This document shows, piece by piece, positions 1 through 64,000 of a DNA stretch of 64,000 bases. Position 1 is the first letter of the stretch. Each line of letters starts with the position of its first letter. The notes under the pieces were generated by a model. It made no database searches and was not told where the DNA came from. It saw only the letters and a list, made by a program, of their open reading frames with translations. This DNA is from Pseudomonas sp. gcc21 (GTDB lineage Bacteria; Pseudomonadota; Gammaproteobacteria; Pseudomonadales; Pseudomonadaceae). The stretch is from assembly GCF_012844345.1 (NCBI RefSeq), contig NZ_CP051625.1, forward strand, positions 248,001 through 312,000, written 5' to 3'. Position numbers and translations under genes: made by a program.

Positions 1-46
1 GGCCGCAAAGGATGCAGCACGCTGGCTGGAACATAATCGTCGGTGA
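1..46 (+). CDS. C-terminal end of an unidentified protein (partial)
   Basis: The reading frame starting at base 2 gives AAKDAARWLEHNRR and then a TGA stop at 44-46. The rest of the gene lies upstream of the window, so the product cannot be identified. The residue pattern is compatible with the end of a real protein, and the 300 bp after it has no competing gene. With only 14 codons visible this could be chance. If real, it converges on rdgC. Confidence 0.3.
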   Translation, partial: AAKDAARWLEHNRR

Positions 47-207
47 TCGTGATGACATTGGCGCCCGGTTGGTTCAAATAGGCTCTCAGCGTAGTTATTG
101 AAGAGTTTTTCTGGTGTTTGAGGGTTGACATTGTGCACAGCGGGATAACGAGCCCAAGTTATATACAGTTAAAGACTTATAACGGTAGCAATTGGGCTTG
201 ATATTCG

Positions 208-220
208 TAACGTATTGATT
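208..220 (-). promoter_or_regulatory. Candidate IHF binding site
   Basis: TAACGTATTGATT fits the reverse form of the IHF consensus (YAA-N4-TTGATW) with no mismatch. It lies in an AT-rich stretch 85-97 bp from a three-box DnaA array. Such matches also occur by chance in AT-rich DNA. Confidence 0.35.
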
Positions 221-236
221 TTAAACGATAAAATAG

Positions 237-255
237 ATGATCAAATTTTGATCAT
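237..255. promoter_or_regulatory. Perfect 19-bp palindrome, candidate Fis site
   Basis: ATGATCAAA and TTTGATCAT flank a single central T. The inner 15-mer GATCAAATTTTGATC (239-253) fits every position of the classical Fis consensus GNtYAaWWWtTRaNC. It lies between the IHF-like site and the DnaA-box array. It also contains two GATC sites. Confidence 0.4.
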
Positions 256-304
256 TCTGACTCGGCCGCCCGCCTTCTGTGCATCGGGAGAGGTTATCGA
301 GAAG

Positions 305-339
305 CTACCCACAGAGTTGTCCACAGAATCTGTGGATAG
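305..339. promoter_or_regulatory. Three-box DnaA-box-like array, copy 1
   Basis: CTACCCACA (305-313, plus), TTGTCCACA (317-325, plus) and TGTGGATAG (331-339, the minus-strand form of CTATCCACA) resemble the DnaA box TTWTNCACA. Offsets are 12 and 14 bp. The same three-box arrangement recurs at 2773-2807. The inner two boxes form the palindrome TCCACAGAATCTGTGGA. A T-run follows at 341-345, but the one-base loop makes a terminator unlikely. Confidence 0.5.
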
Positions 340-348
340 CTTTTTCAG

Positions 349-1266
349 TCAGATTCCCTGTGGAATATCCTCACCGCCCAGCGCCGTTGTCAGTGCCGGA
401 ATCAGTTCGCTGAGCGTTTTTGACATGATGATGAATGTGGCATCCAGCTGACTCGCCATATCGTCTCCGCCTTGGTCGTCAACTTCATCCCGTAGCAGTT
501 CCTCGAAACGCAGGCGCTTGACTGTCAGTTTGTCATCAAGTGTCAGGACAAGCTTGTCATGCCAGGCCATGGTCAACTGGCTGACTTGTTTGCCGACCGT
601 GAGGTGCTGTTGTATTTCTTCGCTAGCCAGATCCTGGCGTTTGCAACGTATCACTCCACCGTCTTCCCCTGTGTCGCGCAGTTCGCACTCGTCCAGAACT
701 ACCAGTCCCTCCGGCGCTTCGCCGTTTTTCACCCAGTCGGTCATGGCTGCAGCCGGAGCCATTTTCACGTTCATAGGCCGAACCGGAAGGCTCCCGGTGC
801 ATTCCCGGAGAAGGCTGAGCAAGTCCTCGGCGCGTTTACTGCTAGAGCTGTCCACGGCAATCCAGCCTTCGGCCGGTGCGATACAGGCAAGCGTAGTCTG
901 GGTGCGAGTGAAAGCGCGGGGAAGCAACGACATGACGATTTCGTCCTTCAGCGTGTCGCGCTCCTTCTTGTATATCTTGCGGGCATCTCTGGCTTCGATT
1001 TCCTCAACTTTTTCTGCCAGCGCATCCTTGACGACGCTGCCCGGCAATATGCGTTCTTCCTTGCGCATGGAGAGCAACCAGTAGCCTTCTGCGACCTGAA
1101 GAAGGTTTTCGGAGTGTCTGCCGAAGGGGGTTGTCCAACCTAGCGTATGTGTCTCCTGGCTGGCGCAGGGACGAGCAGGGCGCTGTTCCAGCGCTGTGAG
1201 TAATTCGGTTTCGCCAAAGGGGATGTCTTGGCTGAAGCGGTAGAGAAGAAGATTACGAAACCACAT
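349..1266 (-). CDS. rdgC: Recombination-associated protein RdgC
   Basis: RdgC is a ring-shaped, non-specific double-stranded DNA-binding protein that limits RecA activity and is needed for growth of some recombination mutants. The product from the internal start is 305 residues, close to the E. coli protein (303), and begins with the family's typical [12 protein letters not shown] longer reading to 1317 would add 17 atypical residues, so the ATG at 1264-1266 is preferred. The conserved WTTPFGRHS region and the [16 protein letters not shown]-terminal part are present. It stands alone, divergent from the tRNA-Val/tRNA-Asp pair and convergent with the partial gene at the window edge. Confidence 0.93.
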
Positions 1267-1431
1267 TATGCAGTCCTTGGTTACCTGTACGTTTGGCCGG
1301 CCGGGCATATTGTTCATCGCACCGGGGCACGAAGCCGGGCAATATTGCCTGACAGCGCGGCTGTGAACCAGTCTTCTCGGGGGCTACGAGTAAGATATTG
1401 AAAAAGAGTGAATTTATTTTCAAAAAAGGTG

Positions 1432-1460
1432 TTGCCAGAAGGTAAAAAGCTGCCTAGAAT
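1432..1460 (+). promoter_or_regulatory. Sigma-70 promoter of the tRNA-Val/tRNA-Asp pair
   Basis: TTGCCA (1432-1437) and TAGAAT (1455-1460) are separated by 17 bp and end 22 bp before the first tRNA base. A GC-rich stretch follows the -10, as is usual for stable-RNA promoters. Confidence 0.7.
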
Positions 1461-1482
1461 GCGCCCCACTTCGAGAGCAAAC

Positions 1483-1558
1483 GGGTGATTAGCTCAGCTG
1501 GGAGAGCATCTGCCTTACAAGCAGAGGGTCGGCGGTTCGATCCCGTCATCACCCACCA
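1483..1558 (+). tRNA. tRNA-Val(UAC)
   Basis: A complete 76-nt cloverleaf with encoded CCA. The acceptor GGGTGAT pairs with ATCACCC (1548-1554). The anticodon loop of CTGCC-TTACAAG reads TAC, and the T-arm has GGTTCGATCC. It is followed 13 nt later by tRNA-Asp and is probably co-transcribed with it. Confidence 0.97.
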
Positions 1559-1571
1559 CTCGAGGTTACGC

Positions 1572-1648
1572 GCAGCGGTAGTTCAGTTGGTTAGAATACC
1601 GGCCTGTCACGCCGGGGGTCGCGGGTTCGAGTCCCGTCCGCTGCGCCA
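1572..1648 (+). tRNA. tRNA-Asp(GUC)
   Basis: A complete 77-nt tRNA with encoded CCA. The acceptor GCAGCGG (1572-1578) pairs with CCGCTGC (1638-1644), and the discriminator is G as expected for Asp. The anticodon loop CTGTCAC gives GTC. It is the second gene of the tRNA pair. Confidence 0.97.
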
Positions 1649-1796
1649 TTTTTTACCTCCCCCCTTGTTGTAACCCGTTCCATATTACCTTCTTCTTTGC
1701 TCAAACTTTGCCAGCCAGCCGGTAGATTGGCTTGTATTCCCCTGTTAAGCTTCCTGCTTTATTTCCGCCCGATAGGGCTTGTCAATTGAGGTAAGC

Positions 1797-2552
1797 ATGA
1801 AGCGTAATCTGCTGGCAGCAGGCGTTGCCCTGAGTATTCTCACTCTTGTTGGTTGTGGCGGCGACAAGGAAACGGAAATCGACATCAGCACCCCAATTCA
1901 GCAAGCGTCCTATGGTATCGGTCTGAACATGGGCGAGAGCCTGTTACAGGACGGTCTAGACGACATTGATCCCAATGCGCTTGCCCTGGGTATGCAGGAC
2001 GCTCTGTCCAAGCAGCCACCTCGCGTGGGTGAAGAGGAGCTTCGTGCCGCTTTCACCGAGCTGCAGAGCCGCGCTGAGGAAAGGGCTACGGCGCTGGTTT
2101 CCGAAACGCGAGAAGCTAACGACAAGTATCTTGCCGAGAACGCTGAAAAAGACGACGTCATCACTACCGAGTCCGGGCTGCAATATGAGGTGCTGGAGTC
2201 TGGTCCGGAAGATGGCCCCCAGCCTGCTGCCACCGATACGGTATCGGTGCACTACGAGGGCAAGTTGCTGGACGGCACGGTATTCGATAGTTCAATCAGC
2301 CGTGGCGAGCCTGTTGATCTACCTGTGAGCGGTGTGATTCCCGGATGGGTAGAAGCGCTACAGATGATGCGTGTGGGCGATAAATGGCGCGTGACCATTC
2401 CGAGCGATCTGGCTTATGGCGAGCGCAGCCCAAGCCCTGTCATACCTCCAAACTCCATTCTGGTGTTCGAAATGGAACTGTTGGGTATTGATGAAGCCGA
2501 CGCAGATGTCGACGCTGACGATCAAGCCGCCGAAACGGCTCCCGCCGAGTAA
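1797..2552 (+). CDS. FKBP-type peptidyl-prolyl isomerase, outer-membrane lipoprotein (Mip/FkpA-like)
   Basis: A prolyl cis-trans isomerase that probably assists folding of envelope proteins. The chosen ATG at 1797 follows a GAGG ribosome site. An upstream in-frame start would add six residues before the signal peptide. The 251-residue product has a signal with lipobox LVGC, placing the lipidated Cys at position 20. It then has an FKBP N-terminal dimerisation domain (about 28-125, QQASYGIGLNMGESL) and an FKBP catalytic domain (about 140-235) with VSVHYEGKLLDGTVFDSS and LAYGERSPSPVIPPNSILVFE. An acidic Ala/Asp tail of about 20 residues ends the protein. The domain order is that of Mip and FkpA. 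The lipid anchor makes a membrane-attached form likely. Confidence 0.92.
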   Translation: MKRNLLAAGVALSILTLVGCGGDKETEIDISTPIQQASYGIGLNMGESLLQDGLDDIDPNALALGMQDALSKQPPRVGEEELRAAFTELQSRAEERATALVSETREANDKYLAENAEKDDVITTESGLQYEVLESGPEDGPQPAATDTVSVHYEGKLLDGTVFDSSISRGEPVDLPVSGVIPGWVEALQMMRVGDKWRVTIPSDLAYGERSPSPVIPPNSILVFEMELLGIDEADADVDADDQAAETAPAE

Positions 2553-2570
2553 TGTCAAAGTAACACTTCC

Positions 2571-2607
2571 GAGCCCCGCTGCAGACGTGTCGGGGCTCTG
2601 GTTGTTA
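2571..2607 (+). terminator. Hairpin after the FKBP gene
   Basis: GAGCCCCG (2571-2578) and CGGGGCTC (2591-2598) form an 8-bp GC-rich stem 18 nt after the stop. The downstream T-tract is weak (TGGTTGTT). It is a probable terminator for the FKBP gene. Confidence 0.6.
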
Positions 2608-2929
2608 CCGTTATGCACATTCTTAAGTAACACTCAAGCACGTTTCCCTTCCTTCCGCCTGTTTCCAGACGAACTGTAAAGCACTGATTTATAAAGCTTT
2701 TTGTTTGATCAAAATTCACCCATTTCGACTTCGGCCTAGTTTAAACGGGCGTTTGCCACGGTTTCCCATACCTTGTTCACAGACTTATCCACAGATTATG
2801 TGGGTAACCCGTCACGTTTCGTTAATGCACGGTTCGAGTGGGGATGATCCGCTAAACCGCGCGCGTCAGGATTGCTCAGATAATCCGGAGCCAGCCGCGA
2901 GTTGGGTTACTGATATCATCGAGTTCCGG
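2608..2929. other. Gene-free stretch before the tandem repeat
   Basis: No plausible gene is visible. Short open frames here lack ribosome sites and have no recognisable protein character. An AT-rich patch at about 2680-2720 precedes a three-box DnaA-like array (2773-2807). The stretch ends where the tandem non-coding repeat begins. Confidence 0.5.
2773..2807. promoter_or_regulatory. Three-box DnaA-box-like array, copy 2
   Basis: TTGTTCACA (2773-2781, plus), TTATCCACA (2785-2793, plus; the perfect E. coli R-box) and TGTGGGTAA (2799-2807, minus-strand TTACCCACA). The offsets of 12 and 14 bp are identical to the array at 305-339. The spacers have different sequence (GAC and GATTA here, GAG and GAATC there), so spacing and orientation are conserved rather than the whole segment. 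No clear IHF or Fis match flanks this copy. Confidence 0.5.
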
Positions 2930-3040
2930 GCGGCTTGGTCGCGCATCGCGTGAGGCAGAAATTAAAACCGCTTCCCGTCTTGCTATCAGACGACTCCCAT
3001 ATTCATGCGAAGCGAGGCGGAAGGGCTGAGCCGACCGTGC

Positions 3041-3058
3041 GATGACAGGGATGTCATC
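3041..3058 (+). repeat. Hairpin A of repeat copy 1
   Basis: GATGAC (3041-3046) and GTCATC (3053-3058) form a stem around the loop AGGGAT. The same 10-mer ACAGGGATGT recurs 14 bp on at 3068-3077. The loop can pair, with one G-U wobble, with the loop GTCCCT of hairpin B at 3264-3281. Confidence 0.6.
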
Positions 3059-3263
3059 GACGAGCTTACAGGGATGTACTTGCAGCGTGTCGGGGCAGCC
3101 CTGCCGGTTCGCGTCAGCTGACTTCGGAACACAACCAGAAGAATGGTTGAATTGCTTAAGCTGTTTGGATTACGTGGATTTGGCCGCCGATATGGCCGGA
3201 GCAGGCGCCCGCCAGCTGTCAGGACTGCGTAAGACGCCGTGAACCCGTCCCTGGGGGCTTGGC

Positions 3264-3281
3264 GAAAACGTCCCTGTTTTC
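3264..3281 (+). repeat. Hairpin B of repeat copy 1
   Basis: GAAAAC (3264-3269) and GTTTTC (3276-3281) form a stem around the loop GTCCCT. This loop is the reverse complement of AGGGAC, the loop sequence of hairpin A in copy 2, and wobble-compatible with copy 1. Confidence 0.6.
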
Positions 3282-3308
3282 AACACTTGCTCCACCCTGA
3301 CAGCCGGC

Positions 3309-3677
3309 TGGCTTGGTCGAGCATCGGTATAGCGCAGAGACAAAGAGCCCCGATCCGACCTATCCGGCAACTCTATACTTTCCGCGAAGCGAGGCGACAG
3401 GGTTGAGCCGACCGTGCGATGACAGGGACGTCATCGACGAGCTTACAGGGACGTACTTGCAGCGTGTCGGCGCGGCCCTGCCGGCTCGCGGCAGCTGACT
3501 CCGCGTCAGAACCAAACCAATAGTGCATTGATTGCGCTGTGTGAGATGTTGTCACCGAATGGCGGGGCAGTTCGCCCGCCACCTGTCAGGACTGCGCAAG
3601 ACGCCATGAACCCGTCCTAAGGGCTTGGTGAAAACGTCCCTGTTTTCAATACTTGCTCCACCCTGGCAGCCGGCTGG
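3309..3677. repeat. Tandem non-coding repeat, copy 2
   Basis: The second unit, offset by about 366-377 bp from copy 1, with long blocks of near identity separated by a divergent middle. It carries hairpin A (GATGAC-AGGGAC-GTCATC, 3418-3435) and hairpin B (TGAAAAC-GTCCCT-GTTTTCA, 3629-3648). Where copy 1 has ACAGGGATGT twice, this copy has ACAGGGACGT twice (3422-3431 and 3445-3454). The inverted form ACGTCCCTGT occurs once in each copy. It ends with the junction GCCGGCTGGCTT that also begins the unit. Confidence 0.75.
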
Positions 3678-3760
3678 CTTGAGCGGGCATTGGCGTGAAG
3701 TGGAGTTTAAAAGCGTTCCGCTTTCGGGGCTTCCTCGCGGCAGCTGACCTCGGTATTACG
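3678..3760. repeat. Degenerate fragment of a third repeat unit
   Basis: After copy 2 the unit's starting motif recurs (GGCTGGCTTGAGCGGGCAT), and a later GCGGCAGCTGAC matches the 3480-3500 part of copy 2. The hairpin-bearing core is missing. This looks like a decayed or deleted third copy running up to the prc terminator. Confidence 0.45.
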
Positions 3761-3797
3761 AACCCAGCAATTGGCTGCAGACCTTTGAAAGGCGAAT

Positions 3798-3834
3798 GCA
3801 AAACCGCCAGCGTCCTTTGGGAGACGCTGGCGGT
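3798..3834 (-). terminator. Rho-independent terminator of prc
   Basis: ACCGCCAGCGTC (3803-3814) and GACGCTGGCGGT (3823-3834) form a 12-bp stem with an 8-base loop. On the minus strand it is followed by a short T-run (TTTTGCATT). It lies 28 bp beyond the prc stop. Confidence 0.8.
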
Positions 3835-3861
3835 CAGGTTGCTGCTGTTGCGGTTGTTATG

Positions 3862-5970
3862 TCAGCTGGCGGCTGCTACTTGCTCATGCAGGCGAAGCAG
3901 GTCTATCAGGATATGGCCTGTTTCGGCGAGGAAGGGGTCAGTTTCATCGTCTTCTTCATCCTGCTCTGCAGTCAGCGCAGAAATCCCCTGTTCAAGTAAC
4001 GGGTCGTCTTCCTCGAGCGAGGTTATCAACTCTTCACCACGCGCCGCCCGCCGTTTATTTTCCAGCTCAAGCAGTTGTTTCTCGAACTTATCCTTCTGCT
4101 CACGACGCTTGGTTTCATTCAGAGGCAGAAACTGCTGTTCCTTCATCGTGCGATTCAGTTCGATACGCGCCATGGTATAGGCAAAATCGGGATCCTTCGC
4201 AGCGCGCTTCTGATGTTGCTCGTTCAACGGTTCGATGAGTGGCCCAAGTTGACCTGCCATACGGTAGCGCGCTGGCGGGATGGTGTCCCAGGGCAGGGCG
4301 CGGGGAAGATTGCTTTCGCCGATTTCGGCCGTTTCCATCAGCGAGGGAAACTGTATGTCAGGAATGACACCGCGGTTCTGCGTGCTCTGGCCAGACACAC
4401 GGTAAAACTTGGCGAGCGTAAGCTTCAATTCACCGTGATTCAGCGGCTGAATGGATTGCACGGTGCCCTTGCCAAATGTAGGTTCGCCTATCACCACGGC
4501 GCGACCATAATCTTGCATGGCGCCTGCAAAAATCTCAGAGGCCGATGCGGATAACCGGTTGACCATCACCGCCAGCGGGCCGGTGTAGGTCGAGCCGGAT
4601 TCCGGATCATCCAGCACCTGCACCTGTCCCTGCGCATCGCGCACCAGTACGGTCGGGCCCTGATCGATGAACAGGCCGGTCAGCTCGGTAGCCTCCTGCA
4701 GGGAGCCGCCACCGTTGTTGCGCAGATCAAGTACGATGCCGTCGACTTCTTTCTCTGCCAGCTCACCCAGTAATCGACGGACGTCCCGTGTCGTGCTGCG
4801 GTAGTCCGGGTCGCCACGGCGATAGGCTTTGAAGTCGATATAGAAGCCGGGAACCTCGATGACTCCGATGCGGTAGTCCTTGGTGCCTTCCCGGACATCC
4901 AGCACCTCGGCTTTGGCCGCTTGGTCTTCGAGTTTCACAGCTTCGCGGGTCAGCTTGACCTGGCGGCTGGTCAGATCGGTAGTCGGGTTGCTGGCCGGTA
5001 TCACTTCAAGAGTCAGGCTGGAGCCCTTCGGTCCGCGAATGAGTTTTACAACCTCATCCAGACGCCATCCTACGACGTCCACCATTTCACCTTTTTCCTG
5101 CGCGACGCCGACGATACGGTCAGCGGGCGAAAGCTGCTTGCTTTTCTCGGCGGGGCCGGCCGGCACCAGCCGAACGATCTTGGTGTATTCATCATCACTC
5201 TGCAGTACCGCACCGATTCCCTCCAGTGACAGACTCATATTGATGTCGAAGTTTTCCGCGTTCTCGGGCGACATGTACTGTGTATGCGGGTCGAATACCT
5301 GGGCGAACGCGTTGATGTAATTCTGGAAAATGTCTTCGCTGCGAGTTTGGGACAGGCGGGTCTGCTGACTTCTGTAGCGTTTCTCAAGCAGCTCTGCGAT
5401 CGCATCGGTATCGCGTCCGGCGAGTTTCAGTCGAAGGACTTCATCCTTGATCTGGCGGTACCAGAGCTCCTCGAGTGCAGTCTTGTTAGCCGCCCACTCT
5501 GCATCTTCACGGTCCAGGCGAATCTGCTGGTCGCTTTCGAAGTCCATATCTTCAAGCCCTTGGTGCAGCAGGCTCAAAGCATAAATCACACGCTCGTTGG
5601 CGCGCTGGATCTGCGTGCGGTGTATATCAAAACCAACGCTGAGATCGCCGCTGAGAAGCAGGTCGTCGAGATTCACTCTGTGCTTTTCAAACGCCTGGAC
5701 ATCCTCTGCGGTAAACAGGCTGCGTTGCGGATCAAGCTGCTTCAGATAGGTGTCGAATATCTCACTGGACAGTGCATCATTCAGTTCGATCTTGTTGTAA
5801 TGATGGCGACGGAGCAGTTCGACAGTATTCAGGCTGGCGATGCGCTGCTCGCGGGTGGGTTGCAGGCTCTCCACGTCAAGAACCGGGAGTTTCTCGGCCG
5901 CGTATACACTGCCGCCGAGGGTCAGCAGTGCAACCAGGCAGGTATTGCGCAGGGGTTGAGGGAGTCTCAT
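3862..5970 (-). CDS. prc: Periplasmic carboxyl-terminal (tail-specific) protease Prc/AlgO
   Basis: An S41-family serine protease that degrades periplasmic proteins from their C-termini. In Pseudomonas the orthologue (AlgO) takes part in processing envelope-stress and alginate regulators. The 702-residue length is normal for the family. A signal peptide (about 1-24, ending VYA-AEK) is followed by an N-terminal helical region, a PDZ domain (about 240-330), the S41 domain (about 350-560) and a basic, charged C-terminal domain. By comparison with E. coli Prc, the catalytic pair should be Ser476 in NRLSASASEIF and Lys501 in PTFGKGTVQ. It is divergent from the quinone oxidoreductase and has its own terminator, so it is probably monocistronic. 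Confidence 0.95.
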   Translation of the reverse strand: MRLPQPLRNTCLVALLTLGGSVYAAEKLPVLDVESLQPTREQRIASLNTVELLRRHHYNKIELNDALSSEIFDTYLKQLDPQRSLFTAEDVQAFEKHRVNLDDLLLSGDLSVGFDIHRTQIQRANERVIYALSLLHQGLEDMDFESDQQIRLDREDAEWAANKTALEELWYRQIKDEVLRLKLAGRDTDAIAELLEKRYRSQQTRLSQTRSEDIFQNYINAFAQVFDPHTQYMSPENAENFDINMSLSLEGIGAVLQSDDEYTKIVRLVPAGPAEKSKQLSPADRIVGVAQEKGEMVDVVGWRLDEVVKLIRGPKGSSLTLEVIPASNPTTDLTSRQVKLTREAVKLEDQAAKAEVLDVREGTKDYRIGVIEVPGFYIDFKAYRRGDPDYRSTTRDVRRLLGELAEKEVDGIVLDLRNNGGGSLQEATELTGLFIDQGPTVLVRDAQGQVQVLDDPESGSTYTGPLAVMVNRLSASASEIFAGAMQDYGRAVVIGEPTFGKGTVQSIQPLNHGELKLTLAKFYRVSGQSTQNRGVIPDIQFPSLMETAEIGESNLPRALPWDTIPPARYRMAGQLGPLIEPLNEQHQKRAAKDPDFAYTMARIELNRTMKEQQFLPLNETKRREQKDKFEKQLLELENKRRAARGEELITSLEEDDPLLEQGISALTAEQDEEDDETDPFLAETGHILIDLLRLHEQVAAAS

Positions 5971-6074
5971 GTAGGTATCGTGTCCGGAGAGATAGATAGG
6001 AAGTATGCTGTTAGGTCTTATAAGGGATCATGGGTTCCCTTTTCAATTGTTGACAAATGCACTATGGAGGCAGC

Positions 6075-7025
6075 ATGAGAGGATTGCAAGTTGAGGGGAA
6101 GGCCCTTACCTGGGCCGAACAGCCCAGCGCAGAGCTGTTGGAGGGTCAGATTCGAATCCGCGTCAAGGCGGCCGGGTTGAATCGTGCCGATTTGTTGCAG
6201 AAGGCCGGAATGTATCCGCCGCCCCCTGGTGTGACCGACGTGTTGGGCCTTGAATGCGCAGGCGAAGTTTGCGAGACAAAGGGCGAAAGCCGATGGAACG
6301 TTGGCGACCGGGTCTGCGCGCTGCTGGCCGGAGGCGGCATGGCAGAAGAGGTGGTGGTGGATGGCCGGCATGCCTTGCCGGTCCCGGACGGGCTGGATTG
6401 GGCGCAGGCTGCGGCCATACCGGAAGTGTTCAGCACTGCCTGGTTGAACATCTTCGAGCTGGGTGCCGCTCAGCCAGGTGAGAAGATATTGATACATGCC
6501 GGTGCCAGTGGCGTCGGAACCGCAGCGATCCAGCTGTGCAAGGCCATGGGTAATCCTTGCTGGGTTACGCTAGGCAGCGAGGAAAAACTGAGGGCTTGCC
6601 GGGAGCTCGGTGCCAGCGGTGGCGCGTTGCGTCATGATGGGATTGCCAGTCTGAAAGAAAGCGGGCCGTTCAATGTGGCGCTGGATCCAGTCGGCGCAAA
6701 CTACGCCAAAGATCATCTCGACTTGCTGGCAGGGGACGGGCGCTGGGTGCTGATCGGGCTTTTGGGGGGACGCGAGGCGACATTGGATCTGGCCAAGATA
6801 CTGGCCAAGCGCATCAAATTGATTGGTTCAACGCTGCGTAGCAGGGACGCCGATTTCAAGGCGGAGCTATTGAGCCGTATGGAGCAGCGCCTGTGGCCCT
6901 TGTTCGCCAAAGGAGAGCTGAAGCCGCTAATGGCAAGAACCTTCCCCTTTGAGGACGCAGAATCGGCCTTCGCCGAGCTGGCATCGGACAAGGTGATCGG
7001 CAAGATCATTCTGGTCAACCAGTAA
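6075..7025 (+). CDS. NAD(P)H quinone oxidoreductase, zinc-independent MDR family (PIG3/TED2-like)
   Basis: A medium-chain reductase probably using NADPH to reduce quinones or other enones in the cytoplasm. The ATG at 6075 follows GGAGG by four bases; an ATG six codons earlier would place that ribosome site inside the gene. The 316 residues comprise a GroES-like fold (AAGLNRADLLQKAGMYPPPPG, the PIG3-type substrate loop) and a Rossmann fold with HAGASGVGTAAIQ at about 141-153. Structural and catalytic zinc Cys clusters of alcohol dehydrogenases are absent, as expected for quinone reductases. It follows prc divergently, as in other pseudomonads. The natural substrate cannot be told from the sequence. 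Confidence 0.87.
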   Translation: MRGLQVEGKALTWAEQPSAELLEGQIRIRVKAAGLNRADLLQKAGMYPPPPGVTDVLGLECAGEVCETKGESRWNVGDRVCALLAGGGMAEEVVVDGRHALPVPDGLDWAQAAAIPEVFSTAWLNIFELGAAQPGEKILIHAGASGVGTAAIQLCKAMGNPCWVTLGSEEKLRACRELGASGGALRHDGIASLKESGPFNVALDPVGANYAKDHLDLLAGDGRWVLIGLLGGREATLDLAKILAKRIKLIGSTLRSRDADFKAELLSRMEQRLWPLFAKGELKPLMARTFPFEDAESAFAELASDKVIGKIILVNQ

Positions 7026-7031
7026 GCAAAC

Positions 7032-7054
7032 GGGCCCAGTCCATGACTGGGCCC
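7032..7054. terminator. Bidirectional hairpin between converging genes
   Basis: GGGCCCAGT (7032-7040) and ACTGGGCCC (7046-7054) form a perfect 9-bp stem around CCATG. It sits between the convergent quinone oxidoreductase and apeB. No T-tract follows on either strand. Confidence 0.55.
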
Positions 7055-7072
7055 TGGTGTCGCGGGGCGCGC

Positions 7073-8368
7073 CTAGAACAGCTGCTCGCTCTCGTAAAAG
7101 CGGGTCAGCACAGTAATCAGATACTCGGCGTCCCGGCTGCCGGCCAGCTCACGAATGGAATGCATGGCAAACGTAGGCACGCCCACGTCCACTGTCCGCA
7201 CGCCGAGCCGGCTGGCAGTAATCGGCCCGATGGTGCTGCCGCACCCCATGTCGCTACGCACCACAAAACTCTGTACCGGTACATCGGCTTCGTTACACAG
7301 ATGACGGAAATAGGCGGCGGTCTCGCTGCTGGTGGCGTAGCGCTGGTTGCTGTTGATCTTGATGACCGGCCCGGCATTCAGTCTGGGGCCATGATTGGTG
7401 TCGTGACGATCAGCGAAATTCGGGTGCACGGCGTGGGCATTATCTGCGGAAACCATCATCGACCGCTGAATCACCTGGATGCGCTTGCTCGCGTCCGGAA
7501 TCAGCCGGCTCAATACGTCTTCCAGGAAGGGTCCGTCGGCGCCGGAGGCTGAGGTCGAACCCACTTCCTCATGATCGGTGCATATCAGCAGCGAAGGCTG
7601 CTTGCCGCTGCTTTTCAGCAGCGCCTGCAGGCCTGCGTGACAAGACAGAAGATTATCAAGGCGTGCCGAAGCGAAAAAGTCGTTCTCCAGCCCGATAGTG
7701 GCGGGCGCTTGGGTATCAAAGAAGCTCAGTTCGTAATCCAGTACCTGATCCGCCTGGCAGTCGGGATGTTCCTGTGCCAGCTGAGCGCCAAGCAGCGCAC
7801 GGAAATCACGTTGCGGCTCGAGCGCCATCGCAAGAATCGGCGGCAGATCCGTCTGGGCATTGATAGCCAGCCCGTCGTTAACGCCGCGATTGAGGTGGAT
7901 TGCTAGGCTGGGGATCACTGCTATCGGGCGTTCGAAATTGATCAGACGGCTGTCGAGCCGGCCTTCGCGGGTGCGGAAGGTAACCCTGCCGGCTATGGAC
8001 AGGTCGCGGTCGAACCAGGGCGCCAGCAGAGCGCCGCCGTAGACTTCAACGGCCAGTTGCCAGAGTCCAAGCTGGTTCAGTTCGGGTTGCGGTTTGACAC
8101 GCAGGCAGGGACTGTCAGTGTGGGCCCCGACTATCCGTATGCCTTGATCAAAGGAGCCGCTGTCGCCCAAATTGAATGCAATCAGAGACGAGCTGTTGCG
8201 AGTGATCAGATATTTGCCGCCGGGCTGTAGCGTCCATTCGTCACGTTCATCCAGCTGCTGGAATCCGTCTGCCAGCAATTGCCGGGTCAGGTTTTCGGTT
8301 GCGTGAAAGGGCGTCGGCGAAGCCTGAATAAAATCGGCAAGGGCTTGATTGAGTGAATGCTGATGCAT
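7073..8368 (-). CDS. apeB: M18 family aspartyl aminopeptidase
   Basis: A cytosolic di-zinc metalloaminopeptidase that trims N-terminal residues, preferentially acidic ones in the family. The 431-residue length matches bacterial ApeB/PepC-type enzymes. Family motifs in order are [14 protein letters not shown] (zinc His and Asp region), [17 protein letters not shown] (catalytic Glu), [12 protein letters not shown] and [14 protein letters not shown] with a further metal ligand near HSIRELAG. It is the last gene of a minus-strand series minC-minD-minE-pseudouridine synthase-apeB, 43 bp after its neighbour. It may be co-transcribed, though a housekeeping peptidase has no obvious link with division. 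Confidence 0.93.
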
Positions 8369-8411
8369 GAAAAAAACTCCTGTAAGGAATCCTGTGCTGA
8401 TCCCGCGGCTG

Positions 8412-9047
8412 TCAGAAGGGTGCGGGGCTCTCGAATACCATGCGCTCGCCGTTCAACGGATGCTTCAATCCCAGACGGGCCGCATGCAGAGCCAACCGCG
8501 GGCAGGCTGCAAGCGCCTCGTCCTCGGCGTAGAGTCGGTCGCCGAGCAGCGGATGCCCGATAGCAAGCATATGCACCCGCAACTGGTGTGATCGACCGGT
8601 AATCGGAGTCAGCTCGACACGGCAGTGGTCGTCAAGACGTTCAAGTACGCGCCAGAAGGTTTGCGCGGACTTTCCCAGCTCATGATCGACGATATGCCGC
8701 GGTTTGTTCGGAGGATCGTAGCGCAAAGGCAGATCGATGTGTCCCGAGTCGTGATCAGGCTGACCCCAGCACAGGGCTATGTATGTCTTCTCGGTTTCGC
8801 GGTCGTGGAACTGCCGCGACAGCTCGCGGTGGCTGTCCGGGTTGCGGGCGATAACCAGCAGGCCTGAGGTTTCCCAGTCGAGACGGTGCACGATACGGGC
8901 TTCAGGGTAGCCGTTATCCTGGAGACGCGTAATCAGGCAATCCTTGTTGTCCTCGGCGCGGCCGGGGACCGATAGAAGCAGCGTAGGTTTGTTGACGATC
9001 AGAAAGGTCGGATCCTCATGGAGGATGCCGATATCGGTTAATGGCAT
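8412..9047 (-). CDS. rluA: RluA-family RNA pseudouridine synthase
   Basis: Converts specific uridines in rRNA or tRNA to pseudouridine. The 211-residue size suits the short RluA subgroup (E. coli RluA acts on 23S rRNA U746 and tRNA U32). The active-site motif [18 protein letters not shown] contains the catalytic Asp. Further family motifs are [10 protein letters not shown] and [20 protein letters not shown]. No S4 domain is present, unlike RluC and RluD. It lies 41 bp downstream of minE in the same direction. Assignment to the RluA subgroup rests on length and the lack of S4; the exact target is inferred. Confidence 0.88.
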
Positions 9048-9088
9048 TCGAATTCCATGGCGCCCCCCGAACAGGGGCGCCGGTCGGG

Positions 9089-9349
9089 TCAGGGACGCTC
9101 GGGAAGGGTTACGTTCAGTTCCAGGATGGAACAGTCGTTCTGGTTATCCAGCGCGACATGCACCTGATCCCGGTCGATCTGAACGTATTTGCTGATCACA
9201 TCGATGATTTCCTGCTGCAACTTCGGCAGGTAATCGGGCTGTGAACGCTGACCGCGTTCATGAGCAACGATGATCTGAAGACGCTCTTTAGCGACCGAAG
9301 CGGTTTTTGCAGGCTTTTTCCGGTCTCGGAAATAGTCGAACAGGCTCAT
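9089..9349 (-). CDS. minE: Cell-division topological specificity factor MinE
   Basis: MinE stimulates MinD ATPase and drives pole-to-pole oscillation, so that the MinCD inhibitor is lowest at mid-cell. The 86-residue product is of typical size. The N-terminal [12 protein letters not shown] is the membrane and MinD-contact region, followed by the family motif [13 protein letters not shown] and a C-terminal dimerisation domain with [13 protein letters not shown]. Its ATG overlaps the minD stop by one base (TAATG), so the two are translationally coupled. Confidence 0.97.
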
Positions 9350-10158
9350 TATCGACCTCCGAACAGTCGCTGCAGCAATGATTTCTTCTGGGCTTCGAGG
9401 AAACGGTGCGGTTTGGATTCGCCCAGCAGACGGTCTACGGCATCGCCGTATGCCTGCCCGGCATCGCTGATTTCATCCATGATCACAGGCACGCCCTGGT
9501 TGGACGCCTTAAGTACCGCCTGCGATTCAGGAATAACGCCCAGTAGCGGAATCGAGAGAATGTCCTCTACGTCGCTTACGGTCAGCATTTCACCAGACTC
9601 TGCCCGAACAGGGTTGTAGCGGGTCAGCAACAGGTGCTCCTTGATGCGCTCGCCACTTTCGGCACGGCGGGACTTGCTTGAGAGCAGACCCAGGATGCGG
9701 TCGGAGTCACGTACTGAAGACACTTCCGGGTTGGTCACAACCACGGCTTCATCCGCGAAATACATGGCCAGGTGAGCGCCTTTCTCGATGCCCGCCGGGG
9801 AGTCACAGACGATGTAGTCGAAGGTCTGTTTCAGCTCTTCGAGTACCTTTTCGACGCCCTCAAGAGTCAGCGCATCCTTGTCCCGGGTCTGGGAAGCGGG
9901 AAGGATGTAGAGGTTGTCAGAGCGCTTGTCTTTGATCAGCGTCTGATTGAGATTGGAATCGCCGTTGATAAGGTTAACGAAGTCATAAACGACGCGGCGT
10001 TCGCAGCCCATGATCAGATCCAGGTTACGCAGGCCGACGTCAAAGTCGACAATCACTGTTTTGAACCCGCGAAGGGCGAGCCCGGTACCGATGGCAGCGC
10101 TGGTAGTCGTTTTGCCGACGCCGCCTTTGCCTGATGTAATGACTATGATCTTTGCCAA
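9349..10158 (-). CDS. minD: Septum-site determining ATPase MinD
   Basis: A membrane-associated ATPase that recruits MinC to the membrane and, with MinE, forms the oscillating division-site selector. The 269-residue product has the deviant Walker A KGGVGKTT at about 11-18, the switch motif DSPAGIEKG, and a C-terminal amphipathic helix rich in Lys, Arg and Leu ([12 protein letters not shown]) for membrane binding. It lies between minC (147 bp upstream) and minE (one-base overlap). Confidence 0.98.
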
Positions 10159-10305
10159 GATGACCTTCCCGTCGGAGCGCAGATGAGTAAAAAAAAGAAC
10201 ACTCCGGGAGTGAATTCCGGCGTATTCGAGACCTAATTATTGAGGAGCCTGAAACGGCCATAGAGCACGGATATCGGGCTTCCTCGGATGGCTAGACAGT
10301 ATCGG

Positions 10306-11088
10306 TTAAAGGGGCACTATCTTCAAGCTATCCCCGTCAAGGCTAATTTGTGTGGACTCTTTCCAAAGATGGCGACGCAGATCCTCCGCGACCTTGTACT
10401 GTCCGGCAATCGACACCAGTTCAGCTTCTAGCGACTGACAGAAGATACGTGCCTCGGTATTCCCCCTTACGCCTGCCAAGGCACGGCCACGTAGCGGGCC
10501 ATAAACATGGATGTTGCCATCGGCTAGAAGTTCCGACCCCGGGCTTACGGAGGCCAGCACCACCAAGTCCCCACCGCGCGCATACACCTGTTGGCCGGAG
10601 CGAACCGGTTGGGTGATGACCTTGCTGGGCATGCCCTCGGCAGCCGCCGGTGCGGGAGCCGTGGCGGCGGGTGCCTCGTGTCTGGCCGGCTCTGGTTTTT
10701 TCGGGGGAGGCGATGCGCGCCGCTCACCGTCGCCGCTCTTGTCGCGCACACGGCCGGGCAGCATCAATACAAGCCCGCAGTGTTGTGCCAGTGGTCTGAA
10801 GGATTCGTTGCCCCGTAGTGCCATGGGCTGCATGCCGCTGTCACGGCAGATCTGGAGCAATTCGGACAGCGTGCTGGCGTCCAGTTTGTCGCTCAGCTTG
10901 TCCAGGCTGAAGACGACCGGGGTGTCCTTGAAGAAATTCGGCGCCTGCCTGACCTTTTCCGCCAGTTGACGGGCAAAACGTTCAGGCTCCTGCCGTATCA
11001 GTTCAATCACGGTCATGGTGAGCATGCCGCCCTTCAGATTGAACGCGAGATCATTATCGAGCTTGTCGGAGTGAGTTTCAGCAGTCAT
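10306..11088 (-). CDS. minC: Septum-site determining inhibitor MinC
   Basis: MinC blocks FtsZ polymerisation and is placed by MinD. The ATG at 11086-11088 gives 260 residues and an N-terminus like other Pseudomonas MinC proteins; a longer frame to 11121 adds 11 atypical residues. The N-terminal FtsZ-inhibiting domain (about 1-110, FNLKGGMLTMTVIEL) is joined by a Pro/Ala-rich linker (about 120-155) to the C-terminal beta-helix with VRSGQQVYARGGDLVVLAS, the MinD-binding and dimer part. It is divergent from the lpxL-like gene. The 147 bp to minD holds no visible hairpin. Confidence 0.95.
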   Translation of the reverse strand: MTAETHSDKLDNDLAFNLKGGMLTMTVIELIRQEPERFARQLAEKVRQAPNFFKDTPVVFSLDKLSDKLDASTLSELLQICRDSGMQPMALRGNESFRPLAQHCGLVLMLPGRVRDKSGDGERRASPPPKKPEPARHEAPAATAPAPAAAEGMPSKVITQPVRSGQQVYARGGDLVVLASVSPGSELLADGNIHVYGPLRGRALAGVRGNTEARIFCQSLEAELVSIAGQYKVAEDLRRHLWKESTQISLDGDSLKIVPL

Positions 11089-11198
11089 GTGGGATCCAGG
11101 AGCACAGTTTAGTGGGCACACTTATATAGATTGGCCGCGTTGATCGCAAGCCGCGCCCGGCTTAGGTAGAATGCGGTTTTCGCCGTTATGGTTGGTGT

Positions 11199-12164
11199 AT
11201 GCAACGTCCCGGTTTCAGCAGCGCCATGCTGCACCCTCGTTTCTGGTTGCTATGGATGGGCATGGGTCTGTTATGGCTACTGGTTCAACTTCCCTATCCG
11301 GCTATTCTCTCAGTTGGGCGGCTGGTTGGTCGAGCCATGTATCACTTGATGCCCGAGCGCCGGCTGATTGCCGCGACCAATCTTGAGCTGTGTTTCCCCG
11401 ACTGGACGGCGGAGCGGCGCGAGCAGGTGCTGCGGGAAAACTTCGCCTCGAACGGAATAGCGCTGTTCGAGATGGCGATGGCCTGGTGGTGGCCGCCGCG
11501 CAGGCTGGCGAAGCTGGCTAGCATCGAAGGGTTGGAGCATCTGCAGAATGCCGCAGCGCAAGGGCAGGGTGTTTTGCTGATGTCGTTGCACTTCACCACG
11601 CTGGAAATCGGCGCAGCGCTGCTTGGTCAGCAGGCGACCATTGACGGGATGTACCGCGAGCACGCCAATCCCACCTTCGATTTCATCCAGCGCCGCGGCC
11701 GTGAGCGTCACAACGCCGATGCGCTTGCAATAGAGCGGGAGGATGTTCGCAGCATGCTCAAGTCCATGCGATCAGGCCGCGCCATCTGGTATGCCCCGGA
11801 CCAGGATTATGGCCGCAAGGCGAGCGTGTTCGTCCCTTTCTTCGGTGTCCAGGCCGCCACGGTTACCGCAACCGCCACCTTTGCCCGCCTGGGAAAAGCG
11901 GAGGTCATTCCCTTTACCCAGACCCGCTTACCTAACGCCCGGGGTTACCGTTTGACGGTCCATCCCCCGCTTGAAGGCTTTCCGGTGGGCGATGAAGAGG
12001 CCGACGCGCTGCGCATCAATCAATGGGTTGAGCAGGCGATCCTCGAGCAGCCCGAGCAATATATGTGGGTTCATCGCCGATTCAAAACGCGTCCGGAAGG
12101 TGAGGAGCGGCCATACCCGAAGCGGCAGCGCCGCAAACGCCGCCGTACTGCCAGGTCCGGCTGA
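11199..12164 (+). CDS. lpxL: Lipid A biosynthesis acyltransferase (LpxL/HtrB family)
   Basis: Transfers a secondary acyl chain (usually laurate) from acyl-ACP to Kdo2-lipid IVA at the inner membrane. The 321-residue product has an N-terminal membrane anchor (about 13-35, FWLLWMGMGLLWLLV). The HX4E catalytic motif is SLHFTTLE, with His131 and Glu136. The acyltransferase signatures APDQDYGRKASVFVPFFG and MWVHRRFKTRP follow. The C-terminus is unusually basic (KRQRRKRRRTARSG). Its stop overlaps the start of the patatin-like gene (TGATG), so the two are co-translated. LpxL versus LpxM cannot be settled by eye. Confidence 0.88.
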   Translation: MQRPGFSSAMLHPRFWLLWMGMGLLWLLVQLPYPAILSVGRLVGRAMYHLMPERRLIAATNLELCFPDWTAERREQVLRENFASNGIALFEMAMAWWWPPRRLAKLASIEGLEHLQNAAAQGQGVLLMSLHFTTLEIGAALLGQQATIDGMYREHANPTFDFIQRRGRERHNADALAIEREDVRSMLKSMRSGRAIWYAPDQDYGRKASVFVPFFGVQAATVTATATFARLGKAEVIPFTQTRLPNARGYRLTVHPPLEGFPVGDEEADALRINQWVEQAILEQPEQYMWVHRRFKTRPEGEERPYPKRQRRKRRRTARSG

Positions 12165-13351
12165 TGACGGCGCAGCCATGGACCAGGCCAGCCGACTGCA
12201 CTGCGCTGATTCTCTCTGGCGGTGGGGCGAGGGCGGCCTATCAGGTCGGTGTGTTGAGTGCTATTGCCGAGCTGCTGCCTGATCATTCGCAAAATCCCTT
12301 TCCGATTATCTGCGGCACCTCTGCCGGCGCCATCAACGCGGTGGCGCTTGCCACAAACGCTTCGGACTTCAACGCCGGGGTCGAGCGCATGCGCGAAGTC
12401 TGGGGCGGATTTCGCTGCAACCAGGTGTACCGGACCGATTGGCCCGGGCTGGTTGCCCAGGCCTGGCGCTGGACCCGCGTCAATCTGTTGGGACTGGGCC
12501 GGGCGCAGCCGACCTCGCTGCTCGACAGCCGCCCCCTGCGGCAGCTGTTGGGGAATCTCCTGCAGTTTGGCAAGATCGACGAGGCGCTGATGATGGGCCA
12601 GTTGCGCGCGGTATCGGTGAGTGCATTCAATTATCAGGCAGCCGAGTCGGTCTGTTTCTATCAGGGGCATCAACGCATCGAGCCCTGGAATCGTCACCGT
12701 CGTATCGGCATCCAGACGCCATTGACGCTTGATCACCTGGTTGCGTCCGCGGCGATACCGCTGTTGTTCGAGCCGGTCCTGTTGGACTGCAACTGGTACG
12801 GCGACGGCGCCGTGCGGCAGCGGACGCCGATCAGCCCGGCGCTGCATCTCGGCGCAAACCGGGTATTGGTGATTGGCGTGTCGGACAATCCGGTCAATGA
12901 GCCTGCTACCAGCAGGCCCGGGCGAAGACGGACTCCGCCGCCGCCCAGTCTGGCGCAAATCGGCGGGCATCTGCTCAATAGCACCTTCGTCGATAACCTC
13001 GAGGCAGACATGGAGCAGATCGAGCGCATGAACCGCCTGACAGCGCTGATGCCCCACGCTTCAGGGATATCCGGCAAGGGAATCCGCCCGGTTGAGGTGT
13101 TGACGATATCTCCCAGCGAGCCGCTGGACTTGATTGCAAGCCGTCACCGCAAGGCATTACCTGCGGGTTTGAAGCTGTTTCTGCGCGGTAGCGGCGTCAC
13201 CCGTGCCTCGGGTGGCAGCGTGGTCAGCTACTTGCTGTTCGAAGCGGAATACTGCAATGAGCTGATCGCTCTTGGCCGGCGGGACGCGCTGGCCAAACGT
13301 GACGCGTTGCAACGCTTTCTCGGACTGGTTTGCCCGATTCAGAATAACTGA
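12164..13351 (+). CDS. Patatin-like phospholipase
   Basis: A predicted cytoplasmic or membrane-associated lipid acyl hydrolase with a Ser-Asp dyad. The 395-residue product has the oxyanion loop SGGGARAAYQVG (18-29), the nucleophile motif GTSAGA with Ser53, and the DGA motif YGDGAVRQ with Asp214. A DUF3336-like N-terminal extension is absent. It overlaps the upstream lpxL gene by one base, which suggests a role in membrane lipid turnover or remodelling. Its substrate is unknown. It ends 40 bp from the convergent rapA stop. Confidence 0.87.
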   Translation: MTAQPWTRPADCTALILSGGGARAAYQVGVLSAIAELLPDHSQNPFPIICGTSAGAINAVALATNASDFNAGVERMREVWGGFRCNQVYRTDWPGLVAQAWRWTRVNLLGLGRAQPTSLLDSRPLRQLLGNLLQFGKIDEALMMGQLRAVSVSAFNYQAAESVCFYQGHQRIEPWNRHRRIGIQTPLTLDHLVASAAIPLLFEPVLLDCNWYGDGAVRQRTPISPALHLGANRVLVIGVSDNPVNEPATSRPGRRRTPPPPSLAQIGGHLLNSTFVDNLEADMEQIERMNRLTALMPHASGISGKGIRPVEVLTISPSEPLDLIASRHRKALPAGLKLFLRGSGVTRASGGSVVSYLLFEAEYCNELIALGRRDALAKRDALQRFLGLVCPIQNN

Positions 13352-13391
13352 CGCTTCGTCGCAGCAACCAAGCGTCAGTACTTCCTCTTTA

Positions 13392-16232
13392 TTACCCAGC
13401 CACCAGCATCCGCAGTGCGTCCAGTCGGACCTTGGCATGCTGCAACGCGACGCTGCCTTCGACCTTGTGTTTCTCCAGGGTCTCGATCTCGCTGTCGCGT
13501 ACCAGCGGATTAACCTGCTGTAGCGCCTTGAGTCGATTGATCTCCTCATCCAGATCGGAAGCAAAGCGCTGGCTGGCTTGCTCAACCAGTTCGGCATGCT
13601 GCACGTCGGCCAATGCTTCGGCGCGGTCCAGCAGCCGTTCGACGACGTCGCGCTGGCTCTTGGCAATCTTGCTCGCCAGGTGCTTGGGCAGGTTTTCCAC
13701 CTGCGCCTCCAGTGTCTCGAAGGCAACCTTGGCGCCGAGGTCGGTGCCGTTGATATCCAGCAGACAGCGGATCGGTGTTGGCGGCAGGTACCGTTGCATC
13801 TGCAGCGCGCGCGGTGCAATAGCCTCGCTGACAAACAGGCATTCAAGCAGCATGGTCCCTGGCTTCAAGGCCTTGTTCTTCAGCAACGCGACTGAGCTGT
13901 TACCCATGCTGCCGGACAGCACCAGATCCATTCCGCCTTCGAGCATTGGATGCTCCCAGGTGATGAACTGCATGTCCTCACGGGTCAGCGCGGTTTCGCG
14001 ATCGTAGGTGATGGTGACGCCTTCATCGTCGCCCAGCGGGAAGCCGGCATCCAGCATCCGCTCGCCCGGTCGCAGAACCAGCGCATTATCCGAATGGTCT
14101 TCGCTGTCCACGCCGAAGACATCGAACAACCGCTCCATATAGATAGGCAGCTGAAAATCGTTGTCCTGCTGCTCAATGGTTTCGATCATTTCTTCAGCGT
14201 CGCCGTGACCGCGCGAATGCAGCTCCAGCAGGCGATCGCGACCGTTGTGCATCTCTTCTTCCAGCGCCATGCGACGCGCCAGCGCCTGCTCGATCAGGCT
14301 TGACCAGGCGGCGTCGTCAGGGTGATCCAGCAGGTGCAGCAGCTGGGCGCCAAATTCATGCTGGATCGCACTGCCAGTCGGCGAGGTGGCCTGGAACGCA
14401 TTGAGCGCATCGTGATACCAGTGGAACAAGCCTTCCTGGGCAGTGCCTTCAAGGTAGGGAATGTGCAACTGGATCACTTCGCGCTGACCGATACGATCGA
14501 GTCGCCCGATGCGTTGTTCAAGCAGGTCGGGGTGGGTCGGCAGATCGAACATCACCAGGTGATGGGCAAACTGGAAGTTGCGGCCCTCGCTGCCAATTTC
14601 CGAACAGATCATTACCTGGGCGCCAAACTCTTCATCGGCGAAGAAGGCGGCAGCCCGGTCCCGTTCAACAATGCTCATACCCTCATGAAACACGGTGGCG
14701 GGTATGCCGCTGCGCACGCGCAACGCATCATCCAGATCCAGCGCCGTTTCGGCGTGGGCACAAATCACCAGCACCTTGCTGCGTTTGAGCAGTTTCAGAG
14801 TGTCGATCAACCAGTCGACGCGCGGGTCGTCCTGCCACCAGGCCGTTTCGACCGGCTCGAATTCGTCCTGTAGCCCCACTTCGGGATATAGCGCGGTGCG
14901 GCCTTCCAGGTCCGCATAAATGTCCGGGCAGGGTAGGGGATGAGGATGCAGCTCGCGCTCGGGAAAGCCGGCAATCGCGGCGCGGGTATTGCGATACAGT
15001 ACGCGGCCGGTTCCATGACGGTCGAGCAACTGACGGATCAGGCTGGACCGCGCTTGCTCGGCTTGTGCGCCGGGTTGTCCGAGTGCATCAAGCAGTTGCT
15101 CTGCGCTACCGCCCAGCCAATCGCTGATTGCCTGGCGGTCAGCCTGGGCCAGTGCGCCACCGTCCATCAATTGCTGCACCGCTTCGGCGACCGGCTGATA
15201 GCGGACGGTTTCTTCGCGGAAGGCTTGCAGATCATGGAAGCGGTCGGGGTCGAGCAGGCGCAAGCGGGCGAAATGGCTGGCCTGTCCGAGCTGCTCCGGC
15301 GTGGCGGTCAGCAAGAGTATCGCGGGTATCCGGGTTGCTAGCTGTTCAACCAGCGCGTATTCCGGACTGGGAGCGTCTTCCTGCCAGACGAGATGGTGCG
15401 CCTCATCAACCACCAGCATGTCCCAATCGGAGGCAAGCAGATAGTCGCGGACCTTGTCATCTTCGAGCAGTATTTCCAGCGAGACCAGGGCGAGTTGCTC
15501 TTCTTCGAAGGGATTGTCCTCGGCGCCGGCGCAGCGTTCCTGATTGAACAATGCAAAACGCAGATTGAATCGACGACGCATCTCGACCAGCCACTGGTGC
15601 TGCAGGTTTTCCGGCACCACGATCAGCACGCGGCGCACGCGGCCGGTACGGATCTGCCGATGGATGACCAGGCCCGCTTCGATGGTTTTGCCCAGGCCGA
15701 CTTCATCTGCCAGCAGGACACGGGGAGCGATGCGGTCGGCCACATCGCGGGCAATATGCAGCTGATGGGGAATCGGCTGGGTCCTGACACCGGCCAGGCC
15801 GAGCAGGGGAGAGCGCTGAATGCGGCAATAATGACGCAGACTTTCATAGCGCAGGCCGAACCAGGGTAGCGGATCAATCTGGCTGGCAAACAAGCGATCA
15901 CTGGCCAGACGGAACTGGATGAAGTTATCAAGCATGGTTTCGGAGAATTCGGCAGGGGTGCCGTCCTCGCGCAGGCCGCGATACAACAGCAGCCCGTTCT
16001 CTTCCACCACGTCGCTGACGGTCAGAACCCAGCCCTCGTGATGGCTGATACTGTCGCCGGGGGTGAAGCGCACCCGGGTAAGGGGCGCGTTGCGCAGTGC
16101 GTAGTGGCGCGTTTCGCCGCTGGCAGGAAACAGGATGATGACCAGTCTGTCGTCCTGCGACAGCACCGTACCCAGGCCGAGTTCTGATTCGCTATCGCTG
16201 ACCCAGCGTTGTCCTGGGGTGAATACCGTCAT
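13392..16232 (-). CDS. rapA: RNA polymerase-associated ATPase RapA (HepA), SWI2/SNF2 family
   Basis: RapA binds RNA polymerase and uses ATP hydrolysis to help recycle it after transcription. The 946-residue length is close to the E. coli protein (968). N-terminal Tudor-like domains ([17 protein letters not shown]) precede the helicase core: Walker [13 protein letters not shown] with Lys182, DEAHH at 276-280, motif III TATPEQ, and motif [11 protein letters not shown]. The C-terminal domain includes the family segment [17 protein letters not shown]. It is convergent with the patatin gene. Confidence 0.96.
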
Positions 16233-16595
16233 GCCTTACTCCTGCCGTGCTGAAAAAGGCCGCTATATTAACTGATGCAGCAGTCCTCACAAACCTCAAG
16301 CAGCCGGGAAAACGGCTCCGTTTTCCCGGTCAGGATTAAATTTTGGTGAGCTGACCGGTAAGCGGGCGGGCTCCGCCCGGCCACGGTTTGGATGGGGCCG
16401 CCTGAGCCGTCCGAGCGAGGCCAGCGGGTCGTTGCCGTAAGCCGCTCTGAAGGGCAGGCGTGCGAATGGTTCCGATGCGGCGTATAACTTAAGCGTGAAC
16501 GATTTCTCATATCAGGGAATCAGCTGCGGTATCCGATGGTCAATAGCTTCAATATGGACATGGCTATCCCTGATCAGGGTCACGTGAGGTACAGC
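16233..16595. other. Gene-free divergent region with two strong palindromes
   Basis: No gene recognised. CCGGGAAAACGG (16304-16315) and CCGTTTTCCCGG (16318-16329) form a 12-bp stem with a two-base loop. CGGGCGG and CCGCCCG (16363-16379) form a second hairpin 34 bp on. Both lie upstream of rapA (minus) and of the small genes that begin at 16596 (plus). They could be operators or terminators of an unannotated short transcript. Confidence 0.5.
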
Positions 16596-16868
16596 ATGCT
16601 TATTCCAGGGCTCCCGCCCCTTGGCGCACAACCCGAGGTTACCAGGCCAAAGCGCGGCGTTACGCCCACTGAAAAATCACCAGTGGTGCATGAAACGCTG
16701 GCCGAGCCGGTGGAGCGTCGTCGTCGCAACAAAAAGCGGGTGCCTGATCGCCGCCGCGGCCGTAAGCGCGCCAGTTTTACTGAGCCGACCGAGTATTCAG
16801 TGGAGGGCGTGCCTGAGATGGCCCCTGAGCTGCCCGCCAAGGGACTGCTGATCGATATCGAAATCTGA
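16596..16868 (+). CDS. Small basic hypothetical protein (90 residues)
   Basis: Product not recognised. The ATG at 16596 follows a good GTGAGG ribosome site six bases upstream, which argues that this is a real gene; an earlier in-frame ATG at 16536 has none. The sequence is Pro-rich at the start (MLIPGLPPLGAQPEV), then strongly basic (VERRRRNKKRVPDRRRGRKR at about 39-58), and ends with a hydrophobic-acidic tail (GLLIDIEI). No signal peptide or membrane segment is seen. The basic block could bind nucleic acid, but that is only composition. A second basic small gene follows 13 bp later. Confidence 0.55.
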   Translation: MLIPGLPPLGAQPEVTRPKRGVTPTEKSPVVHETLAEPVERRRRNKKRVPDRRRGRKRASFTEPTEYSVEGVPEMAPELPAKGLLIDIEI

Positions 16869-16881
16869 TATCGTATTCGCC

Positions 16882-17067
16882 ATGTCGAATGAACCAGACC
16901 CTACTCCTGTAATAGACCTCGTCGAGGCGCGTCAGCGCCGCCGGCATGACCTGTATGAGGCGCGGCTCAACAACATGCGGGCCCGGTTCGAGCAGGCTCT
17001 GCCGTTATCTTCCGGATCCGGCAAACCCAAGTCCAGGAAAGCCCGCAAGAAAAAGCCGAAACGCTGA
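16882..17067 (+). CDS. Small basic hypothetical protein (61 residues)
   Basis: Product not recognised. It begins MSNEPDPTPVIDLVEARQRR and ends in a lysine/arginine-rich tail (KPKSRKARKKKPKR). The middle (DLYEARLNNMRARFEQALPL) is predicted amphipathic helix. It starts 13 bp after the preceding small basic protein in the same direction, so the two probably form an operon. The ribosome site is weak. The VIDLVEARQRR-type start is seen in short conserved proteins of pseudomonads, as far as I recall; that is not checked here. Confidence 0.5.
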   Translation: MSNEPDPTPVIDLVEARQRRRHDLYEARLNNMRARFEQALPLSSGSGKPKSRKARKKKPKR

Positions 17068-17114
17068 GTCCTGGATAGCTCCACGCCTACCGCACTTGCA
17101 TAACCGACCCAATC

Positions 17115-17156
17115 TTGATCCGGGTCAATAGTTCCTCTACTACCTCTGTGTATTCT
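17115..17156 (+). promoter_or_regulatory. ANR/FNR-dependent promoter of the ccoM-like gene
   Basis: TTGATCCGGGTCAA (17115-17128) matches the ANR/FNR site TTGAT-N4-ATCAA with one change. TATTCT (17151-17156) lies where the -10 of a class II FNR promoter should be: an ANR centre at 17121.5 taken as -41.5 puts the start at about 17163 and the -10 at 17151-17156. The ccoM-like ATG follows at 17188. This implies induction at low oxygen. Confidence 0.65.
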
Positions 17157-17187
17157 TGAGTCTGGATCAGGTTCAGGAGCACCTATC

Positions 17188-17316
17188 ATGTTTATCGACG
17201 AAGCCGTAATCGCAGGAATTTTGACTGTTGGTCTGATGGTCGTGTTTCTGGGGGGAGTGGGTTTGTTTATCTGGCGCGACAGCCGTAAGCCAGCGCGGAC
17301 GATCAAACGTCCCTGA
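17188..17316 (+). CDS. ccoM: Single-helix membrane protein, probable cbb3 oxidase subunit CcoM
   Basis: A 42-residue protein beginning MFIDEAVIAGILTVGLMVVF, with one transmembrane helix at about 7-30, a WRD motif at its end and a basic tail (SRKPARTIKRP). AGGAG lies eight bases before the ATG. CcoM is a small single-helix subunit that stabilises the cbb3-type cytochrome oxidase of Pseudomonas stutzeri. The length, the N-terminal helix layout and the ANR box fit that role, since cbb3 oxidases are induced at low oxygen. The assignment is from memory of the family's appearance, so the symbol is tentative. A strong terminator follows. Confidence 0.5.
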   Translation: MFIDEAVIAGILTVGLMVVFLGGVGLFIWRDSRKPARTIKRP

Positions 17317-17391
17317 AGCGCTGTAACGGATTTATCGAATTGAGGGTCGAGTGCGCTCGGCCCGGCAAGAGCATGGCTCGCAAGGCCTTTT

Positions 17392-17424
17392 AGCGATCTT
17401 TCTTCGGACAGATCGCTTTTTTTT
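17392..17424 (+). terminator. Rho-independent terminator after the ccoM-like gene
   Basis: AGCGATCT (17392-17399) and AGATCGCT (17410-17417) form an 8-bp stem followed by seven T residues (17418-17424). It isolates the ccoM-like gene as its own transcript and argues against the long N-terminal extension of the next gene. Confidence 0.88.
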
Positions 17425-17473
17425 GCCTGATCGGTGGTTCGCTGAAACCTGGCTGGGTGGATATACTGTATGC

Positions 17474-18556
17474 ATGAACAGTAAAGACGCCAGCCTTATA
17501 CCCGTTCGCAGTCTGCGTGGACGCGGTACGCTAACCAATCCGGCCAATCGCTTCGCCCGTACAGTCAGCGAAGCAGACCATGACGGCTGGACGGAGGATG
17601 CGCCGCTGACCGCAGCGACCGAAGTGCGTATCGAACAATCTAAAAGCATCATCACCCGTAACCAGTCGCCCGATCTTCCATTTGACCGCTCGATCAATCC
17701 CTATCGCGGTTGTGAGCATGGCTGTGTGTATTGTTATGCCCGGCCCAGTCACGCCTATTGGGATATGTCACCGGGGCTGGACTTCGAGACCCGGTTGATA
17801 GCCCGCGTCAACGCTGCCAGCCTGCTCGAGCGGGAGCTCAGCAAGCCGGGTTATCAATGTGCGCCTATTAATATTGGCGCTAATACCGATCCGTACCAAC
17901 CTGTGGAGCGGGAGTACAGGCTGACGCGGGAATGCCTTGAGGTGCTGTTGCGGTACCGGCACCCGGTGACGCTGGTAACCAAAGGGGCTCTGATCCTCCG
18001 CGACCTGGATCTGCTTGAAGAGTTGGCTCGCCACCGGCTCGTTCGGGTCATGATCAGCCTGACGACCCTGGATAACGAAGTGAAATGCACGCTTGAGCCG
18101 CGCGCCGCGGCCCCGGCCGCCCGACTCAGAATCATCCGCGCGCTGTCGTCACGTGGCGTGCCAGTAGGCGTGCTCCTCGCACCTATTATCCCGATGGTCA
18201 ATGACGTCGAGTTGGAGCGATTGCTTGAGGTGGCCAGCGATGCCGGAGCAAGCAGTGCTTCCTATATATTGTTGCGGTTGCCCCGGGAGGTCGGTCCGCT
18301 CTTCGAAGAATGGCTGGATACGCATATGCCGTTACGGGCGGAGCACGTGCTCAGCCTGATCCGCCAGTGCCGGGGTGGCGAACTGTATGACGCGAGCTTT
18401 GGCAAACGTTACAGAGGTGAAGGCGTGTTCGCCACGCTGCTGTCGCAGCGGTTCGCCCTGGCGGTCAAGCGGCTTGGGCTGAATCGCTCCGAGTTGAACA
18501 TGGACCTTGACTGCAGTCTGTTCGCACCGCCCGGATCACAAATGGCTCTGCTATAG
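17474..18556 (+). CDS. Radical SAM protein of the PA0069 / SPL-like family
   Basis: Probable 4Fe-4S radical S-adenosylmethionine enzyme of unknown reaction. The family is distantly related to spore photoproduct lyase by annotation only. The cluster motif is CEHGCVYCYAR with Cys80, Cys84 and Cys87 (CX3CX2C), preceded by the family's FDRSINPYRG. INIGANTDPYQPVEREYRLT and GVPVGVLLAPIIPMVND are other conserved stretches. The start at 17474 gives 360 residues; an upstream frame would run through the preceding terminator. It stands alone, 47 bp before the DTW gene. Confidence 0.85.
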   Translation: MNSKDASLIPVRSLRGRGTLTNPANRFARTVSEADHDGWTEDAPLTAATEVRIEQSKSIITRNQSPDLPFDRSINPYRGCEHGCVYCYARPSHAYWDMSPGLDFETRLIARVNAASLLERELSKPGYQCAPINIGANTDPYQPVEREYRLTRECLEVLLRYRHPVTLVTKGALILRDLDLLEELARHRLVRVMISLTTLDNEVKCTLEPRAAAPAARLRIIRALSSRGVPVGVLLAPIIPMVNDVELERLLEVASDAGASSASYILLRLPREVGPLFEEWLDTHMPLRAEHVLSLIRQCRGGELYDASFGKRYRGEGVFATLLSQRFALAVKRLGLNRSELNMDLDCSLFAPPGSQMALL

Positions 18557-18603
18557 GCTGGGCCGGGTTACCATCAATTCCCCTCATGACGCCGGTTACA
18601 CTC

Positions 18604-19230
18604 ATGACGCACAGCCAATCCGATCGAAGACCCTGGTGTCGAGCCTGTGAACGGCCGGTCAGCCATTGTTTGTGCCAACTGATCCCTGACCTGGATTCGC
18701 GCACCCACCTTTTGGTCATTCAGCATCCGAGTGAACGACGGCATCCGCTCAATACTGCACGGTTGCTGGTTCGCGGTTTGAGGAATGCGCAGCTGCTGAT
18801 TGCTGAGCAACTGTCCGAGCAAAGCGACGTGTATCAACAACTGCAGGATTCTGCGTGGCGCACTGAACTGTTATTTCCCGGCGCTGACTCGACGTTGCTC
18901 CTCGCTGCTCCAGCCGACAACCGGCCCCGCCGGCTGGTGTTGCTGGACGGGACCTGGCGCAAGGCACGCAGGATTCTGCATCTGAATCCGATACTGCAGC
19001 AGTTGCCGCGGGTAGCGCTGCCGGCCGGGTTGCACAGCCGCTATCGCATACGCAAGGCGCCGATGGAGGGCGCGTTATCGACTATCGAGGCAGGCGTAAC
19101 GGCGCTGGGTATCATCGAGCCGGGGAGCGACTTCAGTCTGCTGCTCACGCCATTCGAGGCATTGATCGAGGGTCAGATCGAGGCGATGGGCGATGAGCGT
19201 TTCAACAGGAACTACCGTTCTAGCGTCTGA
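18604..19230 (+). CDS. tapT: DTW-domain tRNA-uridine aminocarboxypropyltransferase (TapT/YfiP-like)
   Basis: Predicted to transfer the 3-amino-3-carboxypropyl group from SAM to a uridine of tRNA (acp3U47 in E. coli TapT). The N-terminus has Cys pairs (CRACERPVSHCLC) for zinc. The signature LLDGTWRKARRIL holds the DTW/DGTW motif, and RIRKAPMEGALSTIEAG follows, also typical of the family. An ATG six codons earlier (18586) is possible. Length 208 residues. The E. coli TapT target is established; that this protein has the same target is inference. Confidence 0.82.
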   Translation: MTHSQSDRRPWCRACERPVSHCLCQLIPDLDSRTHLLVIQHPSERRHPLNTARLLVRGLRNAQLLIAEQLSEQSDVYQQLQDSAWRTELLFPGADSTLLLAAPADNRPRRLVLLDGTWRKARRILHLNPILQQLPRVALPAGLHSRYRIRKAPMEGALSTIEAGVTALGIIEPGSDFSLLLTPFEALIEGQIEAMGDERFNRNYRSSV

Positions 19231-19376
19231 CTGCGTGCCGCCTATTCGCCGCGTTTATTTTGGGTCACTTGGCAGGAGTTCCCGGGCCACGTGACGCTAA
19301 ACTGAACCTGCAGCAAATAACAACAACAGGGCAACGGAGCGTTCTGGCGCAGCGCCGCCTGGAACCGGGAGCAATT

Positions 19377-20192
19377 ATGCAGAATGCAGGGCAACGGGTA
19401 GTCATAACTGGGGCGGGTAGCGGTCTGGGGCGCGAGCTGGCGCTGCGCTATTCGCGGGAAGGCGCACAGCTGGCGCTTGCGGATATTCACGACGACGGCC
19501 TGGCTGAAACACTTGCAATGATACGTGAGGCAGGTGGGTGGGCATTCACCCAGCGTTGCGATGTGCGTGATTTCAGCCAGTTGGCGGCGCTGGCGCAGAG
19601 CTGTCAGGAGCGCATGGAGGGTCTCGATGTCCTCATCAATAATGCTGGCGTGGCCTCCGGAGGGTTGTTCTGGGATCTCACCCTGGAAGATTGGGAATGG
19701 CAGCTGAGTATCAACCTGATGGGGGTAGTGAAGGGATGCAAGGCATTCGTTCCGATGTTCAGCAAGCAGCGCAGCGGTCGCATCATCAATATTGCGTCGA
19801 TGGCGGCGCTGATGCAGTCGCCGGGCATGAGCAACTATAACGTGGCGAAAGCAGGGGTGGTGGCGCTATCTGAAAGCCTGCTCGCGGAGCTCAAGCCCCT
19901 GGGAGTTGAGGTCAGCGTAGCCTGCCCTTCCTTCTTTCAGACGAACCTGCTGGACTCATACCGTGGGCCGGACCAGGCATCCAGAGATCAGATCGCCAAA
20001 CTGCTGCAGAGCTCGCCGATTTCGGCTGCAGAGGTGGCGGACAACATCTATACCCAGAGCGAAGCAGGACAATTCATGATCCTGCCGCACGAAAGTGGCC
20101 GACAGGCCTGGGCATTGAAGCAAGCCAATCCGGAGGCTGTTTACGCTGAAATGACCCGGTTGATGGAAAAGCGATTAGCAGCTTCCTCTTGA
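19377..20192 (+). CDS. Short-chain dehydrogenase/reductase
   Basis: Cytoplasmic NAD(P)-dependent SDR of classical type. The ATG at 19377 gives 271 residues; upstream in-frame starts would add a non-conserved leader. It has the cofactor motif TGAGSGLG, NNAG, the active-site Tyr154/Lys158 pair (YNVAK) and the PSFFQTNL segment after it. Acidic residues after the second strand (ALADI) point to NAD preference. The substrate is unknown. It is followed by a strong terminator and then argR. Confidence 0.85.
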   Translation: MQNAGQRVVITGAGSGLGRELALRYSREGAQLALADIHDDGLAETLAMIREAGGWAFTQRCDVRDFSQLAALAQSCQERMEGLDVLINNAGVASGGLFWDLTLEDWEWQLSINLMGVVKGCKAFVPMFSKQRSGRIINIASMAALMQSPGMSNYNVAKAGVVALSESLLAELKPLGVEVSVACPSFFQTNLLDSYRGPDQASRDQIAKLLQSSPISAAEVADNIYTQSEAGQFMILPHESGRQAWALKQANPEAVYAEMTRLMEKRLAASS

Positions 20193-20218
20193 GGGTTTCG
20201 CACAGCGGTTCAACGGCA

Positions 20219-20246
20219 GGCGTACCCGCGCGGGTGCGCCTTTTTT
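20219..20246 (+). terminator. Rho-independent terminator after the SDR gene
   Basis: GGCGTACCCGCG and CGGGTGCGCC pair into a GC-rich stem (20219-20240), with one T-G mismatch, and six T residues follow (20241-20246). Confidence 0.85.
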
Positions 20247-20347
20247 CGTTGCCTGCGCTGTGCCAGTTTCAAGCGCTTGTGGCACAATGCGTTGCTTGAG
20301 ATTCGAGCGGAGTTTATTCGTGTTGACGAGTGCGCGCAGGTCGGCTG

Positions 20348-21331
20348 ATGTCATCTGAGCAGCGGAAAATCGCCTTTCTGATGTGGCCGGGTAGCCACCC
20401 TGCGGCGATGATGGCTGGTCTGTCGGTTTTGCGGTCCGCAAACAGGATGGCCGGATTCGAGTGCTATACCGCGCAATGCCTGACGCTGAATGAAGAGCCG
20501 ATTGTCAGCGAAGAAGGCTGGCAGCTGCCCGCGGCGCCCTGGTCCGAAGATATGGTGTTTGATCGCTTCTGGATCGTCGCCGACCTGTTTGTTCCGCCGG
20601 AATCCCTGGCTCCCTCCATGATTTTGCGCTGGCGCGAGATGATTCGCGAAGGCGTGGTGCTTGGCGGGATAGAAGGCGGGGTGTTTCCGCTGGCTTTGGC
20701 CGGATTGATGGACGAGCACCGATGCGCTGTGCATTGGCGGGTTATCGATGAGTTTCGCGAACGGTTCCCTGCGGTACAGGCGACCACCCAGCTGTTCGAG
20801 CAGGACAGTGGCCGACTCACCAGTAGCGGGGGGCAGGCTACTGCTGATCTGTTCCTGACATTGGTCGCCGAGGACCACGGCGCTGAGCTGGCCGCGCTGG
20901 TTGCCGAGGATCTGGTAGTCGAGCGCATCCGTGATGGCAGTGAGCGCCAACGCGTGCCGCTCCGTAACCGGTTAGGGAGCACGCATCCGAAGCTGACGCA
21001 GGCGGTGATCCTGATGGAGTCGAATATCGAGGAGCCGCTCACGACCGATGAGATCGCCCGGCATGTGTGCGTATCGCGGCGTCAGCTGGAGCGCATCTTC
21101 AAGCAATATCTCAATAGCGTACCGTCCCAGTATTATCTGGAGCTGCGCTTGAACCGGGCGCGGCAAATGCTGTTGCAAACCAGTAAGTCGATCATCCAGG
21201 TTGGTTTGTCCTGCGGTTTCTCTTCCGGTCCGCATTTCTCAAGCGCCTACCGTAATTGTTTTGGTGTCACGCCCCGGGAGGATCGCAATCAGCGCCGGGC
21301 ACAGCAGGCGGCCGACGTGGCTGCCAAGTAA
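20348..21331 (+). CDS. argR: Arginine-responsive AraC-family regulator ArgR
   Basis: In Pseudomonas, ArgR activates the arginine succinyltransferase (aru) operon and represses arginine biosynthesis in response to arginine. The 327-residue protein has an N-terminal DJ-1/PfpI (class I amidotransferase-like) domain (about 5-190) and a C-terminal pair of AraC helix-turn-helix motifs (about 225-320, ARHVCVSRRQLERIFKQYL and VGLSCGFSSGPHFSSAYR). The ATG at 20348 is favoured over 20330 because AGG lies eight bases upstream. It directly precedes aruC, its expected target, with a gap of 81 bp. Confidence 0.9.
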   Translation: MSSEQRKIAFLMWPGSHPAAMMAGLSVLRSANRMAGFECYTAQCLTLNEEPIVSEEGWQLPAAPWSEDMVFDRFWIVADLFVPPESLAPSMILRWREMIREGVVLGGIEGGVFPLALAGLMDEHRCAVHWRVIDEFRERFPAVQATTQLFEQDSGRLTSSGGQATADLFLTLVAEDHGAELAALVAEDLVVERIRDGSERQRVPLRNRLGSTHPKLTQAVILMESNIEEPLTTDEIARHVCVSRRQLERIFKQYLNSVPSQYYLELRLNRARQMLLQTSKSIIQVGLSCGFSSGPHFSSAYRNCFGVTPREDRNQRRAQQAADVAAK

Positions 21332-21373
21332 ATCTTGACCGCCGCCCGGTGTGGTGGCGGATTCATCACCTAG

Positions 21374-22627
<1,254 letters not shown>

Positions 22628-22642
22628 GCCGGAGCGTCGTCA

Positions 22643-23665
22643 ATGCTCGTTCAACGTCTATGCACCATGGCAGACCTGCCTGAAATAGAGCGTCTTGCCA
22701 GCGCCAGTCCGGTTGGCGTTACCGCGCTGCCGGCCGATCGCCAACGCCTGGTCGAAATCATCGAGGCGTCAGAGGCTTCGATGGCGGAGGAGGTGGTCTT
22801 CAGCGGTGAAGAGCGCTACCTGTTTGTGCTGGAAGACAAGGCGTCCGGGCGCCTGGCAGGCTGCAGCAGTGTTATCGCGGCGGCGGGTTTCAGTCAGCCG
22901 TTTTATACGTTTCGTAACGAGACCTTTGTGCACGCGTCGGGCGAGCTGGGCCTGCATAACCGGATACATGTTCTGTCGCTGTGCCATGATCTGACCGGGC
23001 ATAGTCTGCTGACGGGCTTTCATCTGGAGCCCGCGGCCAGGTCGCAATCCACTGCACGCGAACTGAACGCTCTGGGACGCCTGTTGTTCATGGCAAATCA
23101 CCCGCAGCGCTTCGCCGAGGCCACCGCTGCCGAGATTGTCGGGATCAGCGATGAGCAGGGCAACGCACCCTTCTGGGATGCGGTCGGTCGACATTTCTTT
23201 GCAGTGAGTTATAGCGAAGCAGAGCAGATGGGCAGCAGTCGCGGCCGCAATTTTCTGGCGGAGCTGATGCCGGGTTATCCCATCTACGTGCCAATGCTGT
23301 CGGACGAAGCGCAGGAGGTGATCGGACAGGTACATCCGTCCGCTCAGGCGGTGTTCGATATTTTGATGCGTGAAGGTTTCGAAACGGACAACTACGTGGA
23401 CATTTTTGATGGCGGACCGGTTGTTCAAGCCCGCACCGCTACGCTGCGTACGGTCGGCGAAAGCCAGACTGTAAAGGTGGATATCGGTATTCCTGAACCA
23501 GCCGATGGTTTGTGGCTGGTTGCCAATACCAAGGTGGCGGACTATCGCGCATGCGCGCTGCGTCTGGCGTGCAGTGCCGATCAATCCCTGGTGCTTTCTC
23601 CCGAGCAGTCGGAGCTGCTCAGAGTGGAAGCGGGCGATACTCTCAGACTGGTCAGGGAGGCCTGA
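22643..23665 (+). CDS. aruF: Arginine/ornithine N-succinyltransferase, alpha subunit
   Basis: With AruG it transfers succinyl from succinyl-CoA to the alpha-amino group of arginine or ornithine, the first step of the AST pathway. The 340-residue product belongs to the AstA family: EVVFSGEERYLFVLED, AAAGFSQPFYTFRNE, RGRNFLAELMPGYPIYVPML and the C-terminal YVDIFDGGPVVQART. It starts 15 bp after aruC and ends one base before aruG. Confidence 0.94.
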   Translation: MLVQRLCTMADLPEIERLASASPVGVTALPADRQRLVEIIEASEASMAEEVVFSGEERYLFVLEDKASGRLAGCSSVIAAAGFSQPFYTFRNETFVHASGELGLHNRIHVLSLCHDLTGHSLLTGFHLEPAARSQSTARELNALGRLLFMANHPQRFAEATAAEIVGISDEQGNAPFWDAVGRHFFAVSYSEAEQMGSSRGRNFLAELMPGYPIYVPMLSDEAQEVIGQVHPSAQAVFDILMREGFETDNYVDIFDGGPVVQARTATLRTVGESQTVKVDIGIPEPADGLWLVANTKVADYRACALRLACSADQSLVLSPEQSELLRVEAGDTLRLVREA

Positions 23666-23666
23666 T

Positions 23667-24686
23667 ATGCTGGTTCGTGCTGCACGCGTCAGTGATCTGG
23701 CGAGCTTGACCCAGCTGGCGGTTACTGCCGGCGCGGTCCTGACTACATTGCCCGCCAGCGAGGAAGACCTGCAACGGCGTTTGCTGAATGTCGAAGCGAG
23801 TTTCCGTGGCGAAGTGGAAAAGGCCGACGCTGACTACCTGCTCGTGCTTGAGGATGAGGAAGGCAATATCATCGGCACCACCGGCATGCTTGCCGCTGCG
23901 GGTCTGCGCGACCCCTGGTACAGCTACCGTCTCGGGCTCACCGTTACGGCCAGCCGGGAGTTGCAGGTCTATCGCCAGCACCCGACGTTGTTCCTGGTCA
24001 ACGATCTGACCGGCGCGACGGCGCTATGTTCGCTGTACCTCGAACCGCAGTTCCGTGAGGGCATGGTCGGAAGGCTGCTATCCAAGGCGCGGTTCATGTT
24101 CATGGCCGAGTTTCCGCAGTCGTTCTCCCCGCGGGTGATCGTTGAAATGCGCGGCATTGCCGACGAGCAGGATCGGTCGCCTTTCTGGGAGAGCCTCGGG
24201 CGGCATTTCTTCCGCATGGAGTTTTCCCGGGCGAACTACCTTACCGGTATCGGTAGCAAGGCTTTTATCGCCGAGATGATGCCCAAATTTCCCTTATACG
24301 CATGCTTTCTCAGTGAGGAAGCACGGAATGCAATGGGCAAGGTGCACCCTGAATCGGAATCGAATCTGGAAATGGCCCAGGAAGAGGGCATGAGCTATCA
24401 GGGCTATATCGATATCTTTGATGGCGGTGCAACACTCGAATCGCCACTTGAGCAGATTCGGGCTATTCACGAAAGCCGTGTTCTGGTGCTGGCGACCGGT
24501 ACTCCTGGTGAAACCGCCGAGCCTTTTCTTATCCATAACCGTGGACGCGAAGACTGCCGCATCACGTGCGCGCCTGCCCGCGTGGCGGCAGGGACACTGG
24601 TGGTTGCGCCCGAAACGGCTGCGCGACTGGGTGTGCGGGCAGGTACGCCTGTGCGGGCAGTCTCGCTATACGCCAGCCCATCCTGA
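23667..24686 (+). CDS. aruG: Arginine N-succinyltransferase, beta subunit
   Basis: Partner of AruF; the two are homologous (shared motifs FIAEMMPKFPLYACFL and YIDIFDGGATLES in this protein). The ATG at 23667 is one base after the aruF stop, giving 339 residues. A longer in-frame reading from 23505 overlaps aruF and is not the real start. In P. aeruginosa aruD, aruB and aruE follow; here the next gene is alaS, so the operon appears to stop after aruG. Confidence 0.94.
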   Translation: MLVRAARVSDLASLTQLAVTAGAVLTTLPASEEDLQRRLLNVEASFRGEVEKADADYLLVLEDEEGNIIGTTGMLAAAGLRDPWYSYRLGLTVTASRELQVYRQHPTLFLVNDLTGATALCSLYLEPQFREGMVGRLLSKARFMFMAEFPQSFSPRVIVEMRGIADEQDRSPFWESLGRHFFRMEFSRANYLTGIGSKAFIAEMMPKFPLYACFLSEEARNAMGKVHPESESNLEMAQEEGMSYQGYIDIFDGGATLESPLEQIRAIHESRVLVLATGTPGETAEPFLIHNRGREDCRITCAPARVAAGTLVVAPETAARLGVRAGTPVRAVSLYASPS

Positions 24687-24692
24687 CAGGTT

Positions 24693-24720
24693 CCGCTGCA
24701 GTTGGGTCTGGCCGCAGCGG
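24693..24720 (+). terminator. Possible terminator hairpin after aruG
   Basis: CCGCTGC (24693-24699) and GCAGCGG (24714-24720) pair, followed by GCCGAATAAAA without a T-tract. It lies seven bases after the aruG stop. Confidence 0.35.
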
Positions 24721-24793
24721 GCCGAATAAAACGCTATCAGAGCTATAGCGATTATCAAGCGTGCTGCTGATGCAAGCCCGGCGCGGATACCTA

Positions 24794-24799
24794 TATAAT
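24794..24799 (+). promoter_or_regulatory. Candidate -10 element of alaS
   Basis: A consensus TATAAT (24794-24799) lies 71 bp before the alaS start. No good -35 is visible at 16-18 bp; TGCAAG at 24771-24776 is the nearest. It is the only strong -10 in the aruG-alaS gap. Confidence 0.5.
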
Positions 24800-24869
24800 G
24801 CGCGCTTTGCCCCGGTGAGCAGACGTAGACGTCTTCACTGTCCGGCTGACCTGTTACGGTAAGGGGATT

Positions 24870-27491
24870 ATGAAAAGCGCACAAATTCGTGAAGCCTTCC
24901 TTCGCTTCTTTGAAGGCCAGGGACACACCCGTGTCGCCTCAAGTTCGCTGGTGCCAGCGGACGACCCGACATTGCTGTTCACCAATGCCGGCATGAACCA
25001 GTTCAAGGACTGTTTCCTGGGGCTGGACAAGCGTGCCTACACCCGCGCCACCAGTAGTCAGAAATGTGTACGCGCTGGCGGCAAGCATAACGATCTGGAG
25101 AACGTCGGTTATACCGCACGGCACCACACCTTCTTCGAGATGCTGGGTAATTTCAGCTTTGGCGATTATTTCAAACGCGATGCGATTGTGTACGCCTGGA
25201 CCTTCCTGACCTCTGAACAGTGGCTGAACCTGCCGTCTGAAAAGCTCTGGGTTACGGTCTATGCCGATGACGACGAGGCCTACGATATCTGGACCAAGGA
25301 GATCGGCGTGCCGGTTGAGCGGATGGTTCGTATCGGTGACAACAAGGGCGCTCCCTATGCCTCGGATAACTTCTGGGCCATGGGTGATACCGGTCCGTGC
25401 GGCCCCTGCACTGAAATCTTCTTCGACCACGGTGAGCACATCTGGGGCGGCCCGCCGGGTAGCCCTGAAGAAGACGGTGACCGATACATAGAAATCTGGA
25501 ACCTGGTTTTCATGCAGTTCAACCGGACTGCCGACGGCGTGATGCATCCGCTGCCGGCACCCAGCGTGGACACCGGTATGGGGCTGGAGCGTGTGAGCGC
25601 GGTCATGCAGAAGGTGCATACCAACTACGATATCGACCTGTTCCAGAACCTGTTGACCGCTGCCGCCGCTGCGATTGGGTGTGAGCAGGATAACGCTGCC
25701 TCCCTGAAAGTGGTGGCCGATCACATCCGTTCATGCAGTTTTCTGGTCGCCGATGGTGTGCTGCCATCGAACGAAGGACGCGGATACGTGTTGCGCCGGA
25801 TCATCCGCCGCGCATGCCGCCACGGCAACAAGCTGGGGGCCTCGGGAGCCTTCTTCTATAAAATCGTCGCCGCCCTGGTTACCGAGATGGGTGAAGCCTT
25901 TCCTGAACTCAAGGCGCAGCAGGCGCATATCGAGCGCGTACTGAAGGCCGAGGAAGAGCAGTTCGCCAAAACGTTGGAGCAGGGTTTGCGGATTCTCGAG
26001 CAGGATCTGGCCGGTCTGCAGGGCAGCGAAGTACCTGGCGAAGTGGTGTTCAAGCTGTACGACACCTACGGCTTCCCCATGGACCTGACCGGTGATATCG
26101 CGCGGGAGCGCGGTTTAACGCTGGATGAAGCCGGTTTCGAAGCCGCTATGGACGCCCAGCGTCAACGCGCCCGTTCCGCCAGCCAGTTCGGTATGGATTA
26201 CAACAGCCTGGTGAAGGTCAGTGCTGAAACCCGTTTCCAGGGTTACGAAGGCACTACCGGCTCTGGCGAGATCCTGGCGCTATACCGTGACGGTCAATCA
26301 GTCGACACGCTGGCTGAGGGTGAGAAGGGCGTAGTGGTCCTGGACCAGACTCCTTTTTATGCAGAGTCCGGGGGCCAGATTGGCGATACCGGTTATCTGG
26401 AAAGCGCGGGTGTTCGTTTCGATGTTCGCGATACCACCAAGGCTGGGAGTGCGCATTTGCACCACGGTATCGTTGCCAGCGGCAGCCTGACCGTCGGCGC
26501 TTCAATCAAGGCGGTGGTCGAGGAGGGCGTGCGTCAGGCAACCAAACTCAACCACTCCGCCACGCATCTGCTGCACGCCGCGCTGCGTCAGGTCCTCGGT
26601 GAGCATGTGCAGCAGAAGGGCTCATTGGTGGATAGCCAGCGTCTGCGCTTCGATTTCAGTCACTTCGAGGCGATTACGCCTGAGCAGTTGCAGCAACTGG
26701 AAGACATCGTCAACGAGCAGATCCGTCTGAATACCGAGGTAAAAATCGAGCTGACTGATGTCGAGACCGCCAAACGCAAGGGCGCCATGGCGCTGTTCGG
26801 TGAGAAGTACGGCAATGAAGTCCGTGTGTTGACGATGGGCGACGGCTTTTCGGTGGAACTCTGTGGCGGCACACACGTGAATCGCACCGGCGACATCGGC
26901 TTGCTGCGCATTACCAACGAAAGCGGTATTGCAGCGGGCATCCGCCGGATCGAGGCAGTAACAGGCAAGGCGGCTTTTGAGCATATGGTGGAAGCAGAAC
27001 AGCAGCTTCAGCAGGCCGCTCAGCTGGTAAAAGGCAGTCGCGAGAATCTGCTTGATAAGCTCGCAGGGCTCATCGAGCGCAATCGCCAGCTGGAAAAAGA
27101 TCTCGAACAGCTCAAGGCCAAGGCTGCCAGCGCGGCGGGCGCGGATATGGCTGCCGAGGCTCAGCAGGTCGGTGACAGGCGAGTACTGGTCAAGCGAGTT
27201 GATGGACAGGACGGGAAGGCGTTGCTGGGATTGATTGATCAGCTGAAGAACAAACTCGGTTCGGCAGTTGTTCTGCTGGGCGGAGAGCTGGACGGCAAGG
27301 TGATCCTGGTGGCGGGTGTGACCAAGGACCTTACCGGTCGTGTCAAAGCAGGTGACCTGATTCGTAATACAGCGGCCCGGGTAGGCGGCAAGGGTGGCGG
27401 ACGTCCGGACATGGCCCAGGGTGGCGGTACCGATGTTGCTGCGCTGGATGAGGCGCTGGCTGAAACGCTAAACGGTTTGCTGACGCAGTAA
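24870..27491 (+). CDS. alaS: Alanyl-tRNA synthetase
   Basis: Charges tRNA-Ala; class II synthetase with an editing domain. 873 residues, normal for the family (E. coli 876). The catalytic domain starts [19 protein letters not shown] and includes [14 protein letters not shown] and motif 2 [20 protein letters not shown]. The editing domain has [16 protein letters not shown] and [13 protein letters not shown], holding the zinc ligands. The C-terminal DHHA1 region has [14 protein letters not shown]. It precedes lysC and csrA, as in other pseudomonads. Confidence 0.98.
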
Positions 27492-27504
27492 CGGTAGTAC
27501 AGGC

Positions 27505-27525
27505 CCAGGCATCGTTGATGCCTGG
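27505..27525 (+). terminator. Small hairpin between alaS and lysC
   Basis: CCAGGCATC (27505-27513) and GATGCCTGG (27517-27525) pair perfectly around GTT. No T-tract follows, so read-through into lysC is possible. Confidence 0.4.
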
Positions 27526-27571
27526 AGATTGATCGGATATCCGATTTCGCTATGAGGGTTGGTGCAACACG

Positions 27572-28813
27572 ATGGCGCTTATTGTCCAGAAGTTTGGCGG
27601 TACCTCGGTCGGCAGTGTCGAGCGCATTTGCCAGGTAGCCGAGAAGATTAAGAGTTTCAGGGCACGCGGAGATGATCTTGTGGTTGTGGTATCGGCCATG
27701 AGCGGCGAGACCAACCGTCTGATAGATCTGGCGCGCCAGGTCCAGGCCTACCCGGACGCCCGAGAGCTGGACGTTATCCTTTCAACTGGCGAGCAGGTGA
27801 CGATCGGCCTGTTAGCTATGGCGCTTAAAGAAATTGATGTGCCAGCGATTTCCTATACAGGCTCCCAGGTTCGCATCGTGACCGATAACGCCTTCAACAA
27901 AGCGCGTATTCAACACATCGACGAGGCCAGGGTGCGGGCTGACCTGGACGCTGGCAGGGTCGTGATCGTTGCCGGATTCCAGGGCGTGGACGAGCAGGGC
28001 AATATCACTACCCTGGGCCGAGGCGGTTCTGATACCACCGGTGTTGCCCTGGCGGCAGCCCTCAAGGCAGACGAATGTCAGATCTATACTGACGTCGACG
28101 GCGTCTATACCACTGATCCGCGTGTTGTCGAAAGCGCTCGCCGGCTGGACAAGATTACCTTCGAGGAAATGCTCGAGATGGCCAGCCTCGGCTCGAAGGT
28201 GCTGCAGATTCGCGCAGTAGAATTCGCCGGCAAGTACAGCGTCCCGCTACGGGTGCTGCATAGTTTCAAAGAAGGTCCCGGAACGCTAATTACCCTTGAG
28301 GAAGCCTCATCCATGGAACAACCCGTCATTTCCGGCATCGCGTTCAATCGTGACGAAGCCAAGCTGACTATTCGTGGTGTGCCCGACACCCCCGGCGTGG
28401 CATTCAAGATCCTCGGACCGGTAAGCGCGGCCAATATCGAGATCGACATGATCGTGCAGAACGTGTCGAAGGATAATACGACCGATTTTACTTTCACCAT
28501 CAATCGTAACGATATCCGCAAAACCGAAGAGATTCTGCGTAAGATCGCCACCGAGATCGGCGCGCGGGAAGTCGCCGGCGACAGCAAGATAGCGAAGGTG
28601 TCGATTGTTGGCGTCGGTATGCGTTCCCATGCGGGTGTGGCGAGCCGAATGTTCGAAGCATTATCGCGTGAAGGGATCAATATCCAGATGATCTCGACAT
28701 CAGAGATCAAGATCTCCGTGGTGATTGACGAAAAATACCTGGAGCTGGCGGTGCGTTCGCTGCACTCCGCCTTTGATCTGGATACCGAAGTACCGGGTGC
28801 CGATCATCTCTGA
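27572..28813 (+). CDS. lysC: Aspartate kinase (lysine/threonine-sensitive type)
   Basis: Phosphorylates aspartate, the first step towards Lys, Thr, Met and diaminopimelate. 413 residues; kinase domain about 1-240 with KFGGTSVGS, STGEQVTIGLLAMAL and LGRGGSDTTGVALAAAL. Two ACT domains follow (about 265-340 and 345-410; GVGMRSHAGVASRMFEAL), which bind the feedback amino acids. The length and ACT arrangement fit the Pseudomonas enzyme. The ribosome site before the ATG is weak. Confidence 0.96.
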   Translation: MALIVQKFGGTSVGSVERICQVAEKIKSFRARGDDLVVVVSAMSGETNRLIDLARQVQAYPDARELDVILSTGEQVTIGLLAMALKEIDVPAISYTGSQVRIVTDNAFNKARIQHIDEARVRADLDAGRVVIVAGFQGVDEQGNITTLGRGGSDTTGVALAAALKADECQIYTDVDGVYTTDPRVVESARRLDKITFEEMLEMASLGSKVLQIRAVEFAGKYSVPLRVLHSFKEGPGTLITLEEASSMEQPVISGIAFNRDEAKLTIRGVPDTPGVAFKILGPVSAANIEIDMIVQNVSKDNTTDFTFTINRNDIRKTEEILRKIATEIGAREVAGDSKIAKVSIVGVGMRSHAGVASRMFEALSREGINIQMISTSEIKISVVIDEKYLELAVRSLHSAFDLDTEVPGADHL

Positions 28814-28830
28814 GCCCTTCCCAAACTGAC

Positions 28831-28855
28831 CGCAAGCGTCTCTGCGACGCTTGCG
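28831..28855 (+). terminator. Hairpin after lysC
   Basis: CGCAAGCGTC (28831-28840) and GACGCTTGCG (28846-28855) form a perfect 10-bp stem around TCTGC, 18 bp after the lysC stop. No continuous T-tract follows. Confidence 0.55.
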
Positions 28856-29032
28856 AGGGCGCGTTCCTTTGGCTGACGTGCCCCTCTTGGCTTCCCGGTG
28901 TGAGTTAACCCCGTATATGTATCGAACCCCTGATGCATCGTGTGGTCAACATCCATGCCAGCAAGGCGGCCAACAGGCAACTAGCCGGTTTTTGCAGACT
29001 GCTGTGTGCTGATCAAAATCAAGGAGAAAGGA

Positions 29033-29218
29033 ATGCTAATTTTGACTCGTCGGGTTGGTGAAACCCTGATGGTAGGTGATGAAGTAACGGTGACCGTGCT
29101 GGGTGTGAAGGGTAACCAGGTTCGCATCGGGGTGAATGCGCCCAAAGAAGTGGCGGTTCATCGCGAAGAAATTTATCAGCGTATACAAAAAGAGAAAGGT
29201 GAAGAGCCAAGCGTTTAA
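29033..29218 (+). CDS. csrA: Carbon storage regulator CsrA/RsmA
   Basis: A small RNA-binding dimer that represses or stabilises mRNAs at GGA motifs and controls motility, secretion and biofilm switching. The ATG at 29033 follows AAGGAG and gives 61 residues. The sequence [18 protein letters not shown] is nearly invariant in the family, and Arg44 lies in [12 protein letters not shown]. It lies between lysC and tRNA-Ser, as in P. aeruginosa. Confidence 0.98.
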
Positions 29219-29235
29219 ATTTCTTAAAGTTTTTA

Positions 29236-29264
29236 TTGCATTGGGCGGAGCGCATCGGTAATAT
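29236..29264 (+). promoter_or_regulatory. Sigma-70 promoter of tRNA-Ser
   Basis: TTGCAT (29236-29241) and TAATAT (29259-29264) are 17 bp apart; the tRNA begins 13 bp after the -10. Confidence 0.6.
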
Positions 29265-29276
29265 TCAGCGCGTTAC

Positions 29277-29367
29277 GGAGAGGTGGCCGAGTGGCTGAAG
29301 GCGCTCCCCTGCTAAGGGAGTATATCTCAAAAGGGTATCGCGGGTTCGAATCCCGCCCTCTCCGCCA
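29277..29367 (+). tRNA. tRNA-Ser(GCU)
   Basis: 91 nt with encoded CCA and a long variable arm, as expected for Ser. The acceptor GGAGAGG (29277-29283) pairs with CCTCTCC (29357-29363). The anticodon loop CTGCTAA gives GCT. Confidence 0.97.
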
Positions 29368-29424
29368 CTTTGTGGTTGTAGTGGTGGTCAGACGTTAGCT
29401 TCTGAATTTTAAAGAAAAAAATGT

Positions 29425-29452
29425 TTGACAGTTAAAATTAACGCCCTATAAT
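29425..29452 (+). promoter_or_regulatory. Near-consensus sigma-70 promoter of tRNA-Arg(ACG)
   Basis: TTGACA (29425-29430) and TATAAT (29447-29452), both consensus, are 16 bp apart. The tRNA begins 12 bp after the -10. Confidence 0.85.
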
Positions 29453-29464
29453 ACGCCCCACAAT

Positions 29465-29541
29465 GCACTCGTAGCTCAGCTGGATAGAGTACTCGGCTAC
29501 GAACCGAGCGGTCGAAGGTTCGAATCCTTCCGAGTGCACCA
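29465..29541 (+). tRNA. tRNA-Arg(ACG)
   Basis: 77 nt with encoded CCA. The acceptor GCACTCG (29465-29471) pairs with CGAGTGC (29531-29537). The anticodon loop CTACGAA gives ACG, read as inosine after modification. Confidence 0.97.
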
Positions 29542-29550
29542 AACGAAAAG

Positions 29551-29581
29551 CCCACTGGTTAATCCCGGTGGGTTTTTTTTT
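29551..29581 (+). terminator. Rho-independent terminator of tRNA-Arg
   Basis: CCCACTGG (29551-29558) and CCGGTGGG (29565-29572) pair with one G-T wobble, followed by nine T residues. Confidence 0.88.
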
Positions 29582-29721
29582 GCCTCTCGTTTAGTCGGCC
29601 AAACCCTGGCGAGACGGGTACCACAACCTGCCAGGCTCCTGCTAGGCTGAAACCAGGCTTGCCATGCGCCGCCTCGCTTGGCCCGCTCGCTGACGCATCG
29701 CCAGACCATCGGGAAGTATTC

Positions 29722-31143
29722 ATGTCAGATCCCAGCCTCAATCTGCCGGACAGCCTTCAGGATCGACTCGACCAGGTCGTGGTAATGCTTGAGCGGCTTG
29801 GTGTCGGCGATCACCGTGGTGCCGAGCATGACGAGGATGCCGAGACCTATCGCCAGACGCTTGTCGATTTACAGGCTCTGCTGGATGAGCTTCACCCGGC
29901 CGATATCGCCTATATCCTCGAGTCCCTCCCGTTTGAAGAGCGTTTAACGGTCTGGCGGCGTGTACGGTCCGAGCGAGATGGTGAGATCCTTCTAGAGGTG
30001 TCGGATGCGGTGCGTGAAACCCTCATCGCGGACATGGATGATCACGAGATCATCGCCGCGGCCAACACGCTGGACGCCGATGAGCTCGCCGACCTGGCGC
30101 CGGATCTGCCGCGTGATGTAGTGCGCGAGCTGATGGATACACTTGATGCCCAACAGCGCGAGCGGTTGCGCTCGGCGTTATCCTACGATGCGGACCAGGT
30201 CGGGGCATTGATGGATTTCGACATGGTCACCATCAGGGATGATGTATCGCTCGAGGTGGTGATCCGTTATCTGCGCCGTTTCGATGCGCTACCTGACCAT
30301 ACCGACAAGCTGTTTGTGGTGGACATGGATGGCGTTCTGAAAGGTGTGTTACCGATCAAGCGCTTGTTGGTCGGCTTGCCTGATGAGCTGGTGCGCGACG
30401 CGATGGCCGTCGAGCCGGTCGTTTTTGGGCCAACGGATGATGCGGGGGAGGCCGCGCAGGCGTTTGAACGCTACGATCTGGTATCGGCACCCGTGGTCGA
30501 TGTGCAGGGCGAGCTGCAAGGACGACTAACCATTGGCGTAATGGTCGACTATATCCGGGAAGAAAGCGAAACAGAGGCGCTTAACGCGGCCGGTCTGCGC
30601 GAGGAAGAGGATATTTTCGCCTCAGTGTGGAAGTCAGTCCGCAACCGTTGGGCGTGGTTGGCTGTCAACCTATGTACCGCTTTGATCGCGTCTCGGGTAA
30701 TCGGTCTGTTCGAGAACGCAATTGAACAATTGGTCGCGCTCGCGGCATTGATGCCAATCGTCGCCGGAATCGGCGGCAATTCAGGAAACCAAACCATTAC
30801 CATGATCGTGCGCGGCATTGCCACCGGGCAGGTCCAGGTTGCCCATGGTCGACGTCTGATCCGCAAGGAGGCGTCTGTAGCCATGATCAATGGGATGTTC
30901 TGGGGGGTGGTGCTTTCCGTTATCGCCTATTGGCTATATGCAAGCGTAGCGCTGGCCATCGTCCTGCTCGCAGCCATGACCCTTAACATGCTGCTAGCTT
31001 CAATCATGGGGGTGGTTATTCCGCTGGCAAGGATGCGCATGGGTAATGATCCGGCACTTGGCGCGAGTGTGATGATCACCGCAATAACCGACAGTGGCGG
31101 GTTCTTTATCTTCCTCGGGCTGGCTACAATTTTCCTGCTTTAA
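29722..31143 (+). CDS. mgtE: Magnesium transporter MgtE
   Basis: A dimeric, Mg2+-gated inner-membrane channel. The ATG at 29722 gives 473 residues; an upstream in-frame start adds 21 atypical residues. The order is the family's: cytoplasmic N domain of superhelical repeats (about 50-150), two CBS domains (about 155-280; MDFDMVTIRDDVSLEVVIRY and VFGPTDDAGEAAQAFERYDL), then five transmembrane helices (about 305-473). The channel motifs MPIVAGIGGNSGNQ and DPALGASVMITAITDS hold the pore residues. Confidence 0.94.
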   Translation: MSDPSLNLPDSLQDRLDQVVVMLERLGVGDHRGAEHDEDAETYRQTLVDLQALLDELHPADIAYILESLPFEERLTVWRRVRSERDGEILLEVSDAVRETLIADMDDHEIIAAANTLDADELADLAPDLPRDVVRELMDTLDAQQRERLRSALSYDADQVGALMDFDMVTIRDDVSLEVVIRYLRRFDALPDHTDKLFVVDMDGVLKGVLPIKRLLVGLPDELVRDAMAVEPVVFGPTDDAGEAAQAFERYDLVSAPVVDVQGELQGRLTIGVMVDYIREESETEALNAAGLREEEDIFASVWKSVRNRWAWLAVNLCTALIASRVIGLFENAIEQLVALAALMPIVAGIGGNSGNQTITMIVRGIATGQVQVAHGRRLIRKEASVAMINGMFWGVVLSVIAYWLYASVALAIVLLAAMTLNMLLASIMGVVIPLARMRMGNDPALGASVMITAITDSGGFFIFLGLATIFLL

Positions 31144-31332
31144 TACCCCGGCATCCAGGCTTTCCGTCTGGGCCCGTCCCGTTAGGCCAGCGCGCTGCGG
31201 GAGAATCATGCGTCCCACAGAGAATCACGAACAAGCAACCGCTGAGCGTCCCGGACTGCGCGGCTTTCGATGTCGCCTGGATTGCCAAGAATGTCACATC
31301 AGGATACATTACACCGGTTTTGCGCGAGCAGA

Positions 31333-31365
31333 ACCGGTCAATTCGACTGGCCGGTGTCGCTTTTT
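31333..31365 (+). terminator. Possible terminator upstream of oadG
   Basis: ACCGG (31333-31337) and CCGGT (31350-31354) pair around a loop, followed by GTCGC and five T residues. It would end transcription from mgtE before the oad operon. The stem is short. Confidence 0.35.
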
Positions 31366-31428
31366 CTGAACAATAAAACCGAATTTTCAACAGCTCGCTT
31401 CGCGAGCGTGCGAGGGCGGGAGACAAGA

Positions 31429-31680
31429 ATGAATTCAACCGAAGTGCTGATGGAAGGCGTTGATCTGATGGTCATGGGCATGGGGGCGGTCTTTACGTTC
31501 CTCATCTCGCTGGTGATCATCGTTACGCTGATGTCGAAGCTGCTGGGTAAATATTTCCCGGATGCCATCCCCACGCCAAAGGCACCATCTCGGCCGAAAC
31601 CAGCTCCAGACGCGGTCGATCCCGAACTCATTGCCGTGATCAGTACTGCCATACGCCAGCATCGTTCACGCGCTTCCTGA
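31429..31680 (+). CDS. oadG: Oxaloacetate decarboxylase gamma subunit OadG
   Basis: Small membrane subunit that assembles the sodium-translocating oxaloacetate decarboxylase and binds zinc. The ATG at 31429 follows GGGAG and gives 83 residues. One transmembrane helix (about 14-36, MVMGMGAVFTFLISLVIIV) is followed by a Pro-rich linker (PTPKAPSRPKPAPD) and the family's C-terminal part DPELIAVISTAIRQHR. It starts the oadG-oadA-oadB operon. Confidence 0.88.
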   Translation: MNSTEVLMEGVDLMVMGMGAVFTFLISLVIIVTLMSKLLGKYFPDAIPTPKAPSRPKPAPDAVDPELIAVISTAIRQHRSRAS

Positions 31681-31728
31681 CACCTTTACGAAAAACTTCA
31701 TCCTAAAAATCCAAAAGGCCATAAAACT

Positions 31729-33522
31729 ATGACCGATACCAAGAAGCCCTTGGGCATTACTGATGTCATTCTGCGAGACGCCCACCAATCCATCCTGGCC
31801 ACGCGCATGCGCCTCGAGGACATGCTGCCGATTGCCGGCAAGCTGGACCAGGTAGGCTTCTGGTCAGTTGAATCCTGGGGCGGAGCGACTTTTGACGCCT
31901 GTATCCGGTATCTGGGTGAAGATCCATGGGAACGCATCCGTGAACTGAAAAAAGCAATGCCCAACACGCGCCAGCAGATGCTGCTGCGTGGGCAGAACCT
32001 GCTCGGGTATCGTCATTACGCCGATGACGTTGTGGAGCGGTTTGTTGAGCGTGCCGCTACCAATGGCGTCGACGTGTTCCGTGTATTCGACGCAATGAAC
32101 GACCCGCGTAACCTCGAGACTGCGCTTAAAGCTGTCAAGGCTCAGGGCAAGCACGCCCAGGGCACCATTTCATATACCACCAGCCCGGTCCATACCGTAG
32201 ACATGTGGGTTGATCTGGCCAAAACCATTGAAGACATGGGCGCTGATTCCATTGCGATCAAGGATATGGCGGGTATCCTGAATCCTTACGTTGGCTTTGA
32301 TCTGGTTTCACGCCTCAAGGCTTCCTTGAGCATTCCTGTACACATGCAGTGCCACGCGACCGCTGGCCTGTCGACTGCCGCTATTCTCAAGGCAGTCGAG
32401 GCGGGCATCGATAATGTCGATACCGCTATCTCCTCGATGTCGATGACCTACGGCCATTCGCCGACCGAGTCGGTGGTGGCGATCTTCCAGAACACTGAGC
32501 ACGATACCGGCCTGGATCTGCTGCTGCTTGAGGAAGTTGCTGCGTATTTCCGCGAAGTGCGGAAAAAGTACGCCAAGTTTGAAGGCAACCTGAAAGGTGT
32601 TGATTCGCGCATCCTGGTCGCCCAGGTTCCTGGCGGCATGCTCACCAACATGGAAAGTCAGTTGAAAGAGCAGGGCGCTGGCGACAAATTCGATGAGGTA
32701 CTGGCCGAGATCCCTCGCGTGCGTGAGGACTTGGGCTTTATCCCCCTGGTTACACCGACCTCGCAGATTGTCGGGACTCAGGCTGTTATCAACGTTCTGA
32801 CCGGTGAGCGCTACAAGTCGATTACCAAGGAAACCTCGGGCATTCTCAAGGGCGAATACGGTGCAGCGCCGGCGCCATTCAATACCGAATTGCAGCAGCG
32901 TGTATTGGCTGGTGCTGAGGCCATCACCTGCCGTCCGGCCGACCTGCTTGAGCCAGAGATGGATAAGCTCACTGCTGAGCTGAAGGGCATCGCTCAGGAG
33001 AAAGGAATCAAGCTCGCCGCTAACGAAATTGACGATGTGCTGACCTATGCACTGTTCCCGCAGATTGGCCTGAAATTCCTGGAAAACCGCGGTAACCCGG
33101 ACGCCTTCGAGCCGGTACCGACTGGGCAGGAAATGGTCGCCAAAACCACCAAGCCGGGCGAGCCGGACGTTTACACCGTCACGGTGAACGGTAAGGAGTT
33201 CGTGGTTCAGGTCGCCGACGGCGGTGACATCACTGGCATCAAGCCGGTGGACGGCGCTGCGCCTGCCGCCGCAACGTCAGGATCAGCACCTGCTCCGGCA
33301 GCTGGCGCTGGCGAGCCGCAACCTGCTCCGTTGGCCGGGAATATCTTCAAGGTACTTGTCAGCCCTGGCGACGCGGTAGAGGACGGCGAGGTAGTAATGA
33401 TCCTCGAAGCCATGAAGATGGAAACCGAGGTCTGCGCCCGCAAGGCGGGGACTGTGGGTACGGTCAATGTAAAAGTGGGCGACGCGGTCAACGTCGGCGA
33501 CACTTTGCTGACCATCGGTTAA
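31729..33522 (+). CDS. oadA: Oxaloacetate decarboxylase alpha subunit (biotin-carboxyl carrier)
   Basis: Catalyses carboxyl transfer from oxaloacetate to its biotin. 597 residues: the N-terminal TIM-barrel carboxyltransferase (about 1-300; [37 protein letters not shown]), the conserved carboxylase domain (about 320-470), an Ala/Pro-rich flexible linker (about 510-525), and a C-terminal biotinyl domain with the lysine in EAMKMETEV. The closest look-alike is the pyruvate carboxylase B subunit. The presence of oadG upstream and oadB 12 bp downstream favours the sodium pump. Confidence 0.93.
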
Positions 33523-33534
33523 GGAGAACCGTGA

Positions 33535-34671
33535 ATGGATAAGCTTCTCACCCTCTGGCACTCAACCGGTCTCTATCATATAGAGCCGGGCCAGTTGTTC
33601 ATGATCTTCATTTGCTTCGGTCTGATCTACCTGGCGATCAAGAAAGGCTTTGAGCCGTTGCTGTTGATACCAATCGGTTTTGGCGGTTTGTTGGCCAACA
33701 TCCCCGTTGCGAACATGTCGGAAGGCATGGGCATCCTCAAGCTGATCTACGACGTGGGTATTCCAACCTCCGTGTTTCCGCTCCTGATCTTCATGGGTGT
33801 CGGTGCCATGACGGATTTCGGTCCGATGCTGGCCAATCCACGCACGCTGCTGCTGGGTGCCGCTGCGCAATTCGGTATCTTTGGTACCTTGTTGGGCGCA
33901 TTGGCGCTGACGGCTTGGGGCATCCCGGGTTTCGAGTTCACCCTGCAACAGGCTGCTTCAATTGCCATCATCGGGGGCGCGGACGGTCCGACATCGATCT
34001 TCGTTACCTCCAAGCTTGCGCCTGAGCTATTGGGTCCGATTGCCGTTGCGGCGTATTCCTACATGGCGCTGGTGCCGCTGCTGCAACCGCCGATCATGCG
34101 CGCTTTGACCACAGAGAAAGAACGGTCAATCGTCATGACTCAGCTGCGCGTAGTCAGCAAAGCCGAGAAGATCATCTTCCCGTTGGCGCTGGTCATGCTG
34201 GTCGGCCTATTGCTCCCGGATGCGGCGCCGTTGATCGGTATGTTCTGCCTGGGTAACCTGATGCGCGAATCCGGCGTCGTGGAGCGTCTGGCTGATACCA
34301 GTCGCAACGCCTTGATCAACATCGTCACCATTGGTCTGGGCTTGTCGGTGGGCGCGAAGTTGTCATCAGAGGCTTTCCTGCAGCTGACGACCTTGGGCAT
34401 TCTGGTGCTGGGTATGGTTGCTTTCTGCGTCGGTACTGCTGCCGGGGTGTTGATGGCCAAGCTGATGAACGCCGTTAGCAAGACGGCCATCAATCCTTTA
34501 ATCGGGTCGGCAGGCGTTTCCGCTGTACCTATGGCTGCTCGAGTTTCCAACCGCGTTGGGCTGGAATCGAATCCTCATAACTTCCTGCTCATGCATGCCA
34601 TGGGACCGAACGTAGCAGGCGTAATCGGTTCGGCAGTGGCTGCGGGTGTGTTGTTGACCTTCGTAGGTTAA
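33535..34671 (+). CDS. oadB: Oxaloacetate decarboxylase beta subunit (sodium pump)
   Basis: Multi-pass membrane subunit that decarboxylates carboxybiotin and exports Na+. 378 residues with many hydrophobic segments (about 9 helices). The family motifs [29 protein letters not shown] (with the conserved Asp used in Na+ transport) and [16 protein letters not shown] are present. AAGGAG precedes the ATG. It ends the operon at a strong terminator. The complete oadGAB set indicates use of a sodium gradient. Confidence 0.95.
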
Positions 34672-34690
34672 TTATCTCAGCCATAAAAAA

Positions 34691-34715
34691 ACCCGCTCTC
34701 TGAGCGGGTTTTTTT
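34691..34715. terminator. Bidirectional rho-independent terminator after oadB
   Basis: ACCCGCTC (34691-34698) and GAGCGGGT (34702-34709) form an 8-bp stem with T residues after it (34710-34715) and A residues before it. It can serve both oadB (plus) and amrZ (minus). Confidence 0.9.
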
Positions 34716-34738
34716 GCCTGGTACTCACAGGTTTACTG

Positions 34739-35056
34739 TCAGGATGCTTCGCTTACCAATAGCGCGAGTAGGGCGTTTTGCTGGCGACGACTCATTTCGC
34801 GGAAGCGCAGCAGTAGTTCCTGTTCGGGGTGGCTCAACGACTCGAGCTGTTGATCGTTCAGTGCCTGCCGTGACGGCTGTTCCGGAAGCGTAGGCAGATC
34901 CAGCAAGCTGTGCTCGAGACGCGCGATAATTTCCGAATTCATGCTGCGGTGATGCTGCTTCGCGACCTCAGCTATACGGTCCCGCATGCCTTGCGGCAAA
35001 CGTACAACGAACTTGTCTGCGGTCCTGCTGGTGTAATGTTGGATTGCAGTTTTCAT
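34739..35056 (-). CDS. amrZ: Ribbon-helix-helix regulator AmrZ (AlgZ)
   Basis: In Pseudomonas, AmrZ is a global DNA-binding regulator of alginate, flagella, pili and c-di-GMP genes. The 105-residue product from the ATG at 35054-35056 has the near-identical core [18 protein letters not shown] and [18 protein letters not shown], the ribbon-helix-helix fold. The C-terminal part ([20 protein letters not shown]) corresponds to the tetramerisation domain. An upstream in-frame start (35101) would add 15 non-conserved residues. It is convergent with oadB. Given the flagellar block later in the window, a regulatory link is plausible. Confidence 0.92.
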
Positions 35057-35369
35057 AAGGCAAGAATAATCGCTTTGTCTAGATATGGTCGATGGCGGCA
35101 TCTGGAGCTGCGTGATTCTCCGTCAGGGTAATCGCCGGCTTTTTTTCAGGAGGAGCGGAACCCCCAATGTGATGCAGACAACAGATTCGGACTCAATGCT
35201 CCTTTATACCGGTTTTTTTTAATTTTCCCAGCTTTGCGACAAAAAAATGTCTTCAGGATGTGACGGGTTACAGACGCTGCTGCGGAAACTGGCACTCAAC
35301 TTGTTTTGGAAAGTGGCCAAGCTTGCGCTTGATCAGTTAATATGCCCGTCGATTTTCTCCCCTGCGAAT
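35057..35369. other. amrZ upstream region, no gene
   Basis: This 313-bp stretch between amrZ (divergent) and tRNA-Arg holds no plausible gene. It contains a T-rich run at about 35210-35230, which with the preceding GC-rich sequence does not form a clear hairpin. AmrZ commonly autoregulates, but I could not identify an operator by eye. Confidence 0.4.
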
Positions 35370-35446
35370 GCGCTTGTAGCTCAGCTGGATAGAGCGACCG
35401 CCTCCTAAGCGGTAGGTCCCGGGTTCGAATCCCGGCTCGCGCACCA
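35370..35446 (+). tRNA. tRNA-Arg(CCU) with unusual acceptor stem
   Basis: 77 nt with encoded CCA; the anticodon loop CTCCTAA gives CCT. D, anticodon (CCGCC/GGCGG-type) and T stems (CCGGG/CCCGG) pair normally. The acceptor GCGCTTG (35370-35376) faces CTCGCGC (35436-35442): positions 5:68 (T-C) and 6:67 (T-T) cannot pair. The other five pairs are good. It may still function, or the 3' half may have been replaced. Confidence 0.88.
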
Positions 35447-35568
35447 TATCAAAAAAATTCTGTTTGTGAACCATTCTTATTCGGCAGCGTGACTGTGAAG
35501 TCGTTTCGCGACGCATTCTTATTGCTCTCCGCTTGAGACGGCAGCAGGTTTGCGATTAACGCACAGCT

Positions 35569-35583
35569 ATCCGATAATCGCCT
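35569..35583 (+). promoter_or_regulatory. PcaR box upstream of pcaR
   Basis: ATCCGATAATCGCCT matches the PcaR site GTTCGATAATCGCAC in 11 of 15 positions, with the CGATAATCGC core intact. It ends 26 bp before the pcaR start, consistent with autoregulation. Confidence 0.6.
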
Positions 35584-35609
35584 GTCCTCCAAGATCGCCA
35601 GGTTTGACC

Positions 35610-36455
35610 ATGTCCGACTCACCGCCGTCCAGGCCTGTCCTGGCCCCTCCTGCCTATGTGTCCCCCGCCAAGCGCATCGCTTCGTTAAGTGGTGATCCGA
35701 ATTTCATGACCTCCCTGGCGCGTGGGCTGGCTGTAATCAATGCGTTTCAGGAGCGCAAGCGACACCTGACCATCGCGCAGATTAGCCATCGCACCGAGAT
35801 TCCCAGGGCGGCGGTGCGCCGCTGTCTTTACACGCTTATGCAGCTTGGCTTTGCCACGACGGACGGGCGGACCTATTCGTTGCTGCCGAAAGTTCTTACT
35901 CTGGGCCATGCCTATTTGTCCTCGACCCCGCTCGCGGTCTCTGCGCAACCGTATCTGGACCGTCTTAGCGAGCAGCTGCATGAAGCCTGTAACCTCGCTA
36001 CGCTTGAGGGCGATCAAGTGCTGTACATCGCACGTTCGGCCATCCCGCAGCGACTGATATCGGTGGATCTCAGTGTAGGCAGTCGTCTGCCCGCTTATTG
36101 CACCTCCATGGGACGCGTATTGTTGGCTGCGCTCGACGACGTCGAGTTGACTGATCACCTGTCGAATGCCGAACTGCAGCCCAGAACCAGTCGTACTCTG
36201 TCTACGCCGGAAGCGCTGTGGGAATGTCTGCAACAGGTGCGTCGCCAGGGCTGGTGTCTGGTCGACCAGGAGCTTGAGCAGGGTTTGCGCTCGATCGCTG
36301 TACCGGTTTTTGATTCGGCTGGCCACGTCGTGGCAGCCATGAATGTCAGCACCCATGCGGGGAGGGTGCCAGCGACGGATCTCGAGCGAAGGATCCTTCC
36401 GGTCATGCTGGCAGCCAGCCAGGAGCTGAGCACTCAGCTGTTCAGTCCGGTTTGA
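35610..36455 (+). CDS. pcaR: IclR-family regulator of the beta-ketoadipate pathway, PcaR
   Basis: PcaR activates pcaIJ and other pca genes in response to beta-ketoadipate in P. putida and represses its own gene. The ATG at 35610 gives 281 residues. The sequence is very close to what I know of P. putida PcaR: an N-terminal Pro-rich lead, SGDPNFMTSLARGLAVINAF, the helix-turn-helix AQISHRTEIPRAAVRRCLYT, and the effector domain SVDLSVGSRLPAYCTSMGRV with VDQELEQGLRSIAVPV. It heads the ben-cat-pca block, with PcaR boxes before itself, before benR and before pcaI. Confidence 0.93.
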   Translation: MSDSPPSRPVLAPPAYVSPAKRIASLSGDPNFMTSLARGLAVINAFQERKRHLTIAQISHRTEIPRAAVRRCLYTLMQLGFATTDGRTYSLLPKVLTLGHAYLSSTPLAVSAQPYLDRLSEQLHEACNLATLEGDQVLYIARSAIPQRLISVDLSVGSRLPAYCTSMGRVLLAALDDVELTDHLSNAELQPRTSRTLSTPEALWECLQQVRRQGWCLVDQELEQGLRSIAVPVFDSAGHVVAAMNVSTHAGRVPATDLERRILPVMLAASQELSTQLFSPV

Positions 36456-36494
36456 TCATGTCATTGATGTGAATCAGCCAGGCGGACTTCTCTG

Positions 36495-36529
36495 GTTCGT
36501 TATCGGGCGATTGTGTTCGATTATCGGCC
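36495..36529 (+). promoter_or_regulatory. Pair of PcaR-like boxes between pcaR and benR
   Basis: GTTCGTTATCGGGCG (36495-36509) and GTTCGATTATCGGCC (36515-36529) are each close to GTTCGATAATCGCAC, 20 bp apart, nearly the spacing of the pair before pcaI (19 bp). They lie 226-260 bp before the benR ATG. They could control benR from a long leader, or an unannotated short transcript. Confidence 0.5.
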
Positions 36530-36754
36530 ATATGCGACCTTGGTTGAATGCACGACTAGGTGGATAAGGCACACTATTTGATATCGGTTCGGGCTGGCTG
36601 AACACTCTAAGCATGTTCCGCAGCCCACCTGGCCCCAATCAGACGCTTTGTCGCGGGGGCTGTATGCGATGGATCGCCTGCATTGCCATGGACAGCAATT
36701 GACGACTCGCCAGATATCGAGTCGAGCGCCTTCACATACAAGAGCACCCTTATT

Positions 36755-37705
36755 ATGGAAAGTCGCCTGCTTGGTGAAACGAGTCGCGTTTTTGCTAACG
36801 CTGATCCGTATTGCGTATCAGACTATGTCAACCAGCACGTCGGTTTGCATAGTATCCAGCTACCTAAGCGCGGACAGCCCAGCGCGGCCCTAAGTCACCG
36901 TGAATTCGGCAATCTCGATCTCTGTCGGATCGGTTATGGGGCCGGGGTGCACGTTACTTCGCCTGCGCTTGAAACCGTATTCCACCTGCAGATTCTGCTG
37001 CAAGGCAATTGTCTGTGGCGGGGCAAAAGCGAACAGCACCAGTTCAGACCTGGCGAGTTGTTGCTTATCAACCCTGATGATCCGGTGGATCTGACTTACT
37101 CGGACGACTGCGAGAAATTCATCATCAAGGTGCCCGCGGCGTTTCTGGACAAGGCTTGCACTGAAAACAACTGGCGGCGGCCGGCGGAAGGGATACGTTT
37201 CGCTGCGCGGCACAATATGAATCAGCTGGACGGCTTCATCAATCTGCTGACGATGATCTGTCACGAAGCCGAGGGCGATCAGAGCATGCCTATGGTTCGT
37301 GAACAGTACACGCGCATCGTCGCGTCCAAGCTGCTTGGGTTGCTGAGTAACAACGTCAGCCGTGAAGAGCTGAGCGAAAGCTGTCCGTCATTCGAGCGGG
37401 TTGCCCAGTACATCGACGAAAACCTCAAGCAGGACATCAGCATCGACCAGCTGGCACAGGCGGTACGCATCAGTCCGCGGTCGTTATATGCGTTGTTTGA
37501 CCGGAACGCCGGGACCACTCCGAAGAACTATATTCGTGCTCGCAAGCTTGAGCGCGTCAGACAGTGTCTGTGCGATCCGGCGGTCAAGGTGCGCAACGTT
37601 ACCGAGGTTGCGCTCGACTACGGGTTCATGCACCTGGGACGTTTTTCCGAGAATTACAAAGGCGCTTTCGGCGAGCTTCCTTCAGAAACGCTGCGGCGTC
37701 GTTAA
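36755..37705 (+). CDS. benR: AraC/XylS-family activator of benzoate degradation, BenR
   Basis: BenR activates the benABCD promoter in the presence of benzoate. The ATG at 36755 gives 316 residues, close to P. putida BenR. Matching segments include DPYCVSDYVNQHVG near the N-terminus, LLINPDDPVDLTYSDDCEKF in the effector domain, and C-terminal AraC helix-turn-helix motifs (about 215-312) with IRARKLERVRQCLCDPAVKV and EVALDYGFMHLGRFSE. An upstream frame start (36683) lacks homology. It has its own terminator before the benA promoter. Confidence 0.93.
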   Translation: MESRLLGETSRVFANADPYCVSDYVNQHVGLHSIQLPKRGQPSAALSHREFGNLDLCRIGYGAGVHVTSPALETVFHLQILLQGNCLWRGKSEQHQFRPGELLLINPDDPVDLTYSDDCEKFIIKVPAAFLDKACTENNWRRPAEGIRFAARHNMNQLDGFINLLTMICHEAEGDQSMPMVREQYTRIVASKLLGLLSNNVSREELSESCPSFERVAQYIDENLKQDISIDQLAQAVRISPRSLYALFDRNAGTTPKNYIRARKLERVRQCLCDPAVKVRNVTEVALDYGFMHLGRFSENYKGAFGELPSETLRRR

Positions 37706-37743
37706 GCCTGTTCGCATCGTAACCTACTGATATTCATACATGT

Positions 37744-37780
37744 TCTCTCTGTCCATGCACGCGACAGAGAGACGCTTTTT
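37744..37780 (+). terminator. Rho-independent terminator of benR
   Basis: TCTCTCTGTC (37744-37753) and GACAGAGAGA (37763-37772) form a 10-bp stem followed by CGC and five T residues. Confidence 0.85.
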
Positions 37781-37828
37781 CGTGTCCGACATTCCGATTA
37801 GGTCCCCGTTCATCCGTATCCCGCTTGT

Positions 37829-37865
37829 TGCAGGAAACGGATAGCGTCAGTGCAGAAAGCGGATA
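37829..37865 (+). promoter_or_regulatory. BenR/XylS operator of the benA promoter
   Basis: TGCAGGAAACGGATA (37829-37843) and TGCAGAAAGCGGATA (37851-37865) are two direct repeats that fully match the XylS/BenR half-site TGCA-N6-GGNTA. They are separated by 7 bp (6 in the classic Pm promoter). Confidence 0.92.
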
Positions 37866-37886
37866 TTGCCCGACCCTGCTGCCACA

Positions 37887-37919
37887 TAGTCTTCATCTTG
37901 TTGAAACAATAATGTGGAG
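37887..37919 (+). promoter_or_regulatory. benA promoter -10 and conserved leader, Pm-like
   Basis: TAGTCT (37887-37892) lies 21 bp after the proximal BenR site, where the Pm promoter has TAGGCT. GAAACAATAATGTGGAG (37903-37919) closely parallels the Pm leader GAAACAATAATAATGGAG, including the ribosome site. This is a Pm/Pb-type promoter driving benABCD and very likely catBCA. Confidence 0.78.
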
Positions 37920-37927
37920 CCTTGGCC

Positions 37928-39289
37928 ATGACCTTGCGACCCGAATACCTCGATAACCTGCTGGAAGACGATCAAGAAAAGGGCACTTTTCGCTGTAAGC
38001 GTGAGATCTTCACCAACCCTCGTCTGTTCGAACTGGAGATGAAGCACATCTTCGAAGGCAACTGGCTGTATCTCGCGCATGAGAGCCAGATTCCGGAGAA
38101 GAATGACTACTACACGACCTATATGGGTCGCCAGCCGATTTTCATCGCGCGCAACAAGGAAGGCGAGCTGAACGCCTTCATCAACGCCTGCAGTCACCGT
38201 GGTGCGATGCTCTGTCGTTACAAGAGCGGCAACAAGTCCACTTACACCTGTCCGTTCCACGGCTGGACATTCAACAACTCCGGCAAGCTGCTCAAGGTCA
38301 AGGATCCCAAGGAAGCGGGTTACCCGGACAGCTTCAAATGTGACGGCTCACATGACCTGACCAAGGTTGCACGGTTTGAGTCCTATCGCGGATTCCTGTT
38401 TGGCAGCCTGCGCGAAGACGTTGCACCGCTGGACGAATTCCTCGGTGAATCGAGAAAGATTATCGACATGGTCGTCGACCAATCGCCGGACGGTCTCGAA
38501 GTGCTGCGCGGTGCGTCCACCTATGTCTACGAAGGCAACTGGAAGTTGCAGGCGGAAAACGGTGCCGACGGCTATCACGTCAGCGCCGTGCACTGGAACT
38601 ACGCCGCCACCCAGAACCAGCGCAAGCTCCGTGAAGCAGGCGATGACGTCCGCGCCATGAGCGCCGGCGGCTGGGGCAAGAAGGGTGGTGGTTTCTATTC
38701 CTTCGAGAATGGCCACTTGCTGCTCTGGACCCGTTGGGATAACCCGGAAGACCGTCCGCTCTACAGCCGCCGCGAGGAAATGATCGAGGAATTCGGCCAG
38801 GCGCGTACTGACTGGATGATCGAACACTCCCGCAACCTGTGTCTGTACCCGAACCTGTACCTGATGGACCAGTTCGGCTCGCAATTGCGGGTCGCCCGTC
38901 CGCTGTCGGTCGACAAGACCGAAGTCACCATCTATTGCATTGCTCCCCGTGGCGAAAGCGCAGAAGCGCGCTCGCGTCGCATCCGCCAGTACGAGGATTT
39001 CTTCAACGTCAGTGGTATGGCGACTCCGGACGATCTGGAAGAATTCCGCGCGTGCCAGGAAGGTTACAAGGGTGCTGCAGCGGAATGGAACGACATGTCC
39101 CGTGGTGCCAAGCACTGGATCGACGGCGCGGATGAAGGCGCGGCGGAAATCGGTCTTGAGCCGATCATGAGCGGCGCGCGCAGTGAAGATGAAGGACTGT
39201 TCGTGCTCCAGCACAAGTTCTGGCAGGAATCGATCAAGCGGGCTGCCGAGAAAGAACAGGGCCAACTGATCCATGTGGAGGGCGCGTGA
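37928..39289 (+). CDS. benA: Benzoate 1,2-dioxygenase, large (alpha) subunit
   Basis: Rieske oxygenase subunit that adds both oxygen atoms to benzoate, forming the cis-diol carboxylate. 453 residues from the ATG at 37928; a TTG two codons earlier is possible. The Rieske cluster motif is Cys88-X-His90 (CSHRG) and Cys108-X2-His111 (CPFHGW). The mononuclear iron site is in [15 protein letters not shown], with the bridging Asp before GYH. It is first of benABCD and overlaps benB (TGATG). Confidence 0.96.
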
Positions 39290-39777
39290 TGACCATCTCC
39301 TACGAAACCGCACGTGACTTCCTGTACCGCGAAGCGCGGTATCTGGATGACAAGGACTGGGATAACTGGCTGGAACTGTACGCGGCTGACGCCACTTTCT
39401 GGATGCCCGCGTGGGACGATCAGGACCGGTTGACCGAGGATCCCCAGACCGAGATTTCGCTGATCTGGTACGGCAACCGCAGCGGGTTGGAAGACCGCGT
39501 GTTCCGCATACGTACCGACCGCTCCAGCGCCACGATGCCGGACACCCGCACCTCGCACAACATCAATAACCTCGAGTTGCTCGAGCAGGCTGATGGAATG
39601 TGCAAGCTGCGCTTCAACTGGCACACCCTGAGTTTTCGCTACAAGACCGTCGATCATTTCTACGGCACCAGCTTCTACACCCTTGACGTGCGTGGCGAGC
39701 AGCCGCTGATCAAGGCCAAGAAGGTCGTGCTGAAGAACGATTACATCCGCCAGATGATCGACGTTTACCATCTTTGA
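39289..39777 (+). CDS. benB: Benzoate 1,2-dioxygenase, small (beta) subunit
   Basis: Structural partner of BenA in the alpha3beta3 oxygenase. 162 residues; SnoaL-like fold with YLDDKDWDNWLELYAADATF and a C-terminal KKVVLKNDYIRQMIDVYHL typical of BenB. The ATG overlaps the benA stop, with TGGAGGG before it. Confidence 0.95.
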   Translation: MTISYETARDFLYREARYLDDKDWDNWLELYAADATFWMPAWDDQDRLTEDPQTEISLIWYGNRSGLEDRVFRIRTDRSSATMPDTRTSHNINNLELLEQADGMCKLRFNWHTLSFRYKTVDHFYGTSFYTLDVRGEQPLIKAKKVVLKNDYIRQMIDVYHL

Positions 39778-39787
39778 GGCCTCTGCC

Positions 39788-40798
39788 ATGACCCACATGA
39801 TTGCACTGAACTTTGAAGACGGCGTGACCCGCTTCATCGATACCAACCCCGGCGAAACCGTTGCCGACGCAGCCTACCGTCAGGGCATCAACGTGCCGCT
39901 GGACTGCCGCGATGGTGCCTGCGGAGCCTGCAAATGCAAGGCTGAATCCGGCCGCTACGACCTCGGAGAGGAATACATCGAGGACGCGCTGAGTGAGGAC
40001 GAAGCTGAGCAGGGCTATGTGCTGACCTGCCAGATGGTTGCCGAGAGCGATTGCGTCATCAGCGTTCCGGCGTCAAGCGAGGTGTGCAAGACCACTCAGG
40101 TCAGCATCGAGGCCGAGATCAGCGATATTCGTCAGTTATCCGAAAGCACCATAGCGTTGTCGCTCAAGGGTGAGGCCCTGCATCGCCTGGCGTTCCTGCC
40201 GGGTCAGTATGTGAATCTGCAGGTGCCTGGCAGCGATCAGACCCGCGCCTATTCCTTCAGTTCCATGCCGCGCGAAGGCGAGGTCAGCTTTTTGATCCGC
40301 AACGTGCCGGGCGGATTGATGAGCAGCTTCCTGACGGGCATGGCCAAGGCCGGCGATACGCTGAACCTGGCGGGCCCGCTGGGCAGCTTCTATCTGCGCG
40401 ACATCAAGCGTCCGCTGTTGTTGCTGGCCGGTGGAACCGGTCTCGCACCCTTCACTGCGATGCTCGACAAGATTGCTGCGCAGGGAAGCGAGCATCCCCT
40501 GCATCTGATCTATGGGGTGTCGCAGGATCACGACCTGGTGGAAATGGAAAAGCTCGACGACTTTGCCGAGCGCATCCCCAATTTCACCTACAGCACGTGC
40601 GTGTCCAGCCCGGATACCGCGCACCCGCTCAAAGGGTACGTCACCCAGCATATCGAACCGAAGCATCTGAATGATGGGGAAGTGGACGTTTACTTGTGTG
40701 GGCCGCCGGCGATGGTTGAATCGGTAAGCCAGTACCTGCGTGAGCAGGGCCTGGAGCCGGTGAATTTCTTCTTCGAAAAATTCGCAGCGAGCGCCTGA
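39788..40798 (+). CDS. benC: Benzoate dioxygenase electron-transfer component (ferredoxin-NADH reductase)
   Basis: Passes electrons from NADH via FAD and a 2Fe-2S cluster to BenAB. 336 residues. The N-terminal plant-type ferredoxin has CRDGACGACKCKAES and a later Cys (LTCQM). The FAD domain has the flavin motif RAYSFSSMP, and the NAD domain has LLAGGTGLAPFTAML and CGPPAMV. It lies 10 bp after benB. Confidence 0.96.
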   Translation: MTHMIALNFEDGVTRFIDTNPGETVADAAYRQGINVPLDCRDGACGACKCKAESGRYDLGEEYIEDALSEDEAEQGYVLTCQMVAESDCVISVPASSEVCKTTQVSIEAEISDIRQLSESTIALSLKGEALHRLAFLPGQYVNLQVPGSDQTRAYSFSSMPREGEVSFLIRNVPGGLMSSFLTGMAKAGDTLNLAGPLGSFYLRDIKRPLLLLAGGTGLAPFTAMLDKIAAQGSEHPLHLIYGVSQDHDLVEMEKLDDFAERIPNFTYSTCVSSPDTAHPLKGYVTQHIEPKHLNDGEVDVYLCGPPAMVESVSQYLREQGLEPVNFFFEKFAASA

Positions 40799-40839
40799 TC
40801 TCTTCAGGCGCCAGCCCATCAACGTACAGGACTGCTGAC

Positions 40840-41619
40840 ATGACTCAACGTTTCTGCAACAAGGTTGCCGTCATCACCGGCGCGGCGCAGGGAATCGGCC
40901 GGCGCGTCGCCGAGCGCATGGCTGCGGAAGGTGGCCAGCTGGTGCTGGTTGACCGTTCCGAACTGGTACACGAGCTGGCCATCGAGCTTGGCGCGCAGGG
41001 AGCCGAAGTGCTGACGCTGACGGCTGACCTCGAACAGTTTGCTGGCTGCAATGAAGTGATGAAGGCCGCCGTCGAGCGCTTCGGTCGTCTGGATATCCTG
41101 ATCAATAACGTCGGCGGCACCATCTGGGCCAAGCCCTTCGAGCACTATCAGGAACATGAGATAGAAGCCGAAGTGCGGCGTTCATTATTCCCGACGCTGT
41201 GGTGCTGCCACGCCGCCTTGCCACAGATGCTGGAGCAGGGTGGCGGAGCCATTGTCAACGTCTCGTCCGTGGCGACCCGCGGTGTAAACAGGGTGCCCTA
41301 TGGCGCGGCCAAGGGTGGCGTGAACGCCCTGACTGCCTGTCTTGCGCTGGAAACGGCTGGCCGCGGCGTGCGGGTGAACGCTACCGCGCCAGGCGGGACC
41401 GAAGCACCGCCGCGTCGCATACCACGTAACACCGCCGAGCAGAGCGAACAGGAAAAGATTTGGTATCAGCAGATCGTCGATCAGACCGTGGACAGCAGCC
41501 TGATGAAACGCTACGGCACGATCGACGAGCAGGTCGGCGCGATCCTCTTTCTGGCCTCTGAGGAGGCAACGTACATCACCGGTGTGACGCTACCCGTGGC
41601 AGGCGGTGATCTTGGTTGA
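40840..41619 (+). CDS. benD: Benzoate cis-diol dehydrogenase
   Basis: An SDR that oxidises and decarboxylates the benzoate cis-diol to catechol, reducing NAD+. 259 residues; nucleotide motif TGAAQGIGRRVA, NNVGG, and the active-site Tyr and Lys in RVPYGAAKGGV. The length, the operon position between benC and catB, and the PGGTEAPPRRIPR segment fit BenD/XylL. It is followed 42 bp later by catB. Confidence 0.95.
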   Translation: MTQRFCNKVAVITGAAQGIGRRVAERMAAEGGQLVLVDRSELVHELAIELGAQGAEVLTLTADLEQFAGCNEVMKAAVERFGRLDILINNVGGTIWAKPFEHYQEHEIEAEVRRSLFPTLWCCHAALPQMLEQGGGAIVNVSSVATRGVNRVPYGAAKGGVNALTACLALETAGRGVRVNATAPGGTEAPPRRIPRNTAEQSEQEKIWYQQIVDQTVDSSLMKRYGTIDEQVGAILFLASEEATYITGVTLPVAGGDLG

Positions 41620-41661
41620 TCCGCTACATCGCCCGAACCCACGTAAGAGAACTGGAATGCT

Positions 41662-42783
41662 ATGACTCAAGTACTGATCGAGAACATCGAGACGGTCATC
41701 GTCGATCTGCCGACCATCCGTCCGCACAAGCTGGCGATGCACACCATGCAGAACCAGACGCTGGTGATCGTTCGCCTGCGCTGTTCGGATGGCATTGAAG
41801 GTCTGGGTGAATCCACCACGATTGGCGGCTTGGCCTATGGCAACGAGAGCCCGGAAAGCATCAAGCAGAACATTGATAGCCATTTCGCGCCGCTGCTGGT
41901 CGGGCAGGACGCCGCCAATATCAATGCCGCCATGCTGCGTCTGGACAAATCCATCACTGGTAACACCTTCGCCAAGTCCGGCATCGAAAGCGCGTTGCTT
42001 GATGCCCAGGGCAAGCGGCTGGGGTTGCCGGTCAGTGAACTGCTGGGCGGGCGCGTACGGGATGGCCTGGAGGTCGCCTGGACACTGGCCAGCGGCGATA
42101 CGGCAAAGGACATCGCCGAAGCCGAGCAGATGCTCGATATTCGCCGCCACCGCATTTTCAAGCTGAAGATCGGTGCCAACGAGGTGAACCAGGACCTGCG
42201 CCATGTCATCGCCATCAAGCAGGCGCTGGGCGACCGTGCCAGCGTACGCGTCGACGTCAATCAGTACTGGGACGAGTCCGTGGCGATCCGCGCTTGCCAG
42301 GTGCTGGGCGACAACGGCATTGATCTGATCGAGCAGCCGATTTCCCGGATCAACCGCGGTGGGCAGATCCGCCTCAATCAGCGCAGCCCCGCACCCATCA
42401 TGGCCGATGAATCCATCGAGAGCGTCGCGGACGCCTTCAGTCTGGCTGCCGACGGCGCCGCCAGCATCTTTGCCTTGAAAATCGCCAAGAATGGCGGCCC
42501 GCGCGCCGTGTTGCGCACGGCGCAGATCGCCGAAGCTGCCGGTATTTCGCTGTATGGCGGAACCATGCTGGAAGGTTCGGTGGGCACCATGGCTTCCGCG
42601 CATGCATTCGTCACGCTGAACAAGCTGACCTGGCACACCGAACTGTTCGGCCCGCTGTTGTTGACGGAAGAAATTGTCGTCGAGGCGCCCGTGTATCGCG
42701 ACTTCCAACTCGAAGTGCCGCGCAATCCGGGGCTCGGCCTGACTCTGGACGAAGACCGCCTGGCGTTCTTCCGTCGCCGCTAA
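41662..42783 (+). CDS. catB: Muconate cycloisomerase
   Basis: Converts cis,cis-muconate to muconolactone; enolase superfamily. 373 residues. The KxK catalytic motif is FKLKIG, with Lys167 and Lys169 at the same numbers as in P. putida CatB. Metal ligands are in VRVDVNQYWDE, IDLIEQPIS and IMADESIESV. It lies 42 bp after benD with no promoter or terminator between, so it is probably expressed from the ben promoter. No catR is present. Confidence 0.96.
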   Translation: MTQVLIENIETVIVDLPTIRPHKLAMHTMQNQTLVIVRLRCSDGIEGLGESTTIGGLAYGNESPESIKQNIDSHFAPLLVGQDAANINAAMLRLDKSITGNTFAKSGIESALLDAQGKRLGLPVSELLGGRVRDGLEVAWTLASGDTAKDIAEAEQMLDIRRHRIFKLKIGANEVNQDLRHVIAIKQALGDRASVRVDVNQYWDESVAIRACQVLGDNGIDLIEQPISRINRGGQIRLNQRSPAPIMADESIESVADAFSLAADGAASIFALKIAKNGGPRAVLRTAQIAEAAGISLYGGTMLEGSVGTMASAHAFVTLNKLTWHTELFGPLLLTEEIVVEAPVYRDFQLEVPRNPGLGLTLDEDRLAFFRRR

Positions 42784-42809
42784 TCCATTACCCCTCAGAG
42801 GAACTGAAT

Positions 42810-43100
42810 ATGCTGTTTCACGTAAAGATGACCGTCAACCTGCCGGTCGATATGGACCCGGCGCAGGCCGCGAAGATCAAGGCTGAAGAAAAGGCCCTGG
42901 CCCAGGGACTGATGCGCGAAGGCAAGTGGCGTCACCTGTGGCGCATCGCCGGCTTTTATGCCAACTACAGCGTGTTTGACGTTGCCAGCGTCGATGAACT
43001 GCACAACACGCTGATGAGCTTGCCGCTTTACCCCTACATGGATATCGAGGTCGACGCGTTATGCCGTCACCCCTCATCCATCCGTGACGATGACCGCTGA
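42810..43100 (+). CDS. catC: Muconolactone delta-isomerase
   Basis: Shifts the double bond of muconolactone to give beta-ketoadipate enol-lactone. The 96-residue product (P. putida enzyme also 96) starts MLFHVKMTVNLPVDMDP and contains RIAGFYANYSVFDV and LPLYPYMDIEV, all typical. It follows catB by 26 bp; GAGG precedes the ATG. Confidence 0.96.
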   Translation: MLFHVKMTVNLPVDMDPAQAAKIKAEEKALAQGLMREGKWRHLWRIAGFYANYSVFDVASVDELHNTLMSLPLYPYMDIEVDALCRHPSSIRDDDR

Positions 43101-43129
43101 TTTCCATTAGAACAAGAGAGGTAGATACC

Positions 43130-44062
43130 ATGTCCGTGACCATCACACAGAACACTGAAATCCAGAAGTTTTTCGAAGAAGCCAGCGGCTTCGGTAACGA
43201 GCAGGGCAGCCCGCGGGTCAAGGCGCTGGTGCATCGCATCCTGCAGGATACCGCCCGGATCATCGAAGACCTGGACGTAACCCAGGACGAATTCTGGACC
43301 GCCGTTGATTACGTCAATCGTCTGGGCGCCAGCGGCGAAGCCGGTCTGGTTGTCGCAGGCCTGGGGCTCGAGCATTTCCTTGATCTGCTGCAGGACGCCA
43401 AGGACGAACAGGTCGGTCAGACCGGCGGCACCCCCCGCACCATCGAAGGGCCGTTGTATGTGGCTGGCGCACCGATCTGTGAAGGCGAGGCGGTCATGTA
43501 TGACGGCGAAGAGCAGGGCACGCCGCTGTTCCTTTCCGGCCGCGTAGTTGATCTCGACGGCCAGCCCGTTGTCGGCGCAACGGTCGATCTGTGGCACGCC
43601 AACGAGCAGGGCAACTATTCCTACTTCGACAAGAGCCAGCCGGAATACAACCTGCGTCGCCGGATCATCACCGATGCCGAAGGCTACTACCGCGCACGCA
43701 GCATCGTTCCGTCCGGGTATGGCTGCTCGCCTGAGGGTCCGACTCAGGAAGTACTGGATCAGCTGGGGCGTCACGGCCAGCGTCCTGCGCACGTGCACTT
43801 CTTCATCTCGGCGCCGGGTTATCGTCACCTGACCACTCAGTTCAACTTCGCTGGCGATGAGCACCTGTGGGATGACTTTGCCTACGCTACCCGTGAAGGT
43901 CTGATCGCCGATATCCAGTTCACCGAAGATGATGCCGCAGCGCGCGAGCGGGGTGTTGAAGGCCGTTTCGCGACGATCGATTTCGACTTCCAGCTCCAGC
44001 CTGCGCCGGCCGCGGATGCGGAGCAGCGCAGCGGACGTCCGCGTGCTTTGCAGGAAGCCTGA
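43130..44062 (+). CDS. catA: Catechol 1,2-dioxygenase
   Basis: Intradiol ring cleavage of catechol to cis,cis-muconate, using Fe3+. 310 residues. The N-terminal helical dimer domain (about 1-105) precedes the catalytic domain. Iron ligands by family comparison are Tyr163 (QGNYSYFD), Tyr197 (SGYGCSPEGP), His221 and His223 (RPAHVHFF). It ends the ben-cat run; a terminator follows. Confidence 0.96.
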   Translation: MSVTITQNTEIQKFFEEASGFGNEQGSPRVKALVHRILQDTARIIEDLDVTQDEFWTAVDYVNRLGASGEAGLVVAGLGLEHFLDLLQDAKDEQVGQTGGTPRTIEGPLYVAGAPICEGEAVMYDGEEQGTPLFLSGRVVDLDGQPVVGATVDLWHANEQGNYSYFDKSQPEYNLRRRIITDAEGYYRARSIVPSGYGCSPEGPTQEVLDQLGRHGQRPAHVHFFISAPGYRHLTTQFNFAGDEHLWDDFAYATREGLIADIQFTEDDAAARERGVEGRFATIDFDFQLQPAPAADAEQRSGRPRALQEA

Positions 44063-44094
44063 CGTGAGGCGGGTTTCGTCCCGCTCTTTGTTCT

Positions 44095-44124
44095 GACGCC
44101 GGTTCACAAGACCGGCGTCTTTCT
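44095..44124 (+). terminator. Rho-independent terminator after catA
   Basis: GACGCCGGT (44095-44103) and ACCGGCGTC (44111-44119) form a 9-bp stem with a 7-base loop, then TTTCT. It ends the benABCD-catBCA transcript, at least partly. Confidence 0.75.
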
Positions 44125-44126
44125 CC

Positions 44127-44161
44127 GGCCAGCCCTGCGATACCCTTCGCAGGTGCTGGCC
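44127..44161 (+). promoter_or_regulatory. Long bulged hairpin upstream of benE
   Basis: GGCCAGC-CCTGCGA (44127-44140) pairs with TCGCAGG-T-GCTGGCC (44147-44161): 14 bp with a single bulged T and a 6-base loop. It follows the catA terminator by a few bases and lies 55 bp before benE. It may be a second terminator, an mRNA stabiliser or an attenuator. Confidence 0.55.
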
Positions 44162-44215
44162 GGAGCCTGGTCAGGATCTGCGCCAACCCCTTCCTCTATC
44201 CTGTGACGAGATGCC

Positions 44216-45424
44216 ATGAAAACCCTGGTTAAGGATTTTTCTCCGTCCGCTGCAGTGGCCGGATTTATCGCCACCGTTATCTCTTATGCGGGCCCACTGG
44301 TTATCGTCTTCCAGGCTGCCGAAAGCGCCGGTATGCCGCACGCCGTGCTGTCATCCTGGGTCTGGGCAATATCCATCGGCAGCGCCGTGCTCGGTATTGG
44401 CTTGAGCCTGCGATACAGGGTCCCCGTGATCATTGCCTGGTCGGCACCGGGCTCTGCGCTTCTGGTCTCGTTACTGCCTGAAGTCAGTCTCAATGAAGCG
44501 GTGGGCGCCTATATTCTCGCCTCTGTGATCATTTTTATCGTTGGGGTGACCGGCGCTTTCGACCGGATCATCCGCAAACTGCCCGCTGCGATTGCCGCCG
44601 GGATGCTTGCGGGAATCCTGTTCCGTTTCGGGACCGGACTATTCGTATCGCTGGAGTCGCAGCCGATTCTGGTGCTGGCAATGTTCGTCACCTATCTGCT
44701 GGGCAAACGGTTAATGCCACGCTACGCGGTGATGGCCGTATTGGTGGTGGGTTGCCTGATCGCGCTGGCCAGCGGTGATATGCGCCAGGACGCGTTGGTC
44801 GTTGGGCTAGCCATACCGGTCTGGATCACCCCTGAGTTCAGTCTGTCGGCTGCGCTGAATATTGCGTTGCCGCTGGTAATGGTCGCGCTGACCGGGCAGT
44901 TCGTACCCGGTATTGCGGTCATGCGTGCCTCGGGATATTCGACCCCTGCGAGCCCGATTATCAGCAGCAGTGCAGTGGGCTCGTTACTGCTGGCCCCGTT
45001 TGGCTGCCACGGCCTGACGCTGGCGGCGATTACTGCCGCTATCTGCACCGGGCCGGAAGCGCACCCGGACCCGGGGCGGCGCTACGTAGCCGGTGTGGTT
45101 GGCGGGCTTACCTATCTGCTACTCGGGCTGTTTGGTGCCACGCTGGTCTCGCTATTCACCGCATTTCCCGCTGAGCTGATTGCTGCGCTTGCCGGTCTCG
45201 CCCTGTTTGCCGCCATAGCCGGCGCGCTCACCAGTGCAATGGCGATACCCAGTGACCGGGAGGCGGCATTGATTACCTTTCTGGTAACCGCGTCCGGCAT
45301 GTCCTTCCTCGGGCTGTCCGCTGCGTTCTGGGGCCTGATCTTCGGGGTAGCGGCGCATCTGCTGCTGACCCTGCGCCGACCCACACCGGAGCAGCAAGTT
45401 ATGGAGGAAGAACCAGCTCGCTGA
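44216..45424 (+). CDS. benE: Benzoate/H+ symporter BenE family
   Basis: Inner-membrane uptake of benzoate. 402 residues with about 12 hydrophobic segments. The family start DFSPSAAVAGFIATVISYAG, the internal SGYSTPASPIISSSAVGSLL, and APFGCHGLTLAAITAAIC are typical of BenE. It lies between catA and pcaI in the same direction, after two hairpins, so it may have its own promoter or be expressed by read-through. Confidence 0.92.
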   Translation: MKTLVKDFSPSAAVAGFIATVISYAGPLVIVFQAAESAGMPHAVLSSWVWAISIGSAVLGIGLSLRYRVPVIIAWSAPGSALLVSLLPEVSLNEAVGAYILASVIIFIVGVTGAFDRIIRKLPAAIAAGMLAGILFRFGTGLFVSLESQPILVLAMFVTYLLGKRLMPRYAVMAVLVVGCLIALASGDMRQDALVVGLAIPVWITPEFSLSAALNIALPLVMVALTGQFVPGIAVMRASGYSTPASPIISSSAVGSLLLAPFGCHGLTLAAITAAICTGPEAHPDPGRRYVAGVVGGLTYLLLGLFGATLVSLFTAFPAELIAALAGLALFAAIAGALTSAMAIPSDREAALITFLVTASGMSFLGLSAAFWGLIFGVAAHLLLTLRRPTPEQQVMEEEPAR

Positions 45425-45482
45425 TCTAAGCGCCGGGTTCCACCCCGACAGGGGTGCTTGTTTGCAGGTATCGCGCCATATG

Positions 45483-45517
45483 GTTCGATAATCGAACAGG
45501 AATCCGATAATCGGATT
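45483..45517 (+). promoter_or_regulatory. Tandem PcaR boxes upstream of pcaIJ
   Basis: GTTCGATAATCGAAC (45483-45497) is a perfect palindrome differing from the P. putida PcaR site GTTCGATAATCGCAC at one base. AATCCGATAATCGGATT (45501-45517) is a second palindrome with the same core, centred 19 bp on. They lie 83 bp and more before pcaI. Cooperative PcaR binding is likely. Confidence 0.85.
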
Positions 45518-45599
45518 GTTTGCGGCGTTGCGTCCGCATAAGGTAGGACTCACGCCACCCCCGCCGGTGGCTCCCCTCATTCAATCGAGAGCTATACCG

Positions 45600-46472
45600 A
45601 TGTCCAAGATCATTTCCCTTGCCGAAGCGATTGACCGCTTCGTCAACGATGGCGACAGCATCGCCCTCGAAGGCTTCACTCATCTCATTCCGACCGCTGC
45701 GTCGCATGAGATCATTCGTCAGAACAAACAGGATCTGACCCTCATCCGCATGACACCCGATCTGGTATATGACCTGTTGATCGGTGCCGGCTGCGCGAAG
45801 AAGCTGGTTTTCTCCTGGGGCGGCAATCCGGGTGTCGGATCGCTGCACCGTCTGCGCGATGCGGTGGAGAAGGGTTGGCCCAAGCCGTTGGAAATCGAAG
45901 AACACAGCCATGCTGATCTGGCCAATGCCTACATTGCCGGCGCATCCGGTCTACCCTTCGCCGTGCTGCGCGCCTACGCCGGCTCGGACCTGCCCAAGGT
46001 CAATCCGCTGATCAAGAGCGTCACCTGTCCGTTTACCGGCGAGAAACTCGCTGCAGTGCCTTCGGTACGCCCTGACGTTACGGTGATTCATGCGCAGAAG
46101 GCTGACCGCAAGGGCAATGTGCTGCTCTGGGGCATCCTTGGTGTGCAGAAAGAAGCCGCGCTGGCAGCCAAACGCTGCATCGTCACGGTCGAGGAAATCG
46201 TCGACGACCTGGAAGCACCAATGAATGCCTGCGTGCTGCCGCAGTGGGCGTTGACCGCCGTCTGCCACGTGCCGGGCGGGGCGCACCCTTCCTATGCGCT
46301 GGGCTATACCGAGCGCGACAACCGTTTCTACCAAAGCTGGGATCCGATCGCCCGCGACCGTGAAACCTTTTCCGCCTGGATTGATGAATATATCCGCGGC
46401 ACCGCTGATTTCGGTGCTTTTGTTGAGAAACTCAGCCAGACCAGGCTTGCCGCACCGCAGGAGGGCAAATAA
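45600..46472 (+). CDS. pcaI: 3-oxoadipate CoA-transferase, subunit A
   Basis: With PcaJ it transfers CoA from succinyl-CoA to beta-ketoadipate. 290 residues from the ATG at 45600; a longer frame upstream crosses the PcaR boxes. The family start MSKIISLAEAIDRFVNDGDS and ALEGFTHLIPTAASHEI are typical of the large PcaI variety. Its TAA overlaps the pcaJ ATG by one base. Confidence 0.95.
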   Translation: MSKIISLAEAIDRFVNDGDSIALEGFTHLIPTAASHEIIRQNKQDLTLIRMTPDLVYDLLIGAGCAKKLVFSWGGNPGVGSLHRLRDAVEKGWPKPLEIEEHSHADLANAYIAGASGLPFAVLRAYAGSDLPKVNPLIKSVTCPFTGEKLAAVPSVRPDVTVIHAQKADRKGNVLLWGILGVQKEAALAAKRCIVTVEEIVDDLEAPMNACVLPQWALTAVCHVPGGAHPSYALGYTERDNRFYQSWDPIARDRETFSAWIDEYIRGTADFGAFVEKLSQTRLAAPQEGK

Positions 46473-47254
46473 TGACTGCCTACACCACCAATGAAATGAT
46501 GACCGTGGCTGCTTCCCGGCGCCTGAAGAATGGTGCTGTGTGTTTCGTCGGGATCGGCCTGCCATCCAAGGCAGCCAACCTGGCGCGGCTGACCACCTCG
46601 CCTGATGTAGTACTGATCTATGAGTCCGGCCCGATTGGCTGCAAGCCCAGTGTCTTGCCGCTTTCGATCGGTGACGGTGAGCTGGCTGAGACCGCCGACA
46701 CCGTTGTGCCTACCGGCGAGATTTTCCGTTACTGGCTGCAGGGCGGGCGCATCGACGTCGGCTTTCTTGGCGCAGCCCAAGTGGATCGCTTCGGCAATAT
46801 CAACACCACGGTAATCGGTGACTACAATCAGCCCAAAGTGCGTCTGCCGGGTGCCGGTGGCGCACCGGAAATTGCCGGCAGCGCGAAGGAAGTGCTGATC
46901 ATCCTCAAACAGTCGCATCGCACCTTTGTCGACAAGTTGTCATTCATCACTTCGGTCGGCCACGGTGAAGGCGGCGAGCATCGACAGCAGCTGGGCCTGC
47001 CTGGTGCCGGGCCGGTAGGCATCATCACCGACCTGTGCATCATGGAGCCGGAGGAGGGCACCCGCGAATTCGTCGTCACCTCGCTGCATCCGGGTATCGC
47101 ACGGGAGCAGGTGATCGAGAACACCGGCTGGGAAATCCGTTTCGCCGACACTGTGCGTGAGACCGAAGCGCCAAGGCCTGAAGAACTCGAAGCGCTACGT
47201 GCGCTGGAAGCGCGTACGGCGGCCGCCCACGGGCAGGCAGGCGGCGAAGAATGA
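46472..47254 (+). CDS. pcaJ: 3-oxoadipate CoA-transferase, subunit B
   Basis: Catalytic partner of PcaI. 260 residues. The active-site Glu is in LIYESGPIGCKP. VGFLGAAQVDRFGNINTT and the following TTVIGDYNQPKVRLPGAGG are class I CoA-transferase motifs. The start overlaps the pcaI stop (TAATG), giving coupled translation. Confidence 0.95.
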   Translation: MTAYTTNEMMTVAASRRLKNGAVCFVGIGLPSKAANLARLTTSPDVVLIYESGPIGCKPSVLPLSIGDGELAETADTVVPTGEIFRYWLQGGRIDVGFLGAAQVDRFGNINTTVIGDYNQPKVRLPGAGGAPEIAGSAKEVLIILKQSHRTFVDKLSFITSVGHGEGGEHRQQLGLPGAGPVGIITDLCIMEPEEGTREFVVTSLHPGIAREQVIENTGWEIRFADTVRETEAPRPEELEALRALEARTAAAHGQAGGEE

Positions 47255-47301
47255 GCCGCTCAGCCGCTGCGCACTCGATGTGATTTGATCGAGAGATTGG
47301 T

Positions 47302-47338
47302 CGCCCCGGACTGTCTTATTGGCATCCGGGGCGTCTTG
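47302..47338 (+). terminator. Hairpin between pcaJ and pcaD
   Basis: CGCCCCGGA (47302-47310) and TCCGGGGCG (47325-47333) form a strong 9-bp stem, followed by TCTTG. It may end the pcaIJ transcript or attenuate read-through to pcaD. Confidence 0.6.
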
Positions 47339-47412
47339 CGTTCGAGCTGCCTGTCCATGGCGCCTGATAAGCTCTGAACACGCACCTTTTAACTTTGTAA
47401 ATGGAGCCATCT

Positions 47413-48201
47413 ATGCCCTTTATAGAAACTGCCAACGGCACGCTGCATTATCAGCTTGAGGGGCCAGCCGGTGCGCCGGTCCTGGTACTGAGTAATTCCC
47501 TCGGCACCGAGCTCGCCATGTGGGATACGCAGATGCCCGCCTTTATCAATGAGTTGCAGGTGTTGCGTTATGACACCCGCGGTCACGGCAGGTCCGAGGT
47601 GAGTGAGGGGTTTTACAGCATCGAGCAGCTTGGGCAGGACGTGCTCGCATTGCTGGATGCGTTACACATCGAACGCGCATCATTCTGCGGTCTGTCGATG
47701 GGTGGCCTGATCGGGCAATGGCTTGGTATCAACGCCGGCCAGCGCATCGACAAGCTGGTCCTGTGCAATACCGCCGCCAAGATCGCCAATGATGAGGTCT
47801 GGAACGGCCGTATCGAGACGGTCCTGAAGGGCAGGGAGCAGGCCATGCGCGAGCTGCGCGACGGCTCTGTGGCACGCTGGTTCACTCCTGATTACGCCGC
47901 AGCCAACCCGCAGACGGTGGAACGTATCACCCGCATGCTGGAGACCACGTCGCCCGAGGGTTATGCCGCTAACTGTGCCGCGGTCAGGGACGCAGACTTC
48001 CGCGGCCAACTCGAATCGATCACGGCACCAACCCTGATCATCACCGGCAGCGCTGACGAGGTCACCACAACTGAACACGGCCGGGCTATGCAGGCTTCGA
48101 TCGCGGATGCTGAGCTGGTCGAGTTCGAGGCTGCGCACCTTTCCAATGTTCAGGCTGGAGACACCTTTACCGAGGCGGTGCTGGCCTTCATCAGAAAATA
48201 G
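47413..48201 (+). CDS. pcaD: Beta-ketoadipate enol-lactone hydrolase
   Basis: Opens the enol-lactone from CatC to beta-ketoadipate. An alpha/beta-hydrolase of 262 residues. The ATG at 47413 is preceded by TGGAG; an ATG four codons earlier overlaps that ribosome site. The nucleophile is Ser95 in FCGLSMGGLIGQWLG, the acid lies near GSADEVTT, and the His in FEAAHLSN. This supplies the step between CatC and PcaIJ, so the block reaches beta-ketoadipyl-CoA. The thiolase pcaF is not in the window. Confidence 0.93.
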   Translation: MPFIETANGTLHYQLEGPAGAPVLVLSNSLGTELAMWDTQMPAFINELQVLRYDTRGHGRSEVSEGFYSIEQLGQDVLALLDALHIERASFCGLSMGGLIGQWLGINAGQRIDKLVLCNTAAKIANDEVWNGRIETVLKGREQAMRELRDGSVARWFTPDYAAANPQTVERITRMLETTSPEGYAANCAAVRDADFRGQLESITAPTLIITGSADEVTTTEHGRAMQASIADAELVEFEAAHLSNVQAGDTFTEAVLAFIRK

Positions 48202-48550
48202 CCGGCTGGTCATTCCCCTCAGCAACGCGGCCGGCAGGGCACCGGCCGCTGCTACACTCCACTTATCGGGACGGGATATCAGTACGAGGTGTGGCTTGCG
48301 GATTTCGTCAGAAAATTCGCGCCGACGTCACGGCGAGCTTTCTTCGCGGCAGGACTGTCAGTAAGCTGCGCCGTTTCCGCGCTGCGTCAGTGTCGGTGCC
48401 CACTAGTCAGGGGCCCCGCGCTGCAACCTCAGTGTCAACCAAACCCGTTATGGCTATTGGGAACGGCTCGATTGTCCGGCGCTCCCGGACGTTAGGCTAT
48501 CTTTAAGCTGAGCCAACCCACTTGATAACCAGACTGTACGTGGAGTTTCA
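48202..48550. other. Gene-free region between pcaD and the MFS gene
   Basis: No plausible gene. GCGGCCGG (48227-48234) and CCGGCCGC (48242-48249) form a strong 8-bp hairpin 26 bp after pcaD, a probable terminator although no T-run follows. Nothing else is recognisable in the remaining 300 bp. Confidence 0.5.
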
Positions 48551-49870
48551 ATGCCCAAAGCCCTTACCGCCTTCTCGTCGCTCTATTTCGCCACGTTATT
48601 GATGCTGCTGGGCAGCGGCCTGCTGAGTACCTATATCGGTCTGAGCCTGTCTGCGCGCGGGGTGAGCGAGATCTGGATCGGTGCACTGATGACCTGTTAT
48701 TACGTGGGGCTGGTCGGAGGTGCATCGGTCGGCCATAGATTGATTGCGCGGGTAGGGCACATACGCGCGTTCGTAGCCAGCGCCGGCGTGGTCACCGCCT
48801 CGGTGTTGGGCCATGCCCTGTCGGAAAGCGTGCAGCTGTGGCTGTTACTACGCATTCTGGTGGGCATGGCGATGATGTGCCAGTACATGGTTCTGGAAAG
48901 CTGGCTCAATGAGCAGGCTGAATCCCATCAGCGCGGGACAGTTTTTGCAGGCTATATGGTGGTGACCTTCCTGGGTCTGATGCTCGGTCAGTTTGTATTT
49001 ACTCTGATGCCGGAGCTGAATATCCGCCATATCCTGTTCGTCGCCATGTGCTTTTCGCTCTGTCTGGTACCGGTGGCGGTGACGAAAAGCCTGCACCCGG
49101 CGCCGCTGCATCCCGCACCGCTACGTATAGGTTTCTTCGTCAGACGCGTTCCCCTGGCGCTGGGGACGATAGCGGTGTCGGGACTTTTGCTGGGGTCGTT
49201 CTACGGCATGGCGCCGGTATACGCTTCGGGTATGGGGCTGGGGACTTCTGAAGTCGGTGTGTTCATGGCTGTAGCGATCGGCTCGGGGTTGTTGGCGCAG
49301 TGGCCGGTGGGCTGGATGTCTGATCGTCTTGATCGTAGCCAGCTGATTCAGCTGAACGCCATTATTCTCACCGGGGTTACGCTGGTGATGGGACTGGCAG
49401 TAGTACCCGGATATGCACTGCTGGTGCTGGCCGGGCTATTTGGCATCCTCGCCTTTACGCTTTATCCGCTTGCGGTGGCGCTGGCCAACGACCACGTCGA
49501 ACCCGAAGAGCGGGTATTGCTTTCGGCGATGTTGCTGGTGACCTTCGGGCTTGGTGCCAGCGCCGGCCCCTTGGCCAGCTCGGCGCTGATGAAGGTCGGC
49601 GGGCCTGGCATGCTGTATGTATTCATGGCGATATCCAGCATGTTCCTGGTTATCAATGTGCGTCCGAGCCGGGTTACCGGCGAACACCTGCAGGCCGAAC
49701 CGAGCCATTACATGCCTGCGGCGGGTAACCTCGCCAGTTCACCGCTATCCGCTGCACTGGATCCGCGCGTCGATGAACAGATAGTTGACGATCAAATGCG
49801 CGATGATGCGGATGGTTATCCAAGCGCAGCGGATCTCGATGCGGACCAGGAAGATCATCGTCCCGGTTGA
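48551..49870 (+). CDS. MFS transporter (YcaD-like)
   Basis: A major-facilitator permease of unknown substrate. 439 residues with 12 predicted helices. It has the YcaD-type start SSLYFATLLMLLGSGLLSTY, the inter-helix segment VGHRLIARVGHIRA and the family's MVLESWLNEQ. After the last helix (about 370-385) a 55-residue hydrophilic, acidic cytoplasmic tail follows (VDEQIVDDQMRDDADG). It is not evidently part of the benzoate block, since a probable terminator and 349 bp separate it from pcaD. Confidence 0.82.
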   Translation: MPKALTAFSSLYFATLLMLLGSGLLSTYIGLSLSARGVSEIWIGALMTCYYVGLVGGASVGHRLIARVGHIRAFVASAGVVTASVLGHALSESVQLWLLLRILVGMAMMCQYMVLESWLNEQAESHQRGTVFAGYMVVTFLGLMLGQFVFTLMPELNIRHILFVAMCFSLCLVPVAVTKSLHPAPLHPAPLRIGFFVRRVPLALGTIAVSGLLLGSFYGMAPVYASGMGLGTSEVGVFMAVAIGSGLLAQWPVGWMSDRLDRSQLIQLNAIILTGVTLVMGLAVVPGYALLVLAGLFGILAFTLYPLAVALANDHVEPEERVLLSAMLLVTFGLGASAGPLASSALMKVGGPGMLYVFMAISSMFLVINVRPSRVTGEHLQAEPSHYMPAAGNLASSPLSAALDPRVDEQIVDDQMRDDADGYPSAADLDADQEDHRPG

Positions 49871-49919
49871 GCTGATCAGAACGCACCGTTCATGCTCTGC
49901 TAGGCAGCGTTTCGGGCGC

Positions 49920-50084
49920 GTCGAAGGGGGCTGGTGCTGTCTTAGAACACTGGCGTAGCGCAGGCGCGCTCCCTGGGGTTGGTGAACGCCTGCTCGCCGA
50001 CAGGGTGTATTTGTAGTCGGCTTCTTCTAACGGGTCGAAGAGGTTCGGGGTGTTGCAGACATTGGTGTAGCGCAGGCGCGCTAC
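49920..50084. repeat. Pair of imperfect direct repeats with REP-like palindromes
   Basis: Two segments of about 50 bp (from 49920 and from 50034) share GTCGAAG, a spaced G/T-rich stretch and the end GTAGCGCAGGCGCGCT (49955-49970 and 50067-50082). In the second copy the palindrome is complete: GTAGCGC, AGGC, GCGCTAC (50067-50084). They lie in the 269-bp convergent gap between the MFS gene and flgZ. The form is that of REP elements. Confidence 0.6.
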
Positions 50085-50139
50085 ATCTCCAGGCACTGCG
50101 CAGCGGCTTGGGCTGGGTCCGGGGTGTCTCCGGTTAATA

Positions 50140-50886
50140 TCAGAACAGGTCGTCGCGCTTTTCCAGTCGGCGCGCCTCGCGCTGCAGGTAGTTGACGAAG
50201 CGGTCCACCTGCCGCTGAGCCTGAGGGCTGGGCTGTCTGAATCTCAGGCCGACATGGGACTCGTCGCGCTTTTCGTCATAGGACACGTGGCGTACTTCGA
50301 CCGCCAGATCCAGTGTTCCTATCTCAGGCAGATCCAGCTGGCAGGCCTCGATAATGGCGCCAGGACGGAGCGCGTGCGCCTGATCTGAAGCAAAGAGCGC
50401 CTTGCACCCGGTTGCGGATACGTCGAACAGGTGTCCGCTCAGCCGAAACGTTTCGCTGTGCAGCGTCACGCCTGTTTCCAGTGGCCGTTGGACGACGGCT
50501 CGAAATGCGCCACGTTTCTGATGGTAGATGAGCTGTTCAGGAAGGGCCGCGCAGTATGCCGGCGCGCCTTCCAGAATGACCCGCTGCGCGGCGACGCAAT
50601 GCCAGCGCATGTGCACGCCTTCATGCCAGGCATCAATCCGGAATGACTCGCCTTCGGTGATGTACCGGTCGCCTTCTTTCGGGACCAGTTCGTCGATCCA
50701 GAGCTGCTTGCCCGCCGGGTCGATAGCGACGATGAAGCTCTGAAATTTCTGGCTACGTTCGGGAAAACTGACGATCAGCTGGTCGCGGGAATGCAGCAGC
50801 GTCTTCAACAGCGCATTGATCTCGATGGGCGAGCGGACTTCCCTGGGCGGCTGCGGACCGGTTTCTGGCGCTAGTAAGCTGGACAC
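50140..50886 (-). CDS. flgZ: Flagellar brake protein, YcgR/FlgZ family (PilZ)
   Basis: Binds c-di-GMP and slows flagellar motion. The N-terminal YcgR domain (about 15-115; IEINALLKTLLHSRDQLIVSF) precedes a PilZ domain with the c-di-GMP motifs RGAFR (after HQK) and DVSATGCKA. No ATG start is available. The GTG at 50884-50886 gives 248 residues, like other FlgZ proteins. A GTG further up (50949) would add 21 atypical, Cys-rich residues and lies upstream of a likely promoter -10. It is last of the minus-strand series flgA, flgM, flgN, flgZ. Confidence 0.88.
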   Translation of the reverse strand: MSSLLAPETGPQPPREVRSPIEINALLKTLLHSRDQLIVSFPERSQKFQSFIVAIDPAGKQLWIDELVPKEGDRYITEGESFRIDAWHEGVHMRWHCVAAQRVILEGAPAYCAALPEQLIYHQKRGAFRAVVQRPLETGVTLHSETFRLSGHLFDVSATGCKALFASDQAHALRPGAIIEACQLDLPEIGTLDLAVEVRHVSYDEKRDESHVGLRFRQPSPQAQRQVDRFVNYLQREARRLEKRDDLF

Positions 50887-50923
50887 TGAAAAATCTCGAC
50901 AATAGGCATGGCAAGGGAAGCAT

Positions 50924-50953
50924 TGTATAGCATGCTGGCTATGAGCCACCCAA
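50924..50953 (-). promoter_or_regulatory. Candidate sigma-70 promoter of flgZ
   Basis: On the minus strand TTGGGT (50948-50953) and TATACA (50924-50929) are 18 bp apart. Transcription would start at about 50917, 30 bp before the GTG at 50886, supporting that start. Confidence 0.45.
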
Positions 50954-51002
50954 TCCTTATGCGCCTTGTTGTTGGCTAGCCGGATCTCGCCGTGGACGGA
51001 CC

Positions 51003-51461
51003 CTAGGCTTTGATTATTGGCCGCTGCGAATGGCTTCGCTTGGCGAGGCCCTGGCGGTCGTAAACGGCCTGGCTTGATTCGCCCTGATTGCGTATCAGGT
51101 CAAGCAGGTGACTGTTGGCGTGCTGGCTATGGCGTACCAATCGCGCGTTGCGCAAATTGGCGTCGCGGCAACGGGTCAGGTATTGCCTGAGGGACTGGTA
51201 GCTTTCGAACAACTCGTTCTGACCGAGCGACTCCAGAAACGCTTCCATGTCCTGTTCGGGTGTCTTGCCCAGCTGACGTGCCTGATCATTGATCTGCTGG
51301 TCATGCCCGTTCAGCGCAGACACAAGTGGAGCCTTGCTGTTCAGTAGCGACTCAAGCGTGACCATGTCGTTCTGTATCAATGCCTCCTGCTCCCTGTCGA
51401 GCAGCTCTATGAACTGTTCGCAGTCACTGGCGGCTTGATCAAATAGCTGCTTGAGTGTCAT
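51003..51461 (-). CDS. flgN: Flagellar export chaperone FlgN
   Basis: Chaperone for the hook-associated proteins FlgK and FlgL. The ATG at 51459-51461 follows GGAG by eight bases and gives 152 residues; a GTG four codons earlier overlaps that site. The sequence is mostly helical (CEQFIELLDREQEALIQND), with the C-terminal hydrophobic/basic segment expected of FlgN. It follows flgM by 26 bp. Confidence 0.9.
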   Translation of the reverse strand: MTLKQLFDQAASDCEQFIELLDREQEALIQNDMVTLESLLNSKAPLVSALNGHDQQINDQARQLGKTPEQDMEAFLESLGQNELFESYQSLRQYLTRCRDANLRNARLVRHSQHANSHLLDLIRNQGESSQAVYDRQGLAKRSHSQRPIIKA

Positions 51462-51487
51462 CTGTTTCTCCACAGACCCGGGGCGTC

Positions 51488-51808
51488 TCAGTCTTCCAGA
51501 CCCAACAGTTTATCGGCAATGCGGCCGCTGTCCGGCTTGTAACTGCCATCAGCTATTGCTTGTTTGAGCTGCGCTACCCGTTCGCTGTCCACTTCCGGCA
51601 AGTCCTTTAGCCGTGCTTCGATTGATTTCATTTGCTGAGCCTGATCGCTCAGCTTGACTGACGACTCCCCCGGAGCGGATTTATCCACGCCCGGCTTGTC
51701 AGTTACGTTGTTTTCCACCGCCACGTCGCGTTTGCCTGCAGCCGCGTCGGCCTGGGCTGTGCGCCCGGCGCTGTTGGCTCCGTTGGCGGTGTTGAAGTTG
51801 ATAACCAT
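51488..51808 (-). CDS. flgM: Anti-sigma-28 factor FlgM
   Basis: Binds and inhibits FliA until exported through the completed hook, coupling late gene expression to assembly. 106 residues, disordered Ala/Asn-rich N-terminus, C-terminal FliA-binding part (VKLSDQAQQMKSIEARLKDL and VAQLKQAIADGSYKPDSGRI) typical of the family. A sigma-28-type promoter precedes it. Confidence 0.94.
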   Translation of the reverse strand: MVINFNTANGANSAGRTAQADAAAGKRDVAVENNVTDKPGVDKSAPGESSVKLSDQAQQMKSIEARLKDLPEVDSERVAQLKQAIADGSYKPDSGRIADKLLGLED

Positions 51809-51844
51809 GGTTTTATCCTCAGACTGAATGCTTTGCTAATAGCT

Positions 51845-51871
51845 GTAACGGCCGAGGCAGCTAAACCTTTA
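51845..51871 (-). promoter_or_regulatory. Sigma-28 (FliA) promoter of flgM
   Basis: On the minus strand TAAA (51868-51871), 15 bp, then GCCGTTAC (51845-51852). The FliA consensus is TAAA-N15-GCCGATAA, so two bases of the -10 differ. It lies 37 bp before the flgM ATG. Confidence 0.75.
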
Positions 51872-51956
51872 GTACTGGTGAGCAAACTATGTGGACTGGT
51901 TCGCATTTAGCGCCCAGCGTGTCGAATACGCAGTATAGCCAAGTTCGTCAGGCGTA

Positions 51957-52667
51957 TCACATTGCCACCGACACCTGACCCGGGGCGACAACCCTTGCGC
52001 TGACCGTACGGCCGGAGCGCGTGTTCCTGACGCGGATTTGTGCGCCCACCGTGCCGCCTTCCAGCGCTTCTCCGGGCATCTTCACCGATATCTGCGTATT
52101 GGCGGCGCTGATCACGACCTTGTCTCCGCGTTTGACGATTTCATCCTGCTCCAGTTGCGCTGGACTGACAACGGTATCGGCGGCGACTGGCCTGCGCAGA
52201 CGCATGCCCACCGCCTGTTGCGGATCGGTCAGATAAGCGCCATTGAGCAAGCCTGTATCGCGTTCGACCAAGGCGACATCACCGGCACCGATTACCTCCT
52301 GCCGGCCCATCGGACGCACGGCGACCAGAACATCCTCAAACAGACTGACCTGCGCAGGTACGAACAATCGCCATCGCACGTCGCTCTCGCAGGAAAGGCG
52401 CACCGTGACGCGGCCCACCGGCACGGCAGGGCTTTCCAGACTGGCTTTCAGTGCCTCGTCCGGGCAGACGGCGAGTCGTAAACGCGGATCCAGGCGATTG
52501 ACCTCGATACTGTAGCGAGCCTGTCGAGTGCTCTGCTGCAGATGCGTTTGAATTTCGCCCTCAAGAAAAGCCGTAGTCGCGCCGATAAGCTGATTTATAA
52601 GCGGGCTGGCAGACAGGCTCGCAGAGAACAGCATGGTCAGCGCGGCGCAGTGAGTACTGAAACGCAT
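51957..52667 (-). CDS. flgA: Flagellar P-ring assembly chaperone FlgA
   Basis: A periplasmic chaperone needed for FlgI ring formation. 236 residues with a signal peptide (about 1-20, MRFSTHCAALTMLFSASLSA) followed by the SAF-type domain (VLVAVRPMGRQEVIGAGDVAL, then VVISAANTQISVKMPGEALE and GQVSVAM). It is divergent from cheV. A sigma-54-type promoter lies before it. Confidence 0.93.
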   Translation of the reverse strand: MRFSTHCAALTMLFSASLSASPLINQLIGATTAFLEGEIQTHLQQSTRQARYSIEVNRLDPRLRLAVCPDEALKASLESPAVPVGRVTVRLSCESDVRWRLFVPAQVSLFEDVLVAVRPMGRQEVIGAGDVALVERDTGLLNGAYLTDPQQAVGMRLRRPVAADTVVSPAQLEQDEIVKRGDKVVISAANTQISVKMPGEALEGGTVGAQIRVRNTRSGRTVSARVVAPGQVSVAM

Positions 52668-52720
52668 ACAGGAAACCTTAAAGAGATGGCGCCGGGTTTA
52701 TGTCGCTTTGCATCCTTGCA

Positions 52721-52735
52721 GCAAGAAATGTGCCG
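52721..52735 (-). promoter_or_regulatory. Sigma-54 type promoter of flgA
   Basis: On the minus strand CGGCACATTTCTTGC has GG and GC separated by 10 bp, with the GGCAC and TTGC blocks of RpoN promoters (consensus TGGCAC-N5-TTGC). It lies 54 bp before the flgA start. Confidence 0.65.
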
Positions 52736-52791
52736 CGCTTCGGTAAGCCGCACCCTATACAAGCCGTCCCCTATATAGTGAGGAGTCACCC

Positions 52792-53730
52792 ATGGCTGGC
52801 GTAATGGACTCGGTCAATCAGCGCACCCAGCTGGTTGGCGAGAATCGCCTCGAATTGCTGCTGTTCCGTCTGGCCGGCGGCCAGCTTTACGGCATCAACG
52901 TGTTCAAGGTCAAAGAAATTCTGCAGTGCCCGAAGCTGACGGTACTTCCACGACTGAATTCAGTGGTACGCGGAGTCGCACATATCCGTGGCGGTACCTT
53001 GCCGATCATTGATTTGCGCAAGGCCATCGGCGGGCCGGGTCTGGCTGACCTGGCCAATACTTTCGTGATCATCACCGAATATAATTACCGGGTTCAGGGC
53101 TTCCTGGTCAGCGGCGTCGAACGCATCGTCAATCTGAACTGGTCCGAAATTCATCCACCGCCCCGGGGCAGTGGTCGTGATCATTACCTGACCGCAGTGA
53201 CGCGGGTCGATGATCGCCTGGTCGAGATCATTGATGTGGAGCGGATTCTGGCCGAAGTGGTGCCATTGCAGGAGAATGTCAGCGCTGGCGTGATTGATGA
53301 GCAGGCTCAGGCTGCGGCGGTTTCACGCAAGGTATTGATCGTTGATGATTCATCAGTGGCACGAAAGCAGGTGTCTCGTTGTCTGCAGGAAGTAGGGGTG
53401 GAGATCGTCGCCCTTAATGACGGACGCCAGGCGCTGAACTGGCTGAAAGCGCTGGCTGATTCCGGCGAAGACGTGTCGCAGAGCTTGCTGATGATGATCT
53501 CGGATATTGAAATGCCCGAGATGGACGGGTATACCCTCACCGCAGAGGTGCGGAACGATCCGCGACTCCATGGCTTGCACGTTATTTTGCACACATCCTT
53601 GTCCGGTGTATTCAACCAGGCGATGGTAAAAAAGGTAGGCGCGGATGATTTTCTCGCAAAATTCAAACCAGACGAGCTTGCCCGTCGGGTCATCGACAGG
53701 CTGCACGCGCCGCGTGGGGGGCCAGTTTGA
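52792..53730 (+). CDS. cheV: Chemotaxis protein CheV
   Basis: A CheW-receiver fusion that couples receptors to CheA and adapts the signal. 312 residues: CheW-like domain (about 20-165; LLLFRLAGGQLYGINVFKVK and AHIRGGTLPIIDLRKA) and a receiver domain (about 180-305; KVLIVDDSSVARKQVSRCLQ) with phospho-acceptor Asp238 in MISDIEMPEMDGY. GAGGAG lies before the ATG. It is 33 bp before cheR. Confidence 0.95.
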   Translation: MAGVMDSVNQRTQLVGENRLELLLFRLAGGQLYGINVFKVKEILQCPKLTVLPRLNSVVRGVAHIRGGTLPIIDLRKAIGGPGLADLANTFVIITEYNYRVQGFLVSGVERIVNLNWSEIHPPPRGSGRDHYLTAVTRVDDRLVEIIDVERILAEVVPLQENVSAGVIDEQAQAAAVSRKVLIVDDSSVARKQVSRCLQEVGVEIVALNDGRQALNWLKALADSGEDVSQSLLMMISDIEMPEMDGYTLTAEVRNDPRLHGLHVILHTSLSGVFNQAMVKKVGADDFLAKFKPDELARRVIDRLHAPRGGPV

Positions 53731-53763
53731 CGGAGGCGCCTTTTATACAGCGGGGCGGATCGT

Positions 53764-54591
53764 TTGACATCTGAACAGCAGCATTTCCATCAGTTTCGTG
53801 ATTTCCTCGAGAAATCATGCGGTATCGTTCTGGGCGATAACAAACAGTACCTGGTCGCCAGCCGGCTCAACCGACTGATGGAGCAGCAGGGTATCAATCA
53901 CCTGGGTGAGCTGGTCCAGCGTATCCAGAGCCAACCCCGTGGAGGACTGAAGGAATCGGTCATCGACGCGATGACGACTAACGAAACCCTCTGGTTTCGT
54001 GATGGTTATCCCTTCGAGGTGCTCAAGAACCGACTGATACCGGATTTCATCAAGTCCAACCCCGGTCAGCGTTTGCGTATCTGGTCCGCTGCGTGCTCTT
54101 CAGGGCAGGAGCCCTATTCGCTGAGCATGGCGATTGACGAGTTCGAGCGCAGCGATCCCGGTCAGCTGCGCTCCGGTGCAAGTATCGTTGCGACTGATCT
54201 CTCCGGCGGGATTTTGACGGCAGCCAGAAACGCGGAGTACGACAGCCTTTCTATTGGCAGGGGTTTGGCCCAGGACCGATTGGTTCGTTATTTCGACCAG
54301 TCGTCACCGGGAAAATGGCGAGTCAAGGCTCCCATCCGCAGCCGCGTCGAATTTCGCGCGCTGAATTTGCTGGAGAGCTATGCGATCCTGGGCAAGTTCG
54401 ACATCGTATTTTGCCGGAACGTGCTTATCTATTTTTCCGCCGAACGCAAGAAGGACATCCTCAGGCGCATCCATGCGACCCTGAAGCCCGGCGGTTATCT
54501 GATGCTGGGTGCATCGGAGGCGCTGAACGGCCTCCCTGAGCTGTATCAGATGGTGCAGTGCAATCCGGGGATTGTGTACCAGGCCAAGTAA
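53764..54591 (+). CDS. cheR: Chemotaxis protein methyltransferase CheR
   Basis: Methylates receptor glutamates using SAM. 275 residues: N-terminal helical domain (about 1-80), then SAM-binding motifs (RIWSAACSSGQEPYSLSMAI, CRNVLIYFSAE, LKPGGYLMLGASEAL). The frame has no ATG or GTG between the preceding stop (53728) and the conserved N-terminus, so TTG at 53764 is the only reasonable start. The ribosome site is weak. Low CheR levels fit poor initiation. Confidence 0.95.
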   Translation: MTSEQQHFHQFRDFLEKSCGIVLGDNKQYLVASRLNRLMEQQGINHLGELVQRIQSQPRGGLKESVIDAMTTNETLWFRDGYPFEVLKNRLIPDFIKSNPGQRLRIWSAACSSGQEPYSLSMAIDEFERSDPGQLRSGASIVATDLSGGILTAARNAEYDSLSIGRGLAQDRLVRYFDQSSPGKWRVKAPIRSRVEFRALNLLESYAILGKFDIVFCRNVLIYFSAERKKDILRRIHATLKPGGYLMLGASEALNGLPELYQMVQCNPGIVYQAK

Positions 54592-54805
54592 GCCTCATCG
54601 CGAGACCTCAAGAGCGTCGCGCTCGGCCCTCAATTCGCTACAGGTTGCGATTCAGTTTCGCTTCGCTAACCTCTTAACTCTTTCCTGTTGTGCCTAATCA
54701 TTCGACGCACTTTTTGCCGCCTGGCAGACGGCGGTGCCGGTAAACCGTTGCCACCGGCCGCTTCCTGATCGCCTTATCTCCTTGAAAAATAAAGCAATGC
54801 ATTTA

Positions 54806-54820
54806 TGGCATGCCAATTGC
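54806..54820 (+). promoter_or_regulatory. Sigma-54 promoter of the flgBCDE operon
   Basis: TGGCATGCCAATTGC has GG and GC 10 bp apart, matching TGGCAC-N5-TTGC with one change. It lies 70 bp before the flgB ATG. In Pseudomonas this class is activated by FleQ or FleR. Confidence 0.82.
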
Positions 54821-54890
54821 TTTAGATCCTGATGACACCAAAGCGGCGGCAATTTGGCCGCGGTCAGGATTGAAGAGTGAGGAGGCTGGG

Positions 54891-55295
54891 ATGAGCTTGA
54901 GTTTCGACCGAGCACTGGGGTTGCACGAAAAGGCGCTGGGCTTCAGGGCCGATCGCGCTGCCGTGCTTGCCAACAATATTGCCAACGCCGATACCCCCGG
55001 CTACAAGGCGCGGGATGTGGATTTTGCGGCCGTTCTCGAAGCTGAGAAAACCGGAGCAAGCAAACCTTTCAAGGCAATCCAGACTCACTCGCAGCATCTG
55101 GCGGCGGAAGGGTTTATCGACCAGGCCGCGGGGCTGCGTTACCGCATCGCCGCGCAGCCGTCCATCGATGGCAATACGGTTGATACCCAGGTCGAGCAGG
55201 CCAGATACGCCGAGAACGCTATCGAATTCCAGGCCAGCTTCACCTTCCTCAACAGCAAGTTCAAGGGGCTGATGACAGCCCTGCGCGGAGATTGA
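54891..55295 (+). CDS. flgB: Flagellar rod protein FlgB
   Basis: A proximal rod component. The ATG at 54891 follows GGAGG and gives 134 residues. Family motif VLANNIANADTPGYKARDVDF and the C-terminal YAENAIEFQASFTFLNSKFK are present. It overlaps the flgC leader. Confidence 0.95.
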   Translation: MSLSFDRALGLHEKALGFRADRAAVLANNIANADTPGYKARDVDFAAVLEAEKTGASKPFKAIQTHSQHLAAEGFIDQAAGLRYRIAAQPSIDGNTVDTQVEQARYAENAIEFQASFTFLNSKFKGLMTALRGD

Positions 55296-55297
55296 TC

Positions 55298-55741
55298 ATG
55301 TCCCTTAGCCAGGTTTTCAACATCGCCGGTTCCGGCATGAGCGCCCAGTCACTGCGGCTCAACACCGTCGCCAGCAACATCGCCAACGCCGAAACGGTTT
55401 CAAGCAGCGTCGACGAAACCTACCGCGCGCGGAATCCGGTCTTCGCCACCGTATTCAGTCAGCAACAAAACATCGGTGGCGGGTCGCTGTTTGCACCTGA
55501 GCATGAGGCGGGCAGCGGGGTAGAGGTGCGCGGTATCGTCGAATCGGACGCAGCGCTTCAGCCTCGCTATCAGCCTGACCACCCGATGGCTGACGAGGAA
55601 GGGTACGTGTTTTATCCCAACGTGAACGTGGTTGAAGAGATGGCCAACATGATGTCCGCCTCGCGCTCCTATCAGACCAACGTTGAAATCATGAACACCG
55701 CCAAAACCATGCTGCAGCGCGTGCTGACGCTGGGCCAGTAA
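55298..55741 (+). CDS. flgC: Flagellar rod protein FlgC
   Basis: A proximal rod component. The ATG at 55298 is two bases after the flgB stop. 147 residues with LNTVASNIANAETVSSS, YQPDHPMADEEGYVFYPNVN and the C-terminal motif SRSYQTNVEIMNTAKTML. Confidence 0.96.
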   Translation: MSLSQVFNIAGSGMSAQSLRLNTVASNIANAETVSSSVDETYRARNPVFATVFSQQQNIGGGSLFAPEHEAGSGVEVRGIVESDAALQPRYQPDHPMADEEGYVFYPNVNVVEEMANMMSASRSYQTNVEIMNTAKTMLQRVLTLGQ

Positions 55742-55754
55742 GGAGTTGTAGACC

Positions 55755-56441
55755 ATGAGTGTCAGTAACAATCTCGCCGTTGGCGACAGCCTGCTGGATC
55801 AGTACAAGGTCGACCAGTCGCGTTTCGCCAAAGGTGACGAGCTCGGCAAGAACGAGTTCATGAACCTGCTGGTCGCGCAGATGAATAACCAGGATCCGCT
55901 GTCGCCCCAGGACAACGGCGAGTTCATCGCGCAGCTGGCGCAGTTCAGTACCGTCGAAGGTATTGAGAACATGAATACCTCCATGGATTCGCTGCTCAGC
56001 GGCTATCAGTCTTCCCAGGCCTTGCAAGCGTCGTCGCTGGTCGGACGCAGTGTCATCGTGCCGACCATGAACGCCATGGTCGATACGCAGGAAGGTGTCG
56101 AGGGGCAACTGGCGCTGACGCAGCGCAGCGACAACGTTTCGGTCAACGTCTATGACGAAAAAGGCAGCTTGGTTTCAACAGTGAACATGGGCGCGAAAGA
56201 AGCCGGCATGCTGGACTTCAAATGGGACGGCAAGAACGGCAGCGGCGAAACCTTGCCGGCCGGCAAATACAAATTCGAAGCTCAGGCCTCCATAAATGGT
56301 GAGAACAAACAGCTCGCAACCCTGCTGCCAGCCAATGTCGACAGCGTGTCGCTTGGCATGGGCAAGGGTGGCGAGATGGTTCTCAATCTGGCCGGACTCG
56401 GCAGTATCGGTCTTTCTGAAGTTCTGACTATCAGCAAATAA
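55755..56441 (+). CDS. flgD: Flagellar hook-capping protein FlgD
   Basis: A scaffold that caps the growing hook. 228 residues: N-terminal conserved region ([38 protein letters not shown]) and C-terminal Ig-like and Tudor-like parts ([20 protein letters not shown]). It lies 13 bp after flgC with GGAG before the ATG. Confidence 0.95.
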
Positions 56442-56473
56442 CGTCGTCCGACAAACCGGACAAGGAGTACAGC

Positions 56474-57970
56474 ATGTCTTTCAATACAGGTTTGAGTGGT
56501 ATCCGGGCGGCGGCATCCGAGCTGAATATCACCGGTAACAACATCGCCAACGCCGGCACGGTGGGGTTCAAGGGTTCACGTGCCGAGTTCGCAGATGTCT
56601 ATGCAGCCTCAGTTTTAGGCACGGGCAGCAATGCAGTCGGTAGTGGTGTCGCTACTGGTGATGTCGCGCAGCTGTTCAACCAGGGTGCAGTCAACTTCAC
56701 CGAGAACAGTCTGGACCTGGCCATCAACGGCAACGGCTTCTTTGTCACCAGCAACAACGGTGCGCTGAGTTATACCCGTGCCGGTTACTTTGGCACTGAC
56801 AGCCAGGGCAATATCGTCAATAACTTTGGTGAGCGGTTGCAGGGCTTTGGCGTCAACGAAGCGACCGGCACCATCAATGAAGGTGTACAGACGGATTTAA
56901 GAGTGGATACCAAGGCGGCTAATCCGCGGGCGACTTTGAATGTGGCCTCCACGCTCAACCTGAATTCGACAAGCGTACGTCAGCCGATATGGGAGCAGGC
57001 TTTCGAGGCCGCCCGTACCGCTGCGTTGGCGCCGACACCTGAACAAATCACCGCCGCAGAAAATGCGGGGCAAGCTGCCTACGATGGGGTCGTCTTGTCA
57101 GATCCGCCTACCGAACAGGAGCTGGCAGCTGCCGAGAGCGCTCGCCAAACTGCTTATGATCAACACATTGCCAACCTGCCGGCACCCACTGCGGATCAAG
57201 TTGCTGCTGCCGAGGTCGCGGGCAGAACAGCTGCAACCAATACCTTCGACCCGGCTAACTCCGCCACCTACAACAGCTCTACCTCGGTAAACGTTTACGA
57301 CAGCCAGGGTAACCCGCACGTCATGACCAAGTATTTCGTCAAGACCAGTGGCAACAACTGGGATATGCATGTGCGGATCGGTGGCCAACCAGTAGGTGTG
57401 AATGGTGACGCCGGGCCTATGCGGCTGCAGTTCGATGCATCCGGCAAGCTCCAGACCGAGCAGCCGATCCAGGTTACTGGCTGGAATCCGCTGGACAAGA
57501 ACGGTCAGCCCACCGGAGCTAACTCGAACGTAACCTTCAATCTCGACTTGGAGGGCTCTACCCAATACGCAGCCAGCTTCGCAGTCACCGCGGTCTCCCA
57601 GGATGGCTACACCACCGGTGATCTGGCTGGTTTGGAAATCAACGATGAGGGTTTGCTGGTAGCGCGGTACACGAACGGACAGACGAAGGTGCAAGGACAG
57701 CTGGCATTGGCTACCTTCGCAAATCAGCAAGGGCTAACCCCGCTTGGCAAGACGGCGTGGGCGCAATCCTCCGATTCCGGTGAGCCGGTCATCGGCAAGC
57801 CGGGTGCGGGTACGCTGGGTCGAGTTCAGTCCGGGGCGCTGGAGCAGTCCAACGTTGATCTGTCGGAGCAGTTGATCAATCTGATCGTCGCCCAGCGCAA
57901 CTATCAGGCGAACTCTAAAACCATTCAGACCGAAGATGCGGTGACCCAGACGATCATCAACCTGCGTTAA
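56474..57970 (+). CDS. flgE: Flagellar hook protein FlgE with internal repeat insert
   Basis: Builds the hook. 498 residues: N-terminal rod-type helix ([20 protein letters not shown]), [20 protein letters not shown], the D2 domain with [19 protein letters not shown], and the C-terminal [20 protein letters not shown]. Residues about 187-261 form three imperfect tandem units of about 25 residues ([57 protein letters not shown]), Ala-rich and probably helical, inserted before the D2 domain. Usual FlgE proteins are often 400-470 residues, so this explains the extra length. Confidence 0.95.
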
Positions 57971-58008
57971 TTCCCACCGCTGGCCCGCCCGGGTATCAGC
58001 GATACCGC

Positions 58009-58053
58009 GGCAATAGTTGGCAATGACGTGCCAATTATTGCCGTTCTGCCTTT
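58009..58053 (+). terminator. Terminator after flgE
   Basis: GGCAATAGTTGGCA (58009-58022) and TGCCAATTATTGCC (58029-58042) form a 14-bp stem with one G-T pair and a 6-base loop. GTTCTGCCTTTT follows. It separates the flgBCDE transcript from flgF onward. Confidence 0.75.
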
Positions 58054-58104
58054 TGACAACCATTAACCTGTTGATTAATAAGCTCATTTAGTCCTGTTCA
58101 ACTC

Positions 58105-58119
58105 TGGCACGAACTGTGC
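58105..58119 (+). promoter_or_regulatory. Sigma-54 promoter of flgFGHIJK
   Basis: TGGCACGAACTGTGC has GG and GC 10 bp apart, with a consensus -24 block TGGCACG and -12 TGC. It lies 65 bp before the flgF ATG. Confidence 0.85.
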
Positions 58120-58184
58120 TTGATACTCCATAGAGACATTAAAGCGGCAATTCCTTGTCGCAGTGGTCGAAACGGGAGTTAAGC

Positions 58185-58925
58185 ATGGACAAATCCTTAT
58201 TCATCTCCATGACCGGTGCCAGCCAGAACATGCTGGCGCAGGGCGCGCATGCCAATAATCTGGCAAACGTCAGCACGCCCGGCTTTCAGAGGGATTTCGA
58301 GCAGGCCCGGTCGATGCAGGTGTTTGGCGAAACCCATCCGACCCGCGTGTATGCCATGACCGAACGAGCCGGCACTGACCTGTCCGGCGGGCCCTTGATG
58401 GAAACCGGCCGGGAGCTGGACATCGCCATTGAAGGCGACGGCTGGATCGCGGTTCAGGCGCCCGACGGCGGTGAAGCCTATACCCGCGCCGGCAGCCTGA
58501 ATATTGACACCTTCGGCATTCTTCGCACTTCAAGCGGCATGCCCGTGCTGGGCAATGGCGGTCCGATTGCGCTGCCGCCCTCCGACAAAATCGAGATCGG
58601 CACCGACGGCACCATCACCGTACGCGCCCAGGGTGAAGCGCCCAACGTACTGGCAGAAATCGACCGCATCAAGTTGGTCAATCCGCCCGGCGACCTGATG
58701 CGCAAGGGCGACGACGGCCTGATGCGCGTCGAGGGCCAGCTTGAGCAGCCGGCTGACGGCGCAATCAAGATCACCACAGGCTTTCTTGAGGGAAGCAACG
58801 TGAACGCGGTGGAGGAGATGACCTCCATGCTGTCACTCGCGCGGCAGTTCGAGCTGCACATCAAGATGATGCGTACCACCGAAGAAAACGCACAGTCCAC
58901 CAACAAGATTTTGCAGATCAGCTAA
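58185..58925 (+). CDS. flgF: Flagellar rod protein FlgF
   Basis: A proximal rod component. The ATG at 58185 follows GGGAG and gives 246 residues. NNLANVSTPGFQRDFEQARS, LDIAIEGDGWIAVQAPDG and the C-terminal MLSLARQFELHIKMM are family features. Confidence 0.95.
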   Translation: MDKSLFISMTGASQNMLAQGAHANNLANVSTPGFQRDFEQARSMQVFGETHPTRVYAMTERAGTDLSGGPLMETGRELDIAIEGDGWIAVQAPDGGEAYTRAGSLNIDTFGILRTSSGMPVLGNGGPIALPPSDKIEIGTDGTITVRAQGEAPNVLAEIDRIKLVNPPGDLMRKGDDGLMRVEGQLEQPADGAIKITTGFLEGSNVNAVEEMTSMLSLARQFELHIKMMRTTEENAQSTNKILQIS

Positions 58926-58978
58926 GGCTCTTTTGACGGTAAAGCAGTGCCAGATAACGGGCACGCAAGGAGAACACC

Positions 58979-59764
58979 ATGCATTCAGCACTTTGGGCAA
59001 GCAAGACCGGGCTAGCGGCTCAGGACACCATGCTTACCACCATTTCCAACAACCTCGCCAACGTCGGCACCACCGGCTTCAAACGTGACCGCCCGGAGTT
59101 CGAGGATCTCTTGTACCAGGTCAAGCGTCAGCCCGGAGCACAAAGCACCCAGGATACGCAGCTGCCGTCGGGCCTGCAGACCGGTACCGGTGTGAAAGTC
59201 GTCGGCACGCAGAAGATCTTCACCCAGGGTTCACTGCAGACTACCGAGCAGCCGCTCGACCTGGCGATCAACGGCAAGGGTTTTTTCCAGATCCTGATGC
59301 CGGACGGCAATATGGGTTACACCCGTGACGGCAGCTTTCACCTGGATGCCGAGGGGCGGGTAGTGACGTCCAACGGTTACCCCCTGGAGCCGGGTATCCA
59401 GCTGCCCGAGAACGTGCAGTCATTCACTGTGGGCGAAGACGGCACCGTCAGCATCACTGTATTTGGCGATCCGGGCGTTCAGGAGATCGGCAATCTGCAG
59501 ACCGCCGACTTCATCAACCCCGCCGGCCTGCAGGCCATCGGCAGCAACCTGTATATGGAAACCGCCGCCAGCGGTGCGCCCCTGGCAGGTAACCCGGGCG
59601 AAAACGGCCTGGGCACTGTGCTGCAGAACACCCTGGAGAATTCCAACGTCAGCGTCGTCGAGGAATTGGTCAATATGATCACGACCCAGCGCGCCTACGA
59701 AATGAACTCCAAGGTGATCTCCACTGCTGACCAGATGCTGCAGTACGTCAGCCAGAATCTGTAA
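58979..59764 (+). CDS. flgG: Flagellar distal rod protein FlgG
   Basis: Forms the distal rod. 261 residues: [59 protein letters not shown], and the C-terminal [26 protein letters not shown] precedes the ATG. Confidence 0.97.
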
Positions 59765-59780
59765 CCGGAGTAATCGACTG

Positions 59781-60458
59781 ATGAATGCCCTGCGTTCTGC
59801 GTTGTTGCTGGTAGCCATATCGAGCCTGGCTGCCTGCGTTCAGGTACCGCCCAAGCCGGACGATCCGGCCTATGCGCCGGTCATGCCGCGCACGCCGATG
59901 CCCCAGGCATTGAATAACGGCGCCATTTATCAGTCGGGGTTTGAGGTCAGCCTGTATGGCGATCGCAAGGCGCATCGCGTCGGGGACATCATCACCATCA
60001 CGCTTCAGGAACGAACTGCCGCGCGCAAAAGCGCCGACAGCGAGGTCAGCAAGAACAGCTCCACCGAGATCCTCAATCCGACGCTGCTCGGCAACGTGGT
60101 GGGCGCCAAAGGGCTCGACCTCGGTGTGAGCATGGGTGGCAGCCGCTCCGCCGATGGCGACGCCAAGGCCAACCAGTCCAACAGCCTGACCGGCTCCATC
60201 ACCGTCACCATCAGCGACGTGCTGCCCAACGGCCTGATGCAGGTACGCGGGGAGAAATGGATCACCCTGAACAATGGCGACGAGTTGATTCGCATCTCCG
60301 GCCTGGTGCGCAGCGATGACGTCGGCCCCGACAATACCGTGCCCTCGACCCGGGTAGCCGATGCGCGCATTACCTACTCGGGCACCGGCGCCTTTGCCAA
60401 TGCGAGCCAGCCGGGCTGGTTGAGTCAGTTCTTCCTCAGTCCACTGTGGCCCTTCTAG
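59781..60458 (+). CDS. flgH: Flagellar L-ring lipoprotein FlgH
   Basis: Forms the outer-membrane L-ring. 225 residues with a lipoprotein signal (lipobox SLAAC, Cys19) and family motifs [34 protein letters not shown] and [20 protein letters not shown]. It lies 16 bp after flgG. Confidence 0.96.
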
Positions 60459-60465
60459 GAATCCG

Positions 60466-61569
60466 ATGATGCGTACTTTGATGTTGTGCCTGTGCGTACT
60501 GCTGATGAGCCCGCTTGCGCATGCCGAGCGGATCAAGGACATCGCCAGCATTGCCGGCGTGCGTAACAACCAGCTGATCGGTTATGGCCTGGTGGTGGGC
60601 CTGGATGGTTCGGGTGACCAGACCAGCCAGACACCCTTTACCGTGCAGACCTTCAACAACATGCTGACCGAGTTCGGTATTACGGTCCCACCGGGCACTC
60701 GGATCCAGACCAAGAACGTTGCTGCGGTGGCGATTCATGCTGATCTGCCAGCCTTTGCGCAGCCGGGGCAGACCATCGACATCACGGTGTCGTCGATTGG
60801 TAACTCCAAGAGCCTGCGCGGCGGCAGCCTGCTGATGACTCCGCTCAAGGGTGCGGACGGGCAGGTGTATGCCGTCGCCCAGGGCAACCTGGTGGTAGGC
60901 GGTTTCGGCGCGGAAGGCCGGGATGGTTCGCGGATTACGGTGAATGTGCCCAGCGTCGGGCGTATCCCCGGCGGTGCGACCGTCGAGCGCGCTGTCGCCA
61001 GCCCTTTTGCCTCGGGTGATCACCTGACCTTCAACCTGAACCGTCCCGACTTTACTACCGCCAAGCGCGTGGTGGATCGTATCAATGAGACCTTCGGCCC
61101 GGGCGTCGCTCAGGCTCTGAACGGCGGATCAATCAGGGTGCGCGCGCCTCTTGATCCGAATCAGCGCGTCGATTATCTGTCCATGGTCGAGAATCTGCAG
61201 GTTGAACAGGGTAACGCGACCGCCAAGATCATCATCAACTCGCGCACCGGGACCATTGTTATCGGTCAGGATGTGCGTGTGCAGCCCGCTGCGGTGACCC
61301 ACGGTGGTCTGACGGTGACCATCACCGAGAACCCGCAGGTAAGCCAGCCCAATGCACCCTTCAATGGCGGTCAGACTGTTATCACGCCGAGCTCGCAGAT
61401 TGACATCGAAGAGGGCGACAGCCGCATGTTCGTCTTCAACCCGGGTGTATCCCTGGACGAGATCGTGCGGGCGGTGAATCAGGTGGGCGCGGCGCCGGGC
61501 GATCTGATGGCCATTCTTGAAGCGCTGAAGCAGGCCGGTGCGCTGAACGCAGACCTTGTGGTTATCTGA
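60466..61569 (+). CDS. flgI: Flagellar P-ring protein FlgI
   Basis: Forms the periplasmic P-ring in the peptidoglycan layer. 367 residues with a signal peptide (about 1-20, ending AHA) and near-invariant stretches [32 protein letters not shown] and [21 protein letters not shown] second ATG directly follows the first, so the start could be one codon later. It lies seven bases after flgH. Confidence 0.97.
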
Positions 61570-61581
61570 GGTAACACGTCC

Positions 61582-62676
61582 ATGAACATGAACAGCAGCA
61601 ACATGAGCTACACCGACCTGAACGCCATGAGCCAGCTCAAGGCGGGCAGCAAGGCCAACAGCCCGGAGAACCTGCAGCGCGTGGCGAAGCAGTTCGAGTC
61701 GCTGTTCATGAACATGATGGTCAAAAGCATGCGTGATGCGAACGCGGCGTTTGCCGAGGGCAATCCGCTGAACACGCCGCAGACCAAGTTCTACCAGGAC
61801 ATGTACGACAACCAGATGACCATGCACCTGTCTGAAAAGCAGGGTGTTGGCCTGGCTGATGTAATGATGCGTCAGCTGTCGCCGAACAAATCCCCGTCGC
61901 CGGTCCAGAACGCTTCGGCCGGCGACGCCGCCGTGCAGGGATCCGATCAGTCCGCGTTGCTGGCGCGTCGTCGGCTGGGAATTTCCAGTTACCGCGCCGT
62001 TGCTGGCGAAGCGGCACCGGCGAATATAGCGCCGTCAGACGCAGCCTCCAAAACCGAACCGTCAAATGAATGGCAGCCAATGCGCGCTTTGCGGGCAGTG
62101 AAAACTGGGCCGGGCAGCATGCATGCGCTGACAGCACAGGCGGCAGCGAGTCCTGCACCTGCACGTTTCAACAACCCGGCGGAATTCACCGCAGCGATGC
62201 TGCCAATGGCTGAAAAGGCCGCGGCCAGACTCGGCGTTGATCCGCATTATCTGGTCGCCCAGGCGGCACTGGAAACGGGCTGGGGCAAGTCGGTCATCCG
62301 TCAGGGTGATGGCAGCAGCAGCCATAACCTGTTCGGTATCAAGACCCATGGCGTCTGGCAGGGCGAATCCGCCAGCGTGATGACGTCCGAGTACCGTGAC
62401 GGGGTCAAGGGGCAGGAGCGTGCCAGCTTCCGCAGTTACGACTCCTATGAGCAGAGCTTCGATGATTACGTCAGCTTTCTGGAAAGTAACGGGCGCTACA
62501 AGGAAGCGCTGAAAAACACGGCTGATCCAGACCAGTTCTTCCGTGAACTGCAACGGGCAGGCTACGCCACCGATCCCCAGTACGCGCGCAAGGTGTCGCA
62601 GATCGCGCAGAAACTCTTGAACGACGACAGGTTGGCAAGCTCTGCGACCGACGCGCTTAACCAGGACAAGGCATAA
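61582..62676 (+). CDS. flgJ: Rod assembly protein and peptidoglycan hydrolase FlgJ
   Basis: Caps the growing rod and cuts the peptidoglycan for it. 364 residues: N-terminal rod-binding domain (about 25-105; VAKQFESLFMNMMVKSMRDA), a variable linker (about 110-190), and a C-terminal glucosaminidase domain (about 200-355) with the catalytic Glu in AQAALETGWGKSVI, then SHNLFGIKTHGVWQG and FRSYDSYEQSFDDYVSFL. The two-domain form is typical of gamma-proteobacteria. Confidence 0.96.
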   Translation: MNMNSSNMSYTDLNAMSQLKAGSKANSPENLQRVAKQFESLFMNMMVKSMRDANAAFAEGNPLNTPQTKFYQDMYDNQMTMHLSEKQGVGLADVMMRQLSPNKSPSPVQNASAGDAAVQGSDQSALLARRRLGISSYRAVAGEAAPANIAPSDAASKTEPSNEWQPMRALRAVKTGPGSMHALTAQAAASPAPARFNNPAEFTAAMLPMAEKAAARLGVDPHYLVAQAALETGWGKSVIRQGDGSSSHNLFGIKTHGVWQGESASVMTSEYRDGVKGQERASFRSYDSYEQSFDDYVSFLESNGRYKEALKNTADPDQFFRELQRAGYATDPQYARKVSQIAQKLLNDDRLASSATDALNQDKA

Positions 62677-62679
62677 GTC

Positions 62680-64000
62680 ATGGCAGACCTGTTCAATATC
62701 GGCCTTAGCGGGCTCAAGAGTTCGCAAACCAATCTGTCCATCACTGGGCAGAATATCAGCAACATCAACACACCCGGTTACACGCGCCAGAGCGCGGTAC
62801 AGGCTGCGCGGGACCCGAGTTTTACCGGTGCGGGGTATATCGGCAACGGCACCAGCATTGTTGATGTGCAGCGTATTCATAACCAGTTTCTGACCAATCA
62901 GGTTCGCACCAGTACCTCGATGAACGCCGAAGTGATGGCATTCCAGACCCAGATCGAAGAGCTGAACGGCCTGCTTGCCGGCAGTGCGACCGGTATCAAT
63001 CCGGCCATGCAAAGCTATTTCGGTGCGCTTCAGACTGCCATTGAAGATCCGGCCAGCGTGCCTGCGCGGCAGTTGTTTCTGGCCGAAGCGGAAGGCCTGG
63101 CTGGTAAATTCAATACCGTGCACCAACGCCTGACCGCACAGAACGAATTTATTGGCCAGCAGATGGGCACGGTGACTGATCAGGTGAGCCGTCTTGCAAG
63201 CAACATCGCGTCCTATAACAACTCCATCGCCAAGGCCTCGGCACAGGGTGCCCAGCCCAATGATCTGCTGGACGCAAGGGACGAAGCGATCCGTCAGCTG
63301 AGCGAGTACATAGGCGTGACCGTGGTGCCGCAGGACGACAACACCGTTAACCTGTTTGTGGGTACTGGCCAGCCGTTGGTGGTGGGCAATGATGCGTCCG
63401 CGCTGACAATCGAACCCGGCCGAACCGACCCTAACCGCGTCGAGATACACCTGAAAAGTGGCAGCACGAGTCAGAACATTACCGGACTGGTCAGTGGGGG
63501 AGAGCTCGGAGGGATACTGCGCTATCGCGGTGAGCTGGACAACGCCATGAATTCGGTGGGCCGGCTGGCGCTGTCGATGGCTAGCGAGTTCAACCAGCAG
63601 CTGGCGCAGGGGTTGAATCTGAATGGGGAGGCGGGTTCGAACCTGTTTGCGGATATAAACAGCGATCAGCTGAAGACAGACCGCAGCGTAGCTATCGGCG
63701 ATAGCCAGGGCTCGCTCAGGGTATCGATAGACGATACTTCCAGGCTCACCACCTCCGACTACGAAGTAAGGTATGACGAGGGCAAGCTGACTGTTCGGCG
63801 CGTGTCCGACGGAAAGCTCGTTGAGCCTGTCGGCACGAATCCAGCCCAATACGACGGTTTTTCGCTTGAAGATAGCGGTTTGCAGAATGGCGACCGCTTT
63901 CTGGTGATGCCGACCCGGTCGGGTGCGAACACGATCGGCGTGCAGATGAAGAATCCCCAGGAGCTGGCATTTGCTGCGCCCGTCTCGGTGCAGAAGGATC
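62680..64000 (+). CDS. flgK: Hook-associated protein FlgK (partial, runs off the window)
   Basis: Joins hook and filament. The ATG at 62680 is three bases after the flgJ stop. The visible 440 residues start MADLFNIGLSGLKSSQTNLS and contain ITGQNISNINTPGYTRQSAV and DLLDARDEAIRQLSEYIGVT, all typical. The C-terminal part and stop lie beyond the window. Confidence 0.96.
   Translation, partial: MADLFNIGLSGLKSSQTNLSITGQNISNINTPGYTRQSAVQAARDPSFTGAGYIGNGTSIVDVQRIHNQFLTNQVRTSTSMNAEVMAFQTQIEELNGLLAGSATGINPAMQSYFGALQTAIEDPASVPARQLFLAEAEGLAGKFNTVHQRLTAQNEFIGQQMGTVTDQVSRLASNIASYNNSIAKASAQGAQPNDLLDARDEAIRQLSEYIGVTVVPQDDNTVNLFVGTGQPLVVGNDASALTIEPGRTDPNRVEIHLKSGSTSQNITGLVSGGELGGILRYRGELDNAMNSVGRLALSMASEFNQQLAQGLNLNGEAGSNLFADINSDQLKTDRSVAIGDSQGSLRVSIDDTSRLTTSDYEVRYDEGKLTVRRVSDGKLVEPVGTNPAQYDGFSLEDSGLQNGDRFLVMPTRSGANTIGVQMKNPQELAFAAPVSVQKD

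Follow-up and report, generated by a model that had tools for sequence, protein, structure and literature searches.

Two probable DARS2-type modules with a pseudomonad layout in the genome of Pseudomonas sp. gcc21

The genome of Pseudomonas sp. gcc21 is a single contig of 3,983,233 bp, and the window analyzed here is the stretch of 64,000 nucleotides that covers positions 248001 to 312000. At the beginning of the window, a plus-strand gene for a TPR lipoprotein, which is weakly BamD-like and scores under the cut-off of the BamD model, ends at about position 46, and rdgC, on the minus strand, ends at position 349. An initial annotation of this DNA had described the gap beside rdgC as convergent, which it is, and had listed within it a mismatch-free IHF consensus, a perfect palindrome carrying the full Fis consensus, and three DnaA-box-like 9-mers in plus, plus, and minus orientation at 305 to 339. 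All of these sites were found again. The inventory was incomplete, however, as it missed a further DnaA box at 131 to 139, the exact spacing of 3 and 5 bp between the three 9-mers, and a second array of sites at 2611 to 2807. The first array, referred to here as module 1, and its neighbor comprise the following features.

131..139, plus strand: distal DnaA box TTGTGCACA, 165 bp from the core edge, a possible analogue of the DARS2 accessory box
208..220, plus strand: IHF consensus TAACGTATTGATT (TAAnnnnTTGATW, 0 mismatches), 84 bp from the core edge
237..255, no strand: 19-bp palindrome, perfect around one central base, containing the Fis consensus
239..253, no strand: Fis consensus GnnYAnnnnnTRnnC, inside the palindrome, 51 bp from the core edge
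305..313, plus strand: core, box III equivalent CTACCCACA, 2 mismatches to TTWTNCACA
317..325, plus strand: core, box II equivalent TTGTCCACA, 1 mismatch to TTWTNCACA, 3 bp past box III
331..339, minus strand: core, box I equivalent CTATCCACA, 1 mismatch to TTWTNCACA, 5 bp past box II and head to head with it
349..1266, minus strand: rdgC (NCBIfam RdgC models)

The distal box of module 1 sits within a longer string, TTGACATTGTRCACA (window positions 125 to 139), that is present in 23 of the 36 rdgC-side modules described below. A second array with the core geometry of module 1 lies about 2.5 kb away. This module 2 spans 2611 to 2807 and occupies the gap between the gene for an FKBP-type peptidyl-prolyl isomerase and prc, which is likewise convergent.

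1800..2552, plus strand: FKBP-type peptidyl-prolyl isomerase gene (NCBIfam), neighbor of module 2
2611..2619, plus strand: distal DnaA box TTATGCACA, a perfect match to the consensus, at 153 bp from the core edge
2677..2689, plus strand: IHF-like site TAAAGCACTGATT with a single mismatch, at 83 bp from the core edge
2707..2721, no strand: Fis-like site that departs from the consensus at one position, at 51 bp from the core edge
2773..2807, plus strand: core, composed of TTGTTCACA (2773-2781, plus), TTATCCACA (2785-2793, plus), and TTACCCACA (2799-2807, minus), with gaps of 3 and 5 bp

The core boxes of module 2 are better in sequence than those of module 1. A perfect Fis consensus was sought in module 2 of the window and was not found. 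Genes for tRNA-Val and tRNA-Asp lie between rdgC and the FKBP gene (1483 to 1648). These two tRNAs were the sole matches in an Rfam search of positions 1 to 3900, which gave no other known RNA, and in a comparison with plasmids the best 20 of 71 records matched the tRNA stretch only.

The boxes of both cores are arranged in the order III-II-I with gaps of 3 and 5 bp. The cores of E. coli DARS1 and DARS2 read plus, 3 bp, plus, 5 bp, minus, and both arrays here agree with them exactly in order, orientation, and gaps. Passages of the DARS literature give this spacing, with box I opposite to boxes II and III, as a common feature of DARS1 and DARS2 (PMC5742627) and describe boxes I and II as joining ADP-DnaA molecules head to head (PMC8682772). 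The initial annotation had called the cluster DARS-like and had left its box order to be compared with that of DARS1 and DARS2; the identity now found supports its reading of a candidate DARS.

A 35-nt core pattern, allowing up to 3 mismatches, was composed after both arrays and the E. coli cores were known. It matched twice in the window versus 0 times in 100 dinucleotide shuffles, and four times in the whole genome, where a reversed-pattern control gave 0 matches. Single DnaA boxes are at chance level in the window, where the plain consensus finds 3 with 2.34 expected. In E. coli, the pattern fitted the DARS1 and DARS2 stretches with 2 mismatches each at best, the datA region with 5, and the oriC region with 9, a separation obtained with a pattern that was designed with the DARS cores in view. 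The dnaA/oriC stretch of Pseudomonas sp. gcc21 itself gave 8 mismatches at best and hence no match.

E. coli DARS2 lies between rppH and ygdT, upstream of mutH, with its core at NC_000913 2969135-2969169. Its flank has IHF sites at 58 and 74 bp from the core and a Fis consensus at 110 bp; further out, at 176 bp, is a perfect DnaA box, which we take to be box V. As in the modules described here, the IHF sites are on the box-III side of the core and the Fis consensus is on that same side, and the 74-bp IHF site shares its orientation with the 83- to 84-bp sites of Pseudomonas sp. gcc21. A predicted IHF site at a fixed box-III-side distance is seen at 84 bp in module 1 and, more weakly, in module 2, and an accessory DnaA box follows beyond IHF, at 165 and 153 bp, respectively. 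These distal boxes point like boxes II and III, which is opposite to the orientation of the E. coli box. The order of the sites also differs. DARS2 runs core, IHF, Fis, whereas the modules here run core, Fis (51 bp), IHF (84 bp), distal box, so that the predicted Fis site is between the core and IHF, unlike in E. coli. The initial annotation had invoked IHF and Fis after the example of DARS2; both sites are indeed present, but in reversed order. According to a section of PMC4245941, the essential FBS2-3 of DARS2, part of a published set of FBS1-6, are located beyond the IHF sites, and an excerpt of Kasho 2014 states that shifting the DARS2 IHF sites by 5 to 10 bp lowers activity. In light of that sensitivity, the pseudomonad layout would either work with a geometry of its own, or the palindrome would bind a factor other than Fis. 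In some Pseudomonas arrays (L126-L128), a related middle sequence departs from the Fis consensus, and some doubt about Fis remains.

The genomic setting is different as well. DARS2 has its mutH-side neighborhood, whereas the modules here adjoin rdgC and FKBP/prc and, in contrast to E. coli, lie within 2.5 kb of each other. Published DARS2 homologues were chosen partly by similar position, as described in a portion of PMC4245941; the modules here, with their different neighbors, may or may not share descent with DARS2. In terms of distance along the replichore arm, DARS2 is at 41% and DARS1 (bioD-uvrB) is at 66%, the latter compared to 65% here. A passage of PMC4585315 states that DARS1 needs no protein factors, whereas the modules here have predicted IHF and Fis sites.

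Conservation was investigated in 37 genomes of the strain's genus, taken to be Halopseudomonas, all of which contained core-pattern matches while the controls gave none. The rdgC-side core was present in 36 of the 37, with no core beside rdgC in the remaining genome, G019. FKBP-type cores, recognized by core sequence and with the FKBP neighbor confirmed in three genus loci, were likewise found in 36 of the 37 genomes searched, the exception being G015, a genome that is 81% complete. Among 36 distinct rdgC-side sequences, the Fis consensus was at exactly 51 bp in 35, an IHF site (up to 1 mismatch) was at 78 to 92 bp in 35 (shuffle mean, 0.2), and a distal DnaA box (up to 1 mismatch) was at 145 to 175 bp in 32 (shuffle mean, 1.5), the shuffles being a control that ignores kinship and that is complemented in part by the other-side control used outside the genus. 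The initial annotation had proposed conservation downstream of rdgC in relatives as a check on its reading, and this check came out in its favor. The 30 distinct FKBP-side sequences all had a distal box at 145 to 175 bp (shuffle mean, 1.8), and a perfect Fis consensus was at 50 to 51 bp in 23 of them, but only 10 had an IHF site with up to 1 mismatch.

Box I is invariant across the 36 module 1 sequences, which were selected with that box ending. Mean pairwise identity is 0.94 to 0.96 for the core boxes, partly from selection by pattern, and 0.46 to 0.54 for the spacers. The Fis blocks have values of 0.70 (module 1) and 0.58 (module 2), and the IHF blocks have values of 0.57 (module 1) and 0.40 (module 2, no better than the spacers), these being ungapped figures, so that 1-bp IHF shifts lower the values for the IHF blocks. 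The case for an IHF site is therefore strong in module 1 but weak in module 2. A second IHF-like site (up to 1 mismatch) at 108 to 116 bp from the core was seen in 15 of the 36 rdgC-side modules, which recalls the paired IBS1-2 of E. coli DARS2; it is absent from the window.

The distance between the rdgC-side and FKBP-side modules is 2.4 to 2.6 kb in 19 genomes and 39 to 83 kb, on a single contig, in 5 genomes, and the two are on opposite arms in G008 and G035. In the remaining 11 genomes, either the two modules fall on separate contigs or only one of them is present. The wider distances and the opposite arms indicate that the modules can separate and yet both be kept. With dnaA as a proxy for oriC, both modules are at 52 to 67% of the replichore in 10 genomes, consisting of nine single-contig genomes and G035, for which the largest of three contigs was taken.

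At the level of the order, core-pattern matches were found in 359 of 391 genomes, with 0 from the reversed control among the matches listed, and at the family level a core match with up to 2 mismatches was found in 68 of 69 genomes. Some order-level matches are not DARS-like: two 3-mismatch matches are near dnaN (L134 and L136), and several genomes have clusters of matches. From the matches listed, 124 loci outside the genus were picked by core match, making this a nonrandom set, and 121 were usable after one was dropped for a short flank and two as duplicates. IHF at 82 to 88 bp was found on the box-III side in 67 of the 121 and on the other side in none, a DnaA box at 150 to 172 bp in 74 versus 8, and Fis at 48 to 52 bp in 35 versus 0. 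IHF and the DnaA box occurred together on the box-III side in 49 of 121. As the two flanks of every locus share one genome, this asymmetry is not a matter of kinship alone. None of the three flank sites was found in 23 of the 121 modules, among which are L117-L119, located on the FKBP side in three named Pseudomonas.

A like core by the FKBP gene is present in three Pseudomonas genomes and one Stutzerimonas genome. The same genomes have a second array beside an rmuC-like gene. Arrays of DARS geometry in this position were seen in Pseudomonas and Stutzerimonas at L126-L129 and L237, and in two named Pseudomonas 19 and 22 kb separate the rmuC-side array from the one by FKBP. The rmuC-side arrays of Pseudomonas (L126-L128) have the distal box and neither IHF nor Fis at the thresholds used. 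IHF at 84 to 85 bp was also found in one of two Aeromonas loci (L112) and in two Photobacterium loci (L114 and L124), members of a different order. The core of the Photobacterium loci is like that of E. coli DARS2, and they have IHF at 84 bp, as here, and, in reverse orientation, a further DnaA box at 185 bp. Their sites (84 and 185 bp) are about 10 bp further out than those in E. coli (74 and 176 bp), which is near one helical turn. That DARS2 is conserved beyond E. coli was already known, from homologues in Vibrio cholerae, Shewanella denitrificans, and enterics, going by the legend to Figure 8 of PMC8682772.

We consider both modules to be probable DARS2-type DnaA-reactivating elements in a pseudomonad layout, with Fis and not IHF next to the core, a reading drawn from sequence comparison and from analogy with E. 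coli. Besides the conserved sites and spacings, this genome has genes for DnaA, for both IHF subunits (IhfA and IhfB), for Fis, and for a DiaA-like protein. Fis and the two IHF subunits score above curated NCBIfam cut-offs, and DnaA is 72.8% identical to the part of the E. coli protein compared (389 residues), with R227, R285, L290, and R334 conserved. The DiaA homologue, with 58% identity, scores 260 bits against a DiaA cut-off of 352 and is above the cut-off for the sister family, phosphoheptose isomerase, which leaves its role uncertain. Going by E. coli, one would expect DnaA binding, nucleotide exchange with release of ADP, and a role in the cell cycle and its timing. ADP-DnaA would occupy boxes I and II in a head-to-head manner and also box III, behind box II. 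On the box-III side, a Fis dimer at 51 bp and a bend made by IHF at about 84 bp would together shape the DnaA complex such that ADP leaves. The apo-DnaA released would then bind ATP and become competent for initiation at oriC. The distal box would probably nucleate further DnaA, either as an assembly aid or as an off-switch at high ATP-DnaA, like E. coli box V.

A broader proposal, which we regard as evenly balanced, is that there is a Pseudomonadales-specific class of DARS2. Its members would combine the core with Fis at 51 bp and with IHF at about 85 bp, to which a second IHF-like site at 111 to 115 bp is sometimes added, and would have a forward box at 153 to 169 bp. The two copies kept by nearly all Halopseudomonas genomes, often in tandem 2.4 to 2.6 kb apart and mid-replichore, might form a dosage-sensitive DnaA recharging station.

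The modules could instead be a DnaA sink or a datA-like element that titrates DnaA or, with IHF, promotes ATP hydrolysis, leading to less initiation. E. coli datA combines DnaA boxes with IHF, as here, its make-up being given in passages of reviews as DnaA boxes plus one IHF site, and the direction of the nucleotide switch is not readable from sequence alone. We nevertheless find a datA-like function unlikely. The exact three-box geometry of DARS is present in both modules, whereas datA, which has the opposite effect on DnaA, is without it, the best fit in its region being the 5 mismatches given above. A Fis site at a fixed place suits DARS2, whereas the descriptions of datA, in the portions available, name IHF only, and the modules are mid-replichore, whereas datA is at approximately 20% of the arm.

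In E. coli, DnaA and Fis also act as regulators at promoters, which would favor a role of the sites in transcription control of a neighboring gene. Both module gaps are convergent, however, and, in keeping with the initial annotation's view of the module 1 gap, no promoter-like match was found within it (46-349). Positions 1 to 3900 contain 2 such matches (shuffle mean, 1.6), one inside rdgC and the other at 1432-1460. Moreover, arrays of the same geometry adjoin different genes in relatives (rdgC, FKBP, and rmuC-like), and we judge control of a neighbor to be very improbable.

An intrinsic terminator for the converging genes is an equally poor candidate in place of a DARS2-type element. In module 1, box III and box I together make an inverted repeat, after which the plus strand has T residues, and in the window the 9-bp arms pair except at one position, with TTTTT after them. 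Yet six or more T among the 9 bases past the repeat were found in only 5 of 36 module 1 sequences on the plus strand and 0 of 36 on the minus strand, and the arms differ in 11 of 36 sequences. In module 2, with the same box geometry, the arms differ at 1 to 4 positions in 30 of 30 sequences, and a terminator would leave IHF, Fis, and the distal box unexplained. Our terminator scan considered loops of up to 8 bases and was blind to the box III/I repeat; the terminator was rejected on the poor conservation of T tail and pairing and on module 2 being without the repeat. Least probable of all is a cryptic or secondary replication origin, which AT-rich DNA, an IHF site, and DnaA boxes might resemble in their parts, but which was rejected on skew and dnaA position: GC skew is positive in all eight 8-kb bins of a window that covers the right side of module 1 only, with no GC-skew switch and no dnaA/dnaN neighborhood, dnaA with adjacent DnaA boxes is 1.29 Mb away, and the genome's own dnaA/oriC stretch has no core-pattern match.

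With regard to previous work on DARS, a review remarks in one sentence that many proteobacteria have conserved sequences similar to DARS (PMC10380432), and a passage of PMC5742627 describes the spacings of DARS2 as conserved in E. coli-proximal beta- or gammaproteobacteria. The DARS studies considered here deal with E. coli and compare its sequences with those of enterics, Vibrio, and Shewanella (PMC8682772). Our literature search found no paper on DARS in Pseudomonas within the text available to it; the 2009 founding paper was outside its scope, and the words DARS and Pseudomonas both occur in PMC10218098, PMC4451416, PMC5397419, and PMC6784150. Mapping these candidate elements across Pseudomonas and its order, where Fis and IHF have naturally changed places, could reveal the spacings that the reactivation complex needs, and the Pseudomonas elements provide targets for cell-cycle work in laboratory P. 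putida.

The remaining two of the four core-pattern matches in the genome of Pseudomonas sp. gcc21 are weaker arrays of the same geometry on the other replichore, at C1:1975170-1975204 and 1975594-1975628 (L110 and L111). They are 424 bp apart and lie between RlmG-like and LonB-like genes, both of which score under the model cut-offs. Pairs resembling these, 250 to 428 bp apart, occur in many members of the genus, with the neighbors inspected in L110, L111, L138, and L139.
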